In this document: one piece after another, positions 1-64,000 of the stretch
How positions within the stretch are numbered: position 1 is the first letter of the stretch
Layout: the number at the start of each line of letters is the position of its first letter
Assembly (NCBI RefSeq): GCF_031851795.1
Contig: NZ_CP134696.1
Coordinates: 4,794,501-4,858,500 of the forward strand
Length of the DNA: 64,000 nt
Source of the DNA: Pontibacter sp. G13
Lineage (GTDB): Bacteria > Bacteroidota > Bacteroidia > J057
Direction of reading: 5' to 3'
The notes under the pieces: model-generated
Databases searched by the model: none
The model's input: the letters and a program-made list of their open reading frames with translations, nothing else
What the model was told of the DNA's origin: nothing
Made by a program: the position numbers and the translations under genes

Positions 1-39
1 CACGGCGACAATCACCAACATGTATGCGATCGATTTCAC
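1..39 (-). CDS. Possible N-terminus of a truncated membrane or secreted protein
   Basis: On the minus strand a GTG at position 39 opens a frame that runs off the left edge. Only 13 residues are visible (VKSIAYMLVIVAV), hydrophobic after a lysine, as in a signal peptide or first membrane segment. An ATG at position 21 is another possible start. Too little remains to name it. The interval from here to about 337 shows no convincing gene. Confidence 0.25.
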   Translation of the reverse strand, partial: MKSIAYMLVIVAV

Positions 40-337
40 GGGGGTAATTTAAAGGAAAAAGTATAAAAATCGGGGTAGGTGTGGGAAAAATCCTCACATT
101 GCGAGAGAGACTCCGGTAGGGTGTTTCATCGTTTAACCCCTAAAGGTTTACACGTCAACCCATTATCACAACCATTCAAGAGCAGCCGGTATGATGGTCC
201 AATTTCAATGGATAGATTGTCGATCTGTTCTTTTCGACTACCCCAATCCTTTCCGAAATCCTTTGGGAGGTTGGGATTTTCTTTGACTCCTAAAAACTGT
301 ATATTTACCTATACAGTAAAATGGCTCAATATCAGGC
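40..337. other. Intergenic region, divergent promoters expected
   Basis: About 300 bases between a possible minus-strand gene at the left edge and the plus-strand gene at 338. An open frame at 79-366 has no family features and overlaps the real gene, so it was not called. Near 300-307 the sequence TATATTTA resembles a Bacteroidota -7 element, but the nearest TTTG lies only 14 bases upstream, shorter than usual. No repeat or RNA gene was recognised. Confidence 0.4.
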
Positions 338-2002
338 ATGATGGAACCAATTATTCTCTTAGATGAGCGTCTCAACGAACTGGCGCAGCGGGTCAGCAGA
401 CAGCTGTACGATGGGTATTATTTCAATCAAGGAAAAATTAAAGGTGAGGAGCTGAAGTCCTTCAGTGCTCACCAGCAAATCAATAAATTCCTGCTCTTTC
501 AGGTCTTCCAAGCCTGGGAACTGCAAATGCAAAAGATCAAGCACCCTTACTTCAACTTTGAAGACGAAGAGGTGCAACAATCTGTCAAGCTCCTGCAGAA
601 CCAGCTCTCTAAGCATATCGAGATCCGGGAAGCCGATTTCAAGCCATTGCTCGAACGGGCGGTCTTCAACAACCTCAAGCTGTTGTTGGACCCCGTGGAG
701 ACTTTCTCCAAATTTTTCTTCGTTCAATCGGATTCCATCTCCATTGAGGTCTACAACCGCTACGCGCAGTTTTTCTCCGATCTCAACTTCATCGTCAACT
801 CCATCTCCGGATACTGCAAGAAACACGGCCTAGAGGAAGTTCAGCAGCAGTTTTTCCTCGAAAAGATGGAGAAGACCGTGTCCATCTTTGAGCGTAAATC
901 CGGTAAAAGTTTCCATCAGCATCGAGTCGCCTTATTCGAGAAATTGACAGGGCATAATCTCGATACCCTGATCTCCGAAATGGAGCAGGCGGCCAAACAG
1001 CGCGAAGCGGAAATCGCTCGCCAAGAAGCTGAACGCCAACAAAAAATCGAAGAGGAGAAACGCCGTCAAGAAGAAGAGGCTCGCCGCAAGGAAGAGGAAG
1101 CTCGGAGACAAGAAGAAGCCCAAAGAGCTGAAGAGGAAGCGCGCCGGCAACAAGCGCTAGAAGCCCAAAGAAAAGCCGAAGAAGAAGCCCGTCAGCGTGC
1201 CGAAGAAGAAGCTCGCCTCAAAGCAGAGAAAGAACGCAAACGCAATTTCTTCGACAATATCTCCGCTGAATCTGAAGACCTCGGATTTGATTTGGATCTC
1301 GATGAGCTGGATACCGAAGAACCTGAAAATACCGCAACGCCTGTTGCTGAACCTCCCAAACCTGAACCGGTGGAGACTCCTGCCGAAGCACCAGTGGTTA
1401 CGCCACCAGTTGTGCAAGTAGAGCCTGAGCCTACCCCTGAGCCAGAACCAGCTCCGACTCCTGAACCGGAAGCGCCGGTCGTTCAAGTGGAAGAGGTCAT
1501 CGAAGATGAAAAAGAGGCAGAATTCCTTGAAATGGCTGCCAGCATGGAGCCTGTAGACGAGGCCGAAACGCCAGAAGAACCTGCGCCTGAGAAGCCCAAG
1601 ACCTTCTTTGACCAAATTTCCAATGGTGTCGCGAAGGAAACTCCCGCTACGCCTATCCAGCCTGCTCAGGAACGATCTTCCTCCGTACTTGACCAAATCC
1701 AAGATCGTAAGCAGACGATCGCGGAGAAACTCGCAGAGAATAAGCAGTCTGAATCCAAGGCATCTGGCGGAAAAATCAAGCTGGATGAAATCCCGATTCA
1801 CAAGCAATACCAATACGTCCAAAAGGTGTTTGAAGGAAACAATGTGCGTTTCCGAATCATCGTGGACAAAATCAACAATGCTGGCAATGCCGCCGAGGTA
1901 CAGGATATCCTCGAGAAATTTGTGCTGAGCAATGTCAACCTCGATCAGGACGATCCGATTGTCGGAGAGTTCATCGAATTGCTTCGCGCTCGTTTCGTGT
2001 AA
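338..2002 (+). CDS. Coiled-coil protein of unknown function with acidic Pro/Glu-rich linker
   Basis: A 554-residue protein with no recognised enzymatic motif. Residues 1-200 are helical and hydrophilic. Residues about 215-300 form a long charged coiled coil of Glu/Arg/Ala/Gln repeats (EEARRQEE type). Residues about 300-440 are acidic and rich in Pro, Glu and Val, probably disordered. The final 90 residues are again helical and contain the segment IPIHKQYQYVQKVF. There is no signal peptide, so a cytoplasmic scaffold is plausible. Two adjacent ATGs (338 and 341) make the start uncertain by one codon. It appears monocistronic, with a terminator at 2029-2058. The function is unknown. Confidence 0.85.
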   Translation: MMEPIILLDERLNELAQRVSRQLYDGYYFNQGKIKGEELKSFSAHQQINKFLLFQVFQAWELQMQKIKHPYFNFEDEEVQQSVKLLQNQLSKHIEIREADFKPLLERAVFNNLKLLLDPVETFSKFFFVQSDSISIEVYNRYAQFFSDLNFIVNSISGYCKKHGLEEVQQQFFLEKMEKTVSIFERKSGKSFHQHRVALFEKLTGHNLDTLISEMEQAAKQREAEIARQEAERQQKIEEEKRRQEEEARRKEEEARRQEEAQRAEEEARRQQALEAQRKAEEEARQRAEEEARLKAEKERKRNFFDNISAESEDLGFDLDLDELDTEEPENTATPVAEPPKPEPVETPAEAPVVTPPVVQVEPEPTPEPEPAPTPEPEAPVVQVEEVIEDEKEAEFLEMAASMEPVDEAETPEEPAPEKPKTFFDQISNGVAKETPATPIQPAQERSSSVLDQIQDRKQTIAEKLAENKQSESKASGGKIKLDEIPIHKQYQYVQKVFEGNNVRFRIIVDKINNAGNAAEVQDILEKFVLSNVNLDQDDPIVGEFIELLRARFV

Positions 2003-2028
2003 CCTTATCCTGATTTGACAAGATTTGA

Positions 2029-2058
2029 CGCCGCCTCATACAAATGTATGGGGCGGCG
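2029..2058 (+). terminator. Rho-independent terminator after the coiled-coil gene
   Basis: A 13-bp stem with one G-T wobble (CGCCGCCTCATAC / GTATGGGGCGGCG) closes on an AAAT loop and is followed by TATCTTTT, 26 bases after the stop codon at 2002. Confidence 0.75.
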
Positions 2059-2188
2059 TATCTTTTGAGGGAAAGGAGATTATGGAAAAAATGATTTACT
2101 TGTTAACTGATTAATTATAAGTCGATTTCAGTAGCGATATGCCATGTCATTGGCGCAATTTATCATTCCCACATCATAGCCCATTTAC

Positions 2189-3598
2189 ATGAAATATTTC
2201 TTGTGCACCTTGGTATTGGCTCTTGCCGGGCCGATGGGGTGGGCGCAGGTCGATCATCGACTTACGCATGTGTACTTCGACAGCGATGACTATCGCTTGA
2301 CCCTTGATGACAAGGATTCCCTTCGGGCATTCCTCACGACACTGCCAGATACCATTGAGCTAGATTATCACCTCTACGGCCATACCGATAGCGACCATTC
2401 GGATGCATACAACTTGGTCCTCTCTCGCAATCGCTGCGAAGGAGTGGAGTATTTTTTGAAGGAAATGGGAATTGCGGATTCTTCCATTTTCATTCACCCA
2501 TTCGGAGAAAAATATCCCATTGGAACAAATGAGACCGATATCGGGAAACAGAAAAACCGTCGGACAGATTTGTATGTCGTATTTCAAATTCCCGCTCAGC
2601 TGGATTCCTCCCTCACTGATACGATCCAGATAGAAACGGCCCTTGCTGACAATTCGCCTAACCGAACCAGAAAGCGCCGAAAGAAAAAGCGTCGCCGCAC
2701 CATCCTAGTCAACGGAGAGCCTACTCCTTGCGAAGAGGGCGAGATCACACTCACGCTTCCCAAGGGTACACTCATCGAAATGGATCAATGCGATTATTAT
2801 GGTAACCGGAGAGAGCTGGAATTGACAGAATTGCTGGACGGAGAAAATCTCCGCGAATCGGGAATCACCACCATGAATACCGACGGGAATCCGCTGGTAT
2901 CTGCCGGGATGTTTCGAGTGGATCAACCCGATTCTGTCTGCTCGACCGTGTATTTGCCGATTCAGGAGGATTGGATGGCAAGAATGCCTTTTTCGCTGTG
3001 GAATGGCAATAACTCAGGTACTTGGTCAGCAGCAAAGGACATGACCATTGAGCAGGTTCGCAGAAATGGCCAATTGTACAACAAGTTTGAGGTCTGTGGC
3101 AAATCTTTCATCAACCTCGATTTCCTGCTCAAGGATTTTTGGCAGCAAATGGAGGATCAGGAGCAGCAGATGATGGCAGATACGAGAGAAGAGGGGGATG
3201 AGGAAGATGAATTCATCGAAGACCCTTTCCGCAGAAAACCCATCCGGGCGATGTTCAAGGTCAAGGGCCGCATGAAAATCCACGAGGTTCGGCTCTCCAG
3301 CGATCGACCATTGGTGCTGTATGCCATGAAGCCCAATATTAACGGAAGTAGGCGGAAAGTGATATTTGATGTGCCCTTTCCGGATGCTGATCCTCAGGTG
3401 TTCGCAGAGGCTCAAGACGGTCAAGGTAATGAGCTGGTTATGCCCTATGACTTTTTGGAAGGCCTCCCCTACAAGTGGGTCCGCAAGAAAGTCAAAGACC
3501 GGAATGGCTTTGAACGGAAGGTGCGTGTCCGCAAATACTTCTTGACAATGGCAGATTTTGAGCCCAAAACTCCCGAAGAGACAGTGGCCGCTCGATAG
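2189..3598 (+). CDS. Secreted OmpA-like domain protein
   Basis: A 469-residue protein with a signal peptide (cleavage near GWAQ, residue 20). An OmpA C-terminal-like peptidoglycan-binding domain follows directly at residues about 25-135: the motif GHTDSDHSDAYNLVLSRNR matches the family signature around its conserved Asp and Arg. Residues about 165-175 are very basic (RKRRKKKRRR). The C-terminal 300 residues have no recognised domain. Placing the OmpA module at the N-terminus is unusual, as most homologues carry it at the C-terminus. It probably anchors an envelope protein to peptidoglycan in the periplasm. A convergent terminator at 3671-3706 ends it. Confidence 0.85.
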   Translation: MKYFLCTLVLALAGPMGWAQVDHRLTHVYFDSDDYRLTLDDKDSLRAFLTTLPDTIELDYHLYGHTDSDHSDAYNLVLSRNRCEGVEYFLKEMGIADSSIFIHPFGEKYPIGTNETDIGKQKNRRTDLYVVFQIPAQLDSSLTDTIQIETALADNSPNRTRKRRKKKRRRTILVNGEPTPCEEGEITLTLPKGTLIEMDQCDYYGNRRELELTELLDGENLRESGITTMNTDGNPLVSAGMFRVDQPDSVCSTVYLPIQEDWMARMPFSLWNGNNSGTWSAAKDMTIEQVRRNGQLYNKFEVCGKSFINLDFLLKDFWQQMEDQEQQMMADTREEGDEEDEFIEDPFRRKPIRAMFKVKGRMKIHEVRLSSDRPLVLYAMKPNINGSRRKVIFDVPFPDADPQVFAEAQDGQGNELVMPYDFLEGLPYKWVRKKVKDRNGFERKVRVRKYFLTMADFEPKTPEETVAAR

Positions 3599-3670
3599 GC
3601 TTCTGGGTAGGAGATCTCCCCATTTATCCGCTTCAGTTTATTCAATTGCCAAATCCCGATGTGAAAAGAA

Positions 3671-3706
3671 CAGGGCGTCCATTTCCAGAAGGAGATGGAC
3701 GCCCTG
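3671..3706. terminator. Bidirectional terminator between convergent genes
   Basis: A 16-bp stem (CAGGGCGTCCATTTCC with GGAGATGGACGCCCTG, one wobble) with an AGAA loop lies between the OmpA-like gene and the minus-strand T9SS gene. AATTTTT follows on the plus side, so it can serve both convergent transcripts. Confidence 0.75.
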
Positions 3707-3729
3707 AATTTTTGGGTGGATATGATGTA

Positions 3730-5859
3730 CTAGCGAATGATCACCAGTTTCTTGGGCAAGTATTCAGGCCCCATTCGAAGTACGTAAGTCCCCGAAGCCA
3801 ATTCGGAAATATCCCATCGGAAATCCGTTTGATGTGCGGGAATGTCTCGTTGGAGCACCTTGCCCCCAGCCAGGTCAAATACTTCCAATGTGAGAGGGGC
3901 GCCTGCTTCCCAACCACTCAAATGAACGATCCGCTCGGCAGGGTTGGGGTAGAGGTTCCAATTTGATCGAATCGGTTTTTCTACTGATACCGAACCATCG
4001 AGGCAATTGGCACCTCGGTATGCAATCACATCTGCATTATTTCGGGGGAGTAGTTTCATATTGCCGAAATCGTAGGTCATGATGCCTGTGATTTCTTCCA
4101 AAGTATCACCGAGCGCTACGATACATGCAGGGACTTGGAGTTCGCCAGATTCAAATACCCAAGCTGAGTCGTTCACGAAAGAGACATACAGGGAGCTGAC
4201 GATATCATCCGATGTGGTTCTTCCTGCAAGGATACGGCAGCCAATGGTGCTAAGCGCGGGATTGAGCCCGACCCGATATTCTCCGAAGTTGTTGCCATTG
4301 TTGGAATCTGGATTGGGATCATTCACATAGAGTGATTGTCCCTGAGGATGTCTGAGGGTGATGAGCATGGATTCATACGGCTCCGTAGTCGTCCCATTGT
4401 AGATGGAAAACTGGTCGGGAGCGGCAATGGTCGGATTTGGTATGGGGTTGCCAGTGCTTATGATATGGAGATTGGTCACCCCAATCAGTTCAGTTCTTCC
4501 GCCTCGTTCTGCAACCATTCCTGTCACTTGAATATGGTCTCCCCGCTGCACAGTCTCAATGGTGGCTGTGCCGGAAATGCTGATTCCGGCCCAACTAGTT
4601 GCTAGGGGATCTTGCATGTAAATTTTGCCCAAATCCCCTGGAAGATCGGTCGCAGTGACTATACCATGGACGGTGACTTGCTGGCCGAGGTAAGGCGAAT
4701 TGCCATCCATATACGGTGTGTATTGCAAGTCCGGAATAATCAGGCCTCCATCCCGTACGGTGAAGATCGCTGGCTGCGTCAACCCATTGGTGGGGTAGTA
4801 GGACAATGTGGAATCGTCGTCCATCGCGGAAATGTAATATTGGAACCGATCGCCATCATTGAGCTGAGATGATGAAATCGTCGCTCGGTAAATGGGGCCT
4901 TGGGGATGCATGGGAAGCACTTGCCAATTCGTGCCATTCACTCCCTTGCGGATATGTAGGAATGCATGTTGAACTTGACCATCGGGGTCCTCGATCTGGG
5001 CTGAAAACCGCACAGAATCGGTGCTGGATGGGATGGCGGGATGTCGGATGACCTGCGATATGATGGGGGGAGCTGTTTGGACTGCCCAATCGTTCTCATC
5101 GAAAGGAAATAGCATGTAGCCTTGACCGGTTCCTCCAAAGCATCCATTGGCAGCATGAGAAATGACTCCTCGAATGTAGGAGAGGGTAGTGCCAATGGGC
5201 GGGGGAGTAAATGTCCCTCCATTGATGGGGAGGTTCAATACAGGAAACCGGTCCCCGACAATCAAGGTATTGCCTAGCTCATCACGCAATCTGAGGTTTA
5301 TGCGATTCTGATTGGAGCTATATAAATGAGCATCCACCACCAGGTTATTCAACTCGACATAGGCCCCTTCCCATTGCTCGCCCGTCTGTGGCCGATTTTC
5401 TACCGGGCCATTGAGCGCAGCAATGTCGATGGGGTTGGGGATGATGGTTCTCCCCGGCACCAGCAATTGAATTTTGAGTGGAGTAATGATGGTTTCGTGT
5501 CCAAATTTGCGGATGATTCCATTGATTTCGATGGAATCTCCCTGAATCAAATCGAGGACATCGATGCCTGTCACAGGGATAGGAACCCCCGTGGTGTGTA
5601 GGTTTAGTCCGCCCCAAGGGCCAAGGGTATCTTGAAGCCAGAGGTTTCGGCCAAATGCAGCTTGTGCCATACCGCCGTCCATGACTACAGATGCATGGAT
5701 GGTGACGGTATCCTCAAACAATGGAGAAAGGTCCTTGCAATTGCCAAGGTCTTGGGGGTTGCGAAATTGAATATCCCGGATGGTGTGTGTCGCCGAGGAT
5801 TGAGCCATGGACCATTGACTCAAACCCAAGCTCCACACGAGGAGCAATAAGATTCTCAT
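3730..5859 (-). CDS. Secreted OB-fold (DUF5689-like) protein with T9SS sorting domain
   Basis: A 709-residue protein with a signal peptide (ending near SMAQ, residue 20). The body holds repeated beta-rich segments in which substrings such as GDSIEINGIIRKFGHET and GDHIQVTGMVAERGG resemble OB-fold nucleic-acid-binding-like modules seen in Bacteroidota surface proteins. The last 80 residues begin NWNLYPNPAERIVHLSG and end SGTYVLRMGPEYLPKKLVIIR-like, the typical Por/T9SS C-terminal sorting domain. The protein is therefore predicted to cross the outer membrane by T9SS and stay on the surface or be released. Its ligand is unknown. It stands alone, with a 366-base gap upstream. Confidence 0.85.
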   Translation of the reverse strand: MRILLLLVWSLGLSQWSMAQSSATHTIRDIQFRNPQDLGNCKDLSPLFEDTVTIHASVVMDGGMAQAAFGRNLWLQDTLGPWGGLNLHTTGVPIPVTGIDVLDLIQGDSIEINGIIRKFGHETIITPLKIQLLVPGRTIIPNPIDIAALNGPVENRPQTGEQWEGAYVELNNLVVDAHLYSSNQNRINLRLRDELGNTLIVGDRFPVLNLPINGGTFTPPPIGTTLSYIRGVISHAANGCFGGTGQGYMLFPFDENDWAVQTAPPIISQVIRHPAIPSSTDSVRFSAQIEDPDGQVQHAFLHIRKGVNGTNWQVLPMHPQGPIYRATISSSQLNDGDRFQYYISAMDDDSTLSYYPTNGLTQPAIFTVRDGGLIIPDLQYTPYMDGNSPYLGQQVTVHGIVTATDLPGDLGKIYMQDPLATSWAGISISGTATIETVQRGDHIQVTGMVAERGGRTELIGVTNLHIISTGNPIPNPTIAAPDQFSIYNGTTTEPYESMLITLRHPQGQSLYVNDPNPDSNNGNNFGEYRVGLNPALSTIGCRILAGRTTSDDIVSSLYVSFVNDSAWVFESGELQVPACIVALGDTLEEITGIMTYDFGNMKLLPRNNADVIAYRGANCLDGSVSVEKPIRSNWNLYPNPAERIVHLSGWEAGAPLTLEVFDLAGGKVLQRDIPAHQTDFRWDISELASGTYVLRMGPEYLPKKLVIIR

Positions 5860-6225
5860 GTCTAGAGCAGCAAATGAAAGGTCAGCAGAAAGATTTGGTG
5901 GGTGATTGGGCTAATCACAACGAAACGTTACCGGAATTTCAAGGTGCAGGAGGATTCGGTAGGTCTAGGACATGCTACAATAAGTAAGGTAGCAATAATT
6001 TGGGGTAATCGAAATATTTGCAGTAAAGGTCAATTGAGTGGTCATCGAGCAATCCTATTGCAGAATTGGGTAAAATGGTGATTAGATGTTTAAACATTCA
6101 TTCTGTAACTTGCGTATGGAATCCAAATTTGTCCTGTTATCTTAGGCAAATTCCAAATGAAGCTGTTTGAACGTGTATGTGTTTGGACCAGCTTCTATCA
6201 TTGAAACCAACAAACGAAATAGCAT
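5860..6225. promoter_or_regulatory. Divergent intergenic region before the T9SS and bacilliredoxin genes
   Basis: A 366-base AT-rich gap that must hold both divergent promoters. No clean TTTG/TAnnTTTG pair was found. A 6-bp palindrome (GTGATT at 5902-5907, AATCAC at 5913-5918) lies in the leader of the minus-strand gene, and TATCTTAG near 6138 is one mismatch from a -7 element on the plus side. No further gene was seen. Confidence 0.35.
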
Positions 6226-6642
6226 ATGTATCCTCCTGAGTTGACCGCACCTATGGCGGCTGAATTGAATGATGCCGGACTCGCTTCTCTGTCTACTACC
6301 GAGCAAGTGGATGAAGTGCTGCAAAATCAGCAAGGAACGACTTTGGTCGTCGTGAATTCCGTATGCGGATGTGCTGCTGGTGCTGCCCGTCCTGGTGTAA
6401 TCGATTCTTTGAACGCTAGCGAGCAGAAGCCTGACCATATCTACACCGTATTTGCTGGGGTAGATACCGCTGCTACCAAAAAGGTACGTGAGTACTTGTT
6501 GCCATATCCTCCATCCTCTCCAGCGATTGCGTTGTTCAAGGACGGACAATTGGTGCACATGGTAGAGCGTCATCACATCGAAGGACGTTCCGCTCAGATG
6601 ATTTCTCATCATCTTCAGGCGATGTACCAAGAGTTCTGCTAA
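6226..6642 (+). CDS. Bacilliredoxin (BrxA/BrxB, YphP/YqiW family)
   Basis: A 138-residue protein matching the bacilliredoxin family along its full length. It starts MYPPELTAPM, has the characteristic CGC motif in NSVCGCAAGAARPG, and retains the conserved PPSSPAIALFKDG segment. In Bacillus these thioredoxin-fold proteins remove bacillithiol from oxidised protein cysteines. Whether this organism makes bacillithiol or another thiol cannot be judged from this window. It is a single gene with a strong terminator at 6666-6697. Confidence 0.92.
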   Translation: MYPPELTAPMAAELNDAGLASLSTTEQVDEVLQNQQGTTLVVVNSVCGCAAGAARPGVIDSLNASEQKPDHIYTVFAGVDTAATKKVREYLLPYPPSSPAIALFKDGQLVHMVERHHIEGRSAQMISHHLQAMYQEFC

Positions 6643-6665
6643 TCTGAACTCGATCGACAGAAAAA

Positions 6666-6697
6666 GAAAGGCTGCCCGTTTGTTCAGGCAGCCTTTC
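6666..6697 (+). terminator. Terminator after the bacilliredoxin gene
   Basis: An 11-bp perfect stem (GAAAGGCTGCC / GGCAGCCTTTC) with a 10-base loop, followed by TCGTTT. It starts 24 bases after the stop codon. Confidence 0.75.
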
Positions 6698-6885
6698 TCG
6701 TTTGGGGCAATGGGATCAAGCCTTAGAGCATCTAAGGCAATGTTCTTCCCGCTCTCTGCGCTGCTCTGTATGAGGGACAGAAAGTGTCCTCGGAATGATC
6801 CGCATGATGGCTGAAAACTCCAGAACTTCTTCGATCTATCCCTCATCCGACAGAAGCGTCATCTTTAACGTGAACCGCCCTCAGA

Positions 6886-7464
6886 TCAGGATTCAGATGC
6901 TTCCACCAAATGATAGATGCTTCGAAGCTCTCGCCCATGCTGGGCATAATCCATCCCATATCCGACGACAAAAGCAGGAGGAATTTCAAAACCGATCCAG
7001 TCAGGTGGCTCTTGACCTAAATAGGAATCGGGCTTGAACAGCAGGCTGACGAGCCTAAGAGAAGCGGGGTTTTCCAGACGCAGTTGCTCTCGATACATAT
7101 CCATGGTCTTGCCGGAGTCGACGATGTCTTCCACGAGAATGACATGGCGGTCCTTGACATCCAGATGGTGACCATATTGGATTTTGACCTCGCCACTACT
7201 TTCGAGGAGGTTGCCATAGGATGCGAGCGCGACAAATTGTACTTCGGGATTCATCTCCAAATGGCGGACGAGATCAGCTGCGAATAGGAAGGAGCCATTG
7301 AGCACTACCACGAAAAGAGGTCGCTCGCCCACATAGGCTTCGTTTAGTAATTGGCCCAATTCAGCCACACGCTGATGGATTTCGCGCTCGTGAATCAAGA
7401 GATCGAAGGTCAGATCGTGTACCTGAACCTTTGATGGATGTATGGAGGATTCTGGTTTCTGCAT
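6886..7464 (-). CDS. hpt: Hypoxanthine phosphoribosyltransferase
   Basis: A 192-residue protein that converts hypoxanthine or guanine plus PRPP to IMP or GMP in purine salvage. The PRPP-binding signature ILVEDIVDSGKTM is intact at about residues 112-124. The flexible-loop region (LASYGN) and the C-terminal base-binding segment (PDWIGFEIP) are also present. Length is normal for the family. It is divergent from purF at 7743, so salvage and de novo synthesis genes share the 278-base intergenic region. Confidence in the family is high; substrate preference between hypoxanthine and guanine is not resolved. Confidence 0.93.
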   Translation of the reverse strand: MQKPESSIHPSKVQVHDLTFDLLIHEREIHQRVAELGQLLNEAYVGERPLFVVVLNGSFLFAADLVRHLEMNPEVQFVALASYGNLLESSGEVKIQYGHHLDVKDRHVILVEDIVDSGKTMDMYREQLRLENPASLRLVSLLFKPDSYLGQEPPDWIGFEIPPAFVVGYGMDYAQHGRELRSIYHLVEASES

Positions 7465-7702
7465 GGTGATGGTGACTCAGGAAATGACGGGGAGCGTTGG
7501 TTTGTGACCATTTCGGTGAATACTCGTATAAAGCCCCATCAAATCTATTTGAGGAATAAACCTCATATCGCGGTTTGAGTTATGATTACATGACAATTTA
7601 CCCAATGGGCTGCGCTTTCCTGAGAAATCTAACCTGCATTTTGTTTCAGGATATCCACTGGAGTATTTGCGAACGGTGTTACAATGTTTGAAGGGAAAGG
7701 CG

Positions 7703-7710
7703 TAAATTTG
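7703..7710 (+). promoter_or_regulatory. Possible -7 promoter element of purF
   Basis: TAAATTTG matches the Bacteroidota TAnnTTTG box 33 bases upstream of the purF GTG start. The -33 element is weak (TTA at 7679-7681, 21 bases upstream), so this is only a candidate. Confidence 0.35.
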
Positions 7711-7742
7711 CGTAAGTTGTAGGTTAACTTAATGTTATTCCC

Positions 7743-9656
7743 GTGAGTGAACTCATTAAACATGAATGTGGCATTGGCCTGATTCGCCTGTTGAAACCGC
7801 TGGAATATTACCAGGAGAAATACGGTTCTGCGCTATGGGGCCTCAACAAGATGTACTTGTTGATGGAAAAGCAGCGCAACCGCGGGCAGGACGGAGCTGG
7901 TCTCGCAGTCGTGAAAATGAATACGAAACCCGGTCGTCCCTACATGAATCGTATTCGGGACAACCAAACCAATCCTTGGACCAACATCTTCAAGCAAGTG
8001 GACGGGGAGTTGGAAGCCTTTCAGCAAAACTATCCTGAGACCTTCTCAGAAGCTGAAGAGCTGAAGCTCAACTTTCGCTTTGCGGGAGAGGCAATGTTGG
8101 GACACCTTCGATATGGTACCCATGGTAGCTACGGAATCGAAAACTGCCACCCGGTGGTTCGAAATTCTGAGTACGTGAATCGGAGCCTTGCACTCGCCGG
8201 GAACTTCAACCTTACCAACGTGGGCTACCTCTTCCAGAAATTGGTGGAGCTTGGGCAACATCCCAAATACATGACCGATACAGAAACCGTCTTGGAGCGG
8301 ATCGGACATTTCTTGGATGTGGCCAATGAGCACCTGTACGATAAGTTCAAGAAGAGCGGATATACACGCAACGAAATCACCAAGCTGATCTCCTCCGAGA
8401 TGAATTTGGTGAAAGTGCTGAAAAATGCCGCTAAACCTTGGGATGGTGGTTACGTGATTGGAGGAATTGTGGGGAATGGAGATGCATTCGTAGTACGTGA
8501 TCCTAATGGTATCCGTCCTTGCTATTATTACCACAACGATGAGTTTGTGGTAGCTGCATCGGAGCGATCCACGATCTCTACGGTATTCAATCTGCGTCCA
8601 TTTGATATTCAGGAATTGGCTCCCGGGCACATCATGAGTATCAAGGCACAATCCAACCAGATCAAGATCAAACCATTTACCAAGCCTGACAAGAAATTGT
8701 CCTGCTCCTTTGAGCGGATCTATTTCTCCCGCGGTACAGATGTGAAGATCTACAAGGAACGCAAGCAGCTTGGCCGCGAGGTGGTACCTCAAGTGCTGAA
8801 AAGCATCGATTACGATCTCGACAACACGGTATTTGGATATATTCCCAACACCGCTGAGACTGCGTTCTGGGGAATGGTCAAGGAGGTAGAGCAATATCTC
8901 AATGACCAAAAGGTCGAATGGATCAAGGATCTTGGCAAGAATGCCAATCCTGAGGAGATTTCCAGAATCATCAATATCCGTCCTCGGGTGGAGAAGGTGA
9001 TCATCAAGGATGTGAAGATGCGTACCTTTATCGCCGATGATTCATCGCGCGACGATATGGTGGCACACGTCTACGATGTGACTCGGGGGATCATTCGCAA
9101 TGAGCAGGACAATCTGGTATTGATTGATGACTCCATTGTACGGGGTACGACTTTGAAAAAGTCCATTCTCCAGATCATTGCGAGACTTCGACCCAAAAAG
9201 ATCGTCATCGTTTCTTCTGCCCCTCAGATCCGCTACCCCGATTGCTACGGCATCGACATGTCGCAGATCGAAAAATTGGTGGCTTTTCAAGCGGCTATTG
9301 AATTGCTGAAGGAGCGCGGACAGGAAAAGGTTATCGACAAGGTCTACCGCAAGATCATGGCGATGAAGGCGGAAGATACGCTTCACGAACGCAATGTGGT
9401 GCAAGATATCTATGCTCCTTTCACGGAGGAGGAGATTTCTCAGAAGATCACCGAGATCGTGTGTCCGAAAGATTTCCCAATCGAAACCGAAATCGTGTAC
9501 TTGCCTTTGGAAAAATTGTCCAAGGCAATTCCGGATCATTTGGGGGATTGGTACTTCTCCGGAAACTACCCGACTCCCGGCGGAAATCGCATTGTGAATC
9601 AGGCATATTTGAATTTCTACGAAGGAAAAAGCGAGCGTGCCTACCAAGTAGTCTAA
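7743..9656 (+). CDS. purF: Amidophosphoribosyltransferase, long Bacteroidota-type variant
   Basis: A 637-residue protein starting at GTG. It catalyses the first committed step of purine synthesis, PRPP plus glutamine to phosphoribosylamine. The N-terminal Ntn-hydrolase domain has its nucleophile at Cys9 (IKHECGIGL), so an 8-residue propeptide is probably removed. EKQRNRGQDGAG is the glutamine-site region. The phosphoribosyltransferase domain carries the PRPP signature VLIDDSIVRGTT. The protein is roughly 130-160 residues longer than E. coli or Bacillus PurF, with insertions in both domains and a C-terminal extension. It lies divergent to hpt and is ended by a strong terminator. Confidence 0.9.
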   Translation: MSELIKHECGIGLIRLLKPLEYYQEKYGSALWGLNKMYLLMEKQRNRGQDGAGLAVVKMNTKPGRPYMNRIRDNQTNPWTNIFKQVDGELEAFQQNYPETFSEAEELKLNFRFAGEAMLGHLRYGTHGSYGIENCHPVVRNSEYVNRSLALAGNFNLTNVGYLFQKLVELGQHPKYMTDTETVLERIGHFLDVANEHLYDKFKKSGYTRNEITKLISSEMNLVKVLKNAAKPWDGGYVIGGIVGNGDAFVVRDPNGIRPCYYYHNDEFVVAASERSTISTVFNLRPFDIQELAPGHIMSIKAQSNQIKIKPFTKPDKKLSCSFERIYFSRGTDVKIYKERKQLGREVVPQVLKSIDYDLDNTVFGYIPNTAETAFWGMVKEVEQYLNDQKVEWIKDLGKNANPEEISRIINIRPRVEKVIIKDVKMRTFIADDSSRDDMVAHVYDVTRGIIRNEQDNLVLIDDSIVRGTTLKKSILQIIARLRPKKIVIVSSAPQIRYPDCYGIDMSQIEKLVAFQAAIELLKERGQEKVIDKVYRKIMAMKAEDTLHERNVVQDIYAPFTEEEISQKITEIVCPKDFPIETEIVYLPLEKLSKAIPDHLGDWYFSGNYPTPGGNRIVNQAYLNFYEGKSERAYQVV

Positions 9657-9682
9657 TCGCGATTTTCAAAAAATCATATTTT

Positions 9683-9711
9683 GAGCGCCATTTCCTGCGG
9701 GAATGGCGCTC
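9683..9711 (+). terminator. Terminator after purF
   Basis: A 13-bp stem with one wobble (GAGCGCCATTTCC / GGGAATGGCGCTC), a very short loop and a TTTTTGT tail, 26 bases after the stop codon. Confidence 0.8.
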
Positions 9712-9989
9712 TTTTTGTATAGGTAATGACATCTCTTTCGTCGTCATGAATGATCCCGTTCGGGGAAGTAGGCGGACGGAGGAAGGATCTTCCACAGTCT
9801 GATGGGCGATCCAAAGACCTGGAAAGCCTTCTATCTCAGGAGAAACCTATAGAAGGCGAGTTAGAACCGAGATTATTTCTTCCAGCCTGTTGTACCAGGG
9901 CTGAGCTGTTCGGACTACTTCCGATTCGCCAGATAGTATTGTGTCGAGTCATCTTGGCCTCTAGGGCAAGATTCAATCCGGAATCTATC

Positions 9990-10994
9990 ATGTCTTCTAC
10001 TTCAACCTCCCGCAACTCCACTACCTTATGGGTTCCTCGTCTAACCAATGTCCATCCCAAGGATCGCTGGTTGGCCCTGGGATTCCTCCTGACCGCTCTG
10101 TTCCTATGGGCATTCAACCAATTTGCTGTTCCGCTTATTCAGCAAGCCGCCCAATCTCCAGCACCCTCCATCATCACCGTATACACCATTGATATTGGGC
10201 CTACACCAGAAGCATCTGGGGCGACTGAATCCGCTGCCATTCCGGTGGCATCTGAACCGGATATTCATCAGTCTCATTCCATTCCTCCTTTTTTGCATCC
10301 AACTTATCTGGATGTAGAAGGCAAGCGCATGTCCAATGCCGAATTGGTCTTTACAATTGAGCAGCATGTTCCTGATGTGAAATATGAATTGGATTTTGGA
10401 GATGGAAGCCGTACCTCACTTCGGAAGCGTACCGTACATGCCTACCAATTTCCGGGTGAATTTATCGTGACGCTGCTCATGACCTATGAAGGCAAGACCT
10501 ATGAATTCACCAAAGACCTGTACATTCACCCAAAAATTGATCGCGCCAGACCGATTGCTGTACGGAATGAGGAAATCCTTTCAAGCCCTACCCCAAATCA
10601 AGAATTGGCACATGTGGCAATGGCTCCTATGAGCCAACCTGTAGATCACACGCACTCTGAATTGATTTTGGAGCCTTGGATGATTCCTCAGAACTATCCC
10701 CAGTTTCCCGGAGGGGAAAAAAAGCTCATCCAATACATCCGGAGAAATGCCAAATATCCTCGTATCGCTCGAAATCACGAGGTGGAAGGAACGGTATTGG
10801 TGAAATTTGACGTGTCGGATGAGGGGATTTTGTCGAATATCAAAGTGGTCAAGAGCCTTGGATTTGGATTAGATGAAGAAGCTATTCGACTGGTGAAGGC
10901 CATGCCTAAGTGGCGACCTGCCATGATTGATGGAAATGCTGTGAATTTTCATGAGATCCTCCCATTTACCTTCAAGCTCCTGAGTACGGATTAG
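9990..10994 (+). CDS. TonB-family energy transducer with periplasmic PKD-like domain
   Basis: A 334-residue protein. I start it at ATG 9990 (MSSTSTSRNST), because the frame upstream lacks protein-like composition. One membrane segment lies at about residues 28-50 (LALGFLLTALFLWAFNQF). A short linker is followed by a PKD-like domain with the signature YELDFGDGS, then a TonB C-terminal domain (YPQFPGGEKKLIQYIRRNAKYP to the end). TonB proteins pass energy from ExbB/ExbD to outer-membrane transporters. The PKD insert between membrane anchor and TonB domain is unusual and may contact a surface glycan or protein. There is no adjacent exbB or exbD; those lie 10 kb away. Confidence 0.85.
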   Translation: MSSTSTSRNSTTLWVPRLTNVHPKDRWLALGFLLTALFLWAFNQFAVPLIQQAAQSPAPSIITVYTIDIGPTPEASGATESAAIPVASEPDIHQSHSIPPFLHPTYLDVEGKRMSNAELVFTIEQHVPDVKYELDFGDGSRTSLRKRTVHAYQFPGEFIVTLLMTYEGKTYEFTKDLYIHPKIDRARPIAVRNEEILSSPTPNQELAHVAMAPMSQPVDHTHSELILEPWMIPQNYPQFPGGEKKLIQYIRRNAKYPRIARNHEVEGTVLVKFDVSDEGILSNIKVVKSLGFGLDEEAIRLVKAMPKWRPAMIDGNAVNFHEILPFTFKLLSTD

Positions 10995-11031
10995 GCAATT
11001 CCATGCAAATCCTTCAAAGCGAAACACTCAA

Positions 11032-11069
11032 AAAAACGCCCGCATCCAGAAGAAGATGCGGGCGTTTTT
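11032..11069. terminator. Bidirectional terminator
   Basis: A 15-bp perfect stem (AAAAACGCCCGCATC / GATGCGGGCGTTTTT) with an 8-base loop. A-runs on one side and T-runs on the other serve both the tonB-like gene and the minus-strand cytochrome gene. Confidence 0.85.
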
Positions 11070-11108
11070 CATACCAAAGCTGTGTTTTCCACCAGATCAT
11101 CCTTGGTA

Positions 11109-12203
11109 CTAGGGACGTGGATAGTCCTTCGGGTCCATTTGCTGAATCCAGTCGTTGATCAGCTCGGCACTTTCTTTATGCACTACTTTTCGACCAACTT
11201 CGGGCATCATGACGCCTGGATCTTCGGATTCGATCCGGAGCATAAGGATAGAGGAATTAGGGTCTCCAGGAATGATATCGTAGAGCAGTCCACCAGAACC
11301 GCGACCAGCGGCCACAGGCGATTTGTGGATTCCCCAGATGTAGGGATCATCCTGATGGATGTCAAGGAAGAGTCCAGAAGTACTTGCTGGTCCGTGTTCA
11401 TTGTGACAGTGGGCACAGTTGATGTCCAGCCAGATTCTTGCACGCTCGTCGATGGAGCCTGTCGAAGGATCATCCCAAACGGGTGCTTTGGGGACTTTGG
11501 ACCAATCTTCAGGAAGATTGGTCATCATATTTTGAGCTTTCCAGTGTTCAAGTTGATTTTGGGTTCCGTGGGCAAAGGCATATTCCCCGTTGAGCTGTCT
11601 TGCGGAAGGACCAATCGGACGCATGGCGCCTTTGAAGGAGTGGCAACCTTTGCATTGGTTCTGATTGGGCATGACGTACTCTAACTTCTGCTTTTTACCC
11701 TTGCTGTCTTTCCAGGAGATCTGCTTTCTGCCGCCAGCTACTTCCAGATAGGCTTCTGTTTGGTCGTCATTCCAGTGATAGGGAACGGCTCTCCAGCCTG
11801 CTTCTTGGTGGATAAGCAGACGGGTTTCCAGCAATTGACGTCCTTTTTCTGGATTGCGCTCATCATGGGGATAGTAGAAAGTTTTGATCAAAACTGTACC
11901 GACTGGGAAATCCAAAACTTCATGGTCGTTAAAGTCCACAGATGCGCCTTCCGGTAGCTTTACAAACCGCTGTTTCCAGGCATAATCTGAAAAAAGCGGT
12001 GTGTTCAAGTCATAGGGAACCACGCCATTCACGGGGTCGAGCTGGGCCATTTCTCCCTGAAAAAATCCATAGTCGGATAGTTTCATGTGCACGCCCTCAG
12101 GGAGATCCTGTGGCTTTTCGGCAAATCCAACAATCAGGATCAGGACGGCACTCAGCGCCATCATTCTCAAAAGTGCCTTGGGTAACTTCATAGAACCGAT
12201 CAT
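11109..12203 (-). CDS. SO2930-family diheme c-type cytochrome
   Basis: A 364-residue exported protein with an N-terminal hydrophobic signal (residues 5-27). Two heme-attachment motifs, CKGCH (184-188) and CAHCH (263-267), and methionines near the C-terminus (ILMLRI, GVMMPEVG) are consistent with two c-type hemes. The family (TIGR03806 type) is known to occur beside a parallel beta-helix protein, exactly as here with the gene at 12272. It is probably periplasmic or surface redox. A second in-frame ATG at 12191 (MKLPKAL) is an equally good start. Substrate and electron partner are unknown. Confidence 0.88.
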   Translation of the reverse strand: MIGSMKLPKALLRMMALSAVLILIVGFAEKPQDLPEGVHMKLSDYGFFQGEMAQLDPVNGVVPYDLNTPLFSDYAWKQRFVKLPEGASVDFNDHEVLDFPVGTVLIKTFYYPHDERNPEKGRQLLETRLLIHQEAGWRAVPYHWNDDQTEAYLEVAGGRKQISWKDSKGKKQKLEYVMPNQNQCKGCHSFKGAMRPIGPSARQLNGEYAFAHGTQNQLEHWKAQNMMTNLPEDWSKVPKAPVWDDPSTGSIDERARIWLDINCAHCHNEHGPASTSGLFLDIHQDDPYIWGIHKSPVAAGRGSGGLLYDIIPGDPNSSILMLRIESEDPGVMMPEVGRKVVHKESAELINDWIQQMDPKDYPRP

Positions 12204-12271
12204 ACTTGCAGTAAGGTAGAGTAGAGTAGGGGGGCCGGTGAATTTCCGACCCCATTTCTTCGAGGGAGAGA

Positions 12272-13519
12272 TTAGTTGGCTTTGGAAAGTGGTGGTGCTG
12301 CCAATGCCTCATGCTCACAGTTGAAGCTCGCAGTGGCATTGCGGTTCATGTTCTTGAATCCATTGTCGGCGTCGAGGTTCACGACATTGATGCCCTCGCC
12401 TTCTTGGATACAGACGGTGTACTCTGTTTTGTATTGGCCATTTTCGCCAATAGCCTCAGGGTCGAGAATGCCATCATACATGATTTCAGGAAGATCTTTG
12501 TTGAGTTTGAGCTTCCACTTCAACAACTTTCCGATACGGCTATTGGTCTTGATGCCTTTTTCCGCAGCTACATACGTGTTGTCATGCACGAAAATGGCCT
12601 TCGGGTATGGGTCGTACTTAGGATCCGTAATGGGCGTCTCTGTCATGTGATAGGACACGATGGACATTTGGGCAGTGCGATTGCCTTTGATTTGGTTGTT
12701 GAATACCTCAACCCCGCTAGTAGCCAGAACCATGACGCCGGTTCCCGGTGGAATTTTGGCGACGGTGTTGCCCGGCTCTGCAAAGTTCTTGTAGTTGTTG
12801 TTCTCCACGAGATTGTCATACAGACGGACATTTCCTCCTTTGCCTTTGGGCAGGTTGGGGAGGTCAAATACCAAGAGTCCACCGGTATTGTGGTGTGCGT
12901 GACAGTTGTAAACATCCGCCATGGTGGAGTTTTCGATCTCGATCCCTGCTACATTGTGATAGGCTTCGGTATTGCGGACTACGATATCGTGAGATTGTCC
13001 CACGTAGATCCCGGCGTCAGAAGACCCAATCGCAACGCATTCATCGATCAAAACTCGCTCGCTCTGTACAGGATACAGGCCGTAGGCGCCATTGGAGGTT
13101 TTGGGTTTGCCTGTCCATTCGGCTTTAACGCGGATGAATGAAATGCCCTTGGTATCCATGACCTTGATGCAATCACCTTTGGCATCTTGGACGGTCAGGT
13201 CCTGAATGATGATGTTTTCGCAGTTGGCAAATCTAAGGCCCTCAGCCCCTTCATCCTGTTGCTTGAAAGAAATGATGGTTTGGTCCATGCCTGCGCCCAT
13301 CACGACAATATGTTTCTTCTCGTCCATGGAGATGGATGCCTGAGAAGTATAAAGACCTGCTGGAATACGAATGGTATCGCCATCTTCGGCCATGATGAAT
13401 TGGGTCTGCAATTCCTTCTGAATATCCTTGGCCTCTTGGGCTTGGACGGTGAAGGTCAAACAGACTGCCGACAAAGTAGTGGCAAGAAATCTTCTCATAG
13501 TAGTAAGTGGTTTCGTCAT
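12272..13519 (-). CDS. Exported parallel beta-helix protein paired with the diheme cytochrome
   Basis: A 415-residue protein with a signal peptide (FLATTLSAVCLTFTVQAQ). The body is a right-handed parallel beta-helix (TIGR03805/pectate-lyase-like) with repeating strands such as RVLIDECVAIGSSDAGIYVGQ and NTEAYHNVAGIEIENS. The N-terminal segment DGDTIRIPAGLYT is typical of the fold. Homologues are encoded next to SO2930-type cytochromes, suggesting that the two act together. Known beta-helix proteins are mostly polysaccharide lyases, isomerases or adhesins, but no catalytic residues could be assigned. The likely start is 13519, or 13498 (MRRFLATT). A TetR gene is divergent upstream. Confidence 0.85.
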   Translation of the reverse strand: MTKPLTTMRRFLATTLSAVCLTFTVQAQEAKDIQKELQTQFIMAEDGDTIRIPAGLYTSQASISMDEKKHIVVMGAGMDQTIISFKQQDEGAEGLRFANCENIIIQDLTVQDAKGDCIKVMDTKGISFIRVKAEWTGKPKTSNGAYGLYPVQSERVLIDECVAIGSSDAGIYVGQSHDIVVRNTEAYHNVAGIEIENSTMADVYNCHAHHNTGGLLVFDLPNLPKGKGGNVRLYDNLVENNNYKNFAEPGNTVAKIPPGTGVMVLATSGVEVFNNQIKGNRTAQMSIVSYHMTETPITDPKYDPYPKAIFVHDNTYVAAEKGIKTNSRIGKLLKWKLKLNKDLPEIMYDGILDPEAIGENGQYKTEYTVCIQEGEGINVVNLDADNGFKNMNRNATASFNCEHEALAAPPLSKAN

Positions 13520-13646
13520 AGGAATAAAGCTTTCGCTCTCAATCCCATAGCGGTGAAGATTGGGTGGGTTAAAACAATCAGATTAAACTAGGGTATTTAG
13601 GAATTTCCAGACTTCAATATGAGAAATTCAGATAAATTGAGCAACC

Positions 13647-13662
13647 TTTCAATTAATTGAAA
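13647..13662. promoter_or_regulatory. Perfect 16-bp palindrome, candidate TetR operator
   Basis: TTTCAATTAATTGAAA is a perfect palindrome in the 207-base region between the divergent beta-helix/cytochrome genes and the TetR gene. Its position, 65 bases from the regulator start, suits an operator controlling one or both directions. This is inferred from position and symmetry only. Confidence 0.45.
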
Positions 13663-13726
13663 ACCTATTCAATCAATATTTGTAGGATAATGTTGTAATT
13701 TCAGCTAAAATCTATCAGAAGCATCC

Positions 13727-14326
13727 ATGGGCCGAAAAAGCATCGCTGAAATCCGGAGAAAAGAAATGTTGGAAGCGTTCTACGATTTGATCGTGGACGA
13801 AGGGATGGAAAAGGCTTCAGTGGCCAAACTCGCCAAGAGGATGGGCGTGAATGCCAGCTTGGTCATTCATTATTTCCAGACCAAAGATGCATTGGTGGGA
13901 GCGTTGATTGAGTATATGCTGAATCGCTATGAGCAAAAGTTTTTGCCGCTGCTCCACAGTCAAGATACTCCGGAACAGCGGCTTCAATGGGTGTTTTCGG
14001 CACTTTTCAGCAAAGAGTGGGATGAGGCGCAAGGAAGCATTTTCTATACCTGCCTTCCGCTGATTTTTAGGAATGAATCAGTCCGTCTCCAATACCAGCA
14101 TTTGTTTCAGCGCTTTAAGCGATACGCTGTCGATGAATTGGCTCAAGCTCGTGATGCTGGAATGATTCAGGTGAAAAACCTTGAACTTGCTGCTGATTTA
14201 TTGATAACCTGCCTAGAGGGATTCAATGTCTATGAGCGCATTCGGCAAGATGAGGCAGCATTCGAAGAGATGTCTCAAACCCTTCAAAGCGTATTGTTGA
14301 ATGCCTTCCAAACCGGTCTGGTTTAA
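13727..14326 (+). CDS. TetR/AcrR-family transcriptional regulator
   Basis: A 199-residue protein. The N-terminal helix-turn-helix covers residues about 10-55 (KEMLEAFYDLIVDEGMEKAS, then GVNASLVIHYFQTKDAL), the usual TetR signature. The C-terminal 140 residues are the helical ligand-binding and dimerisation domain, similar in layout to BetI-type members. It is transcribed divergently from the beta-helix/cytochrome pair, so it probably regulates them through the palindrome at 13647-13662. Its 3' end overlaps the convergent gene at 14323 by four bases, with no terminator between them. The ligand is unknown. Confidence 0.88.
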   Translation: MGRKSIAEIRRKEMLEAFYDLIVDEGMEKASVAKLAKRMGVNASLVIHYFQTKDALVGALIEYMLNRYEQKFLPLLHSQDTPEQRLQWVFSALFSKEWDEAQGSIFYTCLPLIFRNESVRLQYQHLFQRFKRYAVDELAQARDAGMIQVKNLELAADLLITCLEGFNVYERIRQDEAAFEEMSQTLQSVLLNAFQTGLV

Positions 14327-15069
14327 TACTTGAATTTCACCTTGATCAATTGAAATGCCTCTGGGGTGCCAGGTATGTAGCTTCCTTCCACTAACGGTCT
14401 AAAGGTCCATTGTCTCACGGCTTTATCTGTGATGATCCCCAGAAATGGAACGACCTCCTCTCCCGGAATTTTACCTTCGTAGTCATCGATCCATGCAATG
14501 CTGCCATCTGGATCTACCCGAAGATCTACCGATACGTAGCCGTGCTTGGTGGAACGATTCACCGGCCGTAGAAGCCGAATCGGTTTCCGATCTCCAAGTC
14601 CGGAAACCATGCACCTCCCATCCATCGAGAATAGCACTCCACTGCCTGCAAAATTGAATTGAATCAGTACCCGCATAAATTCCTCTACCTGGGGCATCTG
14701 AGGATTCAGGGGAGAAAATTTCCATTGCTTGACAGCTTCTCTGGCCGATTTTAGCATGTCTGCGTTGAGCCTTGTCACGGTGGACCGATCCAATTGAACG
14801 GAATTGACAGAACCACTTGGAAGGATTCCAATCCGAAATGAGATGAGTCCTACTTTTTGACCGACAAAGGCTGGAGGTGGGATTTCTAGTGGCTTACGTG
14901 TGAGGAAGCTGCTCCCATCCGCTCGGGTAAATGAGTAGAGCGTTTCGGGGTCCATCATGTTCATTCGCTCGAATTCATACTCCTCAGTTTGAGGAAATTG
15001 GAATCCTGAATGAATGAAAAATAAGACGCAAAGCAAGGAGCTTAGCAGGAAATGCCAGATGAAGCGCAT
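14323..15069 (-). CDS. Exported protein with two TonB-C-like domains
   Basis: A 248-residue protein with an N-terminal hydrophobic segment (residues 3-22) acting as signal or anchor. Two successive units resemble the TonB C-terminal fold: residues about 75-135 (GLISFRIGILPSGSVNSVQL ... VKQWKFSPL) and about 175-248 (YVSVDLRVDPDGSIAWIDDYEG ... VRQWTFRPL). Each ends with the same W-x-F-x-P-L pattern. No proline-rich linker is present, so it is unlikely to be a classical energy transducer and may be a soluble periplasmic relative. Its stop codon overlaps the end of the TetR gene. The function is unknown. Confidence 0.75.
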   Translation of the reverse strand: MRFIWHFLLSSLLCVLFFIHSGFQFPQTEEYEFERMNMMDPETLYSFTRADGSSFLTRKPLEIPPPAFVGQKVGLISFRIGILPSGSVNSVQLDRSTVTRLNADMLKSAREAVKQWKFSPLNPQMPQVEEFMRVLIQFNFAGSGVLFSMDGRCMVSGLGDRKPIRLLRPVNRSTKHGYVSVDLRVDPDGSIAWIDDYEGKIPGEEVVPFLGIITDKAVRQWTFRPLVEGSYIPGTPEAFQLIKVKFKY

Positions 15070-15180
15070 AGATCTTGGATTATGGCATGAAATTGATACT
15101 CAGCCGAGAGATTCCAAAATCGAGTCGAGTAACTGGTACTTTTTAGGAGACGATTGGGCAAAAAAAAGAGAGTAGGTACA

Positions 15181-15566
15181 ACTCCTATTGTTAAATGATT
15201 TTCCATTTGGAAAATCTGGAGTAATTACCAACTCTCCGTTATCTGTCGTTACAGATAACTATGTGGTGCTCGTACTGAGCTTTGGGTCAAAAGGCGGGAA
15301 TTGGAGGTACATGCCCATATCTGGTGTGCGTTTGATATGTGAAACATAATCCCAATTCCCAAATGTCTGAAGTATCAGACAGCGGTAGTTTATCAGAAGT
15401 GGCACATCAAAACTACCTGTGGATCTTTATGCAAATAACGTTTGGTCGAATGAGAGAGCTGACCTTGGTACTTGTAGGTGTGAGTAAAAAATTACTCACG
15501 TCCAACGTATCAGCTCTCTTGACCTGATCTTTCAGGTCGGTTTCCAGCTGGTATTGTTAGGCCAGC
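15181..15566. ncRNA. Hairpin-dense non-coding region, candidate structured RNA
   Basis: This 386-base stretch of the 546-base gap between 15069 and 15616 contains at least eight good hairpins. Perfect stems with 4-base loops are at 15197-15216 (8 bp, enclosed by ACTCC/GGAGT), 15238-15259 (9 bp), 15364-15381 (7 bp), 15480-15499 (8 bp, inside a 10-bp stem 15453-15462/15510-15519) and 15521-15538 (7 bp). Longer stems pair 15296-15304 with 15352-15360 (9 bp) and 15384-15391 with 15410-15417 (8 bp). A 5-bp stem lies at 15547-15566. I recognise no rnpB, tmRNA, 6S or SRP signature, and the strand is unresolved. Confidence 0.45.
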
Positions 15567-15615
15567 CTTATTACATGTATTAAGAACTGGATCATTTTTG
15601 GATTGTTTTTTCCAT

Positions 15616-16881
15616 TTACAAAAAAATCGAAAAAAATATTCCACCTGCCATAGCTGCGATGAGGGTGTTGGCGAAATTTACGGTGTCATTCGTCATGAGA
15701 CCATTGCGTTGAAGACTCGCTCCGAGCAGGGAATCCGCCAAATTGCCGATGATACCAGCTCCGATCACGATTCCGCAATACGCCCATTCACCCGAAAGAC
15801 CACAATATGCCACCGCGATGATGGCACTTGCCAAATACCCGACCAAGGAGCCCTCTAGGCTAATGACTCCATCAAGACCACGTTGCCCTCGTTTTCCATT
15901 TCTGAGATCCCAAAAGGATTTCCCCAGGATATTCCCGAGTTCCGAGGACCAAGTATCTCCTGCTGCAGATGCGATACTGCATGCCAGCATAACTTCCCAA
16001 ATTTGAGCCTGCTCTGGGAAGACCCAAGCAGTGAACCCACAGATCATGGCCGTCCCTCCATTGGCAAAGGCATGTCGGACAGATCGCTTGCCCCCCAATT
16101 CCTGCTCCAAGCCCAACGATTCTTTGCTCCGCTTTTTCCAGCTGGAGGCTCCCGTTCCCATGACAAAAAACAGAAACAAAAGCGCCAGTGCTGGCCATCC
16201 TCCTCCTAGAAACATGCCCATTCCAATCCATCCTCCAACAATAGCTCCCGGAAGATCAATCTTGCCTGATGCAATACTGGCTATGACAAATAGTACCATC
16301 AGGAGTATCACCCAGGGAAATTGAATCGGAAAAAAGAAACTGCCAGATGATAGCGCATAATATCCCCAAACGAAGGTGGCAGAAGCGCTCCATGACATTG
16401 CAAGGGGTTTTGAGATGATTCCATTGAGCCTTCCGATCCCGTAACCTATACTACTGCTGATAAGAGCCACGATGATGAGCTCGCGAATGGAAAGGAGTTG
16501 CTGGATATTCGAGTCAAAGCTGACCAGCCAACATACTCCACAGATCGCACCTGCCCATTGGATTAACCATCCCAAGGGTCTGGCTGATGGATGGGGCATA
16601 CCTGTTGAAATCATGCCCGCAAAACTCAAGCAGGTTCCTGTTACCAGTGAGAATCCCCACCAAGCAGGTTGAAAGAGACCAATCACCGACAGGCTTGCCA
16701 AGCTGGAGACAATCTCAAAAATGCCAAGCCGGAGGGATTGGGTGTTCCATCGAAATCCCAATAGTATCGCCAAAAAGGCCAATGTGGAAGCGGATAGCCA
16801 AAAGGAGGGAAGGTAGTTCAGCAATATCAATGGGGCCCAAATGGGAAGCAATAGTGCCCATTGCTTGGAAAAGGAGTTCAT
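15616..16881 (-). CDS. DUF92 (VTE6-like) integral membrane protein
   Basis: A 421-residue polytopic membrane protein with about 11-12 hydrophobic segments. The C-terminal half carries the DUF92 family signatures: AAGDTWSSELG, then RGLDGVISLEGSL, and GNLADSLLGA followed by NDTVNFANT. The plant member VTE6 is described as a phytyl-phosphate kinase, so an isoprenoid phosphate kinase role is possible but unproven in bacteria. The N-terminal 180 residues are a membrane extension of lower conservation. It stands alone and reads toward the hairpin-rich region 15181-15566. Confidence 0.88.
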   Translation of the reverse strand: MNSFSKQWALLLPIWAPLILLNYLPSFWLSASTLAFLAILLGFRWNTQSLRLGIFEIVSSLASLSVIGLFQPAWWGFSLVTGTCLSFAGMISTGMPHPSARPLGWLIQWAGAICGVCWLVSFDSNIQQLLSIRELIIVALISSSIGYGIGRLNGIISKPLAMSWSASATFVWGYYALSSGSFFFPIQFPWVILLMVLFVIASIASGKIDLPGAIVGGWIGMGMFLGGGWPALALLFLFFVMGTGASSWKKRSKESLGLEQELGGKRSVRHAFANGGTAMICGFTAWVFPEQAQIWEVMLACSIASAAGDTWSSELGNILGKSFWDLRNGKRGQRGLDGVISLEGSLVGYLASAIIAVAYCGLSGEWAYCGIVIGAGIIGNLADSLLGASLQRNGLMTNDTVNFANTLIAAMAGGIFFSIFL

Positions 16882-17021
16882 GTTTCGAAAATAGCGAATT
16901 CCAACTGCGAATGCGTCATTTCTGTCTTTTCCCTCATGAGGATATTTTTTGAATTAAAAATATGTTTATTGCTTCTAAGTCAAACCATTGCCCTGATGGG
17001 GCCTCTCAACATACATGAACT

Positions 17022-18218
17022 ATGACCCTAAAGAACAAATTATTGCTTGGGGCGCTCGCTGCGATCATTTTGCTCGGGATCTCCGTTTCCAGTAGACTTT
17101 TCGAACATGTGAATGCAGGCCAAATCTGCATCATTCAAGCGCCGATTTCCGGTAAATTGACGATTCACATGGAGCAAGGGCTCAAATGGCAGGGATTCGG
17201 CACCGTGTCGATGTATCAAAAAGAAAGTGAATATTCCTTCTCCCATGCGCTAGACAAAGGGAGTAGCTTCGATGAGAGTATTCCGATCCGATTCAATGAT
17301 GGCGGTAAAGCTCGAATCTCTGGTTCCTTCCGATATGGGCTACCCAAGTCCGAAGATTTGATTCTCGATCTACATACCAAATATGGAAGCCAAACTTCCG
17401 TGGATCAGGAATTGGTTCGGACTGTCATCGAAAAGGCGGTCTACATGACGGGTCCGCTGATGTCGTCCAAAGAATCTTCCTCCGAAAAGCGGAATGCCCT
17501 CCTTTCATATATTGAAGATCAGGCCAAGATTGGGGTGTACCGCACCCGTGTCGTGGAGCGTCTAGTTGATGACCCGCTTTCCGGCAAGAAAAAGCCGGTA
17601 GCAGTGACGGAATTGGTCACGGACTCTGTGGGCAATTATCTCCGTGCAGATGAGTCTCCATTGTCGAGCTTCGGAATCAATATCTACAACTTGTCTCTCA
17701 ATCGGATCAAGTACGACGAGACGATTGAACGCCAGATTGCTGAACAGCAGAATGCCACGATGCGTGTTCAAACAGCGATTGCGGAAGCTCGCGAAGCGGA
17801 ACAACAGGCCATCAAGGCAGAATCTGAAGGTAAAGCCGAAGCAGCACGTGCTCGGGCAGAGATGGAAGTGATTAAGGTAAAAGCAGTTACCGAGGCCGAG
17901 AAAAAGCGGGATGTAGCCCTGCTAGCCATGGAAGCGGCTGAATTTTACAAGAAAGAGCAGATGCTGATCGGTGAAGGGGATGCCGCACGTAAGCGTCTCG
18001 CTGCACAAGCCAACGGATCTTTGGAACAACGCCTAGAGGCCTATATGGCTGTACAGAAATACTGGGCAGATGCATTTTCCAAGAGCCAACAGCCATTTGT
18101 GCCTAGCATTGTCATGGGTGAGGGTACGGCTCAAAGTTCATCTGCAGGCGCCTGGATGGATATGATGATGATGAAAGCAGCAAGAGATCTACAGCTTGAT
18201 ATGCGGGTCCAGAAATAG
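17022..18218 (+). CDS. SPFH/Band 7 membrane protein
   Basis: A 398-residue protein with one N-terminal membrane segment (LLLGALAAIILLGISVSS, residues 7-24). An SPFH/Band 7-like domain occupies residues about 27-235 (AGQICIIQAPISGKL opening). A long Ala/Glu/Lys coiled coil follows at residues about 235-330 (EAREAEQQAIKAESEGKAEA). This layout is typical of prohibitin/flotillin-type proteins that form membrane-associated rings and organise membrane domains or proteases. The C-terminus contains a run of methionines (MDMMMMKAA). It is a single gene ended by a strong terminator. A second, distinct prohibitin-like protein is at 49345. Confidence 0.82.
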   Translation: MTLKNKLLLGALAAIILLGISVSSRLFEHVNAGQICIIQAPISGKLTIHMEQGLKWQGFGTVSMYQKESEYSFSHALDKGSSFDESIPIRFNDGGKARISGSFRYGLPKSEDLILDLHTKYGSQTSVDQELVRTVIEKAVYMTGPLMSSKESSSEKRNALLSYIEDQAKIGVYRTRVVERLVDDPLSGKKKPVAVTELVTDSVGNYLRADESPLSSFGINIYNLSLNRIKYDETIERQIAEQQNATMRVQTAIAEAREAEQQAIKAESEGKAEAARARAEMEVIKVKAVTEAEKKRDVALLAMEAAEFYKKEQMLIGEGDAARKRLAAQANGSLEQRLEAYMAVQKYWADAFSKSQQPFVPSIVMGEGTAQSSSAGAWMDMMMMKAARDLQLDMRVQK

Positions 18219-18241
18219 ACTTCGCTTCCTGCTTATCACAT

Positions 18242-18275
18242 AAAAGGGACCGCTTCTGGTGAGGCGGTCCCTTTT
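18242..18275 (+). terminator. Terminator after the SPFH gene
   Basis: A 12-bp perfect stem (AAAAGGGACCGC / GCGGTCCCTTTT) with a 10-base loop and a T-run, 23 bases after the stop codon. Confidence 0.85.
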
Positions 18276-18329
18276 TGATGAGGGCAATCGTACGAGAAAT
18301 GAGTTTCTATTCAGACTTCTCAAAAATCA

Positions 18330-18356
18330 CCCCCAAGATCGGTCGGATCTTGGGGG
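18330..18356 (-). terminator. Terminator of the outer-membrane barrel gene
   Basis: An 11-bp perfect stem (CCCCCAAGATC / GATCTTGGGGG). On the minus strand it is followed by TGATTTTTG, so it ends transcription of the gene at 18415-19092. Confidence 0.75.
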
Positions 18357-18414
18357 CACTCCCTTATGCGGATAGCGATCGGCTATCACAGTTAAGCTGT
18401 CTATGTTTGTGCGA

Positions 18415-19092
18415 TTAGAATGCGATACCAAGCGCACCGACCAGTTGGCCTCCGTGATCGGAAAGCTGGTGCGTGCTGCCAAATACCGTGATCTCGTCGG
18501 TTACGCTGCTCAGGTTGGCTTCGTATTTCAGGTCGAGCACGATTTTCTTACCCAAATCCAGACCAACACCGGCTTGCAAGCCTACAGTTGCATCTGCGAA
18601 GTTTCTTTTCATAGCGACCAAGTTGGCCACTTCTGTTGGGCTGCTCAAGGTCATGCGGTAAACGGGACCTGCCTGTAGACGCAATGGACCGAGTTTGATT
18701 CCGGCATTGATGGGTACTTCCAAGCCAAAGCGGCGCTCGGTTACGACCTCATCTCCAGAATTGACGATGTCTTCTACCAAGTAGGAGAATTTGGAGGTGG
18801 TGATCAATGCTTCAGGCTGGATGTAAAGTCCCAACAATTTGACACGTGCAAAGAATCCCAATTGGTATTCAGGAGAAGACTCTTGAAGGGAAACTTTCAG
18901 GCGATCAAGATCATCCATGTCTTGGATCAACAAATCTTGAAGCCCTACCCCAGAACTGGCTACCCCAATACGAGGACCAAATTTGAAGTTTTGGGCTTGT
19001 GCTTGTTGCATGTGTGCGAGGAACACAAAACCCAATATGGCCAGTGCATGAAACACTACTTGACGAAGGGATTGAGAGATGGCAATTTTCAT
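18415..19092 (-). CDS. Outer-membrane beta-barrel protein
   Basis: A 225-residue protein with a signal peptide (residues 1-34, ending QQAQAQ). The mature part alternates amphipathic strands separated by turns (NFKFGPRIGVASSG, GLEVPINAGIKLGPLRLQAGP, VLDLKYEANLSSV) and ends in a short strand with terminal Phe (VGALGIAF), as outer-membrane barrel substrates do. It resembles the small OMP_b-brl family of Bacteroidota, for which no specific function is known. It is monocistronic with its own terminator. Confidence 0.8.
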   Translation of the reverse strand: MKIAISQSLRQVVFHALAILGFVFLAHMQQAQAQNFKFGPRIGVASSGVGLQDLLIQDMDDLDRLKVSLQESSPEYQLGFFARVKLLGLYIQPEALITTSKFSYLVEDIVNSGDEVVTERRFGLEVPINAGIKLGPLRLQAGPVYRMTLSSPTEVANLVAMKRNFADATVGLQAGVGLDLGKKIVLDLKYEANLSSVTDEITVFGSTHQLSDHGGQLVGALGIAF

Positions 19093-19268
19093 GACAAACA
19101 GATATGAAGTGGTTAGGCTAAGTAATGTGGCATTAGTCAGTGTCTGATGGTGCCTCCAAGTAAACGCGTTATTTCAAAAAATTATTCGCAGAAGGGAATG
19201 ACCCATTGGTTCCGCCCCCTGAACACGCAGAGTGGCGGAGTCAACCTGAATCCGGGGAAAAGCTATTT

Positions 19269-20087
19269 CTAGGAGGGGTTCGCCTGAAATGCATCAATCT
19301 CAACCGAATCCCCAACTCGTAGGGTACCAGTTTGGTTGTGAAGGAGATTCATTCCGAAGAGGATCTTGCTTCCGAATTTCCGGTAGTTCGCAAGGGTGGC
19401 TGTGGGTTCTTTACCCTTTTCTCCGGTCTGGGAGTTGATCGTGATCATCACACATCTCGCACAAGGTTTCGCTCCAGAAAAGGAGAGGTCGCCTATTCGG
19501 AATGTTTGCCAAGTATCTTCCTCGTGAGGGATTTCGGTATCCACGATGAAATTTGGGCGGAAGCGATCCATCCCAACTGGGGTCTCCAATTTTTCATTCA
19601 GGTGATGAAGCGAGGCTTTCCCAATCAGCAAATTGGGGTATCCATCAGCAAAACTCACGCCCTCACCATGTTGGGCATAGGGTTGCTCCACTGGCCGATG
19701 ACTATCGTCTGGCATGTATACCAAGTGGCAGGGCTGCCCGATTTGCTCCGAAAACCATTGGTCAATCTCCGGACTCAAGGCATGTGCCATGCATCGGTCT
19801 CCCCATACTTCTACCTCCATGGTGGTATGGGCGGGATGGTCAAATGGAATGGATACCTGAGTTCCTGCAAGGTCAGCCATATCTTGGACGATGAGCCCAT
19901 CTGATTCAATGGAAACCTGCATTTGGAGAAGCCTTGGAAACTTCCGGGCTGTCAGGAACATCCCTTCGGGATCGACGAGCATCCAGCGGCGATCCAGCGC
20001 TAGGCCTCGATCGGTCAACTGAGCTTCGGGCAGGGAGATGCCCTTCATGGATTTGATCGGGTATACGAAGATTTCGGAGAGCTGCAT
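19269..20087 (-). CDS. MOSC-domain protein (YcbX-like)
   Basis: A protein of about 272 residues, started at ATG 20087 (MQLSEIFVYPIKSMKG); a TTG two codons upstream is less likely. An N-terminal MOSC beta-barrel domain (residues 1-115) precedes the MOSC domain. The latter contains the conserved GAKPCARCVMITIN segment, whose cysteine is the expected molybdenum-cofactor or sulfur-carrier residue, and MDRFRPNFIVD. Family members include YcbX, which reduces N-hydroxylated compounds using molybdopterin. It lies 52 bases downstream of the RNA methyltransferase on the same strand, probably co-transcribed. Confidence 0.88.
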   Translation of the reverse strand: MQLSEIFVYPIKSMKGISLPEAQLTDRGLALDRRWMLVDPEGMFLTARKFPRLLQMQVSIESDGLIVQDMADLAGTQVSIPFDHPAHTTMEVEVWGDRCMAHALSPEIDQWFSEQIGQPCHLVYMPDDSHRPVEQPYAQHGEGVSFADGYPNLLIGKASLHHLNEKLETPVGMDRFRPNFIVDTEIPHEEDTWQTFRIGDLSFSGAKPCARCVMITINSQTGEKGKEPTATLANYRKFGSKILFGMNLLHNQTGTLRVGDSVEIDAFQANPS

Positions 20088-20139
20088 GATCAAAGGTAGC
20101 TGCTCTCCGGTGTCTTGTCAATCGTTTTTTGGAGGGTGA

Positions 20140-21276
20140 TCAGGAAATTTTGTAGTGAACGAACTGGCAGTCCAGTGATCCGTTTCGGAGTGGGATGGAT
20201 TGTTCGTACCAAAGATCCATCCGTTTGAGCAAGTGAGGATTCGAGGTGATGATCCACGCATCATAGCCCTTGTAGCGTTCCTTGAGGGTTTTTCCCATCT
20301 CTGCATACAACTGGGCAATTTCTTCCTCGGTACCCATCCGTTCACCATAAGGGGGGTTGATGACTACAAGTCCTGGGCCTTCGGGAACCTCCAATTCTTG
20401 GAAGGGAGAATGATGGAGTTCGACTTCTCGTCCGAGTTTGGCGTATTCCACGTTTTTCTCGGCAATCCCAAGCGTGCGCTGGGAAATATCTCCTCCAATC
20501 AAAGGCGGGTCCACCTCATTCATTTGGCGAAAGGCCTGTGTTCGGATCATTTTCCAGATTTCTGCATTGAAATTTCTCCAGCGTTCGAATGCAAAACCGC
20601 CATATCGGTTCACATTGATAGGTCGATTCAACGCAATCATGGCAGCCTCGATCAAGATGGTTCCCGATCCACACATGGGATCGACATAGATCCCTTTTCC
20701 TTCGTATCCAGCGAGCTTCAGCATCCCAGCAGCAAGGACCTCTGAGATAGGCGCTTTGTTCTGTCCAATTCGGTATCCACGGCGGTGAAGAGAGCCACCG
20801 GAGCTATCCAGAGAGACCTCAACTTTTTTGTCTTGAATGAAAATATGGATGCGGATGGTGGGCTTGTCGGTGTCGATAGAAGGGCGCCGATTGTATCTTT
20901 TTCGGAATTGATCAACGATTGCGTCCTTGGCTTTGAGGGAAACAAAGTGATTGTGGGAAAAATGTTCTGAAAAAACCACACTATCAATGGCAAAGGTATC
21001 TCGAAGCCTGAGATAGGGCCCCCAGTCATATCTCATGAAAGCCCGATAAAGGTCTTCTGGAGAGGTCGCTTCAAACGTGAACAAGTGTTTGAGGACACGA
21101 AGTGCAGTCCGGCATTCGAGATTGGCCCGGTACAGTGTACGCATATCTCCATCAAAGTAAACCGCTCTGCGAGAGGTGGTTACGTTTCTGGCTTCAACCC
21201 CTCTAAGCTCTGTTGCCAAGACCTGTTCGAGACCCTGCATCGTCTTCGCGATCATGCGAAAATCTTGTTCTGCCAT
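20140..21276 (-). CDS. THUMP-domain class I rRNA guanine-N2 methyltransferase
   Basis: A 378-residue protein resembling the N-terminal half of RlmKL (RlmL, 23S rRNA m2G2445). It has an N-terminal ferredoxin-like/THUMP region (residues about 5-160) and a Rossmann methyltransferase domain. Motif I is DPMCGSGTILIEAA, and the catalytic N-P-P-Y motif appears in NPPYGERMG. The RlmK half is absent, as is common outside Gammaproteobacteria. The substrate guanine is inferred by family only. It is the first gene of a short minus-strand operon with the MOSC gene. Confidence 0.88.
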   Translation of the reverse strand: MAEQDFRMIAKTMQGLEQVLATELRGVEARNVTTSRRAVYFDGDMRTLYRANLECRTALRVLKHLFTFEATSPEDLYRAFMRYDWGPYLRLRDTFAIDSVVFSEHFSHNHFVSLKAKDAIVDQFRKRYNRRPSIDTDKPTIRIHIFIQDKKVEVSLDSSGGSLHRRGYRIGQNKAPISEVLAAGMLKLAGYEGKGIYVDPMCGSGTILIEAAMIALNRPINVNRYGGFAFERWRNFNAEIWKMIRTQAFRQMNEVDPPLIGGDISQRTLGIAEKNVEYAKLGREVELHHSPFQELEVPEGPGLVVINPPYGERMGTEEEIAQLYAEMGKTLKERYKGYDAWIITSNPHLLKRMDLWYEQSIPLRNGSLDCQFVHYKIS

Positions 21277-21602
21277 TTTTTATGGAATCCAGTGTGTAAG
21301 GTTATCTATTGGGGTACAAATAGAATGAATCGTTCTTTGGCACGCAAGGTTTGAACAGGTAATGCTCAAATAATCGAACCGGGTTGATAACTTGGGGAGC
21401 GTCATTTTGTTGGAAAAGGCCCTGTGTAATTGATTGATTTGTAGGGCAGTATATGTGGAAATGATTGGTCCACTAACATAATGCTGACCGGCGTTATACG
21501 TCAATTACAAATTGGTGGCCGGGCTTTGCGTTTACGTTAGGAATCTATATTTTTGGCCGTATTATTTCGACACTGTACATCAAAATTTAAAGGCTTTCAC
21601 AC
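21277..21602. other. Divergent intergenic region upstream of exbB
   Basis: A 326-base gap between the divergent methyltransferase and exbB. It holds the exbB promoter listed separately (21525-21555). No gene or repeat-family copy was found in the remainder. Confidence 0.5.
21525..21555 (+). promoter_or_regulatory. Bacteroidota sigma-A promoter of the exbB operon
   Basis: TTTG at 21525-21528 and TATTTTTG at 21548-21555 are separated by 19 bases, an exact match to the TTTG-N19-TAnnTTTG consensus. The -7 box lies 47 bases before the exbB ATG. Confidence 0.65.
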
Positions 21603-22511
21603 ATGGCTGGAACTAACAAACCAACGACTTCCACCTTTTCACAGGAGGCGAATATCAAGCCTGCTAGCCCTTTTAAGGCAATCTTCCCTTTGGTTGCCAT
21701 TGTTGTAGTAGCAATCGTAGCTCACGTTGCCTTCTACCAAGGTTTCGGTGCACCTGAAAACTTCGAAGACGGGATCGCTGCAAAAGCTGCTTACGACGCA
21801 TGGGTTGATGCTGGATCTGATCCTGCTTCAGAAGCACCACACTGGACTGCTGGTCACCCAACCAACACGTTCGGTTTGATCTACAAAGGTGGATTCGTAA
21901 TTCCAATCTCCATGACTTTGGGATTGACGCTGTTTGTTTTCGTTATCGAACGTGGGGTTACTATTGCTCGTGCTTCCGGAAAAGGCAACACTGACGTGTT
22001 TGTAAAAACAATCCGTATGAAGCTCGCTCAAGGCAAAATCGAAGAAGCTGCTGCATTGTGCGACAAGCAAAAGGGTTCTGTAGGTAACGTAATCAAAGCA
22101 GGTCTCCGCAAGTACAAGGAGATGGAAGCTACTTCCGACTTGGAAAAAGACGCTAAGAAAACTGCGATCCAAGCTGAATTGGAAGAAGCTACTATGCTCG
22201 AACTTCCTATGTTGGAGCGCAACTTGCCTATCATCGCGACCATCGCCTCTTTGGGTACTTTGGTTGGTTTGATTGGTACGGTATTGGGTATGATCCGCGC
22301 ATTCTCCGCTTTGGGTGAAGGTGGTGCTCCTAACGCAGCTGAACTTTCCGTCGGTATCTCCGAGGCATTGATCAACACTGCAATGGGTATTACCATCTCC
22401 GCATTGTCCATCTTGTTCTACAACTTCTTCACTACGAAGATTGATGGTATGACTTACGCGATGGATGAGGCTGGATACAGCGTTGTTCAAACTTTTGACG
22501 TGAATAACTAA
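21603..22511 (+). CDS. exbB: ExbB/TolQ/MotA-type proton channel protein
   Basis: A 302-residue inner-membrane protein. The first membrane segment is at residues about 28-46, followed by a Bacteroidota-type periplasmic insertion. A second segment lies at about 98-115, then a long cytoplasmic helical region. The ExbB signature segments are LPIIATIASLGTLVGLIGTV and SEALINTAMGITIS. It forms the proton-conducting pentamer with ExbD and drives TonB. It heads the operon exbB-exbD-exbD-tonB behind a consensus promoter. A small hairpin (GCAGG/CCTGC, 22520-22533) follows the stop codon and may tune downstream expression. Confidence 0.92.
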   Translation: MAGTNKPTTSTFSQEANIKPASPFKAIFPLVAIVVVAIVAHVAFYQGFGAPENFEDGIAAKAAYDAWVDAGSDPASEAPHWTAGHPTNTFGLIYKGGFVIPISMTLGLTLFVFVIERGVTIARASGKGNTDVFVKTIRMKLAQGKIEEAAALCDKQKGSVGNVIKAGLRKYKEMEATSDLEKDAKKTAIQAELEEATMLELPMLERNLPIIATIASLGTLVGLIGTVLGMIRAFSALGEGGAPNAAELSVGISEALINTAMGITISALSILFYNFFTTKIDGMTYAMDEAGYSVVQTFDVNN

Positions 22512-22599
22512 TTGGATCGCAGGTCCGCCTGCAATTCATGAGCTTGGCAGAACTCGCTTCTGTCCACATTTAGAGTTTCACTTCAATCTCAATTGAACA

Positions 22600-23247
22600 A
22601 TGGCAAAAAAACCGAAAAGAGGAGCGCCAGCAATCGATATGACTGCGATGGTGGACGTGGCCTTCCTGCTGTTGACCTTCTTTATCCTGACGACGACAAG
22701 TTTTCGTGAGGAAGCGAAGGTTGAGGTAGACATGCCATCCTCCATTTCTAAAACGGAAATCCCAGCTACTAAACTGTGTACCATTTCGATTTCCAATGAA
22801 GGAAAGGTATTCGTTGGGTATTCAGACATTGCCACTCGTGAAGCAGTTCTGAAAAGATTTGCTGCCGAGAAATTCGAGGAAGGAAGCGGAGATGGGTTCA
22901 CTGAAGAAGGCGCTCGCTACTTCAGTACCCTTCAAGACTTTGGCGTGCCTCACGAAAAGTTCAAGGCATGGCTTAATGGAGAAACAGAATTCTCGTTGGG
23001 TGATTTCCCACACGACGGAATCTCTCCCGAAGTAACGGACTCCACCGCTATGACAGGTAACGACCTGAAAGACTGGATCCGTTGGGGACGGATGGCTGAC
23101 CAGCGCATGCGCTTTGCCATCAAAGGAGACATGGAAGCTGACTACCCAGTAGTCGAAAATGTGATCTCTTCTCTCCAGGACTGGGATGTAAACCAGTTCA
23201 GCCTCATCACCACCATGGAAGATGGTGGGTTGGTCGAAGCAGAATAA
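22600..23247 (+). CDS. exbD: ExbD/TolR biopolymer transport protein (copy 1)
   Basis: A 215-residue protein. A basic N-terminus leads to one membrane segment with the family's conserved aspartates, AIDMTAMVDVAFLLLTFFIL (residues 9-28), where the second Asp is the proton-responsive residue. The remaining periplasmic domain is longer than in enteric ExbD and includes a Gly/Glu-rich insertion. It works with ExbB at 21603 and TonB at 24049. It is followed after 43 bases by a second exbD. Having two different ExbD proteins in one operon is common in Bacteroidota. Confidence 0.9.
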   Translation: MAKKPKRGAPAIDMTAMVDVAFLLLTFFILTTTSFREEAKVEVDMPSSISKTEIPATKLCTISISNEGKVFVGYSDIATREAVLKRFAAEKFEEGSGDGFTEEGARYFSTLQDFGVPHEKFKAWLNGETEFSLGDFPHDGISPEVTDSTAMTGNDLKDWIRWGRMADQRMRFAIKGDMEADYPVVENVISSLQDWDVNQFSLITTMEDGGLVEAE

Positions 23248-23290
23248 TCCGTTTCTCATTATTGTTGAACCCAATTAATCGGATCCAAAA

Positions 23291-23908
23291 ATGGCTGATG
23301 TAGATACTGGGGGAGGCGGCGGCGGTCATAAGAAAGGCAGCGGCCCCAAGACCAAAAAGAAATCCACGAGGATTGACATGACAGCGATGGTAGACGTTGC
23401 CTTCCTGCTCCTGACTTTCTTCGTATTGACTGCAACGATGTCTGACAACGCTGTCATGGAATTGACCATGCCTCCGAAGACAGATGATCAGCAAGAGGAA
23501 GAGGACAAGTACAAGAAGATCTTGGAAGACAAGATCATGACGGTCGTCCTCGATGAAAATAATACAGTCAAGTACTTCGTCGGGATCACCGATCCTGAGG
23601 TACAGACGGTATCTTTTGACAACGACGGCGTGCGGAAAGCATTGCTGAGCCACATCTCTACTGGCAAGCGCAACGGTATCCCGCTCTGCAAGGATGTCAA
23701 CAATGTCGGCATTGAAGATGGCCGATGCTGGGACCCCATCTTTGTGATCAAGGCCAAGAAAGAAGCTAAGTATCGCAACTTGGTAGATGTCTTGGACGAG
23801 CTTGCAATCACTCAGGCTAACAAATACGCGATTGACAAATACACCGACGCGGATAGTGTTGTCATCGCAGCCAGTGAAGAGCGGGCCGCAGCTGAGGGTG
23901 GAGAATAA
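23291..23908 (+). CDS. exbD: ExbD/TolR biopolymer transport protein (copy 2)
   Basis: A 205-residue protein. A Gly- and Lys-rich N-terminus precedes the membrane segment with the conserved motif RIDMTAMVDVAFLLLTFFVL. The periplasmic part carries a pair of cysteines (IPLCKDVNN and GRCWDPIF) likely to form a disulfide, and the segment YRNLVDVLDELAI. The protein at 26928 shares all these features and is its paralogue. It is the third gene of the exbB operon and lies 140 bases before tonB. Confidence 0.9.
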   Translation: MADVDTGGGGGGHKKGSGPKTKKKSTRIDMTAMVDVAFLLLTFFVLTATMSDNAVMELTMPPKTDDQQEEEDKYKKILEDKIMTVVLDENNTVKYFVGITDPEVQTVSFDNDGVRKALLSHISTGKRNGIPLCKDVNNVGIEDGRCWDPIFVIKAKKEAKYRNLVDVLDELAITQANKYAIDKYTDADSVVIAASEERAAAEGGE

Positions 23909-24048
23909 TCTTCCCCTATTTGATGGCTGATTTGTGGAATTCGTTCCTATGCTCTGTCATCTTTACAAACTGCCCCTCCAACGAAAGTTGAAGGTGCGTT
24001 TGTCCAGAGATTTTCGTAAGTTTTCATTACTGACAAAGAAATTGCGTT

Positions 24049-24867
24049 ATGGCTCAAGTAATCAAAGCGGATCTCGACGAAATGGTGTTTGAGGACCGTG
24101 AGCGCCGTTACGGAGCCTACTTCTTGCGCAAAAAATACCCTCGCCATCTCCTGATTGGCACCATCATCATCTCGTTTATTGCTGTAGTAGCGACATTCGG
24201 GCCGTTGATCGCCAAAAACCTCATGGGAGAAGAAGAGGTGGAAAAGCAAAAAGTAGTTGCTGTAACGATCAAAATGGAGGACCTTCCTCCGCCCCCGCCA
24301 ATGGATGAGGAAGCCCCACCACCGCCTCCTCCGCCAAAAGCCCCACCACCGCAGGTCAAAACGGTGGCCTTCCAGATCCCTGAACCGACTCCTGAAGAGG
24401 AACTCGACCCAGAAGAGGATCAAACTATCGCTACTGTCGAGGAACTTGAAGAAGCTCCCGCGATCGGTTTCGAAGACAAGGAAGGTGCTGACGAAGGATT
24501 CTTTGATGGCGAAATCGACGCCGAAGGAGATATTCCTGAAGTCATCGTGGAACAAGAGCCGGCAATGGACGCCTTCGTCTTCGCGGAAGAAGAGCCTACT
24601 CCGGTCAACATGGACGAGATCAAGCAGCTCGTAGGATATCCTCAGATCGCTCGCGATGCCGGTATCCAAGGTTCTGTTGTCGTTCGTGTACTCGTAGACA
24701 AGAAAGGGAAATACAAAAGGCACAAGATTATCAATCAGGTGCACCCGATTCTTGCCAAAGCTGTTGAGAAGCACATTGACAAGTTGTCGTTTACCCCAGC
24801 CATCCAAGGTGGAAAGCCAATTCAATTCTGGGTAAACATTCCATTCAACTTCAAACTTCTGAACTAG
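24049..24867 (+). CDS. tonB: TonB energy transducer (copy 1)
   Basis: A 272-residue protein. A short cytoplasmic N-terminus with the conserved block DLDEMVFEDRERRYGAYFL precedes one membrane segment (residues about 37-56). A proline-rich linker (PPPPPMDEEAPPPPPPP region, residues about 80-105) spans the periplasm, and an acidic stretch leads to the C-terminal TonB domain (PVNMDEIKQLVGYPQIARDA to the end). Unlike enteric TonB, 35 residues precede the membrane segment; this form is frequent in Bacteroidota. It is the last gene of the exbB operon. A diverged duplicate lies at 25550, including a copy of the terminator. Confidence 0.92.
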   Translation: MAQVIKADLDEMVFEDRERRYGAYFLRKKYPRHLLIGTIIISFIAVVATFGPLIAKNLMGEEEVEKQKVVAVTIKMEDLPPPPPMDEEAPPPPPPPKAPPPQVKTVAFQIPEPTPEEELDPEEDQTIATVEELEEAPAIGFEDKEGADEGFFDGEIDAEGDIPEVIVEQEPAMDAFVFAEEEPTPVNMDEIKQLVGYPQIARDAGIQGSVVVRVLVDKKGKYKRHKIINQVHPILAKAVEKHIDKLSFTPAIQGGKPIQFWVNIPFNFKLLN

Positions 24868-24888
24868 GAATTCACCCTCCTATATCTA

Positions 24889-24911
24889 CAGGCTGCCCTC
24901 TGGGTGGCCTG
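24889..24911 (+). terminator. Terminator of the exbB-tonB operon
   Basis: CAGGCTGCCC and GGGTGGCCTG form a 10-bp stem with two wobble pairs and a 3-base loop, followed by TTCTTGTTTT. A near-identical terminator follows the second tonB. Confidence 0.7.
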
Positions 24912-24941
24912 TTCTTGTTTTATGGCCGCTGGTCATGATTT

Positions 24942-25151
24942 GGGCGTGCCCCGGCGTCTGGATTTTTGAGCTCTACCTTGGCAAAATGGCCGCCGGGTCG
25001 GCGTCTTCCGGACTCGCTGATCGCTCGGTCGATGCATACATGCAAAACCTGGTCGCTCAATCTCTCCCATCATCAACGTAACCGTCCCCTTTGGCTGGAT
25101 TCATCGACTGAATCCTCCAGATGCCTCACGCCCCTGCAAGGCCGACCGCAC
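24942..25151 (-). repeat. Dispersed intergenic repeat, copy 1 (reverse orientation, diverged)
   Basis: It begins GGGCGTGCCCCGGCG and ends near GGCCGACCGCAC, with internal CGGACTCGCTGATCGCTCGG. This corresponds to the reverse complement of the family seen at 25166, 42563 and 59287. With copy 2 it forms a large imperfect inverted pair between the two tonB genes. It has no coding capacity of its own. Confidence 0.55.
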
Positions 25152-25165
25152 ATCGAGAAAGATTA

Positions 25166-25392
25166 GGTGCGGCTGTCCGTGCGGCGTAAGGGATGGGAAT
25201 GGCGAGCCCTTAGGCGAGGTCTGAGGCGATCATAATCACGCTCTTTGGCTGATTCTGCAAAGGCCGTATCGTATGGCTACGCACATCCCCTATACCCGAA
25301 GACGGAAGCGATAGCGGACCCATGGATCAGCCCGGCCCGGCGACCCAAATCCCAAGCAGGAAACCTGATCCCATGCACGCCGGGATACGCCC
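25166..25392 (+). repeat. Dispersed intergenic repeat, copy 2 (forward orientation)
   Basis: The left end GGTGCGGCTG leads to GGGATGGGAATGGCGAGCCC and GGCGAGGTCTGAG. The right part has GACGGAAGC, ACCCATGGATCAGCCCGGCC and GCACGCCGGGATACGCCC. The same ordered blocks recur at 42563 and 59287 and in reverse at 50314 and 61184. The middle about 70 bases is variable. The remaining 25393-25549 holds only the presumed tonB2 promoter, which has no clear consensus match. Confidence 0.75.
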
Positions 25393-25549
25393 AAATGCTC
25401 ATCTACTAGCCAAGTTCCTCAAAAAATAGCGATACGATTTGTGGAATATTCTCCAGACCTTGGTCTTATCTACACGAACCATTCTGCGGCCGCGGTCGGT
25501 TCCCGATAAATTCCTGTTTGGATTTTTGTTCTCATAAAATCACTCAGCT

Positions 25550-26365
25550 ATGTCACAGCACAAACTGTTGGCCGACCTCGACGAAATGGTCTTCGAGGAT
25601 CGGGAACGCGGCTATGGGGCCTATGTCCTGCGCAAAAAGTATCCTCGACACCTCATGATCGGCACCGGAATCATCTCCATGCTGGCATTGTCTTTCACGT
25701 TTGGGCCGCTCTTGGCCAAGGACGCGGAAGAAGTGAAAACCACAGCTCCTCCGAATATCGTCTGTACGTTCAACAAATTTGCCAAGCCACCTGCGATCAA
25801 CAAAGAGCTCCCTGAACCGGAGCGGATTCCCGAGTTGAAACCCCCCAAGATCCGTACGGAGGAGTTTCGGATTCCCGATCCGACACCAGAATCAGATCTC
25901 GATCCCGAGGAAGATCCCACCATCACTGATATCGAAACCTTGGCGGAAGCACCCGCAATCGGTTTTGAAGCCCAAGAGGGAAGTGAGACGGGGTTCGTTT
26001 GGGGAGATCTGGATGGGACGGACACCGAGATCCCTGAGGTGATTGTCGACAGCGAGCCTGATCCTCAGGCGTTCATCTTTGCGGATGAAGAGCCCATCCC
26101 CGTCAATATGGACGAAGTCAAGCAGTTGGTTGGGTACCCGCCGATAGCGAAGGATGCCGGTATCCAAGGAGCGGTCGTGATCCGGGTCCTGGTGGATAAG
26201 AAAGGAAAGTACAAAAAGCACATAGTGATCAATTCTGCGCATCCGATCCTGGCCAAGGCGGTCGAAAAGCGAATTGAGGTGCTGAATTTTTCACCCGCGA
26301 TTCAGGGAGGCAAGCCTATCCAGTTTTGGGTGAATATCCCGTTTACCTTCCATTTGATGAATTAA
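25550..26365 (+). CDS. tonB: TonB energy transducer (copy 2, diverged duplicate)
   Basis: A 271-residue paralogue of the protein at 24049. It has the same N-terminal block (DLDEMVFEDRERGYGAYVLR), membrane segment, acidic linker and TonB C-terminal domain (PVNMDEVKQLVGYPPIAKDA). The long polyproline run of copy 1 is replaced by a shorter Pro/Glu-rich linker (LPEPERIPELKPPK), so the periplasmic reach may differ. It has its own terminator and probably its own promoter after the inserted repeat pair. It likely serves the same ExbB with the third ExbD at 26928. Confidence 0.9.
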   Translation: MSQHKLLADLDEMVFEDRERGYGAYVLRKKYPRHLMIGTGIISMLALSFTFGPLLAKDAEEVKTTAPPNIVCTFNKFAKPPAINKELPEPERIPELKPPKIRTEEFRIPDPTPESDLDPEEDPTITDIETLAEAPAIGFEAQEGSETGFVWGDLDGTDTEIPEVIVDSEPDPQAFIFADEEPIPVNMDEVKQLVGYPPIAKDAGIQGAVVIRVLVDKKGKYKKHIVINSAHPILAKAVEKRIEVLNFSPAIQGGKPIQFWVNIPFTFHLMN

Positions 26366-26383
26366 ACTAGGAATTTATCGTTG

Positions 26384-26408
26384 CAGGCTGCCCTTGGAGG
26401 GTGGCCTG
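26384..26408 (+). terminator. Terminator after the second tonB
   Basis: It has the same stem sequence as the terminator at 24889-24911 (CAGGCTGCCC / GGGTGGCCTG) with a slightly longer loop, followed by TTTGCTTATTTT. This shows that the tonB duplication included the terminator. Confidence 0.7.
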
Positions 26409-26426
26409 TTTGCTTATTTTAGAGAG

Positions 26427-26837
26427 ATGAAAACGATCCTGCTTTTCATGTTTTGGGGTTCGATGTGGAGCGGATTTGTCTCGGCACAGTCTGATTCTCT
26501 GGCTTCCCCGTGTGAAATATTTCCTCCTTGGGATGCACGTGCCGAGTTGGACGAACCCCCATTATTCAAGCAGGAGTCCGATTTCCGATTCAATTTTTCC
26601 GATGGGATCGGGAAACTCCTGAAGGAGGGAGGATTTCCTCCCAATGCGACCCTTTGGATATTGGTGGATTGCAGCGGACATGCTGTGGAATATCGGTCCT
26701 TGGAGCCGCTCCATCCGCTTCACAAAAAGTTTTATGATTCATGCATGGAGGAAATGGAATTTGAGCCTGCCAGGATGGGAGGAGCGGCCGTTCCTGCATG
26801 GATGGAGAAGCGCTTTTATTTCTGCTTTTTCAACTAA
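26427..26837 (+). CDS. Small exported TonB-C-like protein
   Basis: A protein of about 136 residues, started at ATG 26427 (MKTILLFMFW), because the earlier in-frame ATG at 26394 lies inside the terminator stem. A signal peptide ends near FVSAQS. The C-terminal 70 residues (LWILVDCSGHAVEYRSLE to EFEPARMGGAAVPAWMEKRFYF) resemble the core of a TonB C-terminal domain, with two cysteines. There is no membrane anchor beyond the signal. It sits between tonB copy 2 and exbD copy 3, so a role with that module is likely. The exact function is unknown. Confidence 0.75.
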   Translation: MKTILLFMFWGSMWSGFVSAQSDSLASPCEIFPPWDARAELDEPPLFKQESDFRFNFSDGIGKLLKEGGFPPNATLWILVDCSGHAVEYRSLEPLHPLHKKFYDSCMEEMEFEPARMGGAAVPAWMEKRFYFCFFN

Positions 26838-26927
26838 TGCCTGCTCTGTTTGTGGAATTCGTGCGCTTTGGCAGTCTGATCTGTAACGCTAGGGGAGATC
26901 ATTCCCCACAACCCTACACACAACCTC

Positions 26928-27476
26928 ATGGCTGAAGTAACCACCAACACCCAACCAAAACGCGGAAAACGCAATCGTAAACGCCAATCCACCAAGGTAG
27001 ATATGACTGCCATGGTGGATGTCGCGTTTTTGCTTCTGACCTTCTTCGTGCTGACTAGCCAACTGGCAGATGTCTACGTGCTGGAGCAGCAAATGCCGCC
27101 TCGCAGTGAGGATGGACCCAGCCGTATCGAAGTGGCCGAGCAGAAAATCATGACCCTCTATCTCGAAGGCGACAACCAAGTGTCTTGGTACATCGGCAAT
27201 GAGCATGAGGCATGGGAAGCTGCCGATTTGGGCAATCCGACAGTCAGAAACCAATTGCTCGCTCACCAACGAGCTGGCCTCCATGCAGGCGTGCAGCCTT
27301 GCCAAGGCAAAGAGACCTCTGGATGCTGGGATCCTATCTTCGTGATCAAGCCCACGGATGATAGCCAATACCGCAATCTGGTGGACATGCTGGATGAATT
27401 GATCATCGTGTCTGCGCAGAAGTACGTGATTGCGCCGATGACGCCCGAAGATGAGGCGTGGTTGGCGAGTCGCTGA
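26928..27476 (+). CDS. exbD: ExbD/TolR biopolymer transport protein (copy 3)
   Basis: A 182-residue paralogue of the protein at 23291. The basic N-terminus (KRGKRNRKRQ) leads to KVDMTAMVDVAFLLLTFFVL with the conserved aspartate. The periplasmic domain keeps the cysteine pair (GVQPCQGKE and SGCWDPIFVI) and YRNLVDMLDELII. It has no partner exbB nearby, so it probably assembles with ExbB from 21603 and with TonB copy 2. A 241-base gap follows before purN. Confidence 0.88.
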   Translation: MAEVTTNTQPKRGKRNRKRQSTKVDMTAMVDVAFLLLTFFVLTSQLADVYVLEQQMPPRSEDGPSRIEVAEQKIMTLYLEGDNQVSWYIGNEHEAWEAADLGNPTVRNQLLAHQRAGLHAGVQPCQGKETSGCWDPIFVIKPTDDSQYRNLVDMLDELIIVSAQKYVIAPMTPEDEAWLASR

Positions 27477-27648
27477 CTTCTATTTTTCAACCGTTTGTGT
27501 GCACCGAATCTCCCGGTTTCTGGCCGAGAGGTTCGGTGTTTGAGTTGAAGGGCCTCCCATGTTTTCGCCTATTGGTGGATGGCAACGTGGATGGAATGCT
27601 GGATGGCGGTATACGATTCGTGCAACAGCGGATTGATGAAGCAATTGG

Positions 27649-27680
27649 TTTGACTTATCCCACGTGCGAGCGTACCTTTG
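27649..27680 (+). promoter_or_regulatory. Bacteroidota sigma-A promoter of purN-purH
   Basis: TTTG at 27649-27652 and TACCTTTG at 27673-27680 with a 20-base spacer. Expected initiation near 27687 excludes an in-frame ATG at 27664 as the purN start and favours ATG 27718. Confidence 0.6.
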
Positions 27681-27717
27681 CAGAAATTTCCAAAAATTGC
27701 ATACAGCACCCGTTCGC

Positions 27718-28290
27718 ATGGCGATTTTTGCCTCGGGAGGCGGCTCCAATGCACGCAATCTGCTGAACCATTTCCAGGGTTCGGATCTTGCAGAGGTGTG
27801 TTTGATGGTGTCCAACAATTCCCAATCAGGCATCTTCCAATTCGGACCTGACTTTCAGGTACCGACCATGCTGCTCACCCGTTCGGAGTACAGCTCTGGC
27901 ACTCACCTTCGGGACTTGATGCAGGCGCATCAGGTCGACCTCATCATCTTGGCCGGGTATCTCAAACTGATTCCTGCGGAATTGGTAGCGGCCTTTCCCG
28001 ATACGATCATCAATATTCACCCTGCGCTCCTGCCCCGGTACGGCGGCAAGGGGATGTATGGCATGAACGTCCACAAGGCGGTCATTCAGCAAGGGGAAGC
28101 ATGGTCTGGGATCACCATCCATCGGGTCAATGAGGAATACGACAAGGGAGCCATGCTTTTTCAGCATGGGTTTCCAGTGGAAGCGGATTGGGCACCGGAA
28201 GATCTCGCCAAACGCATTCAGAAGGCCGAACATCGGTTCTTCCCGCAAGTGGTCGAATCCGTATGCAAAACCCTGAATTCACAGGATTAG
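27718..28290 (+). CDS. purN: Phosphoribosylglycinamide formyltransferase
   Basis: A 190-residue enzyme that transfers a formyl group from 10-formyl-tetrahydrofolate to GAR, the third step of purine synthesis. The N-terminal nucleotide loop is MAIFASGGGSNARN. The catalytic region NIHPALLPRYGGKGMYG holds the conserved Asn and His, and the essential Asp is in NEEYDKGAM. The start at ATG 27718 fits the promoter at 27649-27680; an in-frame TTG at 27697 would add seven residues (LHTAPVR) and better match the usual N-terminus. It lies 25 bases before purH and is co-transcribed. Confidence 0.92.
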   Translation: MAIFASGGGSNARNLLNHFQGSDLAEVCLMVSNNSQSGIFQFGPDFQVPTMLLTRSEYSSGTHLRDLMQAHQVDLIILAGYLKLIPAELVAAFPDTIINIHPALLPRYGGKGMYGMNVHKAVIQQGEAWSGITIHRVNEEYDKGAMLFQHGFPVEADWAPEDLAKRIQKAEHRFFPQVVESVCKTLNSQD

Positions 28291-28315
28291 GGACAGTTTA
28301 CACACTTCATTGATT

Positions 28316-29839
28316 ATGGCAGGAGAAGTTCGCATAAAAGCCGCATTGATTTCCGTCTATCACAAGCAAGGTCTGGAGCCGCTTGTTGAGCAATTGAATG
28401 CCCACGGGGTGGAAGTATATTCTACTGGTGGAACGGCGGAATACCTCAAATCCTTGGGAGCGACCGTTCATGAGGTTGCAGATTTGACTGGGTATCCTTC
28501 TATCTTGGGGGGACGAGTCAAAACCCTTCACCCCAAAGTTCACGGGGGAATTTTGGCACGCCGAAGCGATGAAAGCGACCAAGCTGAACTCGCCAAATAT
28601 GAGATTCCAGAGATTGACCTCGTAGTCGTGGATCTCTACCCATTCGAAGAGACCGTCAAAAGCGGAGCAAGCGAGGAAGCCATCATCGAGAAAATCGATA
28701 TCGGTGGGATTGCGCTGATCCGTGGTGCCGCGAAAAACTTCCAAGACGTGGTCTGTCTTCCCTCTGCCGAATACTATGGCGAATTGGCGACGATGTTGGC
28801 CGAACAGGATGGAAAGACGACATTGGCCCAGCGGAAATACTTTGCAGGAGCTAGCTTCGATATCTCTTCCCACTACGACAGCCAGATCTTCCGTCACCTC
28901 GCACCTGAGTCCGATACCCTGAAGATCTCTCTCCGCAATCCTAAGACCTTGCGTTATGGAGAGAATCCTCATCAACAAGGCGCATTTTACGGAAATATCG
29001 AGGATCAATTCGAGCAACTCAATGGCAAGCCTTTGTCCTACAACAACTTGGTGGACATGGACGGAGCGTTGGCGTTGGTGGACGAATATCCTGACGAGCC
29101 ATTCTTTGCGATCATCAAGCATACCAACCCATGTGGATGTGCCAAAGGCGCAAATATGATGGAAGCATGGAAACGTGCGTTGGAAGGTGATCCGATCTCA
29201 GCCTTTGGCGGGATTTTGGCTACAAATGGCAAAGTCGAGCTGGACGTTGCCGAAGAAATTCACAAACTCTTTTTCGAGGTTCTGATTGCAGATGATTTTT
29301 CTGACGAAGCATTGGAATTGTTGAAAAAGAAAAAAAATCGAATTCTCCTAAAAAGAGTCGCTCGTCCAAAAGTTTCCCAGATCGTCAAAACGGCTGTTCA
29401 CGGAGTATTGGTACAGGACAAAGATGAGGTTCAGGTTCAAGAATCTGATTTGACCGTGAAGTCTTCTCGCCAACCCAATGCACAGGAGTTGTCCGACGCC
29501 ATGTTTGGAGATACTGTCTGCAAGCACTTGAAATCCAATGCGATCGCTTTGGTGAAAAACGGCCAATTGATCGGTAGCGGAGTAGGTCAAACCTCCCGAA
29601 TTGACGCACTGAAGCAAGCGATTGCCAAGGCCGAGGAGAAGGGGTTTGATGTGAAAGGATCTGTATTGGCATCCGATGCATTTTTCCCTTTTGCGGACTC
29701 TGTAGAAATGGCTCACTCCCATGGTATCGATATAGTTGTACAACCGGGAGGATCTGTGCGTGATGAGGACACCATTAATTTTTGTGAAACTCACAATATG
29801 TGTCTAATTTTCACTGGGGTTAGACATTTTAAGCACTAA
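28316..29839 (+). CDS. purH: Bifunctional AICAR formyltransferase / IMP cyclohydrolase
   Basis: A 507-residue enzyme for the last two steps of IMP synthesis. The N-terminal MGS-like cyclohydrolase domain (residues 1-190) has YSTGGTAEYLKSLG and GGRVKTLHPKVHGGILA. The C-terminal AICAR formyltransferase domain has LRYGENPHQQGAFYG and the catalytic region NPCGCAKG and ISAFGGILATNG. The ATG at 28316 is preferred over a TTG six bases upstream. It is second in the purN-purH operon. A large hairpin lies between its end and mreB. Confidence 0.95.
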   Translation: MAGEVRIKAALISVYHKQGLEPLVEQLNAHGVEVYSTGGTAEYLKSLGATVHEVADLTGYPSILGGRVKTLHPKVHGGILARRSDESDQAELAKYEIPEIDLVVVDLYPFEETVKSGASEEAIIEKIDIGGIALIRGAAKNFQDVVCLPSAEYYGELATMLAEQDGKTTLAQRKYFAGASFDISSHYDSQIFRHLAPESDTLKISLRNPKTLRYGENPHQQGAFYGNIEDQFEQLNGKPLSYNNLVDMDGALALVDEYPDEPFFAIIKHTNPCGCAKGANMMEAWKRALEGDPISAFGGILATNGKVELDVAEEIHKLFFEVLIADDFSDEALELLKKKKNRILLKRVARPKVSQIVKTAVHGVLVQDKDEVQVQESDLTVKSSRQPNAQELSDAMFGDTVCKHLKSNAIALVKNGQLIGSGVGQTSRIDALKQAIAKAEEKGFDVKGSVLASDAFFPFADSVEMAHSHGIDIVVQPGGSVRDEDTINFCETHNMCLIFTGVRHFKH

Positions 29840-29853
29840 ATCACTATCACGGG

Positions 29854-29917
29854 ATGAAAGCATACGATGAGTACCCCTAGTGGGCGTTCCACCGGAGGGC
29901 TTGTCGTATGCTTTCAT
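29854..29917 (+). promoter_or_regulatory. Long hairpin in the mreB leader
   Basis: ATGAAAGCATACGA (29854-29867) pairs perfectly with TCGTATGCTTTCAT (29904-29917), a 14-bp stem. The 36-base loop contains further pairing (CCC/GGG and GTGG/CCAC). It ends 18 bases before the mreB start and has no following T-run, so it is more likely a leader structure or factor-binding palindrome than a simple terminator. Confidence 0.6.
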
Positions 29918-29935
29918 TACTCATGCAGGAATCAT

Positions 29936-30958
29936 ATGGGATTGTTTGATTTTTTTACAACGGATATTGCGATTGACTTGGGTACGGCCAACACCCTGAT
30001 TATGTATAACGATCAGGTCGTCGTGGATCAACCATCCATCGTGGCAGTGGACCGCATGTCGGGGCGAGTGATCGCCGTAGGTACGGAAGCCCAGCAGATG
30101 CATGAGAAAACCCATGAAAAATACAAGACCATCCGGCCATTGCGGGATGGGGTAATCGCGGACTTCAAAGTTGCGGAACACATGATCCGCAAAATGATCG
30201 GGCTGATTCCTAGCAAGCGCAAACTTTTTTCCACCAACTACCGCATGGTGATCTGTATTCCGAGCAGTATCACTGAGGTCGAAAAGCGTGCTGTAAAGGA
30301 TTCTGCAGAGCAAGCAGGCGCCAAGGAGGTTTACCTGATTCAGGAACCCATGGCAGCTGCTATAGGGATTGGCCTCAACGTCAAGGAGCCTACCGGTCAC
30401 ATGATCGTCGACATTGGAGGTGGTACGACGGAGATTGCGGTTATCGCACTTTCTGGGATTGTTACGGACCAGTCTATCCGGATTGCCGGGGACGAATTCA
30501 ACGACGATATCTTGGATTACATGCGCAAGCAGCACAACATGCTCATTGGTGAGCGGAGTGCAGAACGCATCAAGATCGAAGTAGGTGCGGCCATGCCTGA
30601 ATTGGATGAGCCACCTGCCAACATTGAGATCCGTGGAAAGGACCTCATGACCGGTATCCCCAAAACCATCCAGGTTACTCACCGGGAAGTGGCACATGCT
30701 TTGAACAAATCCATCACCAAGATCGAGGATGCAATCCTGAAGGCGCTGGAAAATACGCCCCCAGAATTGTCTGCCGACATCTATGAGCGCGGTATTCACT
30801 TGACAGGAGGTGGTGCTTCTCTTCGGGGATTGGACATCCGTCTGGCCGAAAAAACCAAACTTCCTATTCACGTTGCCGATGATCCGCTCAAGGCAGTAGT
30901 TCGTGGTACAGGTATTTCCCTCAAAAATCTGGAGGACTTCAAGTACCTCATGAGCTAG
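29936..30958 (+). CDS. mreB: Rod-shape-determining actin homologue MreB
   Basis: A 340-residue cytoskeletal ATPase that positions lateral cell-wall synthesis. I start it at ATG 29936 (MGLFDFFTTDIAIDLGTANT), as in other MreB proteins; earlier in-frame codons fall within the leader hairpin. Actin-fold ATP motifs are DLGTANT (phosphate 1), DIGGGTTEIAVIALSG (phosphate 2) and LTGGGASLRG (adenosine). It is the first gene of the mreB-mreC-mreD-mrdA-rodA cluster. It is bracketed by strong hairpins at 29854-29917 and 30988-31018, suggesting that its mRNA level is set apart from the rest of the operon. Confidence 0.95.
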   Translation: MGLFDFFTTDIAIDLGTANTLIMYNDQVVVDQPSIVAVDRMSGRVIAVGTEAQQMHEKTHEKYKTIRPLRDGVIADFKVAEHMIRKMIGLIPSKRKLFSTNYRMVICIPSSITEVEKRAVKDSAEQAGAKEVYLIQEPMAAAIGIGLNVKEPTGHMIVDIGGGTTEIAVIALSGIVTDQSIRIAGDEFNDDILDYMRKQHNMLIGERSAERIKIEVGAAMPELDEPPANIEIRGKDLMTGIPKTIQVTHREVAHALNKSITKIEDAILKALENTPPELSADIYERGIHLTGGGASLRGLDIRLAEKTKLPIHVADDPLKAVVRGTGISLKNLEDFKYLMS

Positions 30959-30987
30959 GCTCGCTGTGTTTTCTTGAATTTCATCCT

Positions 30988-31018
30988 TGCCGGAATGAGA
31001 CCCGCTCTCGTTCCGGCA
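30988..31018 (+). promoter_or_regulatory. Intra-operon hairpin between mreB and mreC
   Basis: TGCCGGAATGAGA and TCTCGTTCCGGCA form a 13-bp stem (one wobble) with a CCCGC loop, 20 bases before the mreC start. The bases after the stem (TGCCTAAGTTT) are a weak T-tract, so partial termination or mRNA processing that lowers mreC expression relative to mreB is plausible. Confidence 0.55.
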
Positions 31019-31037
31019 TGCCTAAGTTTCCGAAGAT

Positions 31038-31919
31038 TTGTTCAGACTGCTGACATTCCTGTCCGATTATCGCAATACCATCCTCTTTTTGGTATTGGAG
31101 GCAATCGCATTCGCCTTGGTGATCAACTACAATGATTACCAGCGGCACAAAATGGGGGATTGGGTGTTGGAATCAACCTCAGGAATCTCCGGCTGGAAAG
31201 TAGAAGTCCGAAAATACTTCAAACTGGCCGAGGAGAATGAAAAGCTCTTGTCTGAAAACATTCGACTCCGGCAGGATCTCCTCGAAGTCAAAAAGCAGGC
31301 GTATATCTACGAAGGAATTCTGGAGCTGGATTCTGTACAGGTTCAGCGATACATGGATTCACTGAGCTCCCCCGAATCCTTCGAATTCCTCCCTGCCCGC
31401 GTGATCCGCAATTCCACCGATAAAAACTATAACTACATCACCATTGATAGAGGCTCCAAGCACGGAGTCATCAATGAGATGGGCGTAGTGTCCCCAGAAG
31501 GAATCGTCGGTCGGGTAATCCGGGTTTCTGAATCCTATAGCTTGGTTCAGAGTGCATTGAGCATCAACTTTAACCTGACTTGTAAGGCCTTGCTGCCTGG
31601 CGAAATCGCCGAGACGGGCAACATTGGGTTCTACGAGTGGAGTGGCGGAAATATCTACAAGGGATATTTGACCTATATTCCCGAAACTGTGGAGCTCCTA
31701 CCGGGCTACAAAGTGGTAACTTCGGGACACAGCCTGATTTTCCCTGAAGGGTTTCTGGTGGGTGAAATCACAGAACTGGAGAATTCCAGTGCGGGAGGAT
31801 TCCAGACTGCGGAGGTCAAACTCGCCACCAATTTCAATAACCTTCGACATGTATATCTGATCCATTTGGATCAGCGGGAGAATCTGGATAGCCTCCTAAT
31901 CAACTTGCCAGACGAATGA
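31038..31919 (+). CDS. mreC: Rod-shape-determining protein MreC
   Basis: A 293-residue bitopic protein. It begins at TTG 31038 (MFRLLTFLSDYRNTILFLVLE), the only start that keeps the typical N-terminus. It has one membrane segment (residues about 12-30), a coiled coil (about 60-95) and a periplasmic beta domain with the MreC segment KNYNYITIDRGSKHGV followed by GVVSPEGIVGRV. It links MreB filaments to PBP2 and RodA. Its last codons overlap the mreD start by four bases (ATGA), implying translational coupling. Confidence 0.92.
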   Translation: MFRLLTFLSDYRNTILFLVLEAIAFALVINYNDYQRHKMGDWVLESTSGISGWKVEVRKYFKLAEENEKLLSENIRLRQDLLEVKKQAYIYEGILELDSVQVQRYMDSLSSPESFEFLPARVIRNSTDKNYNYITIDRGSKHGVINEMGVVSPEGIVGRVIRVSESYSLVQSALSINFNLTCKALLPGEIAETGNIGFYEWSGGNIYKGYLTYIPETVELLPGYKVVTSGHSLIFPEGFLVGEITELENSSAGGFQTAEVKLATNFNNLRHVYLIHLDQRENLDSLLINLPDE

Positions 31920-32422
31920 GTGGAGTTTTTAACCGGATATTGGCGTGTATACTTTATCTCCTGGCTCAGGTCTTTCTCTTCAATGATATGACCCTGTTTC
32001 AGGTGGCCACGCCATTTGTATTTCTTCTGTTCCTGTTTACACTGCCGATGGCTACTTCCACAGCAGTGCTATATCTGGTGACATTTGGATTTGGAATCAC
32101 AATGGATATTCTGTCGGAAAATGTAGCGACAGGACTCCATACCTTTTCTGCCTTATTGGCGATGGGCGTTCGCAGACCGATTGTGGCAATGACCGCTTCG
32201 TCCAATATCCGGAATGCCGGTGATGTCAACTTTGCCAGTCAAGGTAGCCTCTGGTGGGCTTCGTTTTTGTTACCGTTGATATTTGTCCATAACTTCTCAT
32301 ACTTCTTGCTGGAAGCCTTTTCGTTTGATGGCTTCTTTCACACGCTTTGGAAAGTCGTCGCCAGTACGCTCTACACCTTCGTGATTTGCTACATGCTGGC
32401 CTACTTGTTCTACAAAAAGTGA
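31916..32422 (+). CDS. mreD: Rod-shape-determining protein MreD
   Basis: A 168-residue integral membrane protein with five to six hydrophobic segments and few charged residues, in the position and size expected for MreD. Sequence conservation is low, as is normal for this family, so the assignment rests on topology and on its place between mreC (4-base overlap) and mrdA (12-base gap). Confidence 0.85.
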   Translation: MSGVFNRILACILYLLAQVFLFNDMTLFQVATPFVFLLFLFTLPMATSTAVLYLVTFGFGITMDILSENVATGLHTFSALLAMGVRRPIVAMTASSNIRNAGDVNFASQGSLWWASFLLPLIFVHNFSYFLLEAFSFDGFFHTLWKVVASTLYTFVICYMLAYLFYKK

Positions 32423-32434
32423 TTGGGACGCTAG

Positions 32435-34276
32435 ATGGAAAACTTGGGGAACCGCCGATATATCATCCTTGCATCGATGGGACTGGTCATGCTAATCTAC
32501 ATGATCAGGCTGCTCAATATTCAAGTATTGAGTGATGAGTACGAGCGGAAAGCAGAACAGAATGTCGTCAAGCTCCAAGAAATTGTCCCGCCTCGTGGGA
32601 ACCTCTACAATCGCTACGGAGACATCTATGTGAGCTCTCGGCCGATGTTCAATATGTACATCTCCAAGAACAAGCTCCATATCCCAGATACCGCAGTTCT
32701 TCGCAATCTCCTCGGGCTCACCCAAGCCGAAATCGAAGAGAAGATTGCCAATGCGCACTCCTACAAGGAAACTGAATTTGCACGCTACATCGATCCGGAG
32801 ACCTATGGGGCCTTGCAGGAGAAAATGTGGAGTTTCCGTGGGATCACCTTCACCAATACCAACAAAAGATATTACCGCTCCCCAGTCGGTGCTCACATCC
32901 TTGGCCATATCAAAGAGGTCAGCCAAAAGGAAATTGAGCAATCTGATCATGCCTACAAGAGTGGAGACCTGATCGGGAGCTCCGGCATCGAGCGGTCCCA
33001 TGATTCCACCTTGCGTGGAAAGCAAGGAATCAAACGAATTATCAAGGATGTGCACCAGCGGATTGTTGGTTCCTATGCTGGCGGAAAGTACGACGTCGAC
33101 CCGATCAGAGGGAAAGATATCATGCTTGGGATTGATACCGATCTCCAGGCATTTGGCGAGCACATCATGCAAAATAAGCGAGGCTCGATCGTGGCGATTG
33201 AACCTTCATCAGGGGAGATTTTGGCATTTGTGAGTGCCCCTTCCTACAATCCGAGCATGTTGACTGGACGAGATTTGCGCAATAATTATCGGGAACTCAA
33301 ACGAGACACCTTAAAGCCATTGCTCAACCGACCATTGTCAGCACGGTATCCGCCTGGGTCTATCTTCAAATTGCCGGTGGCGTTGGCTGCGTTGAATGAA
33401 GATATCATCACCGATCATACGATCTACCATTGCGGAGGAGGATTTGGTCGAAATCGCGGAAAGCCCGGTTGTCGGTTCCATGTGACCCCTTTGGCACTGG
33501 ACAACGCGATCCGCTATTCCTGTAATGCCTATTTCGCTGCGACCTATTGGGACTTCCTGCATAGCCCGAAATTCTCGGATATCTACGAGGCCTATGATCG
33601 GTGGTATAAATACATGAACGAGTTAGGAGTAGGGGTGAAGACCAGTGTGGATATTCCATACGAGCCAATGGTCAAATTGCCATCCCACGAGCTGTACGAC
33701 AAGATCTATGGCCAAAACCGCTGGCAGGCATCTACGATCATCAGTTTGTCTATCGGTCAGGGGGAAATCTTGATGACCCCTCTCCAGATGGCCAACATGG
33801 TGACCATCATCGCCAATCGCGGAAAATATATTCCCCCACACTTTGTGCGGGCGACTCGGGAGAAACCCGATGATTTGCTGAATTCAGGCCAGCCCCGAGA
33901 TCCATGGATCAAGGTGCCCTACGATACGACTTACACATCCATCGCTGGCGAGCACTACGAATCCGTCATTGATGCGATGGAGCTGGTAGTGGCCAATGGT
34001 ACTGCACGCCGGGCATTCATTCCTGAAGCCGATGTAGTTGGGAAAACGGGTACGGTGCAGAATCCCCACGGGGAGGACCATGCGGTGTTTGTGGGATTTG
34101 CTCCCAAAGACAACCCCCGAATCGCCATTGCTGTGGTGATTGAAAATGCAGGTGGAGGAGGCTCTTGGGCTGCACCCACGGCGAGCTTGATGATCGAGCA
34201 TTACCTGCGTGGCGGAGAAATCGAAGCCAAGAAGTGGGAACTCGAGCGTATTCTCAACGCGAATTTTATCGATTGA
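32435..34276 (+). CDS. mrdA: Penicillin-binding protein 2 (elongasome transpeptidase)
   Basis: A 613-residue class B PBP that cross-links peptidoglycan during elongation. It has a membrane anchor at residues about 8-28, an N-terminal dimerisation/pedestal region, and a transpeptidase domain with all active-site motifs: S-x-x-K in PPGSIFKLPV, S-x-N in YSCNAY, and K-T-G in VGKTGTVQ. Length matches Bacteroidota PBP2. It lies between mreD and rodA, its cognate SEDS glycosyltransferase, in one operon. Confidence 0.95.
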   Translation: MENLGNRRYIILASMGLVMLIYMIRLLNIQVLSDEYERKAEQNVVKLQEIVPPRGNLYNRYGDIYVSSRPMFNMYISKNKLHIPDTAVLRNLLGLTQAEIEEKIANAHSYKETEFARYIDPETYGALQEKMWSFRGITFTNTNKRYYRSPVGAHILGHIKEVSQKEIEQSDHAYKSGDLIGSSGIERSHDSTLRGKQGIKRIIKDVHQRIVGSYAGGKYDVDPIRGKDIMLGIDTDLQAFGEHIMQNKRGSIVAIEPSSGEILAFVSAPSYNPSMLTGRDLRNNYRELKRDTLKPLLNRPLSARYPPGSIFKLPVALAALNEDIITDHTIYHCGGGFGRNRGKPGCRFHVTPLALDNAIRYSCNAYFAATYWDFLHSPKFSDIYEAYDRWYKYMNELGVGVKTSVDIPYEPMVKLPSHELYDKIYGQNRWQASTIISLSIGQGEILMTPLQMANMVTIIANRGKYIPPHFVRATREKPDDLLNSGQPRDPWIKVPYDTTYTSIAGEHYESVIDAMELVVANGTARRAFIPEADVVGKTGTVQNPHGEDHAVFVGFAPKDNPRIAIAVVIENAGGGGSWAAPTASLMIEHYLRGGEIEAKKWELERILNANFID

Positions 34277-34299
34277 CCATCCGGATAAACTGCTGATAC

Positions 34300-35577
34300 A
34301 TGGCTTCTACCCGAAAGCAAGCTGACTTTGACTTGATCACGCTGGCACTCTACGGATTGCTGGTCGTGCTGGGGATCATGACGGTCTACGCCGTGACCTC
34401 CAGCGAAGGTAATGAAGCCCTGTTCGATTTCGGTCGAATGCATGGCAAGCAGCTTATGTGGGGCGGGATTTCCGTGGTGGCGACCATCATGATCTTGTCG
34501 CTTGACCATCGATTTATCGAGGCGTCGGCGTATGTCGCTTACGGTGGGAGCATCGGTTTGCTGATCTTGACACTTTTGATCGGTACCGAGGTCAATGGTG
34601 CCAAAGCTTGGTTGGATCTGGGAGGTGTGCGCCTTCAATCGGCTGAGCTGGCCAAAATTGCCACAGCACTGGCTCTCGCCAAATATATGTCCCGACTCAA
34701 TTTCCAGATGCGGGATATGCAGCAGTTCTTGGTGGCGGGCGCGATTGTCGTTACCCCAGCCTTGATTACGATCTTGATGAATGATACCGGATCGGCCTTG
34801 GTATTTGGTAGCTTCATCTTTGTCTTCTATCGGGAGGGACTGAATCCGCTGATTCCCATATTCATTTTGACCGTTGCAGCAATATCTATCATCTCACTGG
34901 CATTTGAGCCCCTCTGGGTGATTTTGGGGATCTGGACGATTGGTGCCTTGGTCTTTTTCTTCACTTGGAATCGCCGATACTGGGTGAGAAACTTGGTCCT
35001 TCATTTGATTCTCTTGGGCTTTTTCTCCGGAGTTTCTTATGGGGTTGACTATGTGGTGGATGAAGTGCTTCAAGCTCACCAGCGAAATCGGATCATGGTA
35101 TTGCTCGATCCTCAGTTGGATTTGAATGGGGTAGGCTACAATGCCAACCAATCCAAGATCGCGATCGGTTCGGGCGGATTCTCCGGAAAGGGCTTTTTGG
35201 AAGGGAACTACACCAAGAACAAATTTGTGCCTGAGCAGGAAACCGACTTCATCTTCTGCACAATCGGAGAGGAGCGCGGATGGCTGGGGAGCACATTCCT
35301 CGTGATGGTATTCTTCCTGATTATTGCGAGGGTTCAGCACATGGGCGAATCTTCCAAAACCAAGTTTGCCCGAATATATGGCTATTCGGTCATGTCCATC
35401 CTGTTTTTTCACGTCATGGTCAATGTCGGGATGACCATCGGGTTGATGCCGGTGATCGGGATTCCCTTGCCATTTATCAGCTATGGAGGCTCCTCCTTGT
35501 TGTCATTTACCTTGCTGGTGATGATCATGGTGAATCTCCATTCCTACCGTAACTCTGTACTTGGGTCGAAGAGCTAA
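34300..35577 (+). CDS. rodA: SEDS peptidoglycan polymerase RodA
   Basis: A 425-residue polytopic protein with about ten membrane segments. It polymerises lipid II into glycan strands with PBP2. The SEDS family shows in VNGAKAWLDLGGVRLQSAEL, in the large periplasmic loop ending SGKGFLEGNYTKNKFVPEQ with the catalytic-region residues, and in the C-terminal PFISYGGSSLLSF. It is the last gene of the mre operon. No standard terminator follows; instead a diverged copy of the dispersed repeat begins just after the stop codon. Confidence 0.94.
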   Translation: MASTRKQADFDLITLALYGLLVVLGIMTVYAVTSSEGNEALFDFGRMHGKQLMWGGISVVATIMILSLDHRFIEASAYVAYGGSIGLLILTLLIGTEVNGAKAWLDLGGVRLQSAELAKIATALALAKYMSRLNFQMRDMQQFLVAGAIVVTPALITILMNDTGSALVFGSFIFVFYREGLNPLIPIFILTVAAISIISLAFEPLWVILGIWTIGALVFFFTWNRRYWVRNLVLHLILLGFFSGVSYGVDYVVDEVLQAHQRNRIMVLLDPQLDLNGVGYNANQSKIAIGSGGFSGKGFLEGNYTKNKFVPEQETDFIFCTIGEERGWLGSTFLVMVFFLIIARVQHMGESSKTKFARIYGYSVMSILFFHVMVNVGMTIGLMPVIGIPLPFISYGGSSLLSFTLLVMIMVNLHSYRNSVLGSKS

Positions 35578-35597
35578 ATCCTAGCTGCGTTGGCTTG

Positions 35598-35801
35598 TAG
35601 CGGTGAGAGTTGCCTGTATGAGCCGACGACAGGAGGCGTCCGAGGGCGCAGCGATTGCCCAGAGATTGCCAGATTTTTCGCTGGTTGATGGCCAAGGAAA
35701 AAGTCCCCGAGGACCGAGCGCCAGCGGAGTCAGGAAGGGAACGACCCGGCGCAAGCATCTCTAGGCATCTCCCCATATGCCAAGCTCGCCGGGGCTCACC
35801 C
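35598..35801 (+). repeat. Dispersed intergenic repeat, copy 3 (forward, strongly diverged)
   Basis: The blocks GCGTCCGAG, GAGGACCGAGCGCCAGCGGA, CGACCCGGCG and CAAGCTCGCCGGGGCTCACCC follow the same order as in the better copies, but the left end is degraded. It fills most of the 297-base gap between rodA and the next gene. Confidence 0.5.
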
Positions 35802-35874
35802 AAATCCCCCAAATGCTAGAAAGATTGAACCTGAACCCGTATTTTCGGTTCATCAATCTCTCTATCACCATTCC

Positions 35875-36336
35875 ATGGATCCATTACTCGAACAACTTCA
35901 ACGCCTCATCCGCACACGCGGGTACTCTAAATCCTTGCTTGAAAATGAGCTGGGCTTGCAGCCCGGAGGCCTTGGGCGAATCTGGCAGGACGGCAATCCG
36001 CCGCTTGCCCTGCTCAATCAAATAGCGGGACATCTTGGGGGATTTCTGGAGTTTCGGGAGTTTGCCCAAGTTATCCCCTACGAGCAGCAGGACCAGTATC
36101 AGGGAGAATTTCACCGAATCCGCCGCCAATTCAATGAATCCTCCGAATCCCTGCGCGATCGCGAAATCTTCGATCCCCTTTTTCATGCTTCGCTGAATCG
36201 GTATTTGGAGCAAAATCCAGATGCTGGAGAAGGTGTGTACACACTGGTGTTTGAAGATGGGGAGACTAGACGCGTTGCCTATGTCGAGCTGGAAGGTGTG
36301 GGGTATGGAGTGTTTGGCTTGGAGGTGTCTAAATAG
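35875..36336 (+). CDS. Unknown protein with helical N-terminus
   Basis: A 153-residue soluble protein. The N-terminal 55 residues (MDPLLEQLQRLIRTRGYSKS, then ELGLQPGGLGRIWQDG) look like a helix-turn-helix-type helical bundle but give no family match I can name. The C-terminal part is beta-rich (GVYTLVFEDGETRRVAYVEL, then YGVFGLEV). It precedes the ATPase gene at 36531 on the same strand, separated by the palindromic operator-like sites. A regulatory role is possible but not shown. Confidence 0.65.
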   Translation: MDPLLEQLQRLIRTRGYSKSLLENELGLQPGGLGRIWQDGNPPLALLNQIAGHLGGFLEFREFAQVIPYEQQDQYQGEFHRIRRQFNESSESLRDREIFDPLFHASLNRYLEQNPDAGEGVYTLVFEDGETRRVAYVELEGVGYGVFGLEVSK

Positions 36337-36460
36337 AGTCAGCGGATTGATCTTAATTGTGGGCAATGGTAGTAGGTTTTCGATTTGGTCGGGAGGCAAA
36401 ACAGCTATTATGACTTTTTTGAGGTGTTTTATCAAGATTGTCGTATGTATTCTGGCTTTT

Positions 36461-36486
36461 TTTAAGATCAATTGATTGATCTTAAA
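36461..36486. promoter_or_regulatory. Palindrome 1 upstream of the ATPase gene
   Basis: TTTAAGATCA and TGATCTTAAA are perfect 10-base arms around the 6-base spacer ATTGAT. The core repeats at 36506-36527, centre to centre 43 bases away (about four helical turns). A half site, TTGATCTTAA, lies at 36347-36356. Confidence 0.6.
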
Positions 36487-36505
36487 ATTTTATCCGTATC
36501 TTCAA

Positions 36506-36527
36506 TAAGATCAGTTGACTGATCTTA
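36506..36527. promoter_or_regulatory. Palindrome 2 immediately before the ATPase start
   Basis: TAAGATCA, spacer GTTGAC and TGATCTTA form a perfect 8-bp-arm palindrome ending three bases before the ATG at 36531. Binding here would block translation initiation or transcription start, so it is a strong operator candidate. Confidence 0.6.
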
Positions 36528-36530
36528 GAT

Positions 36531-37955
36531 ATGGCTATTCAATTCTCCAAAGACCAAGTTGTGGAAAGGATGCGCTTCGAAAACCCATGGTGGGACTCGA
36601 AGCAAATTGATTCCTATTACGCTCAGATGAAACATCGGGAGTATTTCCAGCTTATGTACCCACTCGTCAAACGGGATGATATCCGGCGAGCGCTTTTATT
36701 GATGGGGCCAAGACGAGTTGGGAAAACCGTGATGATTTACCAAGCCATTCAGAAGTTAATTGATGAAGGGGTTGATCCTCGAACTATCTGCTATTTTTCC
36801 ATTGAAACGCCCCTATACAATGGAATCTCCTTGGAAGAGCTGTTGAATCTGTTTTTGGAACACAATGAGAAGTCGAAGGAGGATAAGCTGTACATCTTCT
36901 ATGATGAGATCCAGTATCTGAAGGATTGGGAAGTGCATCTGAAATCGCTTGTGGATTCCTATCACTATTTCCAGTTCGCGGTATCTGGATCTGCGGCAGC
37001 TGCGCTGAAATTGAAAAGCAACGAATCAGGAGCGGGGAGATTTACGGAATTCGAATTGCCGCCTTTGACTTTTCATGAGTTTTTGTCTCTCACTGGATTT
37101 GGTTATCTGGTTACCTACGACGGTGAAAACGAACAATTGCCGTGTCGAACCCCCGATATTCAGCAATTGAATAAACTGTTCTGGGAGTACATCAATTATG
37201 GAGGCTATCCAGAACTTTCACTTTCTGCTGCGATGCAGTCGAATCCGGGACGATATATCAGGAATGATATCATCGACAAGGTGTTGATGCGCGATCTTCC
37301 AAGCTTATACGGCATCCATGATATTCAAGAATTGAATTCGCTATTTACCTATTTGGCCTACCATACGGGGAGCGAGTTGTCTCTAGATGGGATTTCGCAG
37401 AATTCAGGGGTTGCGAAAAACACCATTAAGCGGTATATCACCTATTTAGAGGCGGCATTTTTGATTAAGGTCGTTCATCGAGTTGATCAAAACAGCAAGC
37501 GCTTTAAGCGTGCAAATTTCTTCAAGATTTACCTGACAAATCCCTCTTTGCGGAGCGCTTTGTTTTCGCCGATAAAAGATTCAGATGAACGAGCTGGTTC
37601 TCTGGTGGAGACGGCTATTTTTGCGCAGTGGCAACACACGGATCATTCGGGAATCTACTATGCTCGATGGAATCGTGGCGAAGTGGATATGGTTTCTATC
37701 GATCCTGCCCAACGTCCTGTGTGGTGTTTGGAGATCAAATGGTCCAATCGCTTTTTGGAGCATCCGGAGGAACTAAAAACACTTGCCCAGTTTTGCCAAA
37801 AACATCAACTGAAGAATTCCGTGGTGACCACGATCGACCAGTTTGGGGAAATTGAATTCGAGGGAATTCACTATCAATTTGTTCCCGCAAGCCTGTATTG
37901 CTATACAGTGGGATTTAATCTGATCACAAACCGACTAGAATATCCCCGTTTTTGA
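36531..37955 (+). CDS. AAA_14/DUF4143 ATP-binding protein
   Basis: A 474-residue protein. The P-loop is GPRRVGKT (residues 59-66) and Walker B is YIFYDEIQYL (Asp126, Glu127), both within an AAA_14 domain. A winged-helix segment (SLDGISQNSGVAKNTIKRYI) lies in the middle. The C-terminal DUF4143 domain carries a nuclease-like GEVDMV ... WCLEIKWS pattern reminiscent of PD-(D/E)xK enzymes. Such proteins are widespread, patchily distributed and of unclear function. The base composition is more AT-rich than its neighbours and two matching palindromes precede it, suggesting acquisition with its own regulation. Confidence 0.85.
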   Translation: MAIQFSKDQVVERMRFENPWWDSKQIDSYYAQMKHREYFQLMYPLVKRDDIRRALLLMGPRRVGKTVMIYQAIQKLIDEGVDPRTICYFSIETPLYNGISLEELLNLFLEHNEKSKEDKLYIFYDEIQYLKDWEVHLKSLVDSYHYFQFAVSGSAAAALKLKSNESGAGRFTEFELPPLTFHEFLSLTGFGYLVTYDGENEQLPCRTPDIQQLNKLFWEYINYGGYPELSLSAAMQSNPGRYIRNDIIDKVLMRDLPSLYGIHDIQELNSLFTYLAYHTGSELSLDGISQNSGVAKNTIKRYITYLEAAFLIKVVHRVDQNSKRFKRANFFKIYLTNPSLRSALFSPIKDSDERAGSLVETAIFAQWQHTDHSGIYYARWNRGEVDMVSIDPAQRPVWCLEIKWSNRFLEHPEELKTLAQFCQKHQLKNSVVTTIDQFGEIEFEGIHYQFVPASLYCYTVGFNLITNRLEYPRF

Positions 37956-37962
37956 TACAAAT

Positions 37963-37990
37963 CAGCCGCACCTCCTTCGAGATGCGGCTG
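37963..37990. terminator. Bidirectional terminator
   Basis: CAGCCGCA and TGCGGCTG form an 8-bp perfect stem with a 12-base loop between the convergent ATPase and lhgO genes. TATCATTTTA follows on the plus side and ATTTGTATC on the minus side. Confidence 0.6.
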
Positions 37991-38018
37991 TATCATTTTA
38001 CTGCTTTGTGGGGCAGAA

Positions 38019-39251
38019 TTAGGAGACTTTCAGTCCAAATTGCTTCTCCGCGATGGTGGCCACTTCGTCGCCGATGGCGAGGCAGGCGGTTGCAGCAGGA
38101 GAAGGCGCATTGAGGATATGGATCGCATTGCCTTTGTATTCGATGCGGAAATCCTCGATCATTTCGCCGTCTTGGCCGAGTGCCATAGCGCGTACGCCTG
38201 AACGACCGGGCTTGAGTTCGTCCATCGTCAGGGATGGAATCAGGCGGGAAACCTGCTTGTGGAACAGCTTTTTGGAGAATGCGCGACGGTATTCGTCGAT
38301 GCCAAATTTCCAGTGCTTGCGGAACAGCGCCCAAGTACCTTTGAAGGAAAGCGCATCTGTGGTGTCCTTGAGATCGAAGTCGGTCTTGCCGTATCCTTCG
38401 CGTTTGAAGGTGAATACCGCATTGGGGCCACATTCTACGCCTCCGAGCACCATTCGGGTAAAGTGTACGCCCAAGAATGGGAAGGCTGGATTGGGCACTG
38501 GATAGATCAGGTTCTTGACCTTGTGCTCTGCATCTTCGGTGAGATCGTAGTAATCGCCGCGGAAGCCGACAATTTCTGCCTCGGGCTTGAGGCTATCCAT
38601 TTTGGCCAACCGGTCGGATTGCAGTCCGCCACAGAAAATAACCTGCTTGGTCTTGAAGGTCGCACACTTGGTGAATACAGTTGTCTCATCTTCACCATGC
38701 TCCACGCCTGTAACTTCCTGCCCTGTCAGCACACGGCTTTCAGGATGCATGCCGTCGAGAAGTTCAGCCAATTTGTACACCACACCCGGGAAATCGATGA
38801 TTCCGGTACAAGGCACCCAAATCCCCGCGATCCCCGCGCAGTATGGCTCGATCTCTCGGATTTGATCTCCGGTGATCTTCTGGATTCCTTCGGTGTCATT
38901 GGCGAGACCGTTGGAGAAGATCTTGTCGAGAAACGGCAATTCGATCTCTTCGGTAGCGACCACGACCTTGCCACAGACATCGTGCGCGACGTTGTGGGTT
39001 TGGGCGAATTTGACCAGCTCACGGCGGCCAGAGACGCAGTTTTTGGCTTTATAGGAACCCGGCTTGTAATACAGGCCAGAGTGGATCACCCCGGAGTTGT
39101 GGCCGGTTTGGTGGGCAGAGAGTTGGTCCTCCTTTTCGAGTACCAGGATCTTGAGATCCGGATTGCGGAGTTGCAACTTATAGGCGACGCTGAGCCCTAC
39201 GGCTCCCCCTCCTACGACGATGAAGTCAAACAATGAAGCATTCGTTTGCAT
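38019..39251 (-). CDS. lhgO: L-2-hydroxyglutarate oxidase
   Basis: A 410-residue FAD-dependent oxidase of the DAO family. The N-terminal dinucleotide motif is FIVVGGGAVGLSVAYKL. LhgO hallmarks are HQTGHNSGVIHSGLYY and KAKNCVSGRRELVKF, and the C-terminal FAD segment is NAPSPAATACLAIGD. It oxidises L-2-hydroxyglutarate to 2-oxoglutarate and passes electrons to oxygen or the quinone pool. Length is normal. It stands alone on the minus strand, divergent from the rpsF operon. Confidence 0.93.
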   Translation of the reverse strand: MQTNASLFDFIVVGGGAVGLSVAYKLQLRNPDLKILVLEKEDQLSAHQTGHNSGVIHSGLYYKPGSYKAKNCVSGRRELVKFAQTHNVAHDVCGKVVVATEEIELPFLDKIFSNGLANDTEGIQKITGDQIREIEPYCAGIAGIWVPCTGIIDFPGVVYKLAELLDGMHPESRVLTGQEVTGVEHGEDETTVFTKCATFKTKQVIFCGGLQSDRLAKMDSLKPEAEIVGFRGDYYDLTEDAEHKVKNLIYPVPNPAFPFLGVHFTRMVLGGVECGPNAVFTFKREGYGKTDFDLKDTTDALSFKGTWALFRKHWKFGIDEYRRAFSKKLFHKQVSRLIPSLTMDELKPGRSGVRAMALGQDGEMIEDFRIEYKGNAIHILNAPSPAATACLAIGDEVATIAEKQFGLKVS

Positions 39252-39366
39252 TCCCAGATACGTTTGATATCAGAACTTCCAAAAGCAATATGCGGCGGAA
39301 GTGTGGAATAAGTTCGAAAAGAACTCGGTGGCAAAGGTCGTCATCTTGATGTGTAATTCAAAACGG

Positions 39367-39397
39367 TTGACATTGAGGGAGAAGATGCATACCTTTG
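39367..39397 (+). promoter_or_regulatory. Bacteroidota sigma-A promoter of rpsF-rpsR-rplI
   Basis: TTG at 39367-39369, a 20-base spacer and TACCTTTG at 39390-39397, 24 bases before the rpsF ATG. The -7 box is identical to that of purN. Confidence 0.6.
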
Positions 39398-39421
39398 CAA
39401 ACCTATTTTTATAGACACTCT

Positions 39422-39805
39422 ATGGATATCAAACCAAAACAGTTTCCAAACGAGTACGAAACCACGTTCATCCTCACACCCGAGCTGCCAGGGGATGAGC
39501 AAAAATCGGCAGTTGACAAATTCATCCAGCTGATTAAAGACAATGGTGGGACAGTGAACAACACTGAGCACTGGGGCATGCGTAAGCTTGCTTATCCTAT
39601 CAACAAAAAGTCTAGTGGTTATTACGTATTTGTCGAGTTTACAGGCAATGGAGAGTTCGTTGCTGTACTCGATCAAGCATACCGTTATGACGAGCGCGTG
39701 CTTCGCTTCTTGACCGTCAAGATGGACAAGCACCACTTCGAGTTCAACAAGAAGCGTAGGGAGCAAGGATTTGGCCTGCGCAAAGAGGCGAAGAACATCA
39801 GCTAA
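39422..39805 (+). CDS. rpsF: 30S ribosomal protein S6
   Basis: A 127-residue S6, started at ATG 39422 (MDIKPKQFPNEYETTFILTP). An earlier ATG at 39395 overlaps the promoter -7 box. The family region NTEHWGMRKLAYPINKKSSGYYV is intact, as is the YDERVLRFLTVKMD segment. The C-terminus lacks the glutamate tail that E. coli RimK extends. It is the first gene of rpsF-rpsR-rplI. Confidence 0.96.
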   Translation: MDIKPKQFPNEYETTFILTPELPGDEQKSAVDKFIQLIKDNGGTVNNTEHWGMRKLAYPINKKSSGYYVFVEFTGNGEFVAVLDQAYRYDERVLRFLTVKMDKHHFEFNKKRREQGFGLRKEAKNIS

Positions 39806-39823
39806 TTTGTTAATCTAAGCGTC

Positions 39824-40096
39824 ATGGCTAAACCTTCTGTAATTGGGCCTACGGCGGTCAATAAGATCCGCTCCCAGTCCCACGGAAAAAAATACTGCCG
39901 CTTTAAGAAAGCAGGCATCAAGTACATCGACTACAAGGATCCTGAATTCTTGTTGAAGTTCTTGAACGAGCAAGGCAAGATCCTTCCTCGTCGTTTGACT
40001 GGTACTTCCTTGAAATATCAGCGTCGTCTTTCCGTCGCTGTCAAGCGTGCACGTCACTTGGCATTTCTCCCATACGTAACCGACGAACTGAAGTAA
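39824..40096 (+). CDS. rpsR: 30S ribosomal protein S18
   Basis: A 90-residue S18 with the family core [20 protein letters not shown], followed by [27 protein letters not shown]-type basic sequence. It binds S6 on the 30S platform. It lies 18 bases after rpsF and 4 bases before rplI. Confidence 0.96.
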
Positions 40097-40100
40097 GGAC

Positions 40101-40547
40101 ATGGAAGTAATTCTGAAACAACCTGTTATCAACTTGGGTGACAAGGATGATTTGGTGAAGGTGAAGCCTGGCTACGCCCGCAACTTCTTGATTCCCCAAG
40201 GTTATGCGATCTTGGCAACTGCTTCAGCCAAAAAGGAATTGGCAGAGAAAAAGCGCCAAGCTGGTCACAAGCAAGAGTTCATCAAGCAGTCCGCTGAAGA
40301 AGAGGGCGCTAAGCTTGAGCAAGTATCTCTCGCAATCGAAACCCTCGCTGGGGCAGACGGCAAATTGTTTGGTTCCGTAACGACCATCCAGATCGCCAAC
40401 CACCTCAAAGAGAAAGGATTCGATATCGACCGCAAGCAGATCACCGTGGACGACATCCGTACCACTGGTGAGTATACAGCTCAAATTCACTTGCACAAAG
40501 AAGTGAAAGTCGCTGTCAAAATCGAAGTTACCCGCAAGGAAGACTAA
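40101..40547 (+). CDS. rplI: 50S ribosomal protein L9
   Basis: A 148-residue L9. The N-terminal domain has NLGDKDDLVKVKPGYARNFL and IPQGYA, the long connecting helix spans residues about 42-75, and the C-terminal domain has KLFGSVT and the IHLHKEVKVAVKIEV end. It is the last gene of the ribosomal operon. A strong terminator at 40570-40601 separates it from the repeat array downstream. Confidence 0.96.
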   Translation: MEVILKQPVINLGDKDDLVKVKPGYARNFLIPQGYAILATASAKKELAEKKRQAGHKQEFIKQSAEEEGAKLEQVSLAIETLAGADGKLFGSVTTIQIANHLKEKGFDIDRKQITVDDIRTTGEYTAQIHLHKEVKVAVKIEVTRKED

Positions 40548-40569
40548 TTCCTGCGTCTCGACGATATTC

Positions 40570-40601
40570 AACGTCCTTCCATCTCGGGAGGACGTTTTTT
40601 T
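40570..40601 (+). terminator. Terminator of the rpsF operon
   Basis: AACGTCCTTCC and GGGAGGACGTT (one wobble) form an 11-bp stem with an ATCTC loop, followed by seven T residues. Confidence 0.9.
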
Positions 40602-40615
40602 GTGCCCATCATGTA

Positions 40616-40768
40616 GGGCGTATCCCCTTGTGGGTGCCCCGATTTCAGGTTTATCCTTCTGCGTCTGGGCGCATCCCCTTGTGGGTGCTCCGATTTCAGG
40701 TTTATCCTTCTGCATCTGGGCGTATCCCCTTGTGGGTGCCCCGATTTCAGGTTTATCCTTCTGCGTCT
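40616..40768 (+). repeat. Three tandem 51-bp repeats
   Basis: The units at 40616-40666, 40667-40717 and 40718-40768 differ at only a few positions. Each begins GGGCGTATCCCC or GGGCGCATCCCC, the same sequence that opens reverse copies of the dispersed repeat, and contains GCCCCGATTTCAGG. The 51-base period is a multiple of three, so frames stay open across the array, but there is no sign of a real gene. Confidence 0.9.
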
Positions 40769-40952
40769 GGGCGCATCCCGGCGTCTTGGCATGGGAGTTC
40801 TCCCGAGAAGCTGAGTCGCCGGGTCAGTCCCGCTCCGTGGCTCGCTAGCGCTCGGTCTCGTATCTGGGGGCGAGATATCGCCGCCCCCAGATACGAGACT
40901 CCTCCCAAAGGTCGGACCACTCCGGGCACTTTGCGCCGCGGCAAGCCATCGC
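40769..40952 (-). repeat. Dispersed intergenic repeat, copy 4 (reverse orientation)
   Basis: It begins GGGCGCATCCCGGCGTC, directly continuous with the tandem array, and contains GTCGCCGGGTCAG, CTCCGTGGCTCGC and, near its end, GGTCGGACCACTCC and GCGCCGCGGCAAGCCATCGC. Its middle is replaced by a perfect 18-bp inverted repeat. It ends at the stop codon of the MFS gene, whose other side carries a forward copy. Confidence 0.6.
40855..40899. repeat. Perfect 18-bp inverted repeat
   Basis: GTCTCGTATCTGGGGGCG (40855-40872) and CGCCCCCAGATACGAGAC (40882-40899) are exact reverse complements around a 9-base spacer. No T-run follows on either strand, so it is not a standard terminator. Confidence 0.9.
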
Positions 40953-40956
40953 TTTT

Positions 40957-42498
40957 TCAAGAAACTTTCTGGGGGTTCCGCTCGATCAGCCAAAAGGAAA
41001 TGCCCGCACTCAGCAGCGAAAGTCCTGCACATACCCATCCCGTGGTCCGGAAAGCAGAGATAAAAGCGAGCTTGACACGCTCCAGAATCTGTGCCTGCTG
41101 ATCTGCCGGGAGAGAATCAGGAGGTCTTGTATCCGCTAATTTCAGCGAAGCGATCTCCAGTTGCTGCATCACATCGGCGGAAAGCTGCAAGTCTTCCAAG
41201 CTTGTCATGAATACTTGTCTGAAATTGAGGAGCATCAATGCGCCCATCATGGCGATGGCAAGCACACTGGCCGCCCGAGCGACGGTATTGTTGATGCCGG
41301 AAGCGGCACCCGCATATTGATCGCTGACACATCCCATCACCGCGGTCGTCAAGGGCACAACCGTGATTCCCATGCCTATGCCCATCACCAGAATCGCCGG
41401 AAAGTAGCTTGTCCAAAAATCCGCAGGACCTCCTGTGATTCCGGGGGCGGCATACAGCATGAAGGCACCCGCAGTCAATATCGGTCCGACAATCATCGGC
41501 CCTCGATACCCGCGCTTGTCCACCCACTGGCCGGAAAGCCTAGCAAGAATGGCCATCAAGACAGCAAAAGGCAGCATGGTCATTCCGGCCAATTCGGCTG
41601 GATACCCCTGGATTTGGATGAGATTCAGCGGAAAAAAGAACAGCAATCCACCGAGGGCGAAATACAGGGTAAAGGTCATCAAATTGGCTCCAGAGAATGT
41701 GCTGGATTGAAAGAGCTTGAGCGGTACGAGGGGATTCTTGACTCGCCGCTCGATCTGCACAAATGCAATCAAGCTGAGAATTCCCACGATGAAACTCCCG
41801 AGAATCAATGGATCTGTCCAGCTATGCTCGGCTACTTCGATGAACCCAAACGTCAAGGCGCCAAGTCCCAAAGTGACGCTCAGGGTTCCCGCATAATCCA
41901 CTCCATCCGCTTCTTCGTTGCGGGACTCTGGGACAAAGCGTTGGAGAATGATCAGGGAGATGATCCCAAGTGGGACGTTGATGAAGAAGATCCAATGCCA
42001 AAGGCCCTTGCCTGCAAGCCAGCCACCCAAAATCGGCCCGAAAACCGTGGTTACGGTCGAAAACATAGACCAAGTTCCGATCGCCTTTCCTCGCTGATCT
42101 TCGGGAAAGGAGGCTGAAATGATCGCCAGACTTCCCGGTGCCATGAGCGCACCGCCAATTCCTTGAAGGCAACGCATGGCAATCAGCATGGCCGAACTGG
42201 TCGAAATCCCGCAAAGCACAGAAGCCACGGTAAACACGCTGATGCCGATCATGAAAATTCGTTTTCGGCCCAGTGTATCTCCGAGCGCACCACCAGCCAG
42301 CAAAAGTGCCGCTAAGAAGATCGCGTATCCATTGACGACCCAGAGGAGACTGGTGGCATCCATTCCGAGGTCTTGCTGTATGGCTGGTAGGGCGACATTG
42401 AGTGCGGTGGAATCGATGAAGGCCATGCTGGAAGGCAAGATGGTGCCGATCAAGATCCAGCGGCCCAAAGAGGGGGTAAAGGCTTGGGAGCGAGTCAT
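40957..42498 (-). CDS. MFS drug/proton antiporter, DHA2 (14-segment) family
   Basis: A 513-residue protein, started at ATG 42498 (MTRSQAFTPSLG), which has GAGGA just upstream; a further ATG at 42525 is possible. About 14 membrane segments are visible. EmrB/QacA-type signatures are FIDSTALNVALPAIQQDLG (segment 1), GGALGDTLGRKRIF (loop 2-3) and GPILGGWLAGKGLWHWIFFIN (segment 5 region). It is predicted to export hydrophobic toxic compounds using the proton gradient. Repeat-family copies lie on both sides in opposite orientation, suggesting the gene may have arrived or been rearranged with them. Confidence 0.9.
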   Translation of the reverse strand: MTRSQAFTPSLGRWILIGTILPSSMAFIDSTALNVALPAIQQDLGMDATSLLWVVNGYAIFLAALLLAGGALGDTLGRKRIFMIGISVFTVASVLCGISTSSAMLIAMRCLQGIGGALMAPGSLAIISASFPEDQRGKAIGTWSMFSTVTTVFGPILGGWLAGKGLWHWIFFINVPLGIISLIILQRFVPESRNEEADGVDYAGTLSVTLGLGALTFGFIEVAEHSWTDPLILGSFIVGILSLIAFVQIERRVKNPLVPLKLFQSSTFSGANLMTFTLYFALGGLLFFFPLNLIQIQGYPAELAGMTMLPFAVLMAILARLSGQWVDKRGYRGPMIVGPILTAGAFMLYAAPGITGGPADFWTSYFPAILVMGIGMGITVVPLTTAVMGCVSDQYAGAASGINNTVARAASVLAIAMMGALMLLNFRQVFMTSLEDLQLSADVMQQLEIASLKLADTRPPDSLPADQQAQILERVKLAFISAFRTTGWVCAGLSLLSAGISFWLIERNPQKVS

Positions 42499-42562
42499 AT
42501 CCTCAAGATAAGGAACCGGCCTCATCTTTCAGACAGGTAATCTGCCAATCTTCGGCTCGATG

Positions 42563-42788
42563 TGCGGATGGCTAGTGTGGGGTGAGGGATGGGAACGACG
42601 AGCCTTCAGGCGAGGTCCGAAAGGATTAGGATGAAAACTTGAGGGCAAAGTCCAATTGGGCTGACCGCTCCTATCCTGCGCCTAATCGAATTTCTGAGGA
42701 CGGAAGCGCAAGCGGACTCGTGGACAGCCCGACTCGGCGACATGCTTCCTCAGTCAGGAACGCATATCAAGCACGCCGAGGCACCCCC
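42563..42788 (+). repeat. Dispersed intergenic repeat, copy 5 (forward orientation)
   Basis: Left-end blocks are TGTGCGGATGG, GGGATGGGAACGACGAGCC and GGCGAGGTCCGA. Right-end blocks are GAGGACGGAAGCGCAAGCGG, ACAGCCCGACTCGGCGAC and AAGCACGCCGAGGCACCCCC. The variable middle contains GATTAGG and CCTAATC, which can pair. It lies just upstream of the MFS gene, opposite in orientation to copy 4. Confidence 0.75.
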
Positions 42789-42807
42789 AAATCGCCCCAA
42801 AGAAAAA

Positions 42808-42831
42808 GGCCATCTCCCAAAAGAGACGGCC
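42808..42831 (-). terminator. Terminator of the LamG/T9SS gene
   Basis: GGCCATCTC and GAGACGGCC (one wobble) form a 9-bp stem. On the minus strand it is followed by TTTTTCTTT, ending transcription of the gene at 42860-44515. Confidence 0.75.
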
Positions 42832-42859
42832 CCCGGTGTTGAAAATTGAATTTTGCCTA

Positions 42860-44515
42860 TTAACGTAATTGAATCATTTGTTGATGGTTTTGACTGCCAT
42901 TGCTGGCGCGGAGTAGGTATGTCCCGGCATCAATGCCTTCCAACTGAAGCGTAGCATTTCCGAGATTGGAGAGATCCGTTCGAGCAACCAATCGGCCAGA
43001 TAGATCCCAAATGGTTACTTCGGTAGATCGATGTTCGTCCCATCCGGTGATGCTCACATGCAGGGGGCCATTGGAAGGATTGGGGTAGACTTGGACATCT
43101 TCACGATGAGACACAGCGGCAATTTCCACGATGGAGGAGTAGGAGAATTGGCCATCCATATCTACCTGCTTCACTCGGTATTGGATCGCAGCTGGTCCAG
43201 GGTGAAAGTCATGGAATTGGTAGTAGTTGAGGGTTTGGGGATGCGGATGGGCAGCCAGTTTTCCCAGTGAGATGAATTCCCCAGTCTCCGATCTTTTCTC
43301 AATCACAAAGTGGGAATTGTTGATTTCGTCAGTAGTGGTCCATTCGATGCGAGATTGGGTGCCTTCGCGAGTAGCCTCGATGCCCAGCCAAGTGAGGGGG
43401 AGTGTTCTCTCTACCTCGATTTCAACGAAAGTCGTCGGATCGTTTTGGGAATTGAACATGGTCTGAATCCAGCTGGAATCCAAGGTGGTCTGGTAAAAGG
43501 ATACTTCATCGATGGCTCCTCGAAAGTAGTTATCTACACGTCCAATCCAGCGCATCCGGGAATTGGTGGGAGAAAGTCCGGCATAGCGAGTGTCGTTGTA
43601 GACTTCTTTGCCATCTACATAGAGGCGATAGTTGGTCCCATCAAATGTGCTGGTCAGCAGGTGCCAAGTGTCTTCATTGTTGGAGATGACCGAATCGGGT
43701 GTGATCCAAGAGCGCCAAGCGGTTCCATCGCCGAATCCTCCGTGGATTCTGTTTTGCTCCCTTACCCAAAGCGAAGGAGAACGTCTTGTGGTAGAGCCAC
43801 GTTGGTTGCCGAGGATTCCATGAAATTGGTTGTTGACTTGCGCTGATTTGATCCATACTGACAGGGTGAAAGAGTCTTCAAGGACGATATTCCCGCCGAT
43901 CTGGAAATAGTCGTTGGAGCCATCAAAGTAGTTGGCATAGCCGATGATCCCTTCCACTCTGTTGGCACTGGTCATCCCTCCATTGGCCACTCCATCTGCT
44001 CCCATCCCTGTAACATCTGTGAGATCCTCGACGCTTGGATCGGCATCCATGTGCCAACGACCTACATTGTCCTCGATCCAGAGATCGGAACCAGAAGGGT
44101 CATCCGTGATGGTGGGGTTGCCATATTGAAGGTAGATCTCAGTATCCTCGGTGGCGGAGATATTGGGAACTTGAACCCATGCTACCAGTTCGCCAGTGGT
44201 GGCATCATAGCGCTCGATTTGAACTGGAAGCACCACTCCATTTGAATCGACAAACTGGATATCGTATCCATTGGGGTTTTGGAGTCTTCCTCCGTTGCTT
44301 GCTGTCCGAAGTTCTGGAATGACCCGGTTGATCAGCAAAGGAAAGTTCAAGAGCGGATCAGTACCGGGAACTTGATTCTCTTGGATGGTGATGGTTTTGG
44401 AATAGAGAAATGCTGATGATATTCCCGTTGGGGCGGCTTTTAAACAGGTTGTACTGACAAATTGGATGGTGATGTATGCAGTGAGTGTAAGCAGTGAATT
44501 CCAGTAAGTTTTCAT
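42860..44515 (-). CDS. Secreted DUF2341/LamG protein with T9SS sorting domain
   Basis: A 551-residue protein, started at the ATG of MKTYWNSLLTLTAYI, which begins a signal peptide; the upstream frame starts only with TTG. A DUF2341-like region covers residues about 35-150 (RVIPELRTASNGG, IERYDATTGELVAWVQVP). A concanavalin/LamG-like domain covers about 170-360 (YANYFDGSNDYFQIGG, WHLLTSTFDGTNYRLYVDG). A fibronectin-like stretch leads to a T9SS sorting domain (VQVYPNPSNGPLHVSI to IDAGTYLLRA). The surface protein may bind carbohydrate. Its whole length parallels the C-terminal half of the next gene. Confidence 0.85.
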   Translation of the reverse strand: MKTYWNSLLTLTAYITIQFVSTTCLKAAPTGISSAFLYSKTITIQENQVPGTDPLLNFPLLINRVIPELRTASNGGRLQNPNGYDIQFVDSNGVVLPVQIERYDATTGELVAWVQVPNISATEDTEIYLQYGNPTITDDPSGSDLWIEDNVGRWHMDADPSVEDLTDVTGMGADGVANGGMTSANRVEGIIGYANYFDGSNDYFQIGGNIVLEDSFTLSVWIKSAQVNNQFHGILGNQRGSTTRRSPSLWVREQNRIHGGFGDGTAWRSWITPDSVISNNEDTWHLLTSTFDGTNYRLYVDGKEVYNDTRYAGLSPTNSRMRWIGRVDNYFRGAIDEVSFYQTTLDSSWIQTMFNSQNDPTTFVEIEVERTLPLTWLGIEATREGTQSRIEWTTTDEINNSHFVIEKRSETGEFISLGKLAAHPHPQTLNYYQFHDFHPGPAAIQYRVKQVDMDGQFSYSSIVEIAAVSHREDVQVYPNPSNGPLHVSITGWDEHRSTEVTIWDLSGRLVARTDLSNLGNATLQLEGIDAGTYLLRASNGSQNHQQMIQLR

Positions 44516-44742
44516 GGCAACTAGATGGTAATCAGTGAAAGACAAGCGTTTTGTGATGATGTAAGCAATGTCGAAAAAATGTAATAAACATTTATTGTAA
44601 TTTACATGAAATGGCAAAATGTGGTCGGAATGGCTCCTTGGGGAGGATGAATGGAAGTAAGGTAAATGCTGGAATCAGCCAAACATCTCACCATCGTGTA
44701 AGAAACGGTGGGGAGGGATCCAAAAGGGGAACGTAAGAAAAA

Positions 44743-44770
44743 CGCCCAGCAGCACAAAGGCTGCCGGGCG
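44743..44770 (-). terminator. Terminator of the sugar-dehydrogenase-like T9SS gene
   Basis: CGCCCAGCAGC and GCTGCCGGGCG form an 11-position stem with one mismatch. On the minus strand it is followed by TTTTTCTTAC, 36 bases after the stop codon of the 1433-residue protein. Confidence 0.75.
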
Positions 44771-44805
44771 CACCAAGATGAAATTGAGAAATGATAACTC
44801 CCAGA

Positions 44806-47800
44806 TCAATGTACAATCTGTATGCTCTGCTGGTGAGTCTGGTGATCGCTCTCAATCAGGAGGAGATAGATGCCTGATGCGAGTTGATCCACGGGTAGAC
44901 TGACCGATTGGCGGGGAGTCCCAGCCAAATGTTGATGCAAGACTGTCTGCCCTTGGCTATTGAGCAATCGAATGCGCTCGATACCTGTCGGGTGGATCGT
45001 TTCCTGCATAGAAATGTGTAAGGTGTTTGTCGCGGGGTTTGGACCGATAGAAAATAGGGCTTGTGGTGCCGCGCGGGTGATTTCCACCATCGGCGAATAG
45101 CTAAATGCACCGTCTATGTCGATTTGCTTAATTCGGTAGTACTGGGTGCCAAAATCGAGTGCCGGATCTGTGACTTCGTAGTGGTGGTATGTTCCGGGAT
45201 TCCGGTCTGCCTCCATCGTGGAGATGATCTGGAAGTCTACGGCATCGAAGGATTTTTCCACTTCGAATCGCTCATTGTGGACTTCAGAGGCAGTTGTCCA
45301 TCGAATCTGACCTTGTTGGCCTACTTGCTCTGCGGTAACGGAAATCCATTCTACCGGGAGTGTCGCGACAGTTCCCAAGGTGTAGAAGGTCTCCGGCGAA
45401 GCTTGGTTTCGATATTCAGTCAAGATCCAGTCAGCATCATGTGGCGAGCTGCACACCGATACTTCATCGATACCGCCTTGGAAATAGTTGTCAACGCGTC
45501 CGATATACCGGAAGTTGGTGGCTGTTGGGATATATCCAGCCTGACCTGTGGAGTTGTAGACTTGGAGCCCATCGATGTACAGGGTGTAGTTGGTGCCATC
45601 GAACGTACTCACGACATAGTGCCAGATCCCTTCGCCGTCTGTCATGACAGAATCGGGCGTAATCCAAGAACGCCATCCGGAGCCATCCCCAAATCCTCCG
45701 TGAATTCGGTTGTACTGGCGCATCCATAGAGAAGGCGCACGTTGGTTGGTTCCGCCAGAGCTATTGCCCATGAACCCATGCCAGCTGTCGTCGGCTTGTT
45801 CTGATCTGATCCATGCCGATAGGGTGAATACGCCGCCGGGGATGAGATTGCCGCTGATTTCGTAGTAATCATCTGAGCCGTCGAAATAGCTTGCATAACC
45901 AATGGGCCCTTCGATTCGATCGGCGTTGGTCATGCCTCCATTGGCGGTACCATCAAATCCATTCGCAGTGCCATCTCCCAACTGGGGACCTGCGAGCCCT
46001 GCGTCGCCGTCCATGTGCCAGCGACCCTGATAGCAGCTGTTCCAAGTAGTGGCGCTGGCGAGACTACCGGTGGCGGAGGCATTGCCGAATAGAATCCGAA
46101 TCTCCGTGTCTTGGATATATGATAAAACGGGGATACGTACCCAGCCGATCCATTCTCCAATCGTGGGATCGTACCTTTCTGTCTGGAAACTGAGGCTTCC
46201 CCCAACTGAATCGACAAAGGCAATATCAAACCCTGCCATGCTGGAGACATTACCTCCGTAGCTGGTGTGTCGCAGTTCCGGAATGGTATCCTTGATCAGG
46301 ACCGGGAAATCCATGAGGTCTGCACTACCACTCACTTCAGATGCATGAATGGTGATGGTGCGTGCAAAGGTGAATGAACCCAAGATCGATTCCGTATCAA
46401 ACTCCATGGTATCAGTGAAGGCATCCACCGAAAGCGGCTGACCATCGTCCCCAAAAAGCGTGGCAATCAATACATGTGAGCCTACTGGAACCGTCAAGAA
46501 TTGAGCACTGCCATCAAAGATGAATTCAGAAATAGAATCGCCATCCAGCTCGATCAGTACATGGTGCACGGAATCGGTGTTGCCGGTAAGGGAGTAACTC
46601 ACCGAAATATCCGTCAAGGTCAAAACCGCTCCTTCCACTGGATCTGTAATGCTCAATGCAGGTGCGGGAAGCTCAGACAAGTACACAAAGGTCTCTTGAG
46701 AAACGTCCCCACCTGTGGAATCTGCAATGGTGTAGGATAGGGTATCGCCATTGGAGGCAATGCCATTGTGTTGGTAGTGAATCGTTCCATCCGTGAGATT
46801 GGGAGTGGCTATGCCCGCATTTGGACTCTGGATAATGGTCAATGTCGCTGGATCGTAACCATCCAAGATGATGTCATTGGACAGTACATCCAAGGTCCGG
46901 GACATGCCCACGATATATTCGCCATGATCTTCCTCGCCGTACGGAATGTCGCACCTTGGGTACAAATCCTTGTACGTGGAGCTGGAAAGTCCTTCTGGAT
47001 CGGTGATGGTGAAATTGACTCGCCACCAGTAGGTGTCCGACTCGCAGCCAATGGGGTCCAGGCTCACGGTGGAGGACGAATCGTAAATGACTGGGTCTGG
47101 GTGATTGTGGTCGTTGTGGTAGAGGACTGATTGCCATTCCCAAGTGAGATTGGCGTTGAGGTGTTCCAGATCGATGATGGTGGCCTCCAACGGAACCAGC
47201 TTTGGGGCCAACAGGGTGTAATCCGTGGCAGTATCCAAAGAGGTCCACACAATCGAAGGAGGGGTGTTATTCAGGTAAATGTCCAGTGTGGTAATCGCCG
47301 CGAGACCGCCGGTATCGGTGACTGTCAAGGTCACCGTGAAGGTCTCGGGGATAGCTCCAGCGGCATTGAATGTGTGGCTAGGCGTTGGGCCTGTATCGCT
47401 ATTCCCATCCCCAAAATTCCAGCTGTAGGTCAAGGCAGCTCCTTCTGGGTCGCTGGAACTTGTTCCGTCAAAATTCACTGTCAAAGAGGCGGATGGCGCA
47501 TAGATCGTATCGGCAGCAGCCACGGCCACGGGTTTCTGATTGCCGGTAGGGCTGTAGGTGAATCTTCGGACTTTGGTGGAATAGGCGATGTAGTAGATGT
47601 CGCCAGAGATAGGATGCGATTCCAGATAGACGATCGGATCGAGATTCGCTGCGAAATCCATGATGCTGTCCGGCTGGTTGTCCGAGTTGAAATCGAATCC
47701 TCTGATCCATTTCTTCCCGTAATCTGCATGGAAATACCGCCCTTGATATTGAGATGGATAGCTCGTGCCTGTGTAGAATGCACCGCCGATGGAGCAGTTT

Positions 47801-49107
47801 CCATTGAAGGAAGGCCCCGGAACAGGACCAGCACCGACGGTAGAGGTGACTCCGTCAATGGATGCGTATACTGTCCCATTTCTCCAATCTACCGCAGGTT
47901 TACGATGAGCAAATAGATCGTAGACCGTACTGTCAATCTCATTGCCGGGAGAACAGGGGTCTGAAAAAATCGGTTGAGCGCCTCCTGAATATTGCTTGAT
48001 CAGGTCGGTGAATTTGTAGTAAGGCTGGGTGCAGCCTCCAGAAGTCGGCGCATATTGATGGTAGGGGCTTGCATTGAAGTAGTCGTTTCGCTGGTCCATA
48101 CCTTCGTAGGCAGGCCACCCAAAATTCTGGGCAGGACCATCACATACATCCAGTTCCTCTTTTCCGTTCCAACCTACATCGCCAATGTAGATGACGCCGG
48201 GATCTCCATCGGATTCGTAGTGGCTTCCGGTATTGGGCTTGAGCGTCATTCGGCTGGGATTTCGTAGTCCCAACGCCCACACCCGAGAGGGATTGCTCCG
48301 GGGATTGGCTGGTTCGTAGAAGGGATTCGAAGCGATTCCATCTCCTGTGGCTGGATCGATCCGGATGATCTTTCCATTGAGGCTTTCCAGCATTTGGGAT
48401 CGATAGGCCCCCACATCCATTTGCGTATTGATGATGCCATCTGCCAATGCCTGCACGGCGTAGCTATTCCCGACAGAACCTCCAGCATCCACGGCCTGAT
48501 AACTCGCACCATCACCACAGGCAGCCAGCAAGGTGCCATCCGTTCCAAAAACCAAGGTCCCGATTCCATGTGATGAATGGACGATGGGAAAACCCGTGCT
48601 GGCGGTTTCGCCCACGAGGACTACCCGGCTGTTGTAATCCACCGTGGCGATGGCCGGATCTTGAGGATCAGTGACGGTGTATCGGACAATTCTGCCGATC
48701 GTGGCACTACCGTTTTCCGTAGCGTTGGGGTTGTAGGAAGGCGTACCGTAGTAGAGAAGATGGTGGCGGTCCACCACATACATGCAGTAAATATATCCTG
48801 TGGAGTAGTAGTTGGGATCTAGTGCAAACCCCAAGAAACCATGATCGCCGAAGTTGCCTACTTCTTCCTGAATGTTGAGGAGGGGAGCAGCGCGTCTGAC
48901 GCTATCCTGAACGATGTGAACTTGACCTCGTTTTTCCCAGACGTACAGGACACCATCTTGGTCGAATGTGATCCCCACTGCCTGATTCCATCCGTCGAAG
49001 TATAGTTCATCCGTAAAGCCCGTCGGCTGGGCCATGATGCCCCCTGAAAACCATAGACATAGCATGAGACTAGCCCATCGCAATGTCTCGCGAATCGTGT
49101 AAGTCAT
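44806..49107 (-). CDS. Large secreted PQQ-type sugar dehydrogenase / PKD / LamG protein with T9SS sorting domain
   Basis: A 1433-residue protein with a signal peptide (ending GGIMAQ). Residues about 30-490 form a glucose/sorbosone dehydrogenase-like six-bladed propeller (NFGDHGFLGFALDPNYYSTG, VWALGLRNPSRMTL, IGDVGWNGKEELDVC). A PKD domain follows at about 520-605 (SSDPEGAALTYSWNFGDG), then Ig/cadherin-like modules at about 605-860. A DUF2341-like region (about 895-1010), a LamG-like domain (about 1030-1220) and a T9SS sorting domain (SIGPNPATNTLHISM to end) complete it. It may oxidise sugars at the cell surface. The C-terminal 540 residues are paralogous to the neighbour at 42860. Confidence 0.88.
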   Translation of the reverse strand: MTYTIRETLRWASLMLCLWFSGGIMAQPTGFTDELYFDGWNQAVGITFDQDGVLYVWEKRGQVHIVQDSVRRAAPLLNIQEEVGNFGDHGFLGFALDPNYYSTGYIYCMYVVDRHHLLYYGTPSYNPNATENGSATIGRIVRYTVTDPQDPAIATVDYNSRVVLVGETASTGFPIVHSSHGIGTLVFGTDGTLLAACGDGASYQAVDAGGSVGNSYAVQALADGIINTQMDVGAYRSQMLESLNGKIIRIDPATGDGIASNPFYEPANPRSNPSRVWALGLRNPSRMTLKPNTGSHYESDGDPGVIYIGDVGWNGKEELDVCDGPAQNFGWPAYEGMDQRNDYFNASPYHQYAPTSGGCTQPYYKFTDLIKQYSGGAQPIFSDPCSPGNEIDSTVYDLFAHRKPAVDWRNGTVYASIDGVTSTVGAGPVPGPSFNGNCSIGGAFYTGTSYPSQYQGRYFHADYGKKWIRGFDFNSDNQPDSIMDFAANLDPIVYLESHPISGDIYYIAYSTKVRRFTYSPTGNQKPVAVAAADTIYAPSASLTVNFDGTSSSDPEGAALTYSWNFGDGNSDTGPTPSHTFNAAGAIPETFTVTLTVTDTGGLAAITTLDIYLNNTPPSIVWTSLDTATDYTLLAPKLVPLEATIIDLEHLNANLTWEWQSVLYHNDHNHPDPVIYDSSSTVSLDPIGCESDTYWWRVNFTITDPEGLSSSTYKDLYPRCDIPYGEEDHGEYIVGMSRTLDVLSNDIILDGYDPATLTIIQSPNAGIATPNLTDGTIHYQHNGIASNGDTLSYTIADSTGGDVSQETFVYLSELPAPALSITDPVEGAVLTLTDISVSYSLTGNTDSVHHVLIELDGDSISEFIFDGSAQFLTVPVGSHVLIATLFGDDGQPLSVDAFTDTMEFDTESILGSFTFARTITIHASEVSGSADLMDFPVLIKDTIPELRHTSYGGNVSSMAGFDIAFVDSVGGSLSFQTERYDPTIGEWIGWVRIPVLSYIQDTEIRILFGNASATGSLASATTWNSCYQGRWHMDGDAGLAGPQLGDGTANGFDGTANGGMTNADRIEGPIGYASYFDGSDDYYEISGNLIPGGVFTLSAWIRSEQADDSWHGFMGNSSGGTNQRAPSLWMRQYNRIHGGFGDGSGWRSWITPDSVMTDGEGIWHYVVSTFDGTNYTLYIDGLQVYNSTGQAGYIPTATNFRYIGRVDNYFQGGIDEVSVCSSPHDADWILTEYRNQASPETFYTLGTVATLPVEWISVTAEQVGQQGQIRWTTASEVHNERFEVEKSFDAVDFQIISTMEADRNPGTYHHYEVTDPALDFGTQYYRIKQIDIDGAFSYSPMVEITRAAPQALFSIGPNPATNTLHISMQETIHPTGIERIRLLNSQGQTVLHQHLAGTPRQSVSLPVDQLASGIYLLLIESDHQTHQQSIQIVH

Positions 49108-49283
49108 GTAATGGTCGGTAAATGTTGGAGAAGAGAGGTGCTAATCTGGATGGTAAGAAATATCGGAAAAATGGAACCAGATCGGAAGGGGATCACTCGT
49201 ATCGGCAATTCATTGATTATCAGTTGCAGTATTGCATGGATGAATGGTTGTTAGATTTTGGACATTGGCTTACCGAAAACGAA

Positions 49284-49314
49284 AATGCCCCCCGCATTAG
49301 ATGCGAGAGGCATT
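49284..49314 (-). terminator. Terminator of the prohibitin gene
   Basis: AATGCCCCCCGCAT and ATGCGAGAGGCATT form a 14-position stem with internal mismatches. On the minus strand it is followed by TTCGTTTTC, downstream of the stop codon at 49345. Confidence 0.55.
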
Positions 49315-49344
49315 GGCCAGTTTTTTGATCAATGGTGCGAGTTC

Positions 49345-50166
49345 TTAGTTGCCACCCAAAATCAAGGGCAATCCGGAATCTCCACCTCCGACGAGGACGA
49401 CTTTGCTGTTGGGCGAATTCGCCAACTCCTTGGTCGCCTCGATTCCTTGCCATTTCAGCAATTGTTGGGAAAGACTCTGAGAGACAATTTTCTGGTACTC
49501 ACGGATACCTTCCGCCTCGATTCGCTTTCGCTCGGCTTCCTTGACCTCCTTCTCGATCAGGGAGTTGTATTTCTGAGATTCCTGTTTGGCCTGGAGCTTG
49601 GACTCGATCGCTTGGCGAATGGTCTCGGGGAGAACCACATTGCGGAGTCGGACCGCATCCACGTCGATGAAGTGCCTGGACAGCGAGGCTTCCGTGCGGA
49701 CTTCGATCTCGTTTTGGATGGAGTCGCGGCGACCTTTATACAGTTCTTCGGGGTCGTACTTTCCGATGACTTCTCGGACGACCGCTCGGATCTCAGGCAC
49801 GATGATCCGATCTGCATAGTTGAGACCCACCGTGTTGTGGAGTTGCGGCAGATTATCTTCTTCGGGACGATACAGGAGGGTGAGGTCCAATTTGATCGTC
49901 ATCCCCTCGGTCGTCAGGACTTCCAATTCCTGCAAGGAGAGCTCTTGAATTCGGACATTGTACGGGATCATCTCGTTCCAAGGCGCAATCACGTGAAAGC
50001 CCTGGCTATAGACGTTTTCGAAGTCGAGGCCGCCATTGAATTTGCGGAAGAGGACGCCTTTTTGCCCTGCCTCGATCGTGATGAATGAACCGGAGGCGAT
50101 CAGGAGTAGGAACAGGAAGCCTACAAAGATCAGCGCTACAGTGGATATGACGCGAGATTTATTCAT
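49345..50166 (-). CDS. Prohibitin-family (SPFH) membrane protein
   Basis: A 273-residue protein with one N-terminal membrane segment (residues 8-30). The prohibitin-type SPFH domain (about 30-200) has AGQKGVLFRKFNGGL, PEIRAVVREVIGKYDPEELY and LSRHFIDVDAVRLRNVVLP. A coiled coil follows at about 190-235 (KQESQKYNSLIEKEVKEAER), with a Gly-rich C-terminus. It probably forms membrane rings that modulate proteases, as prohibitins and HflKC do. It is distinct in sequence from the SPFH protein at 17022. It is divergent from the XrtN operon, with a repeat-family copy between them. Confidence 0.9.
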   Translation of the reverse strand: MNKSRVISTVALIFVGFLFLLLIASGSFITIEAGQKGVLFRKFNGGLDFENVYSQGFHVIAPWNEMIPYNVRIQELSLQELEVLTTEGMTIKLDLTLLYRPEEDNLPQLHNTVGLNYADRIIVPEIRAVVREVIGKYDPEELYKGRRDSIQNEIEVRTEASLSRHFIDVDAVRLRNVVLPETIRQAIESKLQAKQESQKYNSLIEKEVKEAERKRIEAEGIREYQKIVSQSLSQQLLKWQGIEATKELANSPNSKVVLVGGGDSGLPLILGGN

Positions 50167-50313
50167 GTTTGTTAGGTTAGGTCGAGATGGGAAATGCTTG
50201 AGTCCGTGGAATGATCAATTTACGGTTCCATCGCGAATTTGTGAAGAAAAGTTTCCAGACGAAAAGGATCGAAGTATTTCACTGGAGTTTGATCAGATTC
50301 TGGAGATAGGGGA

Positions 50314-50542
50314 GGGCGTGCCCCCGCGGGCCTAGGAGTCTTGTTCTCTCTGGACAGACTTGCGCTGGGGTCAGGCTGATCCACGGGCTCGCGGGGCTCC
50401 GTCCTCGGAATAGTGATTCTGGACTTGGATATCTGGCTTTTCCTCCTCCCAAATCTCACAATCATCCGTCTGTTCTCTTCCTCGGACTGCTCCTGACGTC
50501 GCACCGTTCCCATCCTTCACGCCCGCACTAGCCATCCGCACC
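50314..50542 (-). repeat. Dispersed intergenic repeat, copy 6 (reverse orientation)
   Basis: It begins GGGCGTGCCCCCGCGGGCC. Ordered blocks are GGGGTCAGGCTGATCCACGG, GCTCCGTCCTCGG, CGGACTGCTCCTGACGTCGC, CCGTTCCCATCC and CTAGCCATCCGCACC. These are the reverse complement of copies 2, 5 and 7. It lies in the divergent gap between the prohibitin and XrtN-system genes. Confidence 0.75.
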
Positions 50543-50617
50543 TTTCTGGCGATTCCGCTTGGGGGATTTCCTCCTCCCGATCACTTTTTTCTCGGATCAA
50601 CTGAAACCTTTCGGAGA

Positions 50618-50660
50618 GGTAGGAGTAATGTTCTACCAATTACTTTGTATTGCAAAGTAA
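50618..50660 (+). promoter_or_regulatory. Palindromic leader of the XrtN-system operon
   Basis: A 5-bp hairpin (GGTAG/CTACC, 50618-50637) is followed by a perfect 8-bp one (TTACTTTG, TATTG loop, CAAAGTAA, 50640-50660). Both lie 130-175 bases before the VIT gene start. They may be operator sites or part of a structured leader. The rest of the gap to 50792 shows no gene. Confidence 0.4.
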
Positions 50661-50792
50661 ATTGTGCTATTTGTTCGTGTGGCGAGCGGGAGGGAAGTTC
50701 CACTTCTCTTCCGTAAGTGCCGAGAGAAACTTTTTGGCCTGTTTAGACAATGCGATTTTTGGTAATCTGTTGATCCTAAATTCTTTCACGCT

Positions 50793-53699
50793 ATGAAATC
50801 ATCATCACAAGATCCAGACCTAGCACGACGCAAGCGAAATCGGAATGTCGTCATCGGAGGGATCATCTTCCTGATTCCGCTCGTGTCCTCTGTCTTTTTC
50901 ACATTTGGCTTCAGTTCAGGATTGTTCCAAGCGACAGGTATCATTCTGTTGATCTGTTGTTTTCTGGTGGGCTCGTATCTGCTCCCTGAGCATCGCTTCA
51001 TTCGGTCCCAGATGAAAATGGCGGAAGACTCCAACCAAGAAGACGGTTCTCAGGGGGCTGTCTCTGGCGATCATTCAAAATCTGACGCATTGCCTGCCAA
51101 GGTCCGGAAACCCATTTCCAGGGCTCGGCTCAAGTCGCTCCATCAGTTGCTTTTTGTACTCATGGGCTTGGCGTTGTCAGGATACACACTGTTTATTTTC
51201 TCAGGTTCTATTACCTCTTCCAATGAAAACGCCATGATGCTTTTTCTGGGAACCTACATCTTGGCAGTACTGGGGCTCAGTTTCACATTGGGCAATCGTG
51301 TATACCAAAAGGACTGGTGGCACTTGCCTATTCAGGCTCGACTTCCACATTCCATTCTCTTGATCATATTCTCCGTGGCAGCTCATGCCTTGAATCATAC
51401 AGAGATCCAGGTATTTGTGCCGTACGCCGGATGGATGTGGGCCTATTTGGGGGCATTTCATATCAGCTGGTTGTTTTTTCCTTTCTATGAAAAGCTACCT
51501 GAGTTTGGCCGGGTAGTACTGGCATTTGTATATGGAGCCGGCGTGCTGATGAGTCTCTATATGACGATTTTTCTGCTGCCACTGATGGCTATCAGTATTC
51601 CCTTGATGCTCGGGTTGGGGCTCTCTGCATTGTCATTCACACCGCTATTTTGGCTATTGCACATGGCAGCGGGATACCACCGCATCCAAGGTGAGCGCGA
51701 TCCCAAGCGGGCTTATTGGCTCGGTCTCACCATCCCAGCAGTCGTGATCTCCATCTTCTTGTGGAAGTGGGGTGGCATTCAGCAAGATCTGGAACAAGGC
51801 AAGGATCGATATGCTGCACTTGCGCAACCTGCTTATCCAGAGTGGGTGTATCTCTCCCAAGCATATCCCAAAACCGATCTGGCCGAAGCTGTGATGATGT
51901 CGGAAGCCACTCGCCAGCGCTCCTTCTATGAAGAGGGATTCGACGGCATGACCCGGCAATACGAGGAGTTTGTCCGGCACAACCCACTCCCGATCATCGG
52001 ACGATTGCTCAATGGCCCATTTGCCGTCGACCGGGAAACCCGAGTCAAGGTGCTTGAGTCCAAATTCGATGCCCGTCACATGACCCACCGCCGACTTTGG
52101 ACGGGCAGAGATTTGGAGACGACGCATGTGGATAGCGAGATTGAGCTATTTCCGGACTATCGGTTGGCCTATGTCCAGCAAACCATCCAAGTCGCCAATC
52201 AACCCCTAATCGGTCAGGAACACCACTGGTCAGGGCGTACACAGGAGGCGGTTTACACGTTTTACCTGCCGGACGGAGCCGTGGCGACTTCCTTGTCTCT
52301 ATGGGTGGAAGGGGTAGAACGCAAGTCTCGATTGACCACCCGGGGCAAGGCCGATTCTGCCTACACAGAAATTGTCGGGGTAGAAAGACGAGATCCAGCG
52401 TTGATGCATTGGCAGGAAGGCAATCGAGTGACCGTCACCATTTTTCCTGTCGAGCGAAACGATAGCCGCCAATTCAAGGTGGGGTTCACCATGCCGTTTC
52501 ATGTGCATGGGGATCGCATGACGCTCCATTCGCTGGCATTTGATGGACCGGATTTCAGCGATACTGAGGCGACTATTTCTGTCCGGTTAGGGGAAGGCCA
52601 GCAGGTCCAAGACTTTGATTTGCCCGCGGGATTTAAGGAACAGGCCGGTCGATGGACCTATGAGGGACCTTGGCAGCCCAACTTGACTGTCGAGATGGAC
52701 AAGACGCCTTTGGGAACCGGGACCTTTTCTTTCCTCGATGAGACCTATTCCCTACAAGAAATCGAGTACCAACCACGCACGGCAGAGATCGAAGAAGTCT
52801 GGCTAGATATTCACGCGGGCTGGACCTACGAGGAAATGCGCAAAATCATGGAGCAAATCCCTTGGGAAGCGATTTGGGTCTACACCGATTCCGCTGTGAA
52901 AGTGACCGAGGAAAATCATGATGCACTATTTGCTCAATTGCACAAGCAGGCATTTTCATTGCTTCCCTTCGACCAAATTCACGATCCCGCACATGCACTT
53001 GTCATCTCCAAATCTCAACCCGGAACGCCGCTCTTGATGGATTTGGATGGGTCCCAATTTGCCCATCGAAGTATCCAGACATTCACCAGCGATTCATTCG
53101 TACCGATCATGTGGTGGGATTTGTCCGATACCCCCTCCGACTATGTGAAATCCCTCCGAGAATTGAGACTCATTGATTGGTACGGAGGAGCACCCGAAGC
53201 ACTGAGCGCACAATTGTCCAGCAACACCTTCCCTACAGCGCCCGAATCCACAACAACCATGAATCTTCCATTCGCTCAGCTTCAACTCGTACGCACACCC
53301 GGAACCCAGCCGAATACCGCTCCTGATCACCTTGCCAGATTGTTTGTTTATCAAGATCTCATGCGCGAAATCGGTCGTCAATACTTTGACCGCGCAGCCT
53401 TGGAGGAGAATTGGGTGCGCAAGGCCGAACTAGGCTTTGTCCTCAGTCCGATTTCCAGCTTGATCGTCTTGGAGACTGACCAGGATTATGATCGATTCGG
53501 AATTGAAGAAAACGAAGAGACGCTTGGCAATGCGCAAGTGAATCCCCCCACCAGTCTCGGAGGAGGTTCGGTCCTGAGTAGCCATAACGAAGATGGAGCA
53601 GTGCCTGAACCACATGAGTGGGCATTGATCCTGTTGGTATTGATGGCTGGAGGATATTTCTGGCGAATGAAAGCTCGGAACCCGCAGCAGATTGCCTAA
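50793..53699 (+). CDS. XrtN-system VIT-domain membrane protein
   Basis: A 968-residue protein of the type named as the partner of exosortase N (TIGR04477-like). About ten membrane segments lie in residues 20-335. A VIT domain lies at about 450-590 (AVYTFYLPDGAVATSLSLWV, SAYTEIVGVERRDP). The C-terminus is a tripartite sorting signal: the acidic/Pro motif PEPHEW, a hydrophobic span (ALILLVLMAGGYFW) and basic RMKAR. The gene for the exosortase begins at its stop codon (TAATG overlap). It is probably cleaved or anchored by that enzyme. The biological role of the system is not established. Confidence 0.88.
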   Translation: MKSSSQDPDLARRKRNRNVVIGGIIFLIPLVSSVFFTFGFSSGLFQATGIILLICCFLVGSYLLPEHRFIRSQMKMAEDSNQEDGSQGAVSGDHSKSDALPAKVRKPISRARLKSLHQLLFVLMGLALSGYTLFIFSGSITSSNENAMMLFLGTYILAVLGLSFTLGNRVYQKDWWHLPIQARLPHSILLIIFSVAAHALNHTEIQVFVPYAGWMWAYLGAFHISWLFFPFYEKLPEFGRVVLAFVYGAGVLMSLYMTIFLLPLMAISIPLMLGLGLSALSFTPLFWLLHMAAGYHRIQGERDPKRAYWLGLTIPAVVISIFLWKWGGIQQDLEQGKDRYAALAQPAYPEWVYLSQAYPKTDLAEAVMMSEATRQRSFYEEGFDGMTRQYEEFVRHNPLPIIGRLLNGPFAVDRETRVKVLESKFDARHMTHRRLWTGRDLETTHVDSEIELFPDYRLAYVQQTIQVANQPLIGQEHHWSGRTQEAVYTFYLPDGAVATSLSLWVEGVERKSRLTTRGKADSAYTEIVGVERRDPALMHWQEGNRVTVTIFPVERNDSRQFKVGFTMPFHVHGDRMTLHSLAFDGPDFSDTEATISVRLGEGQQVQDFDLPAGFKEQAGRWTYEGPWQPNLTVEMDKTPLGTGTFSFLDETYSLQEIEYQPRTAEIEEVWLDIHAGWTYEEMRKIMEQIPWEAIWVYTDSAVKVTEENHDALFAQLHKQAFSLLPFDQIHDPAHALVISKSQPGTPLLMDLDGSQFAHRSIQTFTSDSFVPIMWWDLSDTPSDYVKSLRELRLIDWYGGAPEALSAQLSSNTFPTAPESTTTMNLPFAQLQLVRTPGTQPNTAPDHLARLFVYQDLMREIGRQYFDRAALEENWVRKAELGFVLSPISSLIVLETDQDYDRFGIEENEETLGNAQVNPPTSLGGGSVLSSHNEDGAVPEPHEWALILLVLMAGGYFWRMKARNPQQIA

Positions 53700-55075
53700 T
53701 GAAGATTTCCCTTATTCGTAATTCCCATCGCGCTCAGCTATCTCCGGCCATTGTTACCGGGGTATGGCTGGGCGTTTGGTTTCTGCTGACTTGGTCTGGA
53801 TGGCAAGCATACATCCGGCCGGGCTTCAACTTGTGGCTCGGACTCGCGATGGTGCCATTCGTATGGAGCATCCGCCAACCGGGCATTCGTACACATCGGG
53901 CGCTCATCTGGATGGGCCTTCTGATCGCGCTGCATATCCGATTCCACATGATGATCTGGTTTTGGTTGGCTACAGGTGCCGGTGTGGTCTGGATCTTGGA
54001 GGCAAGACATGGCAAGCTCGGTTGGCTGCCTTGGATTTGGCTGGGCCTGACTTCTCCGGTTCCGGGATTCGTGACGGAAATTGTCACCTTTCCGGTGCGG
54101 CTGCACATCTCCCAAACTGTTGGAAAGGTCCTGGCGCAGATTGGATTTCCCATCGAAGTCTCCGGCAATGTATTCCTCACGGCAGGCAAGCGATTTGTTG
54201 TGGCTCCTGAATGCCTCGGGATGAATACCTTGGTCACAGGATGGGTCCTCCTCACGATGATGCTCGGAGTCCTGAGTGTGCGCAGCAGGCGGTCGTTTAA
54301 GCTATGGGAATTGTTGGGGCTTTACGGTGTCACTACCTGTCTGTTGATCGTCGGCAATTATTTCCGGACCGGAGTTTTGGTCCTTTTTCAAGCGATGCCG
54401 GGTACAGTGGGACATGAGGTCATCGGGCTGATGTGCCTGTTGGCGTATGGGGTTTTGCCGATGTTTCTTTGGCTGCACCTGCGCATGAGAAATTTGCCTC
54501 CCAAATCCTCACATGACCCAAAAACGCCTCCTGCCCAAGCCACGATCTGGGTGGGACTCGGATTGCTTGCAGGGATGGTGGTCGTTCAGCAAGCCGCTTG
54601 GGGGGAACATGGATATGCAATTCCGAAGCCTGCCAAGGCCCACTTCGAATGGGTGGAAAGTGCTTGGGCAGATTGGGACCATTGTCAGACTGAATTTGGA
54701 ATCGATCGATACTATCAGGATTCCGTGTTGGTGTATGTCAAACCTCCTGTGCGTTTTTGGGGTGGAAATCATGGCCCAGAGCTTTGCTGGCGAGGTTCGG
54801 GGTATGAATTTGGGCAATTGGAGATTCAGGTGATTGCGGGGTACCAAGTCTATTGGGCAGAGTTGAACAAACCCGGGCAGCAACCCATGCAAACCGCTTG
54901 GTGGTACGAAAACGGGGAGTTTCATGCCCATGATCAGTGGCAGTGGAGGAGTCTCACCATCCAAGGCGCATCCGGATTTCAGCTGGTCAATCTCACTGCA
55001 TCTTCCGCATCTGTACTACTTTCGGAGGTGGAGGATTATCTGGTGAATCACAGACCCGTACACCGAACACTGTAA
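53699..55075 (+). CDS. xrtN: Exosortase N
   Basis: A 458-residue polytopic transpeptidase-like protein, started at the ATG that overlaps the preceding stop codon by one base. The exosortase catalytic triad is visible in order: Cys172 in VAPECLGMNTL, Arg223 in GNYFRTGVLVLF and His239 in GTVGHEVIGL. About eight membrane segments surround these residues, and a C-terminal soluble domain of roughly 170 residues follows. It is predicted to process the PEP-type signal of the VIT protein just upstream. A terminator with a long loop follows at 55269. Confidence 0.88.
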   Translation: MKISLIRNSHRAQLSPAIVTGVWLGVWFLLTWSGWQAYIRPGFNLWLGLAMVPFVWSIRQPGIRTHRALIWMGLLIALHIRFHMMIWFWLATGAGVVWILEARHGKLGWLPWIWLGLTSPVPGFVTEIVTFPVRLHISQTVGKVLAQIGFPIEVSGNVFLTAGKRFVVAPECLGMNTLVTGWVLLTMMLGVLSVRSRRSFKLWELLGLYGVTTCLLIVGNYFRTGVLVLFQAMPGTVGHEVIGLMCLLAYGVLPMFLWLHLRMRNLPPKSSHDPKTPPAQATIWVGLGLLAGMVVVQQAAWGEHGYAIPKPAKAHFEWVESAWADWDHCQTEFGIDRYYQDSVLVYVKPPVRFWGGNHGPELCWRGSGYEFGQLEIQVIAGYQVYWAELNKPGQQPMQTAWWYENGEFHAHDQWQWRSLTIQGASGFQLVNLTASSASVLLSEVEDYLVNHRPVHRTL

Positions 55076-55268
55076 GGTGTAGTCGAATGTACGTTATGAT
55101 TTACACCGTTGATGGATTATTCTTCCAAAAGCGAAACACAAATCTTCTAACCCCTTCATTATCTGTGATCTCGAATTAATGATGGATCATGGGGTGGATT
55201 GGGCATTGTTCTTGCAAAGTGGTGCGTAGATCTTCACTCGGAGATCGGCAGGTTTTTTTAATGATGGA

Positions 55269-55324
55269 ATCACCATGCCGGGGAACTGCGCGATGGCTCA
55301 GAAGCTGGGCATGGTGATCTTTTT
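55269..55324 (+). terminator. Terminator of the XrtN operon
   Basis: ATCACCATGCC and GGCATGGTGAT are an 11-bp perfect stem with a 28-base loop, followed by CTTTTT. The rest of the 320-base gap before 55396 holds no gene. Confidence 0.65.
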
Positions 55325-55395
55325 CAAGACGATGTAAATTCCAGTGCTAATCTTGATTGGTTTGTCCCAATCACCCTATTAACATCAGGAAACGC

Positions 55396-56811
55396 ATGAT
55401 TCAGTTTGGGGACCTTTCCTTTTGGGAATTCATGAAATCTAACCATATCGCACAAGGCTTCCTGATATTGGCAGTCTCGGTCGGCATGCTGGTTTCTGTT
55501 CACCAGACTGAGCGGGGCATTATCGCCCTGCTCGGAGATGACACCGACTCGGAGACCCAATACGCGGCAAACCCAGCGGATACCCTGTCTGAACCAGCCA
55601 TGCTGGAAGTGGATATCCTCGCCGAAACGCCATCCGATGAGCCCATCGCGATGCCGGACGAGCCTCCTTTGTCCCGATTCTTCGAGGAGTGGGAGCGAGT
55701 GCGCACTGGAAAGGGCAAGCTGCGTGTAGCCTACTTTGGCGATTCCATGATCGAGGGAGATCTCGTCACCCAATCGCTTCGGGACCGCTTGCAGCAGCAA
55801 TATGGCGGTACAGGAGTTGGCTTTGTGCCCATCACTTCGCAGACCTACGGATTTCGCAAATCCATCAAGCATAGATTCTCTTCAGACTGGAAGGATTTCA
55901 GTTTCCTCAAATCCAACCCCACCAAGCATGATTTCGGGATTTCGGGGGAATTTTTCCTGACCCGTAAACCCGGTGCCAAAGGAACTACCTGGGTCAAATA
56001 CGAGGCTACCGACCTCTACCCGGGCACACAAGTCTTCGAGCAATGCAAGCTCTACTTTGGAAGACCGCTTGGCTCAGAAGGCAAATTGGAAGTAGGACAA
56101 GTGCTCGTACAATCCGAAACTGGAACTGACACCATCCAATTGGTGGCAGAGGGCGAAGTCAACCAAGTCCTCCTGACTACAGATTCGACCACATTCATCC
56201 AACTGGATTTCCAGATACCCACCAACCTTCCCGTCTATGGCCTGAGCTTCGAAAGCGAAGAAGGAATTTTGGTGGACAACTTTGCCTCTCGGGGCAATAG
56301 CGGGCTCAATCTTCGGACTTTGCCGGGCGAAACCCTTGGGGAGTTCCATGCCCACATGGATTACGATCTGATAGTCCTGCAATTTGGGTTGAATGTCATC
56401 CGGACCGACAGAAAAAACTACGACTTCTACAAACGGGGCATGCGCAAAGTGATCGCGCATTTTCAGCAGCACATGCCCGAAACCGACATCCTCCTCGTCA
56501 GCGTATCGGACAAAAGCACGCGTATCAATGGAAGAATGCAAACCGATCCGAGCATTCCTCACTTGATCAATGCGCAATGCTCGCTCGCGGAGGAAATGAA
56601 TGTCGGATTCCTCAATCTTTTTGAAGAAATGGGCGGCGAAAACTCCATGGTCGAATGGGTTCGCTCCAATCCCTCCCTCGCTCGCAAAGATTACACCCAT
56701 CCAAACCTGCTGGGGGCCGATAAGCTCGGTTCCATCGTGTCCAACTATTTTATGGAAGAGTATTACCATTTCCATGAAAGACAGGGCACCCGACAACTGG
56801 CAGGATTATAA
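55396..56811 (+). CDS. Membrane-anchored SGNH/GDSL-type hydrolase
   Basis: A protein of about 471 residues, started at ATG 55396 (MIQFGDLSFWEFMKSN); a later ATG at 55432 is possible. One membrane segment near residues 18-35 anchors it. The SGNH blocks are block I YFGDSMIEGD (nucleophile Ser), a GTGVGF turn for block II, block III DLIVLQFGLNV, where the usual Asn is retained, and the terminal His in DYTHPNLLGADK. Such enzymes de-acylate or acylate cell-wall or exported polysaccharides. It follows the XrtN pair on the same strand, but a terminator lies between, and it lacks a sorting signal. Confidence 0.83.
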   Translation: MIQFGDLSFWEFMKSNHIAQGFLILAVSVGMLVSVHQTERGIIALLGDDTDSETQYAANPADTLSEPAMLEVDILAETPSDEPIAMPDEPPLSRFFEEWERVRTGKGKLRVAYFGDSMIEGDLVTQSLRDRLQQQYGGTGVGFVPITSQTYGFRKSIKHRFSSDWKDFSFLKSNPTKHDFGISGEFFLTRKPGAKGTTWVKYEATDLYPGTQVFEQCKLYFGRPLGSEGKLEVGQVLVQSETGTDTIQLVAEGEVNQVLLTTDSTTFIQLDFQIPTNLPVYGLSFESEEGILVDNFASRGNSGLNLRTLPGETLGEFHAHMDYDLIVLQFGLNVIRTDRKNYDFYKRGMRKVIAHFQQHMPETDILLVSVSDKSTRINGRMQTDPSIPHLINAQCSLAEEMNVGFLNLFEEMGGENSMVEWVRSNPSLARKDYTHPNLLGADKLGSIVSNYFMEEYYHFHERQGTRQLAGL

Positions 56812-56845
56812 GTGTGAATTCCTCCTCGTGTTGTACAGAATCCTG

Positions 56846-56866
56846 ACCCCGGCCATTGGTCGGGGT
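56846..56866 (+). terminator. Possible terminator after the SGNH hydrolase gene
   Basis: ACCCCGGC and GTCGGGGT (one wobble) with a short loop, followed by TTATGGTTTT, 35 bases after the stop codon. Confidence 0.45.
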
Positions 56867-56964
56867 TTATGGTTTTGGGAGTTTGCGGACCTATTCTGGG
56901 GGACATTCTGAGTTGCTTCGGAGACATTCATCAGGTAACTTCCTTGTATCTGAATGAAAATCTG

Positions 56965-57723
56965 ATGAATACGCTTTCAATTGAAACTCGCAAAAATTAC
57001 CAGATCGTACAGCTCGATCGAGGTAAGGCCAATCCCATGAATCACGAGATGATCCGGGAGTTGCGGCAAGTCTTACAAGAGGTCCAAGCCAGCGACCAGA
57101 TGGGCGGAATCATCCTGACAGGAAAGCCCGGCTACTTCACGGCAGGGCTGGATGTCAAGGAAATGTATGACTTCGACGAAGCTGGTATCCGAGCCTTTTT
57201 TCAGGACTTCCGAGGATTGATCCGCGATCTGGTGGAATTCGACAAGCCCTTGATTGCTGCGATTACGGGCCAATCTCCTGCGGGAGGATGCATCCTCGCG
57301 ATCTGTAGCGATTATCGTGTGATGGCTGCCGGAAATTACCGGATCGGCCTGAATGAAATTCCGGTAGGCCTCATCTTGCCGGAATATGTCTTCGAACTCT
57401 ACAGCTTCTGGTTGGGACGCAGGAAGGCCTACCATTTCCTCATGGAGGGAAAACTCCATACCCCTGATGATGCGCTCGAAGCTGGCCTGTTGGACGAAGT
57501 GGTGCCGCTCGAAGAGGTGCTCACGCGAGCAGAAAAGCGCATCAAAAAATACCTGCAGTTCAATCCCAAGGTCTGGCAAATCTCCAAGCGCAACCTCCGA
57601 ACCCAAGTGCGTGAATCCGTATACCGAGATTCGGATGAGGTCATGGAGGCCACCCTCAAGCAGTGGTGGTCCGAAGAAGGCCGCGCATTACTCGGGATGT
57701 TTGTCGCTTCCTTGAAGAAATAA
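56965..57723 (+). CDS. Enoyl-CoA hydratase/isomerase family protein
   Basis: A 252-residue crotonase-fold protein, started at ATG 56965 (MNTLSIETRKNYQIVQLDRG). The oxyanion-hole segments are FTAGLDVKEM and AITGQSPAGGCILAI. The second catalytic glutamate position of enoyl-CoA hydratase reads LNEIPVGLILP, with one Glu retained in NEI. It could be a hydratase or a 3,2-enoyl-CoA isomerase; the sequence GQSPAGGC favours isomerase-type members. It lies 8 bases upstream of a small membrane protein gene. 2,4-Dienoyl-CoA reductase in the same region supports beta-oxidation of unsaturated acids. Confidence 0.88.
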   Translation: MNTLSIETRKNYQIVQLDRGKANPMNHEMIRELRQVLQEVQASDQMGGIILTGKPGYFTAGLDVKEMYDFDEAGIRAFFQDFRGLIRDLVEFDKPLIAAITGQSPAGGCILAICSDYRVMAAGNYRIGLNEIPVGLILPEYVFELYSFWLGRRKAYHFLMEGKLHTPDDALEAGLLDEVVPLEEVLTRAEKRIKKYLQFNPKVWQISKRNLRTQVRESVYRDSDEVMEATLKQWWSEEGRALLGMFVASLKK

Positions 57724-57731
57724 TCTATTCC

Positions 57732-58145
57732 ATGGATCACCCAACCCAATCGATGGCACCCAGCATCCTCAAGTTTGTGGGCGCTTTTTTCAGGATTCTC
57801 GGCTATCTGGGCGTCATTGCCGGTACGCTTTTCAAAATTCTGCATGGGCAGTTTGGCAATGAGCTATTGCTCGCTGGATTGGTCGTGCTGTTTGTGGGGC
57901 TACTCGCAAAAACGATCATCTTTCACCAAGGCCATTGGTATTTCTTCATCAGTTCCTTGGTCCGGGCGATCTCCATTCCTTTGTTGATGTATGGGGCATT
58001 GGCGCTGTTTTATAGGACTTCCTGGGGGCCTTTTGCCGTTGGGCTGGTGCTTCTGGGACTATCCTATTGGGTGGATCGATTCGATCCAGCGTTGCCCAAT
58101 ACCACGACCGAAGACCTGATCGACGAGATTGGCGAAAATCGATAG
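57732..58145 (+). CDS. Small integral membrane protein of unknown function
   Basis: A 137-residue protein, started at ATG 57732 (MDHPTQSMAPSILKFVGAFF), 8 bases after the previous gene. Four hydrophobic segments lie at about residues 12-32, 40-60, 65-85 and 90-112, followed by an acidic cytosolic-type tail (NTTTEDLIDEIGENR). It is likely co-transcribed with the crotonase gene and ends at a strong terminator. I do not recognise the family. Confidence 0.75.
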   Translation: MDHPTQSMAPSILKFVGAFFRILGYLGVIAGTLFKILHGQFGNELLLAGLVVLFVGLLAKTIIFHQGHWYFFISSLVRAISIPLLMYGALALFYRTSWGPFAVGLVLLGLSYWVDRFDPALPNTTTEDLIDEIGENR

Positions 58146-58165
58146 CGCATAGTTGAGCTTTTAAT

Positions 58166-58205
58166 CGCAAACGACTGCTTGTCTGGTAGTTGTTTGCGTT
58201 TTTTT
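58166..58205 (+). terminator. Terminator after the small membrane protein gene
   Basis: CGCAAACGACT and AGTTGTTTGCG (one wobble) form an 11-bp stem with an 11-base loop, followed by seven T residues. Confidence 0.85.
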
Positions 58206-58288
58206 GTGGGGATTCTTAATGATAATTTAATTGGCAAATCAGGAAATTTCGAACAAAATTTGCTTTCTGGAATTCAAGCTGATTTCTC

Positions 58289-59272
58289 ATGACTGCAAAT
58301 ACCCCCGAATTGACTGCTGTAGAATCTGAAGCCAAAACTCCCAAGGCTACCTCCTCAAATCCTATCATGGAAGGTTGGATCCTCTACAAACCCAACAAAG
58401 CCGAGATCCGCCCTGAAATGTACGAGGTGGAAAGATTCGTTGAAGAGGCCGCCAAAGAAAATATCCGCATTCAGGTCCTCCAGCCTGAGCAGATTGATCT
58501 GGTCGTCACCAAGGAGGACCGGAAGAGTATCCTCGTAGACGGCAAGGTCACGGCATTGCCCGATTTTGTATTGCCTCGTATGGGGGCTGGTACGACCTAT
58601 TTTGCCTTGGCCGTCATCCGCCACCTCGAAAGATTGGGGATTCAATGCTTCAATAATTCCCTGAATATTGACATCGTCAAAGACAAACTATACACTCATC
58701 AAATCTTGGCGGAAAACAACTTGCCGGTCCCCAAGACGATGTTGGTCAAGTTTCCCGTCAACATCAATCTCGTGGAGAAGCAGATTGGCTATCCCATCGT
58801 AGTCAAAACACTTTCCGGCTCCCAAGGGAAGGGCGTATTCCTTGCAAATGATCGGAAAGCATTTGTGGATTTGATGCAGATGGTGGAGATCACCAACGCC
58901 CGAGTCAATATCATCCTACAGGAATTCATCCAGACGAGTCATGGCAAGGATCTACGGGTGTTCACCATTGGTGGACGTGCGGTGGCCGCCATGAAGCGAG
59001 AGTCTGCTACTGAGGACTTCAAGGCCAATTTCAGTGCGGGAGGCTCTGTGAGCAACTATGAACTCACGCCCGAGATAGAATGGCTTGCGGTGGAATCATC
59101 GCGGATTCTGGGGTTGGAAATCGCAGGGGTGGACTTGCTGTTCGATGAGGATCATTTCAAGATTTGCGAGGTCAATAGCTCCCCCGGGTTTCAGGGATTG
59201 GAGCAAGCCTGTGTGATGAATATTCCCAAGGAGATTTTCCACTATCTCAAGGTCAGACTCGGCAAATTCTAG
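58289..59272 (+). CDS. RimK-family ATP-grasp ligase
   Basis: A 327-residue protein. The N-terminal pre-ATP-grasp domain (residues about 25-125) has ALPDFVLPRMGAGTTYFAL. The ATP-grasp domain (about 130-310) carries VVKTLSGSQGKGVFL (ATP-binding loop), DLRVFTIGGRAVAAMKR and the metal-binding segment FKICEVNSSPGF, where the Glu and Asn coordinate magnesium. Family members add glutamate or related amino acids to ribosomal S6, to pterin cofactors or to small peptides. The substrate here is unclear, because S6 in this genome lacks an acidic tail. It is a single gene, followed by a repeat-family copy. Confidence 0.87.
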   Translation: MTANTPELTAVESEAKTPKATSSNPIMEGWILYKPNKAEIRPEMYEVERFVEEAAKENIRIQVLQPEQIDLVVTKEDRKSILVDGKVTALPDFVLPRMGAGTTYFALAVIRHLERLGIQCFNNSLNIDIVKDKLYTHQILAENNLPVPKTMLVKFPVNINLVEKQIGYPIVVKTLSGSQGKGVFLANDRKAFVDLMQMVEITNARVNIILQEFIQTSHGKDLRVFTIGGRAVAAMKRESATEDFKANFSAGGSVSNYELTPEIEWLAVESSRILGLEIAGVDLLFDEDHFKICEVNSSPGFQGLEQACVMNIPKEIFHYLKVRLGKF

Positions 59273-59286
59273 GGAAATTCATGCAT

Positions 59287-59512
59287 GGTGCGGTTGGATG
59301 GTGTGGCGTGAAGGATGGGAATGGCGCGACCTTGGGAGCGGTCCGAGCTGTAGGAGCATTCCTGTCCAAGCTGGTCGAATGAGAGACATAGGGGCAGATG
59401 TGATGGTCTACGTTTTGGGCGAGGACGGAGCAACGCGAACCCATGGATCAGCCTGACCCCAGCGCCAGATACCCGGAGTAAAACCCAATCCCAAGCACGC
59501 GGGGGCACGCCC
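59287..59512 (+). repeat. Dispersed intergenic repeat, copy 7 (forward orientation)
   Basis: Left blocks are GGTGCGGTTGG, AGGATGGGAATGGCGCGACC and GCGGTCCGAG. Right blocks are GAGGACGGAGCAACGCG, ACCCATGGATCAGCCTGACC and AAGCACGCGGGGGCACGCCC. It matches copy 2 closely at both ends. With copy 8 it flanks the dehydrogenase and VOC genes in opposite orientation. The remaining 59513-59672 shows no gene. Confidence 0.78.
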
Positions 59513-59672
59513 AACTCTACCTTGTCATGCACTCACGCGCCAATGTAGCCATTCGTACCAGCGATTAAATGAACTCGCATACATGTAATATCCCGCATCA
59601 ATGCCTATCCAGTCGGGGGGATCTTTTTTGGTAATTTCACTTCATTGATACCTCTTCGAAAACCACAAGTAC

Positions 59673-60647
59673 ATGCTTGCATATTTGCTCGAATCCTTTG
59701 GTGGACCTGAAGTCCTGCATCTCCGTGAACGCCCAGATCCCCAGCCCAAACCGGGATGGGTACATATCGAAATCAAGGCATTTGGCCTCAATCGCAGCGA
59801 ACTCTACACCCGGCAAGGCCATAGCGGGGATGCCGTCACGCTTCCTCGGATTCCGGGAATCGAATGTGTGGGAGTCGTCTTGGATGGAGGCGGGACCGAC
59901 TTGAAGCCCGGACAGAAGGTGGCTGCTGCTATGGGACACATGGGGAGACTACACGATGGCGGATATGCGCACCAGACCTTGATCCCGCGGAGCAATGTGT
60001 TTCCGGTGGAGACCTCCTTGAGTTGGAACAAGTTCGGCGCGATTCCTGAAACTTATCTGACAGCTTGGGGAGTATTGATGGATGCAATCGAACTCAAGCC
60101 CCAATCTCGGGTGTTGATCAGAGGAGGGAGTTCCTCGGTCGGAATGGCCTGCATTTCCATCGCCAAAGAGCATCAATGTGAAGTGCTAGCTACCACTCGG
60201 AGTCTAGAGAAGAAATTGTTGGTGGAGCAGGCGGGCGCTGATCATGTCCTCATTGACCACGGGGATATCGAAACTCAGGTGAAGAGTCGCCATCCCAAAG
60301 GCGTGGATGCCATCGTCGAATTGGTGGGAAAACCCGAAACCATCCAGGAAAGTCTGAGACTAGCCGCTCCCAAAGGCTGTGTCGGCATGGTGGGATTTCT
60401 GGGCAATGAGTGGAACTACGAATTTTTCCCTTGGATGCCTTCCACCGTCAAATTGACCATGTACAATTCCGAGACGCTTGAAACCCAATCTGCCACCCCT
60501 ATCTTACAGGAGATCGTCCGTAAGGTCGAGCAAGGGATCTATCGCCCTCATATCTACCAGACCTTTTCATTCGATCATCTACAGGAGGCGCACCAGATGA
60601 TGGAGGAGAGCCGAGCAGTGGGCAAAATGGTCGTCACGACTTCCTAG
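59673..60647 (+). CDS. Zinc-type alcohol dehydrogenase-like / quinone oxidoreductase (MDR family)
   Basis: A 324-residue medium-chain reductase. The N-terminal GroES-like domain has AFGLNRSELYTRQG and IPGIECVGVV. The NAD(P)-binding Rossmann motif is LIRGGSSSVGMACISIA. The zinc ligands of classical alcohol dehydrogenases are absent, so it is closer to NADPH:quinone reductases. It lies 29 bases before a VOC gene, and the pair is bracketed by repeat-family copies 7 and 8. The substrate is unknown. Confidence 0.88.
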   Translation: MLAYLLESFGGPEVLHLRERPDPQPKPGWVHIEIKAFGLNRSELYTRQGHSGDAVTLPRIPGIECVGVVLDGGGTDLKPGQKVAAAMGHMGRLHDGGYAHQTLIPRSNVFPVETSLSWNKFGAIPETYLTAWGVLMDAIELKPQSRVLIRGGSSSVGMACISIAKEHQCEVLATTRSLEKKLLVEQAGADHVLIDHGDIETQVKSRHPKGVDAIVELVGKPETIQESLRLAAPKGCVGMVGFLGNEWNYEFFPWMPSTVKLTMYNSETLETQSATPILQEIVRKVEQGIYRPHIYQTFSFDHLQEAHQMMEESRAVGKMVVTTS

Positions 60648-60676
60648 TCCATATTTCGAACTGCCATAACTACCCC

Positions 60677-61102
60677 ATGAACACCAGCGATCTGACCTTC
60701 ACGACTTACCTGACGTTTGACGGCCAATGCGCCGAAGCCATGAAATTCTATCAAGGGATTTTTGGGGGTGAGCTCTTGTTACTGCCATTTGATCCTCGGC
60801 AGATGAAAGTGCCGGAGTCCCATTTGGATAAGATCATGCATTCCACCCTCGATATTGGCACTACGAAATTGATGGCCTCCGATACACTGCCGGGGTTTAA
60901 TGTTCGGCAGGGCAATGCCTACACCATCTCGATCGGCCTGACAGATCCAGAGGAGGCGACTCGCATTTTTCACGCGCTCTCGGTTCAGGGCGATGTGATC
61001 ATGCCGTTGCAGGACACCTTCTGGAATGCGCGATATGGGCAGGTGCAGGATCGCTTCGGGATCCAGTGGATGATGAATTGCGATCTGGGCGCACAGACCT
61101 GA
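60677..61102 (+). CDS. VOC-family (PhnB/glyoxalase-like) protein
   Basis: A 141-residue protein with the PhnB-like N-terminus TTYLTFDGQCAEAMKFYQGI, followed by FGGE. The C-terminal half ends WNARYGQVQDRFGIQWMMN, typical of this subgroup. Two beta-alpha-beta-beta-beta modules are expected from the fold, and a dimeric metal-dependent or metal-free binding protein is likely. It is co-transcribed with the upstream dehydrogenase. Substrate and reaction are unknown. Confidence 0.87.
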   Translation: MNTSDLTFTTYLTFDGQCAEAMKFYQGIFGGELLLLPFDPRQMKVPESHLDKIMHSTLDIGTTKLMASDTLPGFNVRQGNAYTISIGLTDPEEATRIFHALSVQGDVIMPLQDTFWNARYGQVQDRFGIQWMMNCDLGAQT

Positions 61103-61183
61103 GCTTGAATCGACTCATCGTCCATGCTAATCAGGGCCATGTTCTCTTTGGGAATATGGCCCTGATTCTTGGTTGGGGGATGA

Positions 61184-61410
61184 GGGCGTATCCCGGCGAG
61201 CTTGGCCGAGTGGTTATCGCCTCAGAGAGGAAGTCGCCGGGCCGGGCTGTTCCATGGGGTCGCGGTGCTCCGTCCTCGCAAATATTGGGCTTTTTGCCTT
61301 CTTTCCTTGCCGGGCTTTTTGGGGCGCCTAGCGAGCGGGTATGCGCTTGCTCGGACCGCTCCTAAGGTCGCGCCATTCCCATCCCTTACGCCGCACAGGC
61401 CAGCCGCACC
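61184..61410 (-). repeat. Dispersed intergenic repeat, copy 8 (reverse orientation)
   Basis: It begins GGGCGTATCCCGGCGAGC. Ordered blocks are GTCGCCGGGCCGGGCTGTTC, GCTCCGTCCTCGC, CGGACCGCTCCTAAGGTCGC, GCCATTCCCATCCCTTACGC and GGCCAGCCGCACC. It is the clearest reverse copy. Short open frames inside it translate differently in each copy, so they are not genes. The remaining 61411-61536 is probably the fadH promoter region. Confidence 0.78.
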
Positions 61411-61494
61411 CTGCATGTTTGGGGCATTCTACCTGATAGGGGGTCAAGTGATATGTCAGGATGCCACGCTAGAATTCGTCCTAACCCTACCTAA

Positions 61495-63561
<2,067 letters not shown>

Positions 63562-63620
63562 AGAGTTCCCTTCAGCATTCAAGGAGTTGAATCGGCTGAA
63601 AGGGGGATGCCTCAACGAAG

Positions 63621-63650
63621 AAGGCCAAGTCTGGAGACTTGGCCTTTTTG
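63621..63650 (+). terminator. Terminator after fadH
   Basis: AAGGCCAAGTC and GACTTGGCCTT form an 11-bp perfect stem with a TGGA loop, followed by TTTTG. The rest of the 291-base gap to 63853 holds a small GTGAC/GTCAC palindrome (63786-63799) and no gene. Confidence 0.85.
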
Positions 63651-63852
63651 ATAGGAATGAGGAATCTGTGCGAGAAACGCTTTTCCCTGTGGGAAATATC
63701 AAGCTTGTCAGTGAATATGTTCGTGTGGAATATTCTATTGGACAAATAACTGATTTCAATATAGAACGAATTAAATATCAAATCAGTGACAGAAGTCACA
63801 AATGCCATTAGAATTGCTCCGAACACATTTAGGGTGATTCAAAAGAATGACC

Positions 63853-64000
63853 TTATTGTTCAATCGGTTGCGTAAGCTGGATCTTTCCACCTTCCAATGT
63901 AAGCTTTCCTTGTCTTTCGAAGACTTTTAGTTGTCTAGAAACGACTTCTCGCGCAGTACCGATATCGTAGGCGATTTCTTTGTGGGTCATTTGGAGTACA
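63853..64000 (-). CDS. Crp/Fnr-family regulator, C-terminal fragment (cut by window edge)
   Basis: On the minus strand the frame from the right edge to the TAA at 63853-63855 encodes 48 residues. They include MTHKEIAYDIGTAREVVSRQ, followed by LKVFERQGKL. This is the recognition-helix region of a Crp/Fnr-type winged helix (T-x-x-E-I-A-x-x-x-G-x-x-R-E-x-V-S-R). The protein ends with PIEQ. The cyclic-nucleotide-binding-like N-terminal domain lies outside the window, so the signal it senses cannot be judged. Confidence 0.85.
   Translation of the reverse strand, partial: VLQMTHKEIAYDIGTAREVVSRQLKVFERQGKLTLEGGKIQLTQPIEQ

Follow-up and report, generated by a model that had tools for sequence, protein, structure and literature searches.

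A hairpin-rich gap between two genes

What does the gap between the DUF92 gene and the TonB_C gene of Pontibacter sp. G13 contain, and could it give rise to an RNA? We addressed this question within a contiguous stretch of 64,000 nts (64 kb, hereafter the window), in which the two genes are separated by 546 nts. A sequence-only reading had described the gap as a gene-free region between a TonB-like and the DUF92 gene and had proposed it as a candidate new structured RNA. The gap is free of genes, and no ORF longer than 62 aa is listed inside the region. The eight nearby proteins scanned with Pfam comprise DUF92, TonB_C, TetR, Band_7, beta-helix/NosD, OMP beta-barrel, a THUMP-domain RNA methyltransferase, and one protein without Pfam match; none of these matches a reverse transcriptase or transposase family. 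A retron ncRNA was discarded, there being no adjacent reverse transcriptase gene among the eight flanking proteins.

The absence of any known-RNA signature, also part of the sequence-only reading, is borne out by two programs: no Rfam 15 family (rnpB, tmRNA, 6S, SRP, riboswitches, group I/II introns) is matched in the 64-kb window, and ARAGORN finds 0 tRNA or tmRNA genes there. A permissive-E Rfam search of 1 kb returned four weak matches far below threshold, none of them to rnpB, tmRNA, 6S, SRP, riboswitches or introns.

Predicted structure of the element

Folding delimits a structured element at about 15157-15567, 410-420 nts long and made of some ten hairpins (Table 1). The cluster had previously been placed at 15165-15580; it is indeed there, with a start that has to be moved, since the element reaches slightly beyond it. 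Pairing probabilities are at least 0.9 in most helices, the inner part of P4 lying partly at about 0.55. The fold holds 129 base pairs with a G-U share of 7%, as compared with 8% for the tRNA-Met array of the same genome.

Table 1. Predicted helices of the element and flanking genes, listed in the 5′ to 3′ direction of the minus strand (positions of the window).
Feature	Description	Position	Strand	Basis
DUF92 gene	integral membrane protein (PF01940); same strand, upstream of element	15616..16881	-	ORF; Pfam E 1.5e-43
P9	hairpin GGCUGG/CCAGCU, 6 bp, loop 10	15546..15567	-	pairing probability 0.93
P8	perfect hairpin, 7 bp, 4-nt loop	15521..15538	-	folding
P7	stem, 10 bp perfect (15453-15462/15510-15519), around perfect 8-bp hairpin 15480-15499 (4-nt loop)	15453..15519	-	folding
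Linker	little structure; weak predicted long-range pairs with 3′ tail, probability 0.2-0.5	15418..15452	-	folding
P6	stem, 8 bp perfect (15384-15391/15410-15417), 18-nt loop	15384..15417	-	folding
P5	perfect hairpin, 7 bp, 4-nt loop	15364..15381	-	folding
P4	long arm: 11 bp (9 perfect + 2 wobble), then 5, 2, 6 bp inner helices to CAUAUC/GAUAUG	15295..15361	-	folding
P3	small hairpin, 4 bp, loop 5	15268..15280	-	folding
P2	perfect hairpin, 9 bp, 4-nt loop	15238..15259	-	folding
P1	arm: 7 + 4 + 5 bp, small internal loops, cap = perfect 8-bp hairpin 15197-15216	15167..15237	-	-26.9 kcal/mol, z -4.9
U8	eight T directly past P1, intrinsic-terminator layout	15160..15167	-	sequence
TonB_C gene	TonB_C-domain protein (PF03544); same strand, downstream of element	14323..15069	-	ORF; Pfam E 4.5e-08

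The pairings on which the initial proposal was built hold in detail. The three longer stems (15296-15304/15352-15360, 15384-15391/15410-15417 and 15453-15462/15510-15519) are all perfect and correctly placed, and the five perfect hairpins with 4-base loops that had been counted are found at 15197-15216, 15238-15259, 15364-15381, 15480-15499 and 15521-15538. GATATG can pair in two ways, as had been claimed: GATATG 15334-15339 with CATATC 15316-15321 competes with TATGT 15336-15340 paired to ACATA 15344-15348. The linker 15418-15452 holds CCAAACGU, a possible pseudoknot partner of ACGUUGG in P7, picked as a candidate by eye.

P1 and P7 have similar arms (GAGAGUUGGUA and GAGAGCUGAUA), the corresponding segments being 15166-15179/15507-15520 and 15231-15237/15453-15462. 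This likeness lets each arm pair with the partner of the other, and it could reflect a duplication or a functional switch.

Comparison with chance and with the genome background

Within 416 nts lie the five perfect hairpins, whose stems measure 7-9 bp and whose loops all have 4 bases; none of 3000 dinucleotide shuffles contains more than two. In the genome sample, a 4-base loop is present in just 20% of the perfect 7-9 bp hairpins, and five out of five would occur by chance with a probability of about 3.5e-4. The comparison of folding energy with dinucleotide-shuffled sequence, which the sequence-only reading had called for, gave a strongly positive result: the region folds far better than its shuffles, none of which equals it, and z amounts to -6.8 for the plus strand and -9.2 for the minus strand. 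With other limits, z ranges from -5.6 to -6.8 (plus) and from -8.8 to -9.8 (minus), the value of -9.8 being that of 15157-15545 on the minus strand.

As a background we used 1.66 Mb (1.6 Mb of the same genome plus the window), which contain 185 gaps of at least 300 nts; gap z-scores were computed with 6 or 10 shuffles per gap and a crude gene model, so that the ranking is approximate. By z, the gap between DUF92 and TonB_C is fourth of the 185, and it is the only single-copy gap below z -7 in the 1.66 Mb. The folding signal is not generic to this genome, since only six gaps fall below z -7 and the other five are the tRNA-Met array (the strongest) and four multicopy repeats. The feature is real and unusual.

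Several repeats were recorded along the way. Seven near-identical tRNA-Met(CAT) genes form a tandem array that repeats about every 113 nts (L053:9885-10638; C1:29885-30638 of the same genome). One dispersed family of repeats has many copies, with identities of about 70-86% around the core GTGCTCGCT..CGCTCGGTCT, and is found in the window at 40814-40950 and at L088:6815-7198 and L116:8782-9330; several of its copies fold strongly. Another dispersed and partly tandem family with strong hairpins (GGTTCTCAGGAAGCCATTTTTGCAGGGCGTAGTGGGGCTACGGCC) occupies L110:6623-7613 and 11274-11998, with more copies in L114 and L093. At L111:13688-14011, intergenic palindrome repeats (CAGGGATTGAAATCCCTG, TGTCGTCCCTACAGGACTTGG) lie beside a duplicated terminator-like 14-bp hairpin. 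The element itself was rejected as a dispersed palindromic repeat of the REP/MITE type, being single-copy by BLAST of the whole genome and by covariance models. Two repeats, the 8-bp direct repeat AAAATCGA on either side of the region (15116 and 15623) and an 18-nt, 78% repeat, were considered as insertion marks and discarded: they are short and AT-rich, one lies within the DUF92 reading frame, and by our own estimate chance would produce one or two matches of this kind.

Likely strand, predicted terminator and search for a promoter

The sequence-only reading had named no strand. P1 ends in UUUUUUUU on the minus strand only, and both neighbouring genes lie on this strand. The 3′ half and tail of P1 (ACTCTCTTTTTTTTGCCCAAT) are near-identical to a hairpin with a U-run that follows tsf in the sister genus G010 (L009:1501-1546), where, judging by sequence, the two elements have the layout of a textbook intrinsic terminator. 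DUF92 has no other stem followed by a U-run ahead of P1. P1 escaped a scan for consensus terminators, in which loops were limited to 8.

The better z-score of the minus strand is a weaker argument than it appears, since the two strands differ little in minimum free energy (15157-15545: -131 and -129) and the difference in z comes mainly from composition: the shuffled plus strand, richer in G and T, folds better by itself. Taken together, P1 with its U8 run, the co-directional neighbours, the tail similar to the tsf hairpin and the better z make the minus strand the likely one for the predicted RNA.

For Bacteroidota, TAnnTTTG is reported as the -7 consensus (PMC7366714, PMC9723704). Its only exact occurrence in the surrounding 3.5 kb is TAGTTTTG at 15408..15415 on the minus strand, located inside P6 and with a TTG 16 nts upstream; a single box is below the 2.3 expected by chance in 3.5 kb. 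If this box were real, it would produce a shorter RNA of about 245 nts extending from P5 to P1. Overall, the region carries no clear or convincing promoter of its own for an independent RNA.

Search for relatives

The genus is represented by this one genome alone, the family by 13 genomes and the order by 22. When its own genome, 40 relatives and 395 phylum genomes were searched by BLAST, the region retrieved nothing but itself; searches of phage and plasmid DNA gave chance matches or none, and two viral scans with exact patterns had no match. For three domains, covariance models were built, and in the 22 order genomes each matched only its own source, as did the two that were run on 395 class genomes as well. 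Being derived from one sequence and its structure, such models have little power, and filters were stricter in the larger searches, so that a diverged relative could be missed. Conservation in relatives, another check that the initial proposal had named, found no support, as no homologue appears in any genome searched. The only match of low E-value (8.9e-5), the hairpin after tsf in G010, was rejected as a homologue, as it is a terminator-like hairpin and covers only the P1 tail.

The order DUF92 then TonB_C is kept in only one member of the family, the sister genus G007. There, the gap is 226 nts long and contains a U5 run and a stem that encloses hairpins, with an ordinary folding energy (z -1.1). 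In seven relatives, the tiles taken downstream of DUF92 show no unusual structure (z 0.4 to -2.2); several of them begin where the match frame has an early stop and extend over coding sequence, and only G007 constitutes a clean comparison. From the short gap of G007, with its stem, U5 run and ordinary z, it can be read that the terminator-like stem after DUF92 is common in kind to the two genera, while the additional structured sequence of about 300 nts is confined to one lineage.

Preferred reading and alternatives

From the sequence, the region from about 15567 to 15160 on the minus strand is best read as a structured RNA that either makes up a long 3′ UTR of DUF92 or is a small RNA derived from this UTR. 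Indeed, it lies past a co-directional gene (DUF92 stop at 15616) and ends in P1 and U8 (15160-15237), as expected for a 3′ UTR-derived sRNA by position. That it is a single-copy, lineage-restricted structured RNA of about 410 nts, which on the minus strand would begin where the DUF92 gene ends and reach a predicted terminator at 15160, is a model to which we give an even chance. The fold z, the five hairpins, the single copy, the tRNA-like G-U share, the stable P1 with U8 and the stem with U5 of G007 speak for it. Against it stands the lack of relatives, which leaves no covariation and no apparent sign of selection over time, together with the near-equal energies of the two strands and the want of a clear promoter. 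The proposal of a candidate new structured RNA thus gains from strong folding, single copy and the lack of Rfam, tRNA and tmRNA matches, and loses in that no homologue offers compensatory changes. On balance, the region, which has no known relatives, is a good candidate for a non-coding RNA and probably is one.

Since its own promoter is not convincing, transcription would enter the region by read-through from DUF92, and DUF92 transcripts would stop at P1 and U8. The array of tetraloop-sized hairpins may make the 3′ UTR stable, so that it persists as a small RNA or is processed into one. The unpaired linkers 15418-15452 and 15281-15294 might, by conjecture, bind a target RNA or protein.

Stems that are mostly Watson-Crick, strands that fold about equally and the lack of homologues are also what a cluster of DNA palindromes would present, derived from a decayed mobile element or from template-switch mutation and devoid of RNA function; the 226-nt gap of G007 would then suggest a gain in the present lineage or a loss in G007. 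On the other hand, simple hairpin-perfecting does not yield helices nested around 47-nt spacers, nor internal loops and the layout of a terminator. Furthermore, the region lacks other copies and convincing terminal repeats, none of the scanned flanking genes belongs to a mobile element, nothing both comparable and single-copy occurs elsewhere in the 1.66-Mb sample, and the G-U share is close to that of real tRNAs. We consider this origin unlikely.

The position of the U-run at 15160-15167, about 90 nts ahead of the TonB_C start codon, bears on another reading, in which the region would be a large structured 5′ region acting in cis on TonB_C, with P1 and U8 as a regulated terminator, similarly to a riboswitch or attenuator. 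The strand is shared, the terminator lies just ahead of the ORF, and the P7 and P1 arms can pair (GAGAGUUGGU with the P7 3′ arm, and 79% complementarity over 14 nts for the other arm); this pairing would open the terminator. However, forced folding puts the arm-swapped conformers 13-15 kcal/mol above the ground state, so that such a leader would depend on kinetic trapping or on a ligand that binds strongly. It would also have to be about 500 nts long, the same gene pair in G007 has no such leader, and no Rfam riboswitch is matched; we regard a leader as quite improbable. Finally, a plus-strand RNA starting near 15150, just before P1, and antisense to the DUF92-TonB_C transcript would have TACTTTTT at 15137, one base off TAnnTTTG, and a plus fold that is also strong (z -6.8), but it lacks a -33 TTG upstream of TACTTTTT and a good plus-strand terminator at the far end, its z is lower than that of the minus strand and some inner P4 pairs form on the minus strand only, which makes it very improbable.

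Relation to known RNAs and implications

UTR-derived sRNAs and intergenic sRNAs ending in a terminator are documented in Bacteroides, including GibS and the UTR-derived sRNAs of B. thetaiotaomicron (PMC7366714). The region is similar to these Bacteroidota sRNAs in that it follows a coding gene and consists of hairpins followed by a terminator-like stem and a U-run (PMC7366714). It differs from GibS in being longer and denser, with about ten helices as compared with two hairpins and a terminator (PMC7366714), a sequence relation having been checked by Rfam only. With GOLLD, ROOL and OLE it shares the presence of many helices in one gene-free stretch and an unknown function (PMC12286853). Those RNAs are defined by many conserved homologues, whereas the present region has no Rfam match and comes from one genome. 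GOLLD, ROOL and OLE also differ from it in size and host. For Bacteroides-2, a candidate RNA of a single organism, comparative evidence included environmental sequences (PMC2864571), whereas none was found here. The likeness to the tsf hairpin of G010 is limited to P1 and does not extend to P2-P9.

That the region is the founding member of a new class, a compact multi-hairpin bacterial RNA of about 410 nts with its own terminator and restricted to one barely sampled genus, is a doubtful but conceivable extension of the preferred reading. RNAs confined to a single sampled genus escape homology-based discovery, and folding statistics suffice to set this region apart, to about the same degree as a tRNA array. 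If it is not transcribed, a folding z near -9 can arise without an RNA, which calls for caution in the use of such statistics; if it is transcribed, long and dense non-coding RNAs can be confined to a narrow lineage.

Follow-up and report, generated by a model that had tools for sequence, protein, structure and literature searches.

An exosortase N and VIT-protein gene pair of Pontibacter sp. G13 with a putative operator that may place it in an HTH_34 regulon

The window, the whole stretch of 64,000 nucleotides analysed here, contains what its profile scores identify as a complete exosortase N (XrtN)/VIT-protein pair, a new member of a known NCBIfam family, and the pair lies downstream of a palindrome, ACTTTG-N5-CAAAGT, that recurs in the same place in related loci (Table 1). 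As a whole, these data are probably best explained by an operon dedicated to one exosortase and its substrate, under a conserved operator and controlled by an HTH_34 regulator.

Table 1. Features of the pair and its upstream region, in positions of the window
Feature	Position	Strand	Basis
17-bp palindrome ACTTTGTATTGCAAAGT, putative operator of HTH_34 winged-helix regulator	50642..50658		sole exact match in the window
XrtN-system VIT protein (TIGR04477), predicted sole substrate	50793..53699	+	968 aa; profile score
Two additional N-terminal membrane segments, about residues 12-66	50826..50990	+	hydropathy, A3 occupancy 0.02-0.05, low pLDDT
Seven-segment conserved membrane bundle, residues 121-324, also in MSEP-CTERM proteins	51153..51764	+	family-averaged hydropathy, homology
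VIT domain, residues 481-563	52233..52481	+	Pfam PF08487
vWA-like alpha/beta domain without DxSxS metal site, residues 660-815	52770..53237	+	model secondary structure; alignment
Sorting motif GAVPEPHEW, residues 935-943	53595..53621	+	column identity
C-terminal membrane helix and basic tail, residues 944-968	53622..53696	+	sequence, model, hydropathy
Exosortase N (XrtN, TIGR04476), 458 aa	53699..55075	+	profile score; model pLDDT 89
Codon of predicted catalytic Cys172	54212..54214	+	sequence; invariant 52/52
Codon of Arg223	54365..54367	+	sequence; invariant 52/52
Codon of His239	54413..54415	+	sequence; invariant 52/52
Additional C-terminal XrtN domain, residues 310-458	54626..55072	+	alignment, model

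The original prediction described the pairing as an already recorded family, and indeed both proteins score above the curated cut-offs of NCBIfam (VIT protein against TIGR04477, 707.3 bits, cut-off 250; exosortase against TIGR04476, 245.8 bits, cut-off 200), so the identity of the pair is not due to chance; the VIT domain itself scores 36.7 bits against PF08487 (cut-off 26.5). Among 296 genomes of the phylum, the TIGR04476 and TIGR04477 cut-offs were exceeded in the identical four genomes and in no others, and VPEPxxEW had six matches, namely the four VIT proteins and two internal chance matches, which were rejected as targets (151 and 175 residues remain after the motif). The one-to-one relation that the original prediction proposed to check holds in this genome, which has one exosortase, one VPEPxxEW motif and no PEP-CTERM (PF07589) match above cut-off; six sub-threshold PF07589 matches (best E 0.15) were discarded as further targets, as 13 of 14 control genomes had such matches too, none over cut-off. 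Of 232 relatives, 80 were retained, and these are the basis of all counts out of 80 loci. Chitinophaga pinensis and Niastella also carry the pair. XrtN was detected beside the VIT gene in 74 of them, and at locus L096 the 3.7 kb downstream of the VIT gene had no XrtN. No other conserved immediate partner gene was found, the commonest neighbour families reaching at most 21 of 81 loci (window included). VIT and XrtN distances were correlated in a mirror tree (r 0.86, n 50, reached by 0 of 2000 permutations), a correlation that is uncorrected for kinship of the species and shows shared inheritance only. Two alignments were used, A3 with 54 and A4 with 48 of the 80 loci, each together with the window and three genome loci, and near duplicates and truncated copies were dropped by hand.

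The predicted overlap of the two genes is a single base, with the TAA of the VIT gene and the ATG of xrtN joined as TAATG; start codons were picked by script, that of XrtN as the one nearest to the VIT stop, which biases toward short overlaps. Cys172, Arg223 and His239 are intact, as originally claimed, and alignment showed the triad to be invariant in all 52 XrtN sequences. Beyond it, the C-terminal domain has an alpha/beta fold in the predicted model and eight residues conserved in 52/52 (K348, H358, P360, C363, W364, G368, W401, W402). Matches to DUF3485 (EpsI) were weak, found in 8 of 52 XrtN at E <= 0.1 (best 0.0013) and in 1 of 10 isolated C-terminal pieces (E 0.21). Foldseek with the XrtN model gave no match at E < 0.001, and no solved exosortase surfaced. 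With the C-terminal domain, VIA gave Z <= 7.4 for PsbP/Mog1-like folds and others, which is within noise, and these were rejected.

The VIT protein ends in GAVPEPHEW, a hydrophobic helix and RMKAR, which is the PEP-type tripartite signal that the original prediction had placed there. Its count of about ten membrane segments at the start of the protein was nearly right: nine precede the VIT domain, and the C-terminal one brings the total to ten. By family-averaged hydropathy seven of these are conserved, one is C-terminal and two are the protein's own N-terminal segments (19-65 by this measure), which distinguish it from other TIGR04477 members and are missing in nearly all relatives (A3 occupancy 0.02-0.05). 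The sorting motif has a mean column identity of 0.98, compared with 0.69 for the VIT domain and 0.44 for the helix after the motif. Exact GAVPEPHE was present in 71 of 80 loci, a count that is biased since GAVPEPHE was one of the two search seeds; among the 22 loci carrying the other seed, 13 had GAVPEPHE and nine had variants, and the four loci found by profile alone all had GAVPEPHEW, so that a seed artefact was rejected. GxxPEPxEW fits the motif in all 80 loci.

The ectodomain model resembles inter-alpha-inhibitor heavy chain 1 (6fpy; Foldseek E 4e-13; Z 15.0 over 397 residues, rmsd 7.6), and VIT and vWA folds are both present in the window protein according to Pfam and the model. When the VIT profile was compared with the sequences of solved structures the best match was ITIH4 at E 0.036, and thus the link to these heavy chains rests on the fold. 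The strand-borne DxSxS (MIDAS) is absent in 58 of 58 aligned VIT proteins and present in the other VIT protein of this genome, whereas heavy chains keep Asp298/Ser300/Ser302/Asp403. Heavy chains are also secreted, in contrast to the polytopic window protein; the accessible part of one study states that their maturation removes a C-terminal part (PMC7170535). In animals their C-termini are ester-linked to chondroitin sulfate, a glycan.

We propose that XrtN would be a polytopic membrane protein acting as a cysteine protease through its Cys-Arg-His triad, recognising the nine-residue G-[A/S]-V-P-E-P-x-E-W carried by its neighbour alone, cutting near PEP on the periplasmic side to remove the C-terminal helix, and probably transferring the newly formed C-terminus to an acceptor. 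The substrate would consist of an inner-membrane bundle of seven to nine helices and a periplasmic, heavy-chain-like ectodomain without the metal site. Since a cut substrate would still be held by the bundle, processing cannot serve release and should instead alter or conjugate the distal end of the ectodomain. The same bundle keeps the substrate anchored and makes an exchange of anchor unnecessary, which favours a plain protease whose removal of the helix matures or switches the membrane protein, water rather than an acceptor resolving the acyl-enzyme; we regard this as a possible but less likely course, as the accessible part of PMC11980579 suggests that exosortases, archaeosortases and rhombosortases act as transpeptidases.

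Of the 80 related loci, 47 have the exact palindrome ahead of their VIT gene (mean in shuffles 0.01) and 56 have it with at most one mismatch (shuffles 0.28); at <= 1 mismatch it was not found in 16. In 1.515 Mb scanned, 79 of 82 exact sites precede VIT, precede the gene of membrane protein c3 or directly follow HTH_34, and 400 kb sampled from this genome had no site at <= 1 mismatch. Chance was therefore ruled out by the shuffles, the near absence outside these operons and the empty 400 kb. Within the window only the exact match matters, as the five matches at <= 2 mismatches are within what shuffles yield (mean 2.37, with five reached in 10 of 100). Operator and regulon were not seen in the original prediction and go beyond the TIGR04476/TIGR04477 family names; our literature search on the motif with PF13601 found no paper matching three of its six terms.

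In relatives the exact palindrome also precedes the operon of c3 and the HTH_34 regulator, and in this genome the c3-HTH_34 operon, away from the pair, has a one-mismatch site directly before c3. Neither gene lies next to the pair in this genome or in 58 of the 80 loci, which counts against the explanation given above. Of 10 genomes with full-length HTH_34, 9 have the operator at the exosortase-substrate operon, compared with 0 of 4 without it, a comparison of 14 genomes that is small and uncorrected for kinship; genome G163 has HTH_34 but lacks the operator at its MSEP locus. From these sequence patterns we infer that the VIT-xrtN pair belongs to an HTH_34 regulon, in which the regulator, encoded with c3, would recognise ACTTTG-N5-CAAAGT upstream both of its own operon and of the pair and may act as a repressor. 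The left arm resembles the Bacteroidota -7 promoter box, and part of the palindrome may be promoter. This, and the 16 loci without a site, would suit a real, processed pair whose palindrome is an extended promoter or is bound by another regulator, HTH_34 being just a frequent neighbour; such an arrangement is unlikely given that the sites are nearly confined to these operons, precede the c3-HTH_34 operon itself and are missing from the exosortase operon in all four genomes that lack full-length HTH_34.

On sequence, the XrtN/VIT pair looks interchangeable with XrtK/MSEP-CTERM (TIGR04287/TIGR04286), because the latter has a homologous substrate, the same operator and the same neighbours (c3, HTH_34, DUF1361, DUF4153). 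The MSEP-CTERM substrate is a polytopic VIT protein that aligns with residues 143-563 of the window protein (hhalign 99.3%, E 9.8e-21). Hence the polytopic sorting target, which the original prediction called unusual, is polytopic by hydropathy but not unique, as the MSEP-CTERM targets of XrtK share its membrane bundle and VIT domain. The systems differ in that XrtK has about 170 aa and no counterpart of the C-terminal domain of XrtN, xrtK lies upstream of its target gene whereas xrtN follows the VIT gene, and the motif is MSEP instead of the VPEP type. The window protein scored 41.5 bits against TIGR04286 (cut-off 150), in the VIT region only, and this genome had no TIGR04287 match and neither XrtK nor MSEP-CTERM above cut-off. 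Genome G166 likewise had no TIGR04287 match, and its MSEP-like protein had no MSEP motif. Our literature search found no data on XrtN cleavage, which would suit a VIT tail that is a plain membrane anchor or XrtN assembly contact and is never cut, but this loss in G166, the fall in identity behind the motif and the intact triad in every XrtN make it very improbable.

Among other systems, the PEP-CTERM/EpsH exopolysaccharide system shares with XrtN the exosortase family PF09721 and the tripartite signal, and has many targets per genome compared with one here. XrtF belongs to a different family but, like XrtN, is an exosortase of Bacteroidota and has a partner gene dedicated to it; according to the accessible part of PMC10936215, its deletions impair colonisation and biofilm in Flavobacterium johnsoniae. 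Our literature search found no paper on exosortase N or the XrtN-VIT family.

An enzyme beside one apparent target, with a common recurrent DNA site, makes this orphan enzyme family testable, and a single enzyme, a single target and a nine-residue motif that hardly varies form a clean system for finding the exosortase acceptor. Moreover, a compact operator and a one-domain regulator offer a handle, as deletion of the regulator could turn the pair on or off, and the process that the pair serves is indicated by the putatively co-regulated genes c3, DUF4153, DUF1361 and XrtK/MSEP. More speculatively, and in our opinion rather improbably, XrtN/VIT and XrtK/MSEP could be interchangeable engines of one HTH_34-controlled envelope programme in which the enzyme joins the cut C-terminus of the heavy-chain-like ectodomain to an envelope glycan, as a bacterial counterpart of the linkage between heavy chain and glycosaminoglycan in inter-alpha-inhibitor. 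If so, cutting and joining would fasten a polymer of the envelope to the inner membrane, as opposed to the surface release assumed for exosortases.

Overlapping by one base, the VIT gene, whose product is the predicted substrate of exosortase N (XrtN), and the exosortase gene both exceed their family cut-offs, which bears out the complete, overlapping pair of the original prediction and makes it a further member of an already known family. Cys172, Arg223 and His239, predicted to be intact, are all present and are invariant in 52/52 aligned XrtN sequences. The proposed genome search for more PEP-type C-termini returned only one exosortase match (PF09721) and one VPEPxxEW coding motif in this genome (7.67 Mb on 3 contigs). 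Among 296 genomes of the phylum, TIGR04476 and TIGR04477 exceeded their cut-offs in the identical 4 genomes, and degenerate VPEPxxEW DNA was found in 6, once apiece at the VIT protein end in the 4 paired genomes, the remaining 2 matches being internal to other frames. A scan with one genome per species yielded 232 relatives; 80 loci were retained, and XrtN was found next to the VIT gene in 74 of them. Contig ends lie within 1 kb at L035, L040, L057, L060 and L108, loci with no detected XrtN; at L096 XrtN was not found in the 3.7 kb after the VIT gene, and the VIT protein there retains its motif. Given the start codons chosen, the VIT-XrtN distance exceeds 100 bases in 5/74 loci, including L058, owing to its split XrtN frame, and L042, where a DUF4153 gene intervenes. 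The GDSL-like hydrolase gene 3' of the pair in the window is not a conserved neighbour.

Coordinates and characteristics of the features described
Feature	Location	Remarks
VIT gene	window 50793-53699	XrtN-system VIT protein TIGR04477 (NCBIfam), 707 bits vs cut-off 250
Exosortase gene	window 53699-55075	exosortase N TIGR04476 (NCBIfam), 246 bits vs cut-off 200
Putative operator	window 50642-50658	ACTTTGTATTGCAAAGT, sole exact match within window
GSDH-domain protein	window 44806-49107, minus	1433 aa; GSDH domain, PKD, LamG-like domain, type IX secretion tail
GDSL-like hydrolase	window 55357-56811, plus	PF13472, 34.4 bits
VIT gene of L096	9688-12192	GAVPEPHEW intact
XrtN of L058	5165-6495	two frames (frameshift or assembly error)
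Locus L042	2564-7959	DUF4153 gene between VIT and XrtN
MSEP-like protein of L148 (G166)	6118-9036, minus	polytopic VIT protein; MSEP motif lost from tail, helix kept
Second VIT-vWA protein	L126 5449-8742 (G000 C1, ~4.677 Mb)	1098 aa; DxSxS and TDG intact, no sorting tail

The gene of HTH_34 (PF13601), a winged-helix regulator, was present in 21/80 loci and that of c3, a membrane protein encoded with it, in 20/80 (both in 19/80), invariably upstream and on the same strand; DUF1361 was present in 11/80 and DUF4153 in 6/80. The window's genome carries c3 and HTH_34 as a separate, overlapping gene pair at 3.32 Mb. Upstream of c3 in these loci we saw the palindrome TTTACTTTG-N5-CAAAGTACTTT, the putative HTH_34 operator. 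From -700 to +60 relative to the VIT start it occurred exactly at 47/80 loci and with at most one mismatch at 56/80 (shuffled-sequence expectation, 0.01 and 0.28 loci), and exactly in 37/58 loci without adjacent c3 or HTH_34; 16/80 loci had no site with at most one mismatch, nor did a 400-kb sample of this genome. Among 82 exact sites in 1,515,329 bases, 58 lie before VIT, 16 before c3, 5 directly after HTH_34, 2 at 0.7 kb upstream of an HTH_34 gene and 1 at the start of a DUF1361 gene, which belongs to an HTH_34-type cluster. At L051, L061 and L069 the operator stands at VIT start +4, slightly inside the frame as assigned, and translation therefore probably begins at a codon farther downstream.

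Fourteen genomes were checked for both HTH_34 (full-length, >90 bits) and operator sites. An exact site stood at the exosortase-target operon in 9/10 genomes with full-length HTH_34 and 0/4 without (association 10/2002, ~0.005, kinship ignored), the exception being G163. The separate c3-HTH_34 units of G245, G174 and G326 have a site before c3, as does that of G163 with one mismatch.

XrtK/MSEP-CTERM (TIGR04287/TIGR04286) has a target homologous to that of XrtN across the membrane bundle and VIT domain. MSEP-CTERM was above cut-off in 10 genomes (4/296 and 7/249, G289 common to both), and the 4 from the 296-genome set include no XrtN genome. In 9/10, XrtK was above cut-off and adjoined its target. 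Since c3, HTH_34 and DUF1361 also surround the XrtK/MSEP pair in 4/10 loci, with DUF4153 in 3 of these, two distinct exosortase-target pairs occupy one gene setting. Genome G166 has no XrtK match; the operator is retained upstream of its MSEP-like protein gene at L148, and sites were present at one of two loci inspected in that genome but not at the second.

In 58 VIT proteins, mean column identity was 0.98 for the motif GAVPEPHEW (residues 935-943), GAVPEPHE being one of two seeds in the search for relatives, 0.69 for the VIT domain, 0.44 for the C-terminal helix and 0.38 for the membrane bundle. About ten N-terminal membrane segments had been predicted; the bundle stands, and family hydropathy lowers the count to seven conserved plus two more in the window protein. 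The odd segment number, together with positive loops at 67-112 and 298-305, would place the VIT domain in the periplasm and the basic tail on the cytoplasmic side, the topology that an exosortase requires. The AlphaFold2 model (pLDDT 84.8) aligns with inter-alpha-inhibitor heavy chain 1 at Z 15.0 (397 residues, rmsd 7.6; best match from any other family, Z 9.3), a resemblance that Foldseek scores at E 4e-13, but the DxSxS metal-site motif is absent in 58/58 VIT proteins of XrtN type. This genome also encodes a second VIT-vWA protein, in which DxSxS is intact. Inter-alpha-inhibitor chains are synthesised with C-terminal pro-domains, and their C-termini form an ester bond to GalNAc of chondroitin sulfate (accessible text of PMC7170535); the modelled likeness is a lead and does not evidence shared chemistry.

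The XrtN model is good (pLDDT 89) and has an additional domain C-terminal to the exosortase core, weakly resembling EpsI/DUF3485, with K348, H358, P360, C363, W364, G368, W401 and W402 invariant in 52/52. Its second invariant Cys and His may, we conjecture, affect acceptor choice. Weak matches to this domain occur as separate frames in genomes of one family, G083 and G090 among them, and in two genomes they lie ~1 kb from an exosortase-like frame; the domain may exist as an independent unit.

An HTH_34 regulon is the simplest account of the operator distribution: the regulator, co-encoded with c3, would control both its own c3 operon and whichever exosortase pair the genome carries. Operator copies in front of c3 point to autoregulation, and the overlap of the operator with what we take to be a -7-like promoter box suggests repression. 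Our literature search, with most subscription papers outside its scope, found no mention of the operator or HTH_34 link, nor of the setting shared with XrtK/MSEP or the heavy-chain-like fold. A related exosortase system, XrtF, has a known role in colonisation and biofilm (PMC10936215, accessible text), and exosortases have been suggested to be transpeptidases (PMC11980579, accessible text). Predicted cleavage would leave the VIT target still anchored in the membrane; instead of releasing the protein, processing should therefore modify its far end or conjugate it.
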